Source of the DNA: a virus
Length of the DNA: 20,252 nucleotides
Strand: one strand, 5' to 3'
Virus record (IMG/VR): IMGVR_UViG_3300030105_002524
Coordinates: 1-20,252 of that record
Shown here: one piece after another, positions 1 through 20,252 of the stretch
Layout: each line of letters begins with the position of its first letter
Position numbering within the stretch: the first letter of the stretch is position 1
Notes under the pieces: generated by a model
What the model saw: only the letters and a program-made list of their open reading frames with translations
What the model was told of the DNA's origin: nothing
Database searches by the model: none
Made by a program: the position numbers and the translations under genes

Positions 1-1
1 T

Positions 2-1114
2 AGCAGTAGTAATAACACTCTATTTTCTGTAGATACTGTTAATGATAAAATTTTCATTAATTCATCTATTGTGATGACAGGTAAAAGTTCTATTAGTGGT
101 TCCACACAAAGAATACAACTTGAAGAATATTTTGCTCAAATACCTAGACCATTTTTATATGCTACAGAAACAAAAGACTGGGGAAGTATAGATGACGGAA
201 ATGAGTTGGTGGAAGAAATAACTGTAACAGGAGCTGCTCTTGGAGATTTTGCTAGAGCTTCTTTTAGTTTAGATGTGGCAGACCTAGAATTATCAGCACA
301 AGTTACAGCTGCAAATACAGTTACTGTTAGCTTAAGTAATAATACTGGAGGAGCTATAGATTTAGGAGAGGGAATTATTACAGTTTATGTTACTGAGAAA
401 GATAATATAGAAAATAAAAACCTTAACTTAATGATAACAGGAACTAATGCTGATGGCGTTGGTTCTGATGTTGGATGGTCAGTTGCAGCAGGAGGTATAC
501 ATATGAATACTGATGGTGCTGATAATGATCAAGTAATCCTATTTCCTAGAGGAGCAGCAGAAGCAGATCCTATTAATTCTTCTATGTGGGCAAGTACCAC
601 TTGGCAATCTGATTCTGAAGTTCATTGGGAATGTGCTATTGCAACAGGTGCTTCTATAGATCATAAAGCTATATTTGCTGGTTTAAAATTAACAGCAGTA
701 GGAACTTATGCTACAGATGCTGATCAAGCCTACTTCTTATATTCATCCGATGATGACATGGGAGCATTAACAACAAATGCTGATTTACATTTTGTTTACT
801 CTGTAGGTGGAACTGATTATATAACAGACTTAAAATTAGACGGAGTTCCAATAGCAATTTCTGCGGACCAAAAATATAGATTAAAAATAGAAGTGGATAG
901 TAATAGACAAGTATCAGCTTTTGTAAATGAGGTTCAGTATGGTTTAGTTACTTCAGCTACAGCTGGAGGAGGAACTCAAAGTGTTGCTACAACTAAATCT
1001 TTAGCACTTACAACAAATATTGGTTTAAAAGCTACTATTGGTGTTCAAGCTTTAACAGGTTCAGCTAAAGGATTAGGAATATTTTATGAAAGAATAAGTA
1101 GAATGATTGGATAA
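2..1114 (+). CDS. Putative virion head-fibre / decoration protein (5' truncated by window edge)
   Basis: The reading frame is open from base 2 with no stop. The GTG at 71 and ATG at 74 are therefore probably internal and the real start lies left of the window. The N-terminal part reads ...TLFSVDTVNDKIFINSS, typical of the end of a fibre segment. Bases about 215-394 encode a beta-rich module with the pattern GDFARASFSLDVADLELSAQ followed by VTAANTVTVSLSNNTGGAID, a small module recurrent in phage capsid and fibre proteins. The remaining ~210 residues are rich in Gly, Ala, Thr and Asp and look like a beta-sandwich (lectin- or LamG-like) domain ending in KGLGIFYERISRMIG. No signal peptide or membrane segment is visible. 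The position beside terminase and capsid genes suggests a virion surface protein, perhaps glycan-binding. The exact role is inferred. Confidence 0.6.
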   Translation, partial: SSSNNTLFSVDTVNDKIFINSSIVMTGKSSISGSTQRIQLEEYFAQIPRPFLYATETKDWGSIDDGNELVEEITVTGAALGDFARASFSLDVADLELSAQVTAANTVTVSLSNNTGGAIDLGEGIITVYVTEKDNIENKNLNLMITGTNADGVGSDVGWSVAAGGIHMNTDGADNDQVILFPRGAAEADPINSSMWASTTWQSDSEVHWECAIATGASIDHKAIFAGLKLTAVGTYATDADQAYFLYSSDDDMGALTTNADLHFVYSVGGTDYITDLKLDGVPIAISADQKYRLKIEVDSNRQVSAFVNEVQYGLVTSATAGGGTQSVATTKSLALTTNIGLKATIGVQALTGSAKGLGIFYERISRMIG

Positions 1115-1157
1115 TTGATATTGTTTAAATAGAATATTTTTACTATATTAGTGGAAA

Positions 1158-1176
1158 TTTAATTTAATATAATATT
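1158..1176 (+). promoter_or_regulatory. TTTAATTTAA leader element before the DUF1599-like gene
   Basis: The 19 bases before the ATG read tttaatttaatataatatt. The core TTTAATTTAA recurs upstream of 7516 and 10677 at nearly the same distance (18-21 nt before ATG) and again before the terminase gene. It may be a phage promoter element or an A/T-rich translation-initiation leader. A weak promoter candidate lies just upstream (TTG at 1121, TATATTAG at 1144, spacer 20). Confidence 0.4.
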
Positions 1177-1557
1177 ATGAAAAACACAGAACAACTCATA
1201 GAGGAGATGTGTGAATCTATGAAAAATCTTCTAATAGAGAAGAACAGAAACTATGGCGATTCAGCCACCAACCCATCAAATGTATTTTCAGACGGATCAG
1301 CAGTAGATTCTATATGTGCACGTATAGACGATAAACTTATGCGTATACAGAATAAAGGAATAAATGACAAAACAGAAGATACTATATCAGACCTTATAGG
1401 TTATTTAATACTTTTAAAGGTGGCTATGTTTAAAGAGAAAGATGAAGAATATAATGAACGTAAAAACATTATAGATGAGGGTGGTTTCGTTTCTGTAAAT
1501 GGTCACATAATGAGCACCAGTGAAGATTTAAATATATTTTACGAAAATAAAAAATAA
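1177..1557 (+). CDS. DUF1599 / Nmad1-like protein (nucleotide-modification-associated domain)
   Basis: The 126-aa all-helical protein carries three blocks typical of the DUF1599 (Nmad1) family: KNRNYGDS near residues 23-30, ARIDDKLMRI near 48-57, and EDTISDLIGYLILLKVA near 66-82. Family members occur in many phages and have been linked by context to modified nucleotides or nucleotide metabolism. No activity can be read from the sequence here. The ATG at 1177 follows the TTTAATTTAA leader and the stop overlaps the next start (TAATG), so it heads a coupled cluster. Three of its four arginines are CGT, while neighbouring genes use AGA almost exclusively, which hints at separate ancestry. A MazG-like NTP pyrophosphatase is the main alternative. 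Confidence 0.6.
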   Translation: MKNTEQLIEEMCESMKNLLIEKNRNYGDSATNPSNVFSDGSAVDSICARIDDKLMRIQNKGINDKTEDTISDLIGYLILLKVAMFKEKDEEYNERKNIIDEGGFVSVNGHIMSTSEDLNIFYENKK

Positions 1558-1838
1558 TGGAATTAGAATCAATAAATCCTATCATTAGGAAAATTACTAT
1601 AGGAGATTTAAAACAAGGACTTACATATAAAGTAGGTCAATTAATGCACAGTGGAAGTATTGAAATCACAGCTATTATACAAGATGAAGCTGCTTGGTAT
1701 AAGCACCAACAAGTTGTATATGATGTTTATGTTAAAACTAGAGGGGATGAATTTTCAAGACCTTGGAAAAGGTTTTTTGATCAACCCACTGCTATAGAGT
1801 TCGATATTCAGGAGAGAGATAAATACGAAATTAATTAA
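1557..1838 (+). CDS. Conserved-looking hypothetical protein
   Basis: This 93-aa soluble protein is not assigned to a family. It reads as a compact alpha/beta fold: an N-terminal IRKITIGDLKQGLTYKVGQ strand-helix, a central QQVVYDVYVKTRGDE beta hairpin, and a C-terminal WKRFFDQPTAIEFDI segment. No signal peptide or membrane segment is visible. It starts within the TAATG stop-start overlap with the preceding gene and ends 1 nt before the next ATG, so translational coupling in the same operon is likely. Small proteins with a similar 'YDVYVK...WK.F...P..IE' layout are, from memory, common in Bacteroidota phages, but no function is proposed. Confidence 0.75.
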   Translation: MELESINPIIRKITIGDLKQGLTYKVGQLMHSGSIEITAIIQDEAAWYKHQQVVYDVYVKTRGDEFSRPWKRFFDQPTAIEFDIQERDKYEIN

Positions 1839-1839
1839 T

Positions 1840-2421
1840 ATGAGACCAGTTAAAGATTGTTATTTTGTTCAGGTAGAAAAAACCCATGAAGATACTGTAA
1901 TATTGAATGGTAAAGAGTTATTTATGAATGTAACTTTTGATGAAATGAGACACGCTAGACAATATGGTACGGTTATTGCATTACCCCAGGGTTTACCTAA
2001 AAATATAAAACTAGATATAAAAGAAGGAGATAAAGTTTATTGTCATCATTTTTTAGTCAGTGAGAATAATAAGGTTAAATACCATGAAAAAGAAAATGTA
2101 TATAGTACCCATTGGAATAATATATACGCTAGAGTTAGAAAAGGCAAATTGAAAATGTTAACTCATTGGAATTTTATAAAACAAAAAATAGAAGATGAAT
2201 CTAACTATATGACTAAATCTGGAATATATACAAAACCAGAAGCAGAAGATGAAGAGTTATATGGATATGTAGAATATTTAAATAAAGATCTTAAAGATAT
2301 GGGCGTTAAGAAGGGTGACGAGATAGTGTTTTCTACAAATTCTGAATATGACATGCAAATAGAAGGTGATAAATTATTAAGAATGCGTAACTTTGATATA
2401 CTAGCCAAAATTGAAAAATAA
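1840..2421 (+). CDS. Tandem GroES-like (Cpn10) co-chaperonin, two barrels in one chain
   Basis: The C-terminal half (residues ~107-193) aligns by eye to a whole GroES subunit: strand LTHWNFIKQKIEDE, a mobile-loop-like KSGIYTKPEA (126-135), YGYVEYLN, VKKGDEIVFS (156-165), and the closing LLRMRNFDILAKIE (179-192), close to the GroES ending 'yLilRe.DILAvie'. The N-terminal half (~4-99) repeats the plan: FVQVEKTHEDTVILNG with a VIL tripeptide like the GroEL-binding IVL, YGTVIALP (42-49), EGDKVYCHHF (62-71) and a final IYARV. GroES is about 95 aa and T4 gp31 111 aa, so 193 aa fits two domains, as in chloroplast Cpn20. GroES caps GroEL during folding; the likely client here is the capsid protein. 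The GroES-like reading is fairly secure for the C-terminal half and more tentative for the N-terminal half. Confidence 0.72.
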   Translation: MRPVKDCYFVQVEKTHEDTVILNGKELFMNVTFDEMRHARQYGTVIALPQGLPKNIKLDIKEGDKVYCHHFLVSENNKVKYHEKENVYSTHWNNIYARVRKGKLKMLTHWNFIKQKIEDESNYMTKSGIYTKPEAEDEELYGYVEYLNKDLKDMGVKKGDEIVFSTNSEYDMQIEGDKLLRMRNFDILAKIEK

Positions 2422-2720
2422 TGGAAAATGAGAAATTAGTATATATATGTATGGAAAACTCATACAACTTAATCACAGGTAAAAAATCAATAGAATATAT
2501 ATTGGAAAATAGTAATTATCCTTATTTTCTTTGGAATATTATTGGAGATGAAGTAGAAGATGAATTATTTGAGGAGTATGTAGATTTAATAATAGATCAC
2601 TATGAACATTATGAAGATTATGAAAAGTGTGCTGAACTTTTAAACATTAAGAATTATGGTAAAAAAACAAGGAATAAGTATAAAAGAAAAATTAAACAAG
2701 CTAGTACAATCTGGGAATGA
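2421..2720 (+). CDS. Hypothetical acidic protein with basic tail
   Basis: This 99-aa protein is of unrecognised family. It is strongly acidic and rich in Tyr and Glu in the middle (for example EVEDELFEEYVDLIIDHYEH), then turns sharply basic in its last ~20 residues (GKKTRNKYKRKIKQ). That tail is encoded within the 65-nt overlap with the next gene. It starts in a TAATG overlap with the GroES-like gene, so translation is probably coupled. Helical content looks high and no membrane segment or catalytic motif is visible. An A7 run (2661-2667) lies at the start of the overlap. Confidence 0.65.
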   Translation: MENEKLVYICMENSYNLITGKKSIEYILENSNYPYFLWNIIGDEVEDELFEEYVDLIIDHYEHYEDYEKCAELLNIKNYGKKTRNKYKRKIKQASTIWE

Positions 2721-2958
2721 AGCTTTTGATCTTTTACTTGAAGAAGTTAAAAAACCTATAGATCCAGAACTACAAGATGATAAATCTAGGAATGCTATGA
2801 AAGCAAAGAAAGAATGTTTTATGGATGCTCAAGAAATATTATTAGCTATTAGTAAGATTCAAAAACAAATGATAGAAGGTACTGATTTAGAAAAATCACA
2901 AGAAGATGATGAAAAATCTTTTAAAGCTGGATTCTCAGAAAAGTATGCTAAAAAATAG
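2656..2958 (+). CDS. Small helical protein upstream of terminase, unknown function
   Basis: This 100-aa mainly helical protein has segments SIKEKLNKLVQSGNEAFDLL, DKSRNAMKAKKECFMDAQEI and ISKIQKQMIEG, and an acidic EKSQEDDEKS stretch before a basic C-terminus. It starts at ATG 2656 inside the preceding gene (65-nt overlap, +1 frame), and no later in-frame ATG keeps the conserved-looking N-terminal helix. It ends 48 nt before the terminase ATG. Its position directly upstream of the large terminase is where small terminase subunits often sit, but no helix-turn-helix or other terminase-specific feature is visible, so that role is only a positional guess. Confidence 0.7.
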   Translation: MVKKQGISIKEKLNKLVQSGNEAFDLLLEEVKKPIDPELQDDKSRNAMKAKKECFMDAQEILLAISKIQKQMIEGTDLEKSQEDDEKSFKAGFSEKYAKK

Positions 2959-2967
2959 AGAGTACAA

Positions 2968-2985
2968 TTTAATTTATTATATTTG
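2968..2985 (+). promoter_or_regulatory. Candidate promoter / leader for the terminase gene
   Basis: The TTTAATTTA element at 2968 runs into TATATTTG (2978-2985), a match to the Bacteroidota -7 element TAnnTTTG. A TTG box about 19-21 bp upstream is not evident, so support is partial. A transcript starting about 5 nt downstream would have a leader of roughly 17 nt before ATG 3007. Confidence 0.45.
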
Positions 2986-3006
2986 CATAATTGGCTAAAA
3001 TTTATT

Positions 3007-5031
3007 ATGACAGGTTATATAAAAGTAAGTGGTTTAAAATTTAAGCTTCCTATAAAGCCTAAGAAAAAAGATATATTGTTTTATGATCTAAAAAATAAAG
3101 ATCAAAAATGGAGAAGGACAGAAATGCCTAATGGACTCCATGAAGAAACTATATCTAAATATTCTTGGTTTATAGACCAGGAATTTAAAAGAAGGAAGGA
3201 AGGAATTTGGTTTATGAATAATGGTGAATCTACCTACATAACAGGAGAGCATTATTATTATTTAAACTGGTGTAAGATGGATATAGGTTATCCTGAATAT
3301 AGAGATAGAGATAGGAGGTTTTTTATTTTTTGGGAAATATGCAAACAGGACCAAGACTGTTTCGGTATGATAATGGTTAAACATAGAAGAGAAGGAGCTT
3401 CATATAAAGGAGCTTCTATGCTATTGCACGAAATAACATCTAGGTATAATTCTCATGGAGGAATAGTAAGTAAAACTGGTGCTGATGCTAAATCATTATT
3501 TACAGACAAGCTTGTTTATATGTTTAGGAGTCTTCCATTTTTTTTCCAACCTATTATAGATGGTAGCGATAATCCTAAAAGCACACTTAGTTTTAATACA
3601 CCTGGTCAAAAGATAACTAAGAATTATTCTAAGGTTACTCAATCTGAAGCTTTGAATAGTAGAATAGATTGGAGGAATACTAGAGAGAACTCATATGACT
3701 CTGTAAAACTTATAAGATATTTATGTGACGAGGCTGGTAAATGGACAGAGGCTAGTGTAGAGAAAAATTGGGAAGTTGTTAGATCTTGTTTAACATTAGG
3801 AGACAAAATAATAGGAAAGTGTTTTATGCCTTCTACTGTAAATGAGTTAGAAGTTTCTGGTGGTGAGAAATTTAAAAATATATGGTGTGATAGTGATATA
3901 AAAGAAAGAGATGCTAATGGAAGAACTAGATCAGGAATGTACTCGTATTTTACCCCAGCGTATGATGGGTATGAAGGTTTTATAGATAAGTATGGAATGT
4001 CAGTAATAGATGATCCTACAAAAGAACAATCTAAATTTATAGGTAAAGTTATAGGAGCTAAAGAATATCTTCAAAATGTTAGAGACGCTTACAAGAATAA
4101 CACAACTAAACTTTCTGAAGAGAAGAGACAAAGACCCTTTAGTATAGAAGAAGCTTTTAGAAGTGACTCAAGATACAGTCCTTTTGATGTTGAAAGAATA
4201 TATCAACAAATGGATTATAACGAAGAAGCTACAAACTTAGTAGTTAAAGGTGATTTTGTATGGCAGAAAGGACTAAAAGATACAATGGTATTATGGCAAC
4301 CAGGATCTCAGGGTAGATGGAGAATATCTTGGATACCTCCAGAAGAGAGAAGAAATAACACTACATTAAAATGGGGTAAAAAATCTCCTGGTAATGAAAT
4401 AGAAATGGTGGCGGGATGTGATCCATATGACCATGATACAACTACTGATGGTAGAAGATCTGACGCAGCTTGTTATGTATATAAAAAGTTTAGCATGATA
4501 GATGATTTCTCAAATCAGTTTGTTTGTGAATATATAGCCAGACCTCCTAAGGCGGAGATGTTTTATGAAGATGTTTTAAAGACCTGTGTTTTTTATGGGT
4601 GCCCAATACTTATAGAGAATAATAAAATAGGGATAATAAAATACTTTGAGAGAAGGGGTTATTTAAATTATTTAATGGATAGACCAGAGTCTACACATAC
4701 TGAAAATTCTAGAAGACAAAAAACAAAAGGTATACCTTCTACAGGGGTGGCTGTTTTAAATGCACAAACAGAAGCTATTGCTAGTTATGTATATGATTAT
4801 GTTGGACTTAATAATGAAACTGAAGAAATGGGAAGATGTTATTTTAATAGGCTGTTAGATGATTGGAGTAGATTTGAACCAAACAATAGAACTAAATATG
4901 ATGCTACAGTAGCTTCTAGTTTAGCTTTATTAGGATCACAAAAACATGCAATAGCAAAGAAAATGACAAAAATAAAACTTAACTTTGTTAAGAAATATAG
5001 AAATACAGGATTAATATCTAAGAAAATATAG
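3007..5031 (+). CDS. terL: Terminase large subunit (ATPase and nuclease of the packaging motor)
   Basis: This is the ATP-driven motor that pumps DNA into the prohead and cuts it. Numbered from ATG 3007 (674 aa): a Walker A-like HRREGASYK at 126-134, preceded by MIMVK; a Walker B LIRYLCDEAGKW at 235-246 with Asp-Glu; a coupling-type segment FMPSTVNELEVSGGEKF; and an RNase H-like nuclease with candidate metal ligands Asp472 (GCDPYDHD), Glu537 (ILIENNK) and Asp632 (KYDATVASS). Length and the 'STVNE...GGEKF' style resemble crAss-like terminases. An in-frame TTG at 2983 lies inside the promoter-like TATATTTG, so I chose ATG 3007. The TAG stop directly abuts the portal ATG. Confidence 0.93.
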   Translation: MTGYIKVSGLKFKLPIKPKKKDILFYDLKNKDQKWRRTEMPNGLHEETISKYSWFIDQEFKRRKEGIWFMNNGESTYITGEHYYYLNWCKMDIGYPEYRDRDRRFFIFWEICKQDQDCFGMIMVKHRREGASYKGASMLLHEITSRYNSHGGIVSKTGADAKSLFTDKLVYMFRSLPFFFQPIIDGSDNPKSTLSFNTPGQKITKNYSKVTQSEALNSRIDWRNTRENSYDSVKLIRYLCDEAGKWTEASVEKNWEVVRSCLTLGDKIIGKCFMPSTVNELEVSGGEKFKNIWCDSDIKERDANGRTRSGMYSYFTPAYDGYEGFIDKYGMSVIDDPTKEQSKFIGKVIGAKEYLQNVRDAYKNNTTKLSEEKRQRPFSIEEAFRSDSRYSPFDVERIYQQMDYNEEATNLVVKGDFVWQKGLKDTMVLWQPGSQGRWRISWIPPEERRNNTTLKWGKKSPGNEIEMVAGCDPYDHDTTTDGRRSDAACYVYKKFSMIDDFSNQFVCEYIARPPKAEMFYEDVLKTCVFYGCPILIENNKIGIIKYFERRGYLNYLMDRPESTHTENSRRQKTKGIPSTGVAVLNAQTEAIASYVYDYVGLNNETEEMGRCYFNRLLDDWSRFEPNNRTKYDATVASSLALLGSQKHAIAKKMTKIKLNFVKKYRNTGLISKKI

Positions 5032-7428
5032 ATGGAAAAAAAATATGAACTAATAGGAGGTTACCCTACCGTTTTTGCAACCAATGAAGAAAAAGCTACA
5101 AAAGAATATGGTCTTCAATACATTAAAACTATGTATTCTGATTGGAAAAATAATACCGAACTAGCTTATCAGGATAAAAAAAGAAGTTTTCATAAAATGA
5201 GAGCTTATGCAGAAGGTACTCAGAGTGTAGCTAAATATAAAGATTTATTAGACGTTGAGGGAGATTCTTCTTATATGAATATAGATTGGACTCCAGTATC
5301 TACTATACCTAAATTTGTTGATGTTGTTTGTGGAGATATGACAAATAGAGAGTTTGCTATAAAAGCTAACGCTATAGATGATAAATCTGTGATCAAAAGA
5401 AAAAAAGCTATGAAAACACTAATGGCTGATATGATTACTTCTAAGGTAAGATCTCAACTTACTGAATTAACTGGAAATAATTATAAAAAAGACGGATTTG
5501 TTCCTGAAGATATGGAAGAAATAGAAATGTTTATGAATCTGAATTATAAGCAAGCACATGAAATATCATTAGAAACGGGAATAGAATTTATTTTACAACA
5601 AAATGATTTTGACGAAATTAAAAAGAAATCTATAAGAGATCTAGTGGTTGTTGGTACTGCTGCTTTAAAAACTTATATAGACCCATCAGAAGGTATAAAA
5701 ATAAAATATGTAGATCCTGTTAATTTAATTACTTCTTATTCAGAGTCTTCAGATTATAAAAATATACAACACGCTGGAGAAGTGTATAATATTACTATAG
5801 GTGAATTAAAAACAATAGCTGGAGATCAATTTACAGATGAAGAGTATGAAGATATAGCAACAAAACATTCTAACAAAGCTTCTGATAATGATAATTTATT
5901 TGGTAGATCTTTTTCTAACCATGGAACTTACTCTAGTGAATATGACAAATTTTCTATAGAAATAATGGATTGTGAGTTTATATCAACTTATGATTTAAAT
6001 TATGAAAAAAAAGAAAATTCATTTGGAGGTTATTCTGTAAGTAAAAGAAAAAAAGGATATAAGGTTCCAAAAAAATCAAAACATAAAAGGGAAAAAATAA
6101 ATAGTACAGTAAAAGTTGTTTATAGTGGTAAGTATGTAGTTGGAACAAATTATATATTTGATTATGGTTTAGCTAAAAATATGTCAAGACCTAAGTCTAA
6201 TTTATCTGAGACTAGATTATCTTACATAGTATATAGTCCTAATTTAAATAGAATGAGTAATGTTTCTTTAGTTCAAAGAATGATACCTTTTGCTGATCAA
6301 ATCCAATTAGCTCATTTAAAGATGCAACAGGTTATGGCTAAAGCTAGACCAAAGGGAGCAGCTTTTGAAATAGGATCTTTAGAAAATGTATCTAAAGGAG
6401 ATGGAGGAACATTTACTCCCCTAGAGCTTCAAGAAATATACGATCAAACTGGTAATATATATTATAGAAGAACTGATGATGAAGGAATAGCTTCTAATAC
6501 TGTTCCTATACAAGAGTTAGAAAATGGTATAGGTAGAGATATGATGCAACTTATACAAATATACCAACATAATTTAAATATGATACGTGACGTTACTGGT
6601 GTTAATGAAGCTAGAGACGGTGCTAAACCTTCTAGCGAAGCACTTGTAGGTGTTCAAAAAATACAACTTATGGCATCTAATAATGCTACTAGATCTATAG
6701 ACGATGGTTTTACTAAGATTGTTGAAAATTTAGCAAAGTCTTTATCTATGAAACTTCAAGATATTGTAGAGTATGATAAACCTTTAAAAGGTTATATGTC
6801 TGCTATTGGTAGTGCTTCTATGAAAACAATAGAGATAAATAAAAATATATCTCTTCATGATTTTGGTATAGGAATAGAAGTTGCTCCTGATGAAGAAGAA
6901 AAAGCTAGGCTTGAACAATCTATACAAATGTCATTGGCTCAAAAAGAATTAAGATTAGAAGATGCTATAAATATTAGAGATATTAATAATCCTAAATTAG
7001 CATCAAGAATGTTAATATTAAGAAGAAAGAAATATCAAGAAGAGCAAATGAAAATGTCTCAAGGTCAAGCACAAGCTAATTCACAACAACAACAGCAATC
7101 TGCTCAAGTGGCAGCACAAATGAAACAAGGAGAAATGCAAATGCAAGCTCAAATGGATGCTAAAATGAAAGAAATGGATTCTCAATTTGAAATGCAGAAA
7201 ATGCAGATGGAGTATCAAATGAAAAATCAATTTGAGGAACAGTCACATATGAGAAGATTAAAAGAAATAGATGCAGGTAATATGGGTAAAGTAGCAGCTA
7301 ATCAAGTTCAAGGAGAATCTAGAGAGAAATCTGCTGCAAAAAGTGCTCATTACCAATCTAAAATGATAGAGCAAAGAAAAGGTAAGGATGAACCTATAAG
7401 CGATCCAGACATGATGATGGAAATGTAA
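5032..7428 (+). CDS. Portal protein
   Basis: The 798-aa protein follows the terminase with no gap and precedes scaffold and capsid genes, the classic portal position. It forms the dodecameric ring at one capsid vertex through which DNA passes and to which terminase and tail dock. Portal-like features include a long alpha/beta stem and clip region, with YVDPVNLITSYSESSDYKNI near 230, and the segment YQHNLNMIRDVTGVNEARDG near 510-530, followed by PSSEALVGVQKIQLM, a pattern shared by portals of Bacteroidota podophages. Residues ~670-742 are a Gln/Met-rich coiled coil, perhaps a barrel or core-facing extension. A basic insert (KRKKGYKVPKKSKHKREK) lies near 340-360. Length fits crAss-like portals. 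Confidence 0.88.
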   Translation: MEKKYELIGGYPTVFATNEEKATKEYGLQYIKTMYSDWKNNTELAYQDKKRSFHKMRAYAEGTQSVAKYKDLLDVEGDSSYMNIDWTPVSTIPKFVDVVCGDMTNREFAIKANAIDDKSVIKRKKAMKTLMADMITSKVRSQLTELTGNNYKKDGFVPEDMEEIEMFMNLNYKQAHEISLETGIEFILQQNDFDEIKKKSIRDLVVVGTAALKTYIDPSEGIKIKYVDPVNLITSYSESSDYKNIQHAGEVYNITIGELKTIAGDQFTDEEYEDIATKHSNKASDNDNLFGRSFSNHGTYSSEYDKFSIEIMDCEFISTYDLNYEKKENSFGGYSVSKRKKGYKVPKKSKHKREKINSTVKVVYSGKYVVGTNYIFDYGLAKNMSRPKSNLSETRLSYIVYSPNLNRMSNVSLVQRMIPFADQIQLAHLKMQQVMAKARPKGAAFEIGSLENVSKGDGGTFTPLELQEIYDQTGNIYYRRTDDEGIASNTVPIQELENGIGRDMMQLIQIYQHNLNMIRDVTGVNEARDGAKPSSEALVGVQKIQLMASNNATRSIDDGFTKIVENLAKSLSMKLQDIVEYDKPLKGYMSAIGSASMKTIEINKNISLHDFGIGIEVAPDEEEKARLEQSIQMSLAQKELRLEDAINIRDINNPKLASRMLILRRKKYQEEQMKMSQGQAQANSQQQQQSAQVAAQMKQGEMQMQAQMDAKMKEMDSQFEMQKMQMEYQMKNQFEEQSHMRRLKEIDAGNMGKVAANQVQGESREKSAAKSAHYQSKMIEQRKGKDEPISDPDMMMEM

Positions 7429-7452
7429 AAAAGAAAAAAAACTTATGGATAG

Positions 7453-7483
7453 TTTGATTATATCTATATAATTCATATTTTTG
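7453..7483 (+). promoter_or_regulatory. Bacteroidota-type promoter for the capsid operon
   Basis: TTTG at 7453-7456 and TATTTTTG at 7476-7483 are separated by exactly 19 bp, matching the Bacteroidota housekeeping-sigma consensus TTTG-N19-TAnnTTTG. The start of transcription would be near 7488, about 28 nt before ATG 7516. It would drive the scaffold, capsid and small capsid-associated genes, giving them expression separate from terminase and portal. Confidence 0.72.
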
Positions 7484-7494
7484 CAAAAAAGAGT

Positions 7495-7515
7495 TTTAAT
7501 TTAATACAATATAAT
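7495..7515 (+). promoter_or_regulatory. TTTAATTTAA leader element before the scaffold-like gene
   Basis: The TTTAATTTAATAcAATATAAT stretch ends directly at ATG 7516 and is nearly identical to the leader at 1158-1176. Here it lies downstream of a good promoter, so it would be in the 5' untranslated region, which favours a translational role over a promoter role. Confidence 0.45.
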
Positions 7516-8676
7516 ATGGCAGATGAAATAGGAGAAATGTTCGCTGAACAACTAGGCGGAGTAATAGTACCAAACGAAAATTCAGCCAATGAGGCTATGG
7601 TTGTAGATTTATCTACTCCAGAACCCACACCTGAACCAACGACAAGTACTACAGAAGAAACTCCAACAGAAAATAAATCAAGTGAAACTTCTACGGAAGA
7701 AACTCAAGTTGAGGCTAAAGTAGAAAATCTTGATAATAGTAATCGTTCTTTAAATAATGAATCTAGTGATCAACCAAAGCAAGAGGTTAGTCCCGCTAAA
7801 GACATAGAACAGAATAAAAAAGAATTTTTAAGTTTTGTAAACGATCAGTTTAAAACAAACTTTGATTCTATAGATTCTTTCAATGAAGCTTTATCCACTA
7901 AGAAAACATCTTTCGCTAACGAACAGATAGAGAAGATGAATACTTTTGTTAGTGATACAGGTAGAGGTATAGCGGACTATATAAGAACTCAGACTGTTGA
8001 TTATTCTAAGATGTCTAATGAAGATGTTATGAAGGTGAGTATAAAACAAAACAATCCTGAATTAACAATAGATGAGGTTAATATTTTAGTCGCATCTAAA
8101 TATAAGACAGATAAGGATAAACACAGTGAAGCAGATCAAACTCTTGGTAAGATTGAACTAAAGACAGATGTATCTAAAGCTAGAAAAGAACTTATAGAGA
8201 TGCAGGATAAATATAGAACTCCTGTTGAAAATAAGGAAAATTCTACTGAAAATGAGGCTGTAAGGTCTGATTGGGTAAAAGATATGTCTTCGGAAGTTGA
8301 TGAGGTTGATTCAATAACATTTGATATTAATGATTCAGGAGAACAATTTACCTTCTCTTTAACAAATGATCATAGAAAAGATTTAGTAGATGCAAATTCT
8401 AACTTAAATGATTTCTTTGGTCAATATACAAAAGAGAGTGGAGATTGGGATTTTGATAGATTAAACACCGATATGTTTGTATTAAGAAATTTTCAAGATA
8501 TAATAAGAAGTGTAGCTAACCAATATAGATCTAAGGGAACCGAGCAGGTAGTAAAGGATATTAAAAATCCCTCGTTTAATAACGAGCCTAGACAAAATAC
8601 TGGTGAAAGTATGTCAGTAATGGACCAAATAGATGATATTATATATGGAGAGAATGAGGGATTAAGAATAAGATAA
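7516..8676 (+). CDS. Putative scaffolding / internal head protein
   Basis: This 386-aa acidic protein lies between portal and major capsid genes, the usual scaffold position. Residues ~35-100 are low complexity and disordered (PEPTPEPTTSTTEETPTE, then Ser/Thr/Glu/Asn-rich). Residues ~100-235 look helical, with KKEFLSFVNDQFKTNFDSID and SKARKELIEMQDKYR. A mixed region around residues 270-310 (DSITFDINDSGEQFTFSLTN) is followed by a helical C-terminal part (FQDIIRSVANQYRSKG). Scaffolds help assemble the prohead and then leave or are cleaved; no protease gene or clear cleavage site is visible in the window. Sequence alone does not prove the role; a minor internal capsid protein is the alternative. 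Confidence 0.6.
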   Translation: MADEIGEMFAEQLGGVIVPNENSANEAMVVDLSTPEPTPEPTTSTTEETPTENKSSETSTEETQVEAKVENLDNSNRSLNNESSDQPKQEVSPAKDIEQNKKEFLSFVNDQFKTNFDSIDSFNEALSTKKTSFANEQIEKMNTFVSDTGRGIADYIRTQTVDYSKMSNEDVMKVSIKQNNPELTIDEVNILVASKYKTDKDKHSEADQTLGKIELKTDVSKARKELIEMQDKYRTPVENKENSTENEAVRSDWVKDMSSEVDEVDSITFDINDSGEQFTFSLTNDHRKDLVDANSNLNDFFGQYTKESGDWDFDRLNTDMFVLRNFQDIIRSVANQYRSKGTEQVVKDIKNPSFNNEPRQNTGESMSVMDQIDDIIYGENEGLRIR

Positions 8677-8706
8677 ATAATTAATAAAAATTAAAAATAT
8701 AAAAAA
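8677..8706 (+). promoter_or_regulatory. A-rich initiation leader of the capsid gene
   Basis: The 30 nt before ATG 8707 contain no Shine-Dalgarno sequence and consist only of A and T (...ttaaaaatataaaaaaATG). The leader of the next gene (10159-10186) is built the same way. A-rich leaders without Shine-Dalgarno pairing are the known efficient initiation signal in Bacteroidota and fit highly expressed virion proteins. Confidence 0.5.
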
Positions 8707-10158
8707 ATGGCTACAGTAAGTTTAGGTTCTGGTATGGTTTTAACGCCAAATGCCGCTCAAGTTGCTACTTCGGAGAATTATGTAAGTTCTCTTACGACAG
8801 TTTCAGGAGAGTTGCACAAGCGTGACGTATCAGAAAAATTAATAAAAAGGTATGGAGACCAAGGTATTACAGGTCTTCTAGAGCTAATGGGATCGAAAGC
8901 TCCTGTTTCTCAAACAAATTTTGAACATTATGAGGAAACATTCCGACATAATGATATGACAGTTACAATACAAGCAGATAATAATGCAGGAGCAGCAGCA
9001 GGTGGTACAGATGCTATTGATGTTGCTATAACTGACAATTTAGATACTGGTTCATTTGATAATGATCATCCAGTTAGAGTTGGAGATATTGTTTTATTCG
9101 CTGATGGCGATATGGGTTACGTAACAGTAGTTACTGCACCTAACGCTATTGACCCTATTACAATAATTCCATTGACAACTTTTGCGTCAGTAAAAACAGC
9201 TGGTTCTACATATGAAATGTCTATTATAGGTAATGCTTACCCTGAATCATCAGGACAACCAGGATCTTTAATTCCATTATTACATGAATACGAAAACAAC
9301 GTAATGATTATGAAAGAATCATTTGAAGTTTCAGGTACTGAAGCTACAAACGTAGTTTACGTAAAAGTTGATAATGAAAAAATGGGATCAGGTTACCTTT
9401 GGTATTTAAAAGGTGAGTCAGATACTTACAAAAGATTCATGGACTATTGTGAATTACAAATGATCTTAGGTAAGAAAATCACTAACTCGGTGTTAACTGG
9501 TTCTTCTGCTACTATTGATGGTGTTGCAAGTACGTCTTTATCTACTCTTAGAAGTACAGAAGGTTTATTTGACTTTGTTGCTAACAAAGGGCAATCAATG
9601 GATTTAGGATCTGCTGCAATTACAATGGCTGATTTTGATAATATTGTTAAATCTTTAGATAAATACAGAGGTGCAAAAGAAATGGCTATGTACGCTGGTA
9701 TTAATTTATCTTTAGATATTGATGATTTATTAGCTGCTCAAGGTGCTTATGCTGCTGGTGGTGCCAACTTTGGTACTTTCCAGAATAATAAGAACATGGC
9801 ATTGAATTTAGGTTTCAACTCTTTCACAAGAGGAGGTTATACATTCCATAAGAAAACTTATGATTTGTTAAATCACCCTAAATTGACTGCTATGACTGGT
9901 TCTAATTATCCAGGATGGGGTATTTGTATTCCTATGGACATGCAAAAAGATGCTAAGTCTGGAGAAAAGATCCCTTCGTTAAGAATGCGATATAAAGCGG
10001 CAAATGGTTATTCAAGAGAGATGGAACACTGGTTAACAGGTTCAGCAGTTTTACAAAATAAAACAGAAACTCAAGATAGACTTAAATCTCACTACAGAAC
10101 TGAGAGAGGGTTTGAAGGTTTCGCTGCGAATCGTTACATGTTAATCAAGAAATCTTAA
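8707..10158 (+). CDS. Major capsid protein
   Basis: The 483-aa length, the position after portal and scaffold-like genes, and the layout match crAss-like major capsid proteins (HK97-type fold). The N-terminus carries SEKLIKRYGDQGITGLLELM, then SQTNFEHYEETFRHNDMTVT, the E-loop/P-domain entry typical of these proteins. A beta-rich stretch ~90-170 (NDHPVRVGDIVLFADGDMGY) looks like an inserted or extended domain. ESDTYKRFMDYCELQMILGK near 235-260 is the spine-helix region. The C-terminal part has YKAANGYSREMEHWLTGSAV. It builds the icosahedral shell, probably without covalent processing, as no protease is seen. Codon choice (some CGT/CGA Arg, more C-ending codons) differs from neighbours, as expected for high expression. 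Confidence 0.9.
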   Translation: MATVSLGSGMVLTPNAAQVATSENYVSSLTTVSGELHKRDVSEKLIKRYGDQGITGLLELMGSKAPVSQTNFEHYEETFRHNDMTVTIQADNNAGAAAGGTDAIDVAITDNLDTGSFDNDHPVRVGDIVLFADGDMGYVTVVTAPNAIDPITIIPLTTFASVKTAGSTYEMSIIGNAYPESSGQPGSLIPLLHEYENNVMIMKESFEVSGTEATNVVYVKVDNEKMGSGYLWYLKGESDTYKRFMDYCELQMILGKKITNSVLTGSSATIDGVASTSLSTLRSTEGLFDFVANKGQSMDLGSAAITMADFDNIVKSLDKYRGAKEMAMYAGINLSLDIDDLLAAQGAYAAGGANFGTFQNNKNMALNLGFNSFTRGGYTFHKKTYDLLNHPKLTAMTGSNYPGWGICIPMDMQKDAKSGEKIPSLRMRYKAANGYSREMEHWLTGSAVLQNKTETQDRLKSHYRTERGFEGFAANRYMLIKKS

Positions 10159-10186
10159 TTATTAATATTATAAAAATTATATAAAA
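10159..10186 (+). promoter_or_regulatory. A-rich initiation leader of the small capsid-associated gene
   Basis: The 28 nt between the capsid stop and ATG 10187 consist only of A and T, have no Shine-Dalgarno, and end in ataaaaATGG, closely echoing the capsid-gene leader. Confidence 0.45.
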
Positions 10187-10555
10187 ATGGAAAAATTCTT
10201 ATATTTTGCAAATGCAGGTGGAGCTAATGCAGCTTTAGAGGCAGGTATTTACCCAGTAAGTATGTTTAAATTTGCTGAACCAGTAAGTGCTACTCTAATG
10301 AACATGTATTTTAAAAGACCAAAACAACATGGAGATGAGGATGCGACTGCTGCTTTTGCAATCGTTGCTCTTACCATTGGTGATGGTGATTTTAAAGCTG
10401 TTATGACATCTATTATAGACGCAATAAATGAGCCAGTATCGAGAGATAATGGTTTTATTACTGTGTTTGATGGTAACAATAGTATAGCTTTAAATGCTAA
10501 AATTACTGCTGTTGAGTTGGAGACTGCTGGCTCAAATGATGATGTTACTGACTAA
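10187..10555 (+). CDS. Small capsid-associated protein (possible decoration/auxiliary protein)
   Basis: This 122-aa protein follows the capsid gene by 28 nt in the same unit. It has a beta-rich MEKFLYFAN start, SATLMNMYFKRPKQHGDED, an IVALTIGDGDFKAVMTSIID strand-helix, and NGFITVFDGNN near the end, with an acidic C-terminus (SNDDVTD). Similar short 'MEKFLYF...' proteins occur, from memory, next to capsid genes in marine and Bacteroidota phages, where they are usually unnamed virion-region proteins. A decoration or auxiliary capsid role is suggested by location, size and its capsid-like leader, but no motif proves it. Confidence 0.6.
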   Translation: MEKFLYFANAGGANAALEAGIYPVSMFKFAEPVSATLMNMYFKRPKQHGDEDATAAFAIVALTIGDGDFKAVMTSIIDAINEPVSRDNGFITVFDGNNSIALNAKITAVELETAGSNDDVTD

Positions 10556-10571
10556 TCATAGCTAATTGCGA

Positions 10572-10638
10572 ACTGTCTTGAAATGATATACAGGCAGTAT
10601 AAAGAACATATCTAAGGAGGGGGAGTTTCTCCCCTTCC
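10572..10638 (+). other. Structured intergenic RNA: weak stem plus strong GC-rich hairpin
   Basis: In the 121-nt gap between genes, bases 10616-10638 form a 10-bp stem GGAGGGGGAG/CTCCCCTTCC (one G-U pair) with a TTT loop, conspicuous in such AT-rich DNA. A weaker 7-bp stem pairs 10572-10578 with 10592-10598 (one G-U). No U-tract follows, so it is not a standard intrinsic terminator. It may be a pause or processing site, an mRNA 3'-end stabiliser for the capsid transcript, or a leader structure for the next gene. No promoter is evident inside the gap. Confidence 0.6.
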
Positions 10639-10658
10639 ACAGGTATCTTAATAATAAT

Positions 10659-10676
10659 TTTAATTTAATTTTAGAA
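10659..10676 (+). promoter_or_regulatory. TTTAATTTAA leader element before the 299-aa unknown gene
   Basis: The sequence tttaatttaattttagaa ends at ATG 10677. It carries the same 10-base core, at the same distance, as the leaders at 1158 and 7495. No TAnnTTTG promoter is seen just upstream, so a leader or translation role is as likely as a promoter. Confidence 0.4.
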
Positions 10677-11576
10677 ATGATAAAGAAAAAAAACACTACT
10701 AAAAAGACTGTAGATACAATGGTTCAAGAAACTGTTGCTACTCCTACAGCACCAAAAACAAATACCAACGGTATTAAAAACCTTAATTTTACTAACAAGA
10801 ATAAATCTAAAAAACCTTCTATATATCAACTGATACATAATGGAGGAAAAGATAAAAGAGGCAGAACAATATATCCTGTTGTATATATGATAAAAGCTGA
10901 AGATATTATATATGACTCAGAAAAAGATATCAATAGAAAAATAAGATATATACCTGGAGAATCATCTATATTTGAAGATGATCAAAAAGAAGATGCTAAA
11001 GTAAAATCTCCTATTACGTTTAGTTCTGGGCTTTTATTTGTTGATAAAACAAACCCTTCATTAAAAAAGTATTTAGATATATGTAATTTAAATCAAAGTA
11101 ATCCTGATAGAGATCCTACAACAAGACCAGCTTTCAAATTACTAACACCAGAAGTTGACGCTAAACAAAAGCTACAAAAATCAATGTTAGAGTTAGATGC
11201 TGTTAAGGTTGCACTAGAAATGTCTTTAGATAGATTAATTGGATACGCTAAAGTATTAGGAGTTAATGTGAGTAAGTCTACAGATGAAATAAGGTATGAC
11301 ATGAAAATTTTAGCAGAGAAAGATCCTAAATCTTTTATAGATGGTATGGATGATCCTATGACAGAACTTAAAGAAGTTTTAATAAGAGCTGCTCAAAATA
11401 AAATTATTTCAATAGGCTCTCAAAAGATAACTTGGGTTCAAGGAGATCAAAGAACTATTATAACTCACGTACCTTTAGGTGTCAAAGGAATAGATCATAT
11501 GGCACATTATTGTATGTCTGAAAAAGGGGAAAGTACATTAGATCATATTAAACTAAAATTAAATAAGTTGAATTAA
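10677..11576 (+). CDS. Conserved-looking hypothetical protein, head-tail region
   Basis: The 299-aa protein has a basic, disordered N-terminus (Lys/Thr-rich, residues 1-48), a beta-rich middle (IYPVVYMIKAEDIIYDSEKD; TFSSGLLFVDKTNPSLKKYL), a helical region (KQKLQKSMLELDAVKVALEM) and a C-terminal KDPKSFIDGMDDP then IISIGSQKITWVQGDQ. Proteins of this plan are, from memory, common near capsid genes of large Bacteroidota phages but have no assigned role. It is isolated by the hairpin region upstream and a terminator directly downstream, so it may end the capsid transcript. A minor capsid, vertex or DNA-binding role is possible; none is shown. Confidence 0.7.
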   Translation: MIKKKNTTKKTVDTMVQETVATPTAPKTNTNGIKNLNFTNKNKSKKPSIYQLIHNGGKDKRGRTIYPVVYMIKAEDIIYDSEKDINRKIRYIPGESSIFEDDQKEDAKVKSPITFSSGLLFVDKTNPSLKKYLDICNLNQSNPDRDPTTRPAFKLLTPEVDAKQKLQKSMLELDAVKVALEMSLDRLIGYAKVLGVNVSKSTDEIRYDMKILAEKDPKSFIDGMDDPMTELKEVLIRAAQNKIISIGSQKITWVQGDQRTIITHVPLGVKGIDHMAHYCMSEKGESTLDHIKLKLNKLN

Positions 11577-11597
11577 AACATATTTAACAAGGTTATT

Positions 11598-11632
11598 AAA
11601 GGGGGTGCAGGTTTGTTACCTCCTTTTTTTTT
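11598..11632 (+). terminator. Rho-independent terminator
   Basis: A 9-bp stem AAAGGGGGT/ACCTCCTTT (one G-U pair) with an 11-nt loop (11607-11617) is followed directly by T7 continuing from the stem's T3 (T9 run 11624-11632). It lies 22 nt past the stop of the 299-aa gene and closes the capsid transcript. Confidence 0.82.
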
Positions 11633-11642
11633 GCTATATTTG
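11612..11642 (+). promoter_or_regulatory. Bacteroidota-type promoter of the tail operon, overlapping the terminator
   Basis: TTTG at 11612-11615, inside the terminator loop, and TATATTTG at 11635-11642 are separated by exactly 19 bp, matching TTTG-N19-TAnnTTTG. Transcription would start near 11647, about 13 nt before ATG 11660. An AAGGA six bases before that ATG is one of the few Shine-Dalgarno-like sites in the window. Confidence 0.78.
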
Positions 11643-11659
11643 TACCAAAAGGATGCAAG

Positions 11660-12463
11660 ATGACAATAGACGAATTATATAGATTTGTACAGCTTATAGC
11701 AAATAAAGAACAAAGAGGGTTTATAAAGCCTTCTGAGTTTGATTTATTAGCTGAACAGGCTCAGTTAGATTTAATACACGATAGAGTAGCAAGATATGAG
11801 ACAAAAGCAGAAAGTACTAAACAAGCTTCATCTTCATTAGTTCAAAATCATTCTGTTTTAGATGATATAAGAACAGTTATTAAAAAAGTAATATTAACTT
11901 ATGATGATAGTGCAGGAAGTGGAGTATATAAATACCCTGTAAATGAAATAGATATTATTGAAAAAGCTCCTCTAGGAGAGTATTTACATTTCTTAAGAAT
12001 TTTTCAAACTGGACTTCTACCATCAGTTGATGCTGTTCTTGATGTTGATCCAGTACACTTAGATGCTGGAGATAACAATATAAAACTTGTAACTCATGAT
12101 CAATTAGCAAATAGAGTAAATAGTCAAGTTTGTCCTGTTGATAACACTAATAGAGTGGCTGTTATGGTTGAAAAGGGTTTTGAGATATATGAAAATGGAG
12201 CTCTTGAAGAGAAAGGTGCATATGCTTTAAGTTTAGTTTATATATATAGACCAGTAGCACCACATTGGGGTTTTACTATGATTAATGATCAACCTGTACA
12301 TAACCCTTCAAGTTCCAATACAAAACAATTAACCTTACCTACTAAAACCCACAGAGAGCTTGCTCAAAGAATATTATCATATATAGGCATGTCCTTAAGA
12401 GATAAAGACCCTGTGACTTATGCAGAAGCTAAAGTAAAAGATCAACAAACCAGTAAACAATGA
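11660..12463 (+). CDS. Putative ring / head-tail connector protein
   Basis: The 267-aa protein opens the tail operon. Its N-terminus MTIDELYRFVQLIANKEQRG, then FIKPSEFDLLAEQAQLDLIH, follows the pattern 'NKxQxGxxxPxxFN' shared by proteins next to tail-tubular genes in crAss-like and other Bacteroidota podophages. The rest has beta-strand blocks (ENGALEEKGAYALSLVYIYR) and a C-terminal helix with TKTHRELAQRILSYIGMSLR. By analogy to the solved crAss001 tail it would be one of the ring proteins stacked below the portal. Start ATG 11660 has a Shine-Dalgarno-like AAGGA. The ATGA overlap with the next gene suggests coupled translation and an assembly partner. The exact ring identity is uncertain. Confidence 0.6.
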   Translation: MTIDELYRFVQLIANKEQRGFIKPSEFDLLAEQAQLDLIHDRVARYETKAESTKQASSSLVQNHSVLDDIRTVIKKVILTYDDSAGSGVYKYPVNEIDIIEKAPLGEYLHFLRIFQTGLLPSVDAVLDVDPVHLDAGDNNIKLVTHDQLANRVNSQVCPVDNTNRVAVMVEKGFEIYENGALEEKGAYALSLVYIYRPVAPHWGFTMINDQPVHNPSSSNTKQLTLPTKTHRELAQRILSYIGMSLRDKDPVTYAEAKVKDQQTSKQ

Positions 12464-14097
12464 CAACAAGATATAAAATAGCGGAACAAGTACTTAGAAT
12501 AGTAAATGGAGGTAACACATCAGAAGACAGCTCTATAGACATAAGAGAAGTAATGCTTCTTGTTGATCAAGAAAGAAATAATATCATCAAGACTGAAATA
12601 ATGGATTGGTCTTACACTAAGTCTACTTCTACAGCTAAAGGTGAATTAGAAATTAATGGAGCTTGGCTTACACAAAAAACATTAACAGTAAAAACAAATA
12701 CAGATAACCTTTGTTACGCTGAAATTGCTGAATTAGATCCTACTACAAATAAACATGGACTATCTAATTATATATCACTACCTAATGATATGGGTATACA
12801 TAGAGTAGCCTCTAGTGGTCATTCTCATACAAGGGAAATAAAAGTAGTAAAAGTAGAAGGTATGATTAATAGGACTACATATAACTACAATACAATAGAA
12901 ATAGCTTTTATTTCATCCCCTAAGATTATGGATAACAATTATAAAGTTTCTTTTGATTTTAACATTATTGCCAGCACTATGTCTAACGGAGCTAGCACTC
13001 AATATATGTATGCAGGTGTTAGAAATCATAAAATAGAGTTTAATGTAGATACTAGAAAATATAATCAATACGAACATAAACAAGTAGATTTTATTCAGGC
13101 AGTTATAAATAGTCCTGGATTCAAGAAGTTTGTTAAAGATTTTGATATTGAATATTCTCAAGATGATGGAAGTTTTAATGGTAGTACCTTTGTGGAAAAT
13201 CACTTATTTGACAATACAACAGAATATAGATATAGTTCAACTATAAGATTAGCAACTAAATATGGATCTACCATAACTAAATTTCAAATTAATGGAATAG
13301 GTAAAGATTTAGGTGTAGTAAATAATGGTGCTGTAGCAGGAGATTATACCCCCGTTAATGAAGATTCATCTGGTCAAACTACTGGTTTAGGTTTAGGATT
13401 TGGATGGACTATTTATCAAAATGGAGGAAGTGAGAACTCATCAGAAGCTCTTACTACAGCAGGTGAAAATTCTCATGGAATATCTTTTATAATAAACGAT
13501 ACTATGTATTCTTCTGATTATATAGCACCTGAACATGAAGTAACTCAAATTAATGTAATTAATAACTTTGTTCTTTTAAATGCTGATAAATTAGCTAGAG
13601 AGCAAAATTTAACTATAGCAATACAGGGAGATATGATGTTTTTTGAAGAGATAATAGGTAAAGGTGGCTTTAGTTTAAATACATATACACCAGGAAGTGC
13701 TTTTATAATGAAACAAGATATTGCTAGATCTACCCCTCCAGGTATGTCTCTTATGAATTATGAGCCTATAATATATACAAGAATGCCTTCTGGAGGAGAT
13801 CATAACTCTTTATATAATAGAGCTGTTAATAAAAGTGGTAGAAAATTCTGGTACACAGAAAATAAAGGTAGTGGTGTAAAGAATGGTCCTCATATATATT
13901 TATACAAACAATATGGTTTAGATTCTAAACAACCATACCTTAGCGTATCTTTTATAGCTACATCAGAAAGCCTTTCAGATACAGATCCTTATCCTGTTCC
14001 AGGAGATTATGAAAAAATAATAATAAAGAATTTAGTAGAGATGTTTTCAGTTATGAAAAAAGCTACTGAAGATATGACTAATGATAATATTGATTAA
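12460..14097 (+). CDS. Putative ring protein of the tail with large central insertion
   Basis: The N-terminal ~60 residues (RYKIAEQVLRIVNGGNTSED, then a VMLLVDQERNNIIKTE helix) and ISLPNDMGIHRV near 105-116 match a family that follows the 'NKxQxG' protein in crAss-like podophages, as does the C-terminal YLSVSFIATSESLSDTDPYP then VPGDYEKIIIKNLVEMFS. From memory those relatives are about half this length. The 545-aa size is explained by residues ~153-425, a Gly/Asn/Thr-rich beta-looking stretch between two parts of the core. It overlaps the preceding gene by ATGA and the next gene begins 2 nt after its stop. The likely role is a structural ring between portal and muzzle; the inserted part may be exposed on the tail surface. 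Confidence 0.6.
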   Translation: MTTRYKIAEQVLRIVNGGNTSEDSSIDIREVMLLVDQERNNIIKTEIMDWSYTKSTSTAKGELEINGAWLTQKTLTVKTNTDNLCYAEIAELDPTTNKHGLSNYISLPNDMGIHRVASSGHSHTREIKVVKVEGMINRTTYNYNTIEIAFISSPKIMDNNYKVSFDFNIIASTMSNGASTQYMYAGVRNHKIEFNVDTRKYNQYEHKQVDFIQAVINSPGFKKFVKDFDIEYSQDDGSFNGSTFVENHLFDNTTEYRYSSTIRLATKYGSTITKFQINGIGKDLGVVNNGAVAGDYTPVNEDSSGQTTGLGLGFGWTIYQNGGSENSSEALTTAGENSHGISFIINDTMYSSDYIAPEHEVTQINVINNFVLLNADKLAREQNLTIAIQGDMMFFEEIIGKGGFSLNTYTPGSAFIMKQDIARSTPPGMSLMNYEPIIYTRMPSGGDHNSLYNRAVNKSGRKFWYTENKGSGVKNGPHIYLYKQYGLDSKQPYLSVSFIATSESLSDTDPYPVPGDYEKIIIKNLVEMFSVMKKATEDMTNDNID

Positions 14098-14099
14098 TT

Positions 14100-14822
14100 A
14101 TGGCACAATTTATATCTATTGATGAAATAATACAAGATCTTCTTATAGAGGAAGGTAAGTCTAGTGAGCATGAATATTTAAGATATTTTAATATTGCTTT
14201 AGGGGGGTTAAAAGAATTAAATTTTGATACTGTAAGACAGGTTAAATCTATAGAAATAAATTTAGATCATAAAAATACTATTACCTTACCTACAGATTAT
14301 GTTTCTTATATATCTATAGCTATTAGTAGTGGTAATGAATTAAATTATCTTGGTAAAAAAAATAAAATAAATTTTGTTAAAAACTCAAATCCAGTAAGTT
14401 CTACTACTACTGAAGATCCTCCTGTTTTTACAGATAATACTCCTGGAGATGGTCTTTGGGGTAGATATGGTCAAGGTGGTGGTAATAATTCAAACGGGTA
14501 TTATAGAGAGAATTTAAATGAAGGAACTATAGAGTTTTCTGGATCAGGTCAAAAAATTATATTAGAATATATTTCAGATGGATCAGGAGATTTAGAAGGT
14601 CTAAATATAAAAATACATTCATTTGCTCAAGAAGCACTTAAATCTTATACATATTGGAGATCAATATATAGAAAGAGAGCTATTAACATGAATGAGAAAA
14701 TGTTAGCAAAAAAAGAATATTACAATCAAAAGAGACTTGCTAGAGCTAGGATGCAATCATTTAATAAACAAGAAGCTATGCAGACTACTAGAAAAGCTTT
14801 TAAGCAAGCTCCTAAAATATAA
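14100..14822 (+). CDS. P22 gp4-like / tail tubular protein A-like head-completion protein
   Basis: The 240-aa protein shows the gp4/tail-tubular plan: an N-terminal helix pair with EYLRYFNIALGGLKELNFDT (24-43), a beta block ending TITLPTDYVSYISIAI, a flexible Gly/Asn/Thr linker (~100-140; WGRYGQGGGNN), a beta return TIEFSGSGQKIILEY, and a long basic C-terminal helix ending ARARMQSFNKQEAMQTTRKA. Such proteins bind the portal after packaging, seal the head and carry the tail. The C-terminal 'SFxxQEAxxxxRKxxKQAPK' is a hallmark I recall from Bacteroidota podophages. It sits between the ring protein and the muzzle gene with gaps of 2 and 4 nt. Confidence 0.72.
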   Translation: MAQFISIDEIIQDLLIEEGKSSEHEYLRYFNIALGGLKELNFDTVRQVKSIEINLDHKNTITLPTDYVSYISIAISSGNELNYLGKKNKINFVKNSNPVSSTTTEDPPVFTDNTPGDGLWGRYGQGGGNNSNGYYRENLNEGTIEFSGSGQKIILEYISDGSGDLEGLNIKIHSFAQEALKSYTYWRSIYRKRAINMNEKMLAKKEYYNQKRLARARMQSFNKQEAMQTTRKAFKQAPKI

Positions 14823-14826
14823 ATAA

Positions 14827-17800
14827 ATGTCTAATTTTCAAAAAAAACAAATTAAAAAAGTATTTGTTGGTGGATTAGATAAAGACACTGACCTTCAACT
14901 TCAAAAAAATGGTGATTACCACCATGGTTTGAATATAAGAAACATTTCATCAGAGTCTACTACAGAAGGGGTAATAGAAAACATAAAAGGAAATACAAAA
15001 TCTCCTTACAATTTTCCAGAACTACCTGCTGTAGGTAAAAGAAGACTAACTCTATTTATGCCTTGGTTTAACTACTTCTTTAATTATGGAGGCACTAACC
15101 CTAATCTAGGTGAGGATATTTCTACTGAAAATTTTGATGGACAAATTAGAGATGAAAATGATCCTCATACTTATGAAATATATGTAGGAGCAACTGAAGA
15201 ATTTTTTGATCCTGTTACAGGATTAACAACAGAATATACAGCAGGTTTCGGGGATACAGAAGAAGTAACAGTTTTTCCTTTTCCTCATTACTTTGCTGCT
15301 CCTGGAAGTAATATAGCGGAAACCTTTGGGAATCCATCTATAACATTATTAACTTTTGATATAGCTATAGGTTTTTCTTTAGCTGAAATGTCAAGTCCTT
15401 CTAATTTATTTCAAATATCATATAATGGAGAAGATGCTCCAAGGATGTCTAATTACCTGACTCATTTTGTTAATCAACACTCTGCTAATTTTTCTGCTTT
15501 AGGTATTACTGTAAGTGTTATTGATAATAATAGTCCTTATTTTGACGAAGAGTATTACTTTGGAGAGTCAACTTTAAATAATATAACTAGCCATCCAGAC
15601 TACACTCCAGGTCAAATTTATGCATATGCACTTTTATTTGAAGGAGCTTATTCTTCTGATGCAAATGGGAATGAAGAAGGATTATTCTATATTGATTTAA
15701 AAACATCTTCATCAGCACAACCTTTAAATATAGGTAGTCCAGATAATGTAACTGGAACATTATTTACTGTCAATTCTGATGGACTTAGTCCATATTTTTT
15801 TAACCCTGAAGAGTATGGGGTGAGTGACGGTTATCCATGGGATTTAACTACAGATACATCTTATGTGTTTGGTGATAATCTAGATTGGTCTGGATCATTA
15901 TCAAGTGATATATGGTTAACAGAAGATGTTGGTGGATTTGAAACTATAGGATGGACGATGGGAGGTTTTGGACCCTATATGAGTGAAAGTTATGACACAG
16001 ATGCAGTATATCATGGTGATGTATTAGACCCTTTAGTTTTGAAAACTTTTATGATGGGAAATGCAACTATAGTTAATGATACTACATCTTCTGGTTTTGA
16101 TATTGATGGTAATGCTGTTGAAGAAATTAGTTACGATACTATAGGTGCTTATGAAGACACTAGAAACGATAAAATATACTGGATGGTAGCTAGTAGTCAT
16201 CATTTTCATTTAATATTAGAGTATGATATAAAAACAAATTCAGTTGAAACTGTATTTAGAGATTCTGGAAATAACGCTACCAGTGTTTTTAATTGGAGAA
16301 AAGAGTTTTTAATAAATGATATTGATAGAGTTGGAGATGTTTTATATTGGACATCTAGACAGTATGGAGAACCTTGTTCTATAAATGTTAGAAAATCAAA
16401 AATTAGTATAGCTCTTGTAGACTCTCTTAATGAACCATATGTTTTAGATGAAGAGGGAGGTACAAGTGGTATAAGTCTAGAAGATTATTATCCATATAAC
16501 CTATATAATCCAGATTACCCATCAGAGAGTAAAAGAGAGTATGTAGAGGTAATTAAAAGACCTCCTATGTATGCTCCTGTATATGTGTACTCTAGTGACA
16601 CTACAATATCTAAAAATAATCTTTTTGGAAATTTATTCCAATTCAGGTATAGATATCATTTTTATGATAATGAAGTTAGTGCATGGTCTCCTATTAGTGA
16701 TATTACACCTTCTTCTTTTGATAATATGAATATATCACAAACAAACATAACTCCTCAAGTTGATAATTTTCTAATAATATCTGTAAAAAACTCATCAGGA
16801 ATAGTTAAAAAAATAGAAATAGTTGGAAGAAAATGTAAAGATTTAGGAGCTATAAGTAGAGGTAATAGAGGTCCATATTCTATCGTAGCTACATTAGATA
16901 ATGATTTTAGTGCTTGGCAATTAAATTCAGAATCAGAACAACAAATATCTTTTTATAATGATCAAGCATATCCAAATGTACAGGCAGGAGAAGGAGAGAG
17001 GTTATTTGATGCTGTACCTAGATCTGCACAAACACAAACTATATTAGGAAATAATAGGTTAACATATGGTAATTATACAGAAGGATTTGATGTACCTAAA
17101 GTAAATTTATCTGTAACACCACAATATGGTTATGTTAATGGAGATGATAAACCTTATGGAGGTCCAAATTATACTAATCCAGTAACATTCGATGTGGGCG
17201 AGTCTGTCTCATCATTTAAAAGTGGAGCCTTCCATAGTTTCGGTATAGTTTATTATGATGAAAAAGGAAGGTGCTCTACAGTATTAACTGATGACACTTC
17301 TAAATGTTATGTTAAGTTTCCTACAGAAAGGGTAAGTGGAGATATACCTACTGGCATAGGTAATCCAGATCTTACTGGAGCTGTAACAATGAAGTGGTCT
17401 ATAAGTCATAGTGCTCCTAGTTGGGCTAAACACTATAGATGGTTTTATTCTAGAAACAATACTGTAGATCAATTTGTTCAATTTAGAGTTTTACAGGCTA
17501 AAGGTAATAATGATGGAGCTTCTAATGATAATAGAATATTCTTAAACTTAAGAGGTTTAAAAGGTTCTGATGACTCATATATAACAAACGCTGAGTTAGA
17601 TCCTAACGCTGTACCAAATCCAGATATAAGCATCTTAGATTATGAGTTTACAAAGGGTGATAGAGTTAGAATTATTACTTCAGGTACTCAAACTACAGCT
17701 GGTTTCCCAGTAACAGAAAATATATTAACAACTTATTATGACGCTAAGGTTTCAGGTTTTGAGTTTTACGCTCAGAATAATACTGATATACCTATTAGAA

Positions 17801-19845
17801 ACAATAATGGAACAAATGCTTTACTAGCTGATGGTTCTGAAGATGGATGGTATCTTATTATAGATGAGTTAATAGACTCAACTGGAACCCCTATAGCTGG
17901 TTATAGTTCTGCCTCTGTGTTAGCAAACTCAGATAGTTTAGAACAGTCTATAATTGAAATATATAAACCTAAACCAGATGCTGAACCAGGAGAATTATTA
18001 TACTTTGAGTATAGTGAATTATACGGTATAAGTAATATTGGAGGTAGGCATTTAGGTCCTTTAAGTGATCAGGGTGCTCCTTTTACTTTTGATGCTTTTG
18101 GAAACTCCACATCTGCTACACCAGCAACAGGAGAATTTTTATTTGGTGATGTGTATTATAAAAGAAGAAATATGCAGATGATTAATTCAGGTGCAAAACA
18201 AGAACAAGAGTTTTATGTTGAGGATTATTTCTTAAATGACTTTACAGATAGTAATCATATTAGTGTAGGTAGAGCTAATATTTATTCAGCATTTTTTAGA
18301 CAACAAGATAAAGAAGCTTCTTTAACATATTCTGATGTTTATCAACCAGCTACCAGTTTTAATGGTTTAAGCACTTTTAATTATAATTTATTTAATTGGG
18401 AAGATTACAGTAGAATATATGGTAGTATACAAAAAATACACTATAGAGAAACAGACATAGTAATGATACAAGAGGATGCAACATATAAAATTCCTGTTCA
18501 AAGAGATATATTACTTAGTGCTGATGGAAAGGGTATGGTTGGTGTATCTAATAAAATATTAAACCCTGTAGTTCCTTTTGCAGGTAATTACGGTATAAGT
18601 AAAAATGCTGAGTCATTTGTAGCTAACGGTAGTGTGTTATACTGGACTGATATACGAAGAGGTGCTATTTTAAGATTATCTGGGGATGGTATAACTCCTA
18701 TATCTGATGTTAAGATGCATGATTACTTTAGAGATAAAGAAGAAGTTTATAGAATTTATGATCCTCAATTTCAATGGAGCGGTGATTATGGAAATATATC
18801 AAGTGCCATGCTTTCTAATCAACACAAAGATTTTAGAATAAAAGGAGGTTTTAATCCTAAGCACGAAGAGTATATAGTTCAAATGGACCCTATACCTACA
18901 TCTAAACGTGATTGGGATACTATTACTGAAACATATGATAATGCTGGAGCTGATCCATATGAAGTGGAAGTGATAAGTGAAGAATCAGAGAATTTAGTTG
19001 AAGGATCTGTAATAGCTTGGAGAGAGAAACAAAAGAGATGGGTAAGTGAATATTCTCATATGGCTGAATACTATTGTAAAATAAATAGATTATTTGTTTC
19101 TTGGGACAGTGGATTTTTATATCTACATGATCAAGATGAAGATAATTACAATACTTTCTACGGGGTTACTTATGATGTTGAGTTAGATTTTTCTATAAAT
19201 GAAAGTCCATCTACAGTTAAAGGTTTTAAAAGTATTGTTTTAGAAGCTAACCAAGCTGTTGAATCAGACTCAGCAGGAGTAGAGGAAACAGAAAAGACAT
19301 CTTATGATATTACTTTAGTAACAGATATGACTCAAACGTCTATAAACAGGAATAATTTTGATCAAAGAGAAAATAAACAATATACTATGATACCTTTTGT
19401 TACAACAAATAGCACAGGTTCAGAAATTATAGGTATTGGGTCAGGAACTGTAGAAGCAGTAGATGATAATGGAGATAGTGCTTTACAAACAGTTACAGGT
19501 TTCCAAACTACATTTGGTTCATCATCATTAATATTAGGAACGTCTAGTGATGTTTCTTCTAATTCTTATGGTGATCAATTATTTTATAATGATGGAACAA
19601 GTGATGTTCTTGTAGGTACTATATCTGATTTAAATAGTGATACAGAGCTTACTCTTGCTGCTGATGCTGTTCCATTTGTTCCAGTAGGTAGTAAATTCTT
19701 ATTTGTTAAAAGAAGTGGTTTTGCCGAAGGAGATAGAATGAAAGGTAGGTACATGGAAATTAAAATGAAGAAGAAATCTAAAAAATTACTTGAAATATTT
19801 AGTAGTACTGCTACTGTATTTAATAGTGAGTTAAGTGACGACTAA
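14827..19845 (+). CDS. Tail stabilisation / muzzle protein, P22 gp10-like family
   Basis: This 1672-aa protein is the largest in the window. The N-terminal KKVFVGGLDKDTDLQLQKNG, then DYHHGLNIRNISSE and IENIKGN (13-57), is the signature of phage stabilisation/tail-tubular-B-like proteins. The core resumes at YDTIGAYEDTRNDKIYWMVA (~436) with DIDRVGDVLYWTSRQYGEP. Later come YWTDIRRGAILRLSGDGITP (~1273) and the terminal GDRMKGRYMEIKMKKKSKKL. These repeated beta blocks suggest propeller-like domains closing the tail end. Two segments look inserted: ~61-435 and ~1527-1630. In crAss001 the corresponding protein forms the muzzle at the distal end of the tail barrel. Family membership is fairly secure; receptor contact by the insertions is speculation. 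Confidence 0.8.
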   Translation: MSNFQKKQIKKVFVGGLDKDTDLQLQKNGDYHHGLNIRNISSESTTEGVIENIKGNTKSPYNFPELPAVGKRRLTLFMPWFNYFFNYGGTNPNLGEDISTENFDGQIRDENDPHTYEIYVGATEEFFDPVTGLTTEYTAGFGDTEEVTVFPFPHYFAAPGSNIAETFGNPSITLLTFDIAIGFSLAEMSSPSNLFQISYNGEDAPRMSNYLTHFVNQHSANFSALGITVSVIDNNSPYFDEEYYFGESTLNNITSHPDYTPGQIYAYALLFEGAYSSDANGNEEGLFYIDLKTSSSAQPLNIGSPDNVTGTLFTVNSDGLSPYFFNPEEYGVSDGYPWDLTTDTSYVFGDNLDWSGSLSSDIWLTEDVGGFETIGWTMGGFGPYMSESYDTDAVYHGDVLDPLVLKTFMMGNATIVNDTTSSGFDIDGNAVEEISYDTIGAYEDTRNDKIYWMVASSHHFHLILEYDIKTNSVETVFRDSGNNATSVFNWRKEFLINDIDRVGDVLYWTSRQYGEPCSINVRKSKISIALVDSLNEPYVLDEEGGTSGISLEDYYPYNLYNPDYPSESKREYVEVIKRPPMYAPVYVYSSDTTISKNNLFGNLFQFRYRYHFYDNEVSAWSPISDITPSSFDNMNISQTNITPQVDNFLIISVKNSSGIVKKIEIVGRKCKDLGAISRGNRGPYSIVATLDNDFSAWQLNSESEQQISFYNDQAYPNVQAGEGERLFDAVPRSAQTQTILGNNRLTYGNYTEGFDVPKVNLSVTPQYGYVNGDDKPYGGPNYTNPVTFDVGESVSSFKSGAFHSFGIVYYDEKGRCSTVLTDDTSKCYVKFPTERVSGDIPTGIGNPDLTGAVTMKWSISHSAPSWAKHYRWFYSRNNTVDQFVQFRVLQAKGNNDGASNDNRIFLNLRGLKGSDDSYITNAELDPNAVPNPDISILDYEFTKGDRVRIITSGTQTTAGFPVTENILTTYYDAKVSGFEFYAQNNTDIPIRNNNGTNALLADGSEDGWYLIIDELIDSTGTPIAGYSSASVLANSDSLEQSIIEIYKPKPDAEPGELLYFEYSELYGISNIGGRHLGPLSDQGAPFTFDAFGNSTSATPATGEFLFGDVYYKRRNMQMINSGAKQEQEFYVEDYFLNDFTDSNHISVGRANIYSAFFRQQDKEASLTYSDVYQPATSFNGLSTFNYNLFNWEDYSRIYGSIQKIHYRETDIVMIQEDATYKIPVQRDILLSADGKGMVGVSNKILNPVVPFAGNYGISKNAESFVANGSVLYWTDIRRGAILRLSGDGITPISDVKMHDYFRDKEEVYRIYDPQFQWSGDYGNISSAMLSNQHKDFRIKGGFNPKHEEYIVQMDPIPTSKRDWDTITETYDNAGADPYEVEVISEESENLVEGSVIAWREKQKRWVSEYSHMAEYYCKINRLFVSWDSGFLYLHDQDEDNYNTFYGVTYDVELDFSINESPSTVKGFKSIVLEANQAVESDSAGVEETEKTSYDITLVTDMTQTSINRNNFDQRENKQYTMIPFVTTNSTGSEIIGIGSGTVEAVDDNGDSALQTVTGFQTTFGSSSLILGTSSDVSSNSYGDQLFYNDGTSDVLVGTISDLNSDTELTLAADAVPFVPVGSKFLFVKRSGFAEGDRMKGRYMEIKMKKKSKKLLEIFSSTATVFNSELSDD

Positions 19846-19877
19846 CTTGTAGAAGTTAAAAATAATAAATATATTTG
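19846..19877 (+). promoter_or_regulatory. Promoter-like site before the last gene; near-leaderless start
   Basis: CTTG at 19846-19849 and TATATTTG at 19870-19877 are 20 bp apart, close to the Bacteroidota consensus. The predicted start of transcription (~5 nt past the box) falls at about 19882, directly before ATG 19883, so the mRNA would be almost leaderless. Confidence 0.55.
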
Positions 19878-19882
19878 TAAAA

Positions 19883-20252
19883 ATGAAAAAGAAACATACA
19901 TATAGCCCTAAACAAAATATAAAATACGCTAAAGGAGGTAAAAATACCTCTAAAGGAGGTAAAAATACCTATAAAGACAAAAAGTTTAAATATGGCGATA
20001 AAAATCATTTCGGGTGGTTTGGGGATTTAGTTGGAGAGCTTACTGGTCCAATTGGGAATTTAGTTGGATTGGGGGGTTTGGAGGAGACGTTGAATCAGTG
20101 GATGATAGATGCTCAGGCTCAACAGGATGACGCTGGAACTAATGCTGTTGATTTAGCAGGTCAATTAGGTGCAGGTCCAGGTCCTTCCAGTACTTTATCT
20201 GACTATAGAGACGAAATAGGAATTTCTAAACCTAAGAAAACTTCTACTGAAT
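19883..20252 (+). CDS. Putative virion cargo/ejected protein, 3' truncated by window edge
   Basis: The frame is open from ATG 19883 to the right edge (123 codons seen). The start MKKKHTYSPKQNIKYAKGGK is basic, followed by two copies of (A/S)KGGKNT (residues 16-29) and then YKDKKFKYGDKN. Residues ~43-68 are Gly-rich and hydrophobic (FGWFGDLVGELTGPIGNLVG). A helix-like segment LEETLNQWMIDAQAQQDDAG and a Gly/Pro/Ser linker follow. I do not recognise the family. In crAss-like phages the muzzle gene is followed by large cargo proteins carried in the virion and ejected into the cell, and I recall similar 'K-rich, xxGG' N-termini there, so that role is plausible. Codon use here (GGG, TTG) differs from the rest of the window. 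Confidence 0.55.
   Translation, partial: MKKKHTYSPKQNIKYAKGGKNTSKGGKNTYKDKKFKYGDKNHFGWFGDLVGELTGPIGNLVGLGGLEETLNQWMIDAQAQQDDAGTNAVDLAGQLGAGPGPSSTLSDYRDEIGISKPKKTSTE
19929..19970 (+). repeat. Perfect 21-nt tandem duplication with internal hairpins
   Basis: Bases 19929-19949 are repeated exactly at 19950-19970 and encode AKGGKNT and SKGGKNT. Each unit holds the full anti-16S match AAAGGAGGT and an inverted repeat; in unit 1 it is GAGGTA-AAAA-TACCTC. Confidence 0.9.
20021..20068 (+). repeat. Short G-rich direct repeat inside the last gene
   Basis: GGGGATTTAGTTGGA (20021-20035) recurs with one mismatch at 20054-20068 and encodes the related peptides GDLVGE and GNLVGL. It lies in an unusually G-rich stretch (20011-20088). 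Confidence 0.6.

Follow-up and report, generated by a model that had tools for sequence, protein, structure and literature searches.

Why should a phage encode what appear to be two fused co-chaperonins beside its packaging genes? The question is raised by a 20,252-nucleotide stretch of viral DNA (the window, a record that is itself a 20 kb fragment), for which an initial sequence-only reading proposed that a gene next to those for terminase, portal and capsid encodes two GroES domains in tandem. An ORF of 193 codons, from ATG to stop, lies at exactly 1840–2421 of the plus strand, with small ORFs on one side and the terminase, portal and capsid genes on the other, a setting that PHROG and Pfam matches bear out:

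1840..2421, plus strand: tandem Cpn10 (GroES-type) gene, 193 residues (Pfam Cpn10, PHROG 13932, AlphaFold2 model, Foldseek)
1840..2148, plus strand: domain 1, residues 1–103, divergent Cpn10 with a GD-x(4)-HH signature (G63, D64, H69, H70; hhalign)
1888..1953, plus strand: candidate mobile loop of domain 1, residues ~17–38, with K25-E26-L27 at the tripeptide position, then F28-M29 (aligned with GroES I25-V26-L27)
2149..2418, plus strand: domain 2, residues 104–193, more canonical Cpn10 (hhalign; profile against PDB)
2188..2256, plus strand: candidate mobile loop of domain 2, residues ~117–139, TKSGIYT, with I129-Y130-T131 at the tripeptide position (aligned with GroES GG-IVL)
2983..5031, plus strand: terminase large subunit (PHROG 6681, 2.2e-156)
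5032..7428, plus strand: portal protein (PHROG 6547, 3.6e-143)
8707..10158, plus strand: major capsid protein, 483 residues, putative client (PHROG 13704, 7.9e-74; Pfam SU10_MCP, 1.3e-7)

Two small ORFs, 2421–2720 and 2656–2958, separate the tandem gene from terminase in the window; read in different frames, they share a 65-base overlap 5′ of the terminase gene, and neither has a confident family in Pfam or PHROG. The largest gene of the window (14827–19845) encodes a 1672-residue virion structural protein (PHROG 14478, 5e-96).

Two Cpn10 domains head to tail

Profile comparisons and structure prediction confirm the 193-residue protein as two Cpn10/GroES domains arranged head to tail (approximately residues 1–103 and 104–193). 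The whole protein matches Pfam Cpn10 (PF00166) in two stretches (7.9e-13, 48.7 bits; curated cut-off 21.1), while the C-terminal half alone lies above the cut-off (2.8e-8, 34.1 bits) and the N-terminal half alone slightly below it (0.0012, 19.2 bits). PHROG 13932, a profile of 200 positions, is matched at 1e-23 by residues 8–191 of 193 (positions 7–199), the two halves of the protein aligning to the corresponding halves of the profile.

Domain profiles were derived from an alignment of 40 diverse relatives cut at residue 104, and the Cpn10 comparison profile from phage single-domain GroES proteins and E. coli GroES. Aligned end to end, the domain 1 and domain 2 profiles match each other with an E-value of 5.2e-8 and a score of 44.8, compared with a maximum of 15.3 in 30 column shuffles. 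Both match the Cpn10 profile in hhalign, domain 1 at 7.2e-8 (score 44.6, shuffles at most 14.4) and domain 2 at 5.8e-13 (score 69.0, shuffles at most 15.0). The N-terminal half is therefore no unrelated fold, since it matches both Cpn10 and its C-terminal partner. Among PDB sequences the domain 2 profile retrieves GroES (2.6e-8) and the Cpn20 chain 7ekq_R (0.0018), and the domain 1 profile retrieves no GroES; the top PDB match of domain 1, 4p99 (9.1e-6), was rejected because its score adds up weak repeats, none of them a significant stretch by itself. Judged by these profiles, domain 2 is the more canonical Cpn10 domain and domain 1 the divergent one.

The 'GD' strands and closing strands picked out by the sequence-only reading are present in both domains, and profiles, conservation and fold comparison all agree with its two successive Cpn10 barrels. 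Across the family (40 diverse relatives) G63, D64 and H70 are invariant and H69 is nearly so. The resulting His-His pair (residues 69–70, window 2044–2049) follows the GD turn of domain 1 and is absent from E. coli GroES.

Predicted structure and comparison with Cpn20

An AlphaFold2 model built on the 40-sequence alignment (pLDDT 84.3, pTM 0.78) dips in confidence at residues ~21–40 and ~121–140, the expected sites of mobile loops. The best PDB match of the full-length model in Foldseek is 7ekq_R, the Cpn20 subunit of Chlamydomonas (E-value 6.5e-7), to which the predicted model aligns with a TM-score of 0.65 by either length and an rmsd of 5.2 over 207 alignment columns. The other long chain of that complex, 7ekq_Q, which is taken as Cpn23, matches over its own length, and GroES chains match over ~100 columns only; T4 gp31 gives a weak structural match (E-value 0.063), ranked far below Cpn20. 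Full-length matches in a viral structure library include the phi18:3 'chaperonin cpn10'. When a distant ctfjg026-type protein was modelled as well, 7ekq_R and 7ekq_Q came out as the top two matches, the predicted fit to Cpn20 being looser (TM-score 0.56, rmsd 6.7). The modelled domain arrangement resembles that of solved Cpn20, as the sequence-only reading had anticipated.

Chloroplast and apicoplast Cpn20 likewise consist of two Cpn10 domains head to tail (~195 residues), with ~21% identity to the window protein in structural alignment. The latter differs in being phage-encoded and in its highly divergent domain 1, which carries the GD-x(4)-HH signature and, in the clade to which the window belongs (the window clade), has no hydrophobic tripeptide at the aligned position. 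Shared descent with the plastid and apicoplast proteins is unlikely given the phage context, and the tandem fusion probably arose independently of plastid Cpn20. T4 gp31 and other single-domain phage GroES proteins (PHROG 3188) are also phage-encoded Cpn10 folds, but have one domain.

Mobile loops

GroES I25-V26-L27 aligns with K25-E26-L27 in domain 1 and with I129-Y130-T131 in domain 2. The tripeptide first suggested for domain 1, VIL (residues 20–22), is misplaced: it lies opposite GroES K-S-A in the alignment, within the rising strand of the loop, leaving KEL at the tripeptide position in the window clade. L27-F28-M29 could, at a guess, provide a shifted hydrophobic patch. The domain 1 loop is modelled with a pLDDT of ~71–72 and predicted strands at 19–22 and 25–28, and the domain 2 loop with a pLDDT of 58–64. 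In domain 2 the tripeptide position falls on I129-Y130-T131 and not on the proposed GIY, and these residues are a partial fit to the GroEL-binding hydrophobic tripeptide. Within the window clade the SGI of this loop is largely conserved.

In a group comprising ctfjg026, elemo, Panino and L255, domain 1 loops are kept (e.g. GG-I-E-F in ctfjg026) but the domain 2 loop is shortened or missing, and its loss coincides with possession of a phage GroEL. In the tree the loop-less proteins cluster together, though with imperfect support, so the loss may have been a single event.

A conserved gene upstream of terminase

Relatives are found in phi38:1, phi40:1, Calle_1–3, ctfjg026, phi13:2, phi18:3, phi19:3, phi46:3 and Panino, a matching tandem gene is present in elemo phages, and hundreds of IMG/VR contigs carry further relatives (540 candidates for one query). 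In hundreds of aquatic phages the gene adjoins DNA-packaging genes. PHROG 13932 members (phi38:1 gp089, phi18:3 gp096, Calle_1 gp013, Panino CDS0088 and elemo gp30) are full-length homologues, also upstream of terminase; those compared pairwise are ~23–31% identical to the window protein. Domain 2 is present in all 117 retrieved ORFs that have domain 1 (some redundant); no protein with domain 1 only occurs among the retrieved family loci, and the single ORF with domain 2 only is truncated where its contig stops. Within the window clade dN/dS is ~0.09–0.18 over the whole gene, a pair with the distant L210 having been dropped as its alignment was out of register. The two-domain architecture is under purifying selection.

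The tandem gene lies closely upstream of terminase, with 0–2 small ORFs between, in all annotated records inspected and in the window clade, and this position upstream of terminase and portal is seen in Pervagoviridae, Baltivirus, Elemovirus, Panino, ctfjg026 and the window clade. One could imagine from this conserved place that the protein is a virion or neck component reusing the Cpn10 fold, but we think this very improbable, as the window clade keeps a loop motif and the Cpn10 core, and MS/MS virion proteomics notes in the phi18:3 record name neighbours (gp085–087 and portal gp099) and not the tandem gp096, whose omission fits an assembly helper.

A search of genome contigs with the query P0001 returned no relative, and one with a ctfjg026-type query returned five MAG contigs (L121–L125) of inconsistent taxonomy, probably binned or misassembled phage DNA. 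Their MAG names include Aenigmatarchaeota, Aliivibrio, bacterium TMED88 and Nitrosomonadaceae, and L121 lies on a record of 1.05 Mb that is designated a chromosome.

Chaperonin genes of the relatives

A GroEL homologue is encoded by phi38:1, Calle_1, ctfjg026, Panino, elemo and eight IMG/VR records, and all thirteen carry a single-domain GroES besides the tandem gene (13/13, Pfam). Single-domain GroES also accompanies the tandem gene in phi18:3, phi19:3 and G004, where no GroEL was found. Among 16 mostly full-size records, 13 have a separate single-domain GroES, ten of these together with GroEL. This patchy distribution agrees with the report by Nishimura et al. of GroEL in 36 of 78 environmental genomes of the phi38:1 group (PMC5332604). 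The flavobacterial phage GroEL/GroES pairs belong to the same phage group as the tandem gene, which is additional to them; they occupy a different module as separate genes, at a distance from it in phi38:1 (L118 2251–4374) and ctfjg026 (L119 2672–4562), and in phi38:1 they adjoin DNA polymerase genes.

The window clade differs from several PHROG 13932 phages in lacking their phage GroEL and extra GroES: in its records of 49, 60.6 and 63 kb neither GroEL nor a second GroES was found, leaving the tandem gene only. A 99-base direct terminal repeat in the 63 kb record suggests a complete genome, so the lack of a phage GroEL is probably real there. Two of the window clade's relatives contain a weak further Cpn10-like match with an in-frame TAA (G029:C1:42177–42404 and G030:C1:7304–7522), perhaps a decayed copy.

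Proposed function

T4 gp31 caps host GroEL for capsid folding. We consider it fairly probable that the tandem protein likewise acts as a co-chaperonin, forming a GroES-like ring lid on host GroEL for the folding of phage head proteins. The two fused domains would occupy adjacent subunit positions in a GroES-like ring, several copies building a lid of about seven Cpn10 domains in which host GroES might fill the odd place (3 × 2 + 1). Through its mobile loops the lid would cap host GroEL, and the capped chaperonin would help to fold late-made head proteins, most plausibly the capsid protein. Since near-complete relatives lack a GroEL of their own, host GroEL, the only GroEL known to be available, is the likely partner in the window clade, as judged from gene content. 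Precedents for such a lid exist: Pf-cpn20 replaces GroES in E. coli (PMC3542282), GroES concatemers of 6–8 domains work with GroEL and Cpn20 forms seven-domain hetero-oligomers with Cpn10 (PMC5780408), and plastid or apicoplast Cpn20 acts as a homo-oligomer or with Cpn10 (PMC5780408; PMC3542282). Counting against GroEL capping are the KEL of domain 1 in the window clade and the loss of the domain 2 loop in a large sister lineage.

In sister lineages with GroEL, GroES and the tandem gene, the tandem protein and the phage GroES may instead form a mixed seven-domain lid on phage GroEL. The frequent co-occurrence of these genes described above and the chloroplast Cpn10–Cpn20 precedent (PMC5780408) speak for such an arrangement, which concerns the sister lineages and is compatible with host GroEL capping in the window clade. 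We nevertheless regard it as rather unlikely: the genes belong to different modules a long way from one another, and phi18:3 and phi19:3 have GroES but no GroEL. Nor can it be a general rule, because the window clade has neither GroEL nor a second GroES.

It is also conceivable, if improbable, that a ring of tandem Cpn10 proteins caps a target other than GroEL, such as a protease ring, the portal or another phage ring. In its favour, the model resembles 7ekq most closely, which is a ClpP-capping complex, the Chlamydomonas Cpn11/20/23 complex being known to cap ClpP (PMC8889267), but this match is uninformative on the target, as 7ekq ranks best because it contains solved Cpn20 chains. Many relatives have a separate GroEL/GroES pair elsewhere in the genome, so that the tandem gene, near portal and terminase and away from phage groEL, may do another job there, and the ctfjg026/elemo/Panino/L255 group has lost its domain 2 loop. 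Against this, the domain 2 loop of the window clade keeps the GroES-like SGI and is modelled with the low confidence that a mobile loop would show, and no candidate ring partner besides GroEL was found. Host GroEL capping remains our preferred reading for the window clade.

A putative tandem lid outside plastids

The family is not without labels: it is PHROG 13932, which bears the label 'co-chaperonin GroES', RefSeq uses that name for it in Cellulophaga, Flavobacterium and Maribacter phages, and the Pervagoviridae core proteins include a 'chaperonin cpn10' (PMC8776804). Searches of the open-access literature for tandem GroES/Cpn10 turned up plastid and apicoplast papers only, and no account of a phage tandem form. 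The suggestion that no phage example had been described agrees with these searches as regards the tandem architecture, but does not hold for the Cpn10/GroES assignment, which the family already bears.

To our knowledge, only plastids and apicoplasts have so far served to study how an even-domain lid fits a seven-fold chaperonin. The compact phage version, which occurs in cultured phages of Cellulophaga, Flavobacterium and Maribacter as well as in hundreds of environmental contigs, offers a tractable system. As a tentative and rather doubtful extension, phages akin to the flavobacterial phages may have evolved a two-domain lid independently of chloroplasts, in some cases alongside a GroEL and a single-domain GroES of their own, and may combine it with phage or host GroES into mixed seven-domain lids dedicated to capsid folding. 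The phage tandem form suggests that fusion of two GroES domains arose more than once, and a head-folding lid would explain why a gene today labelled just 'GroES' is conserved at the head of the packaging module.
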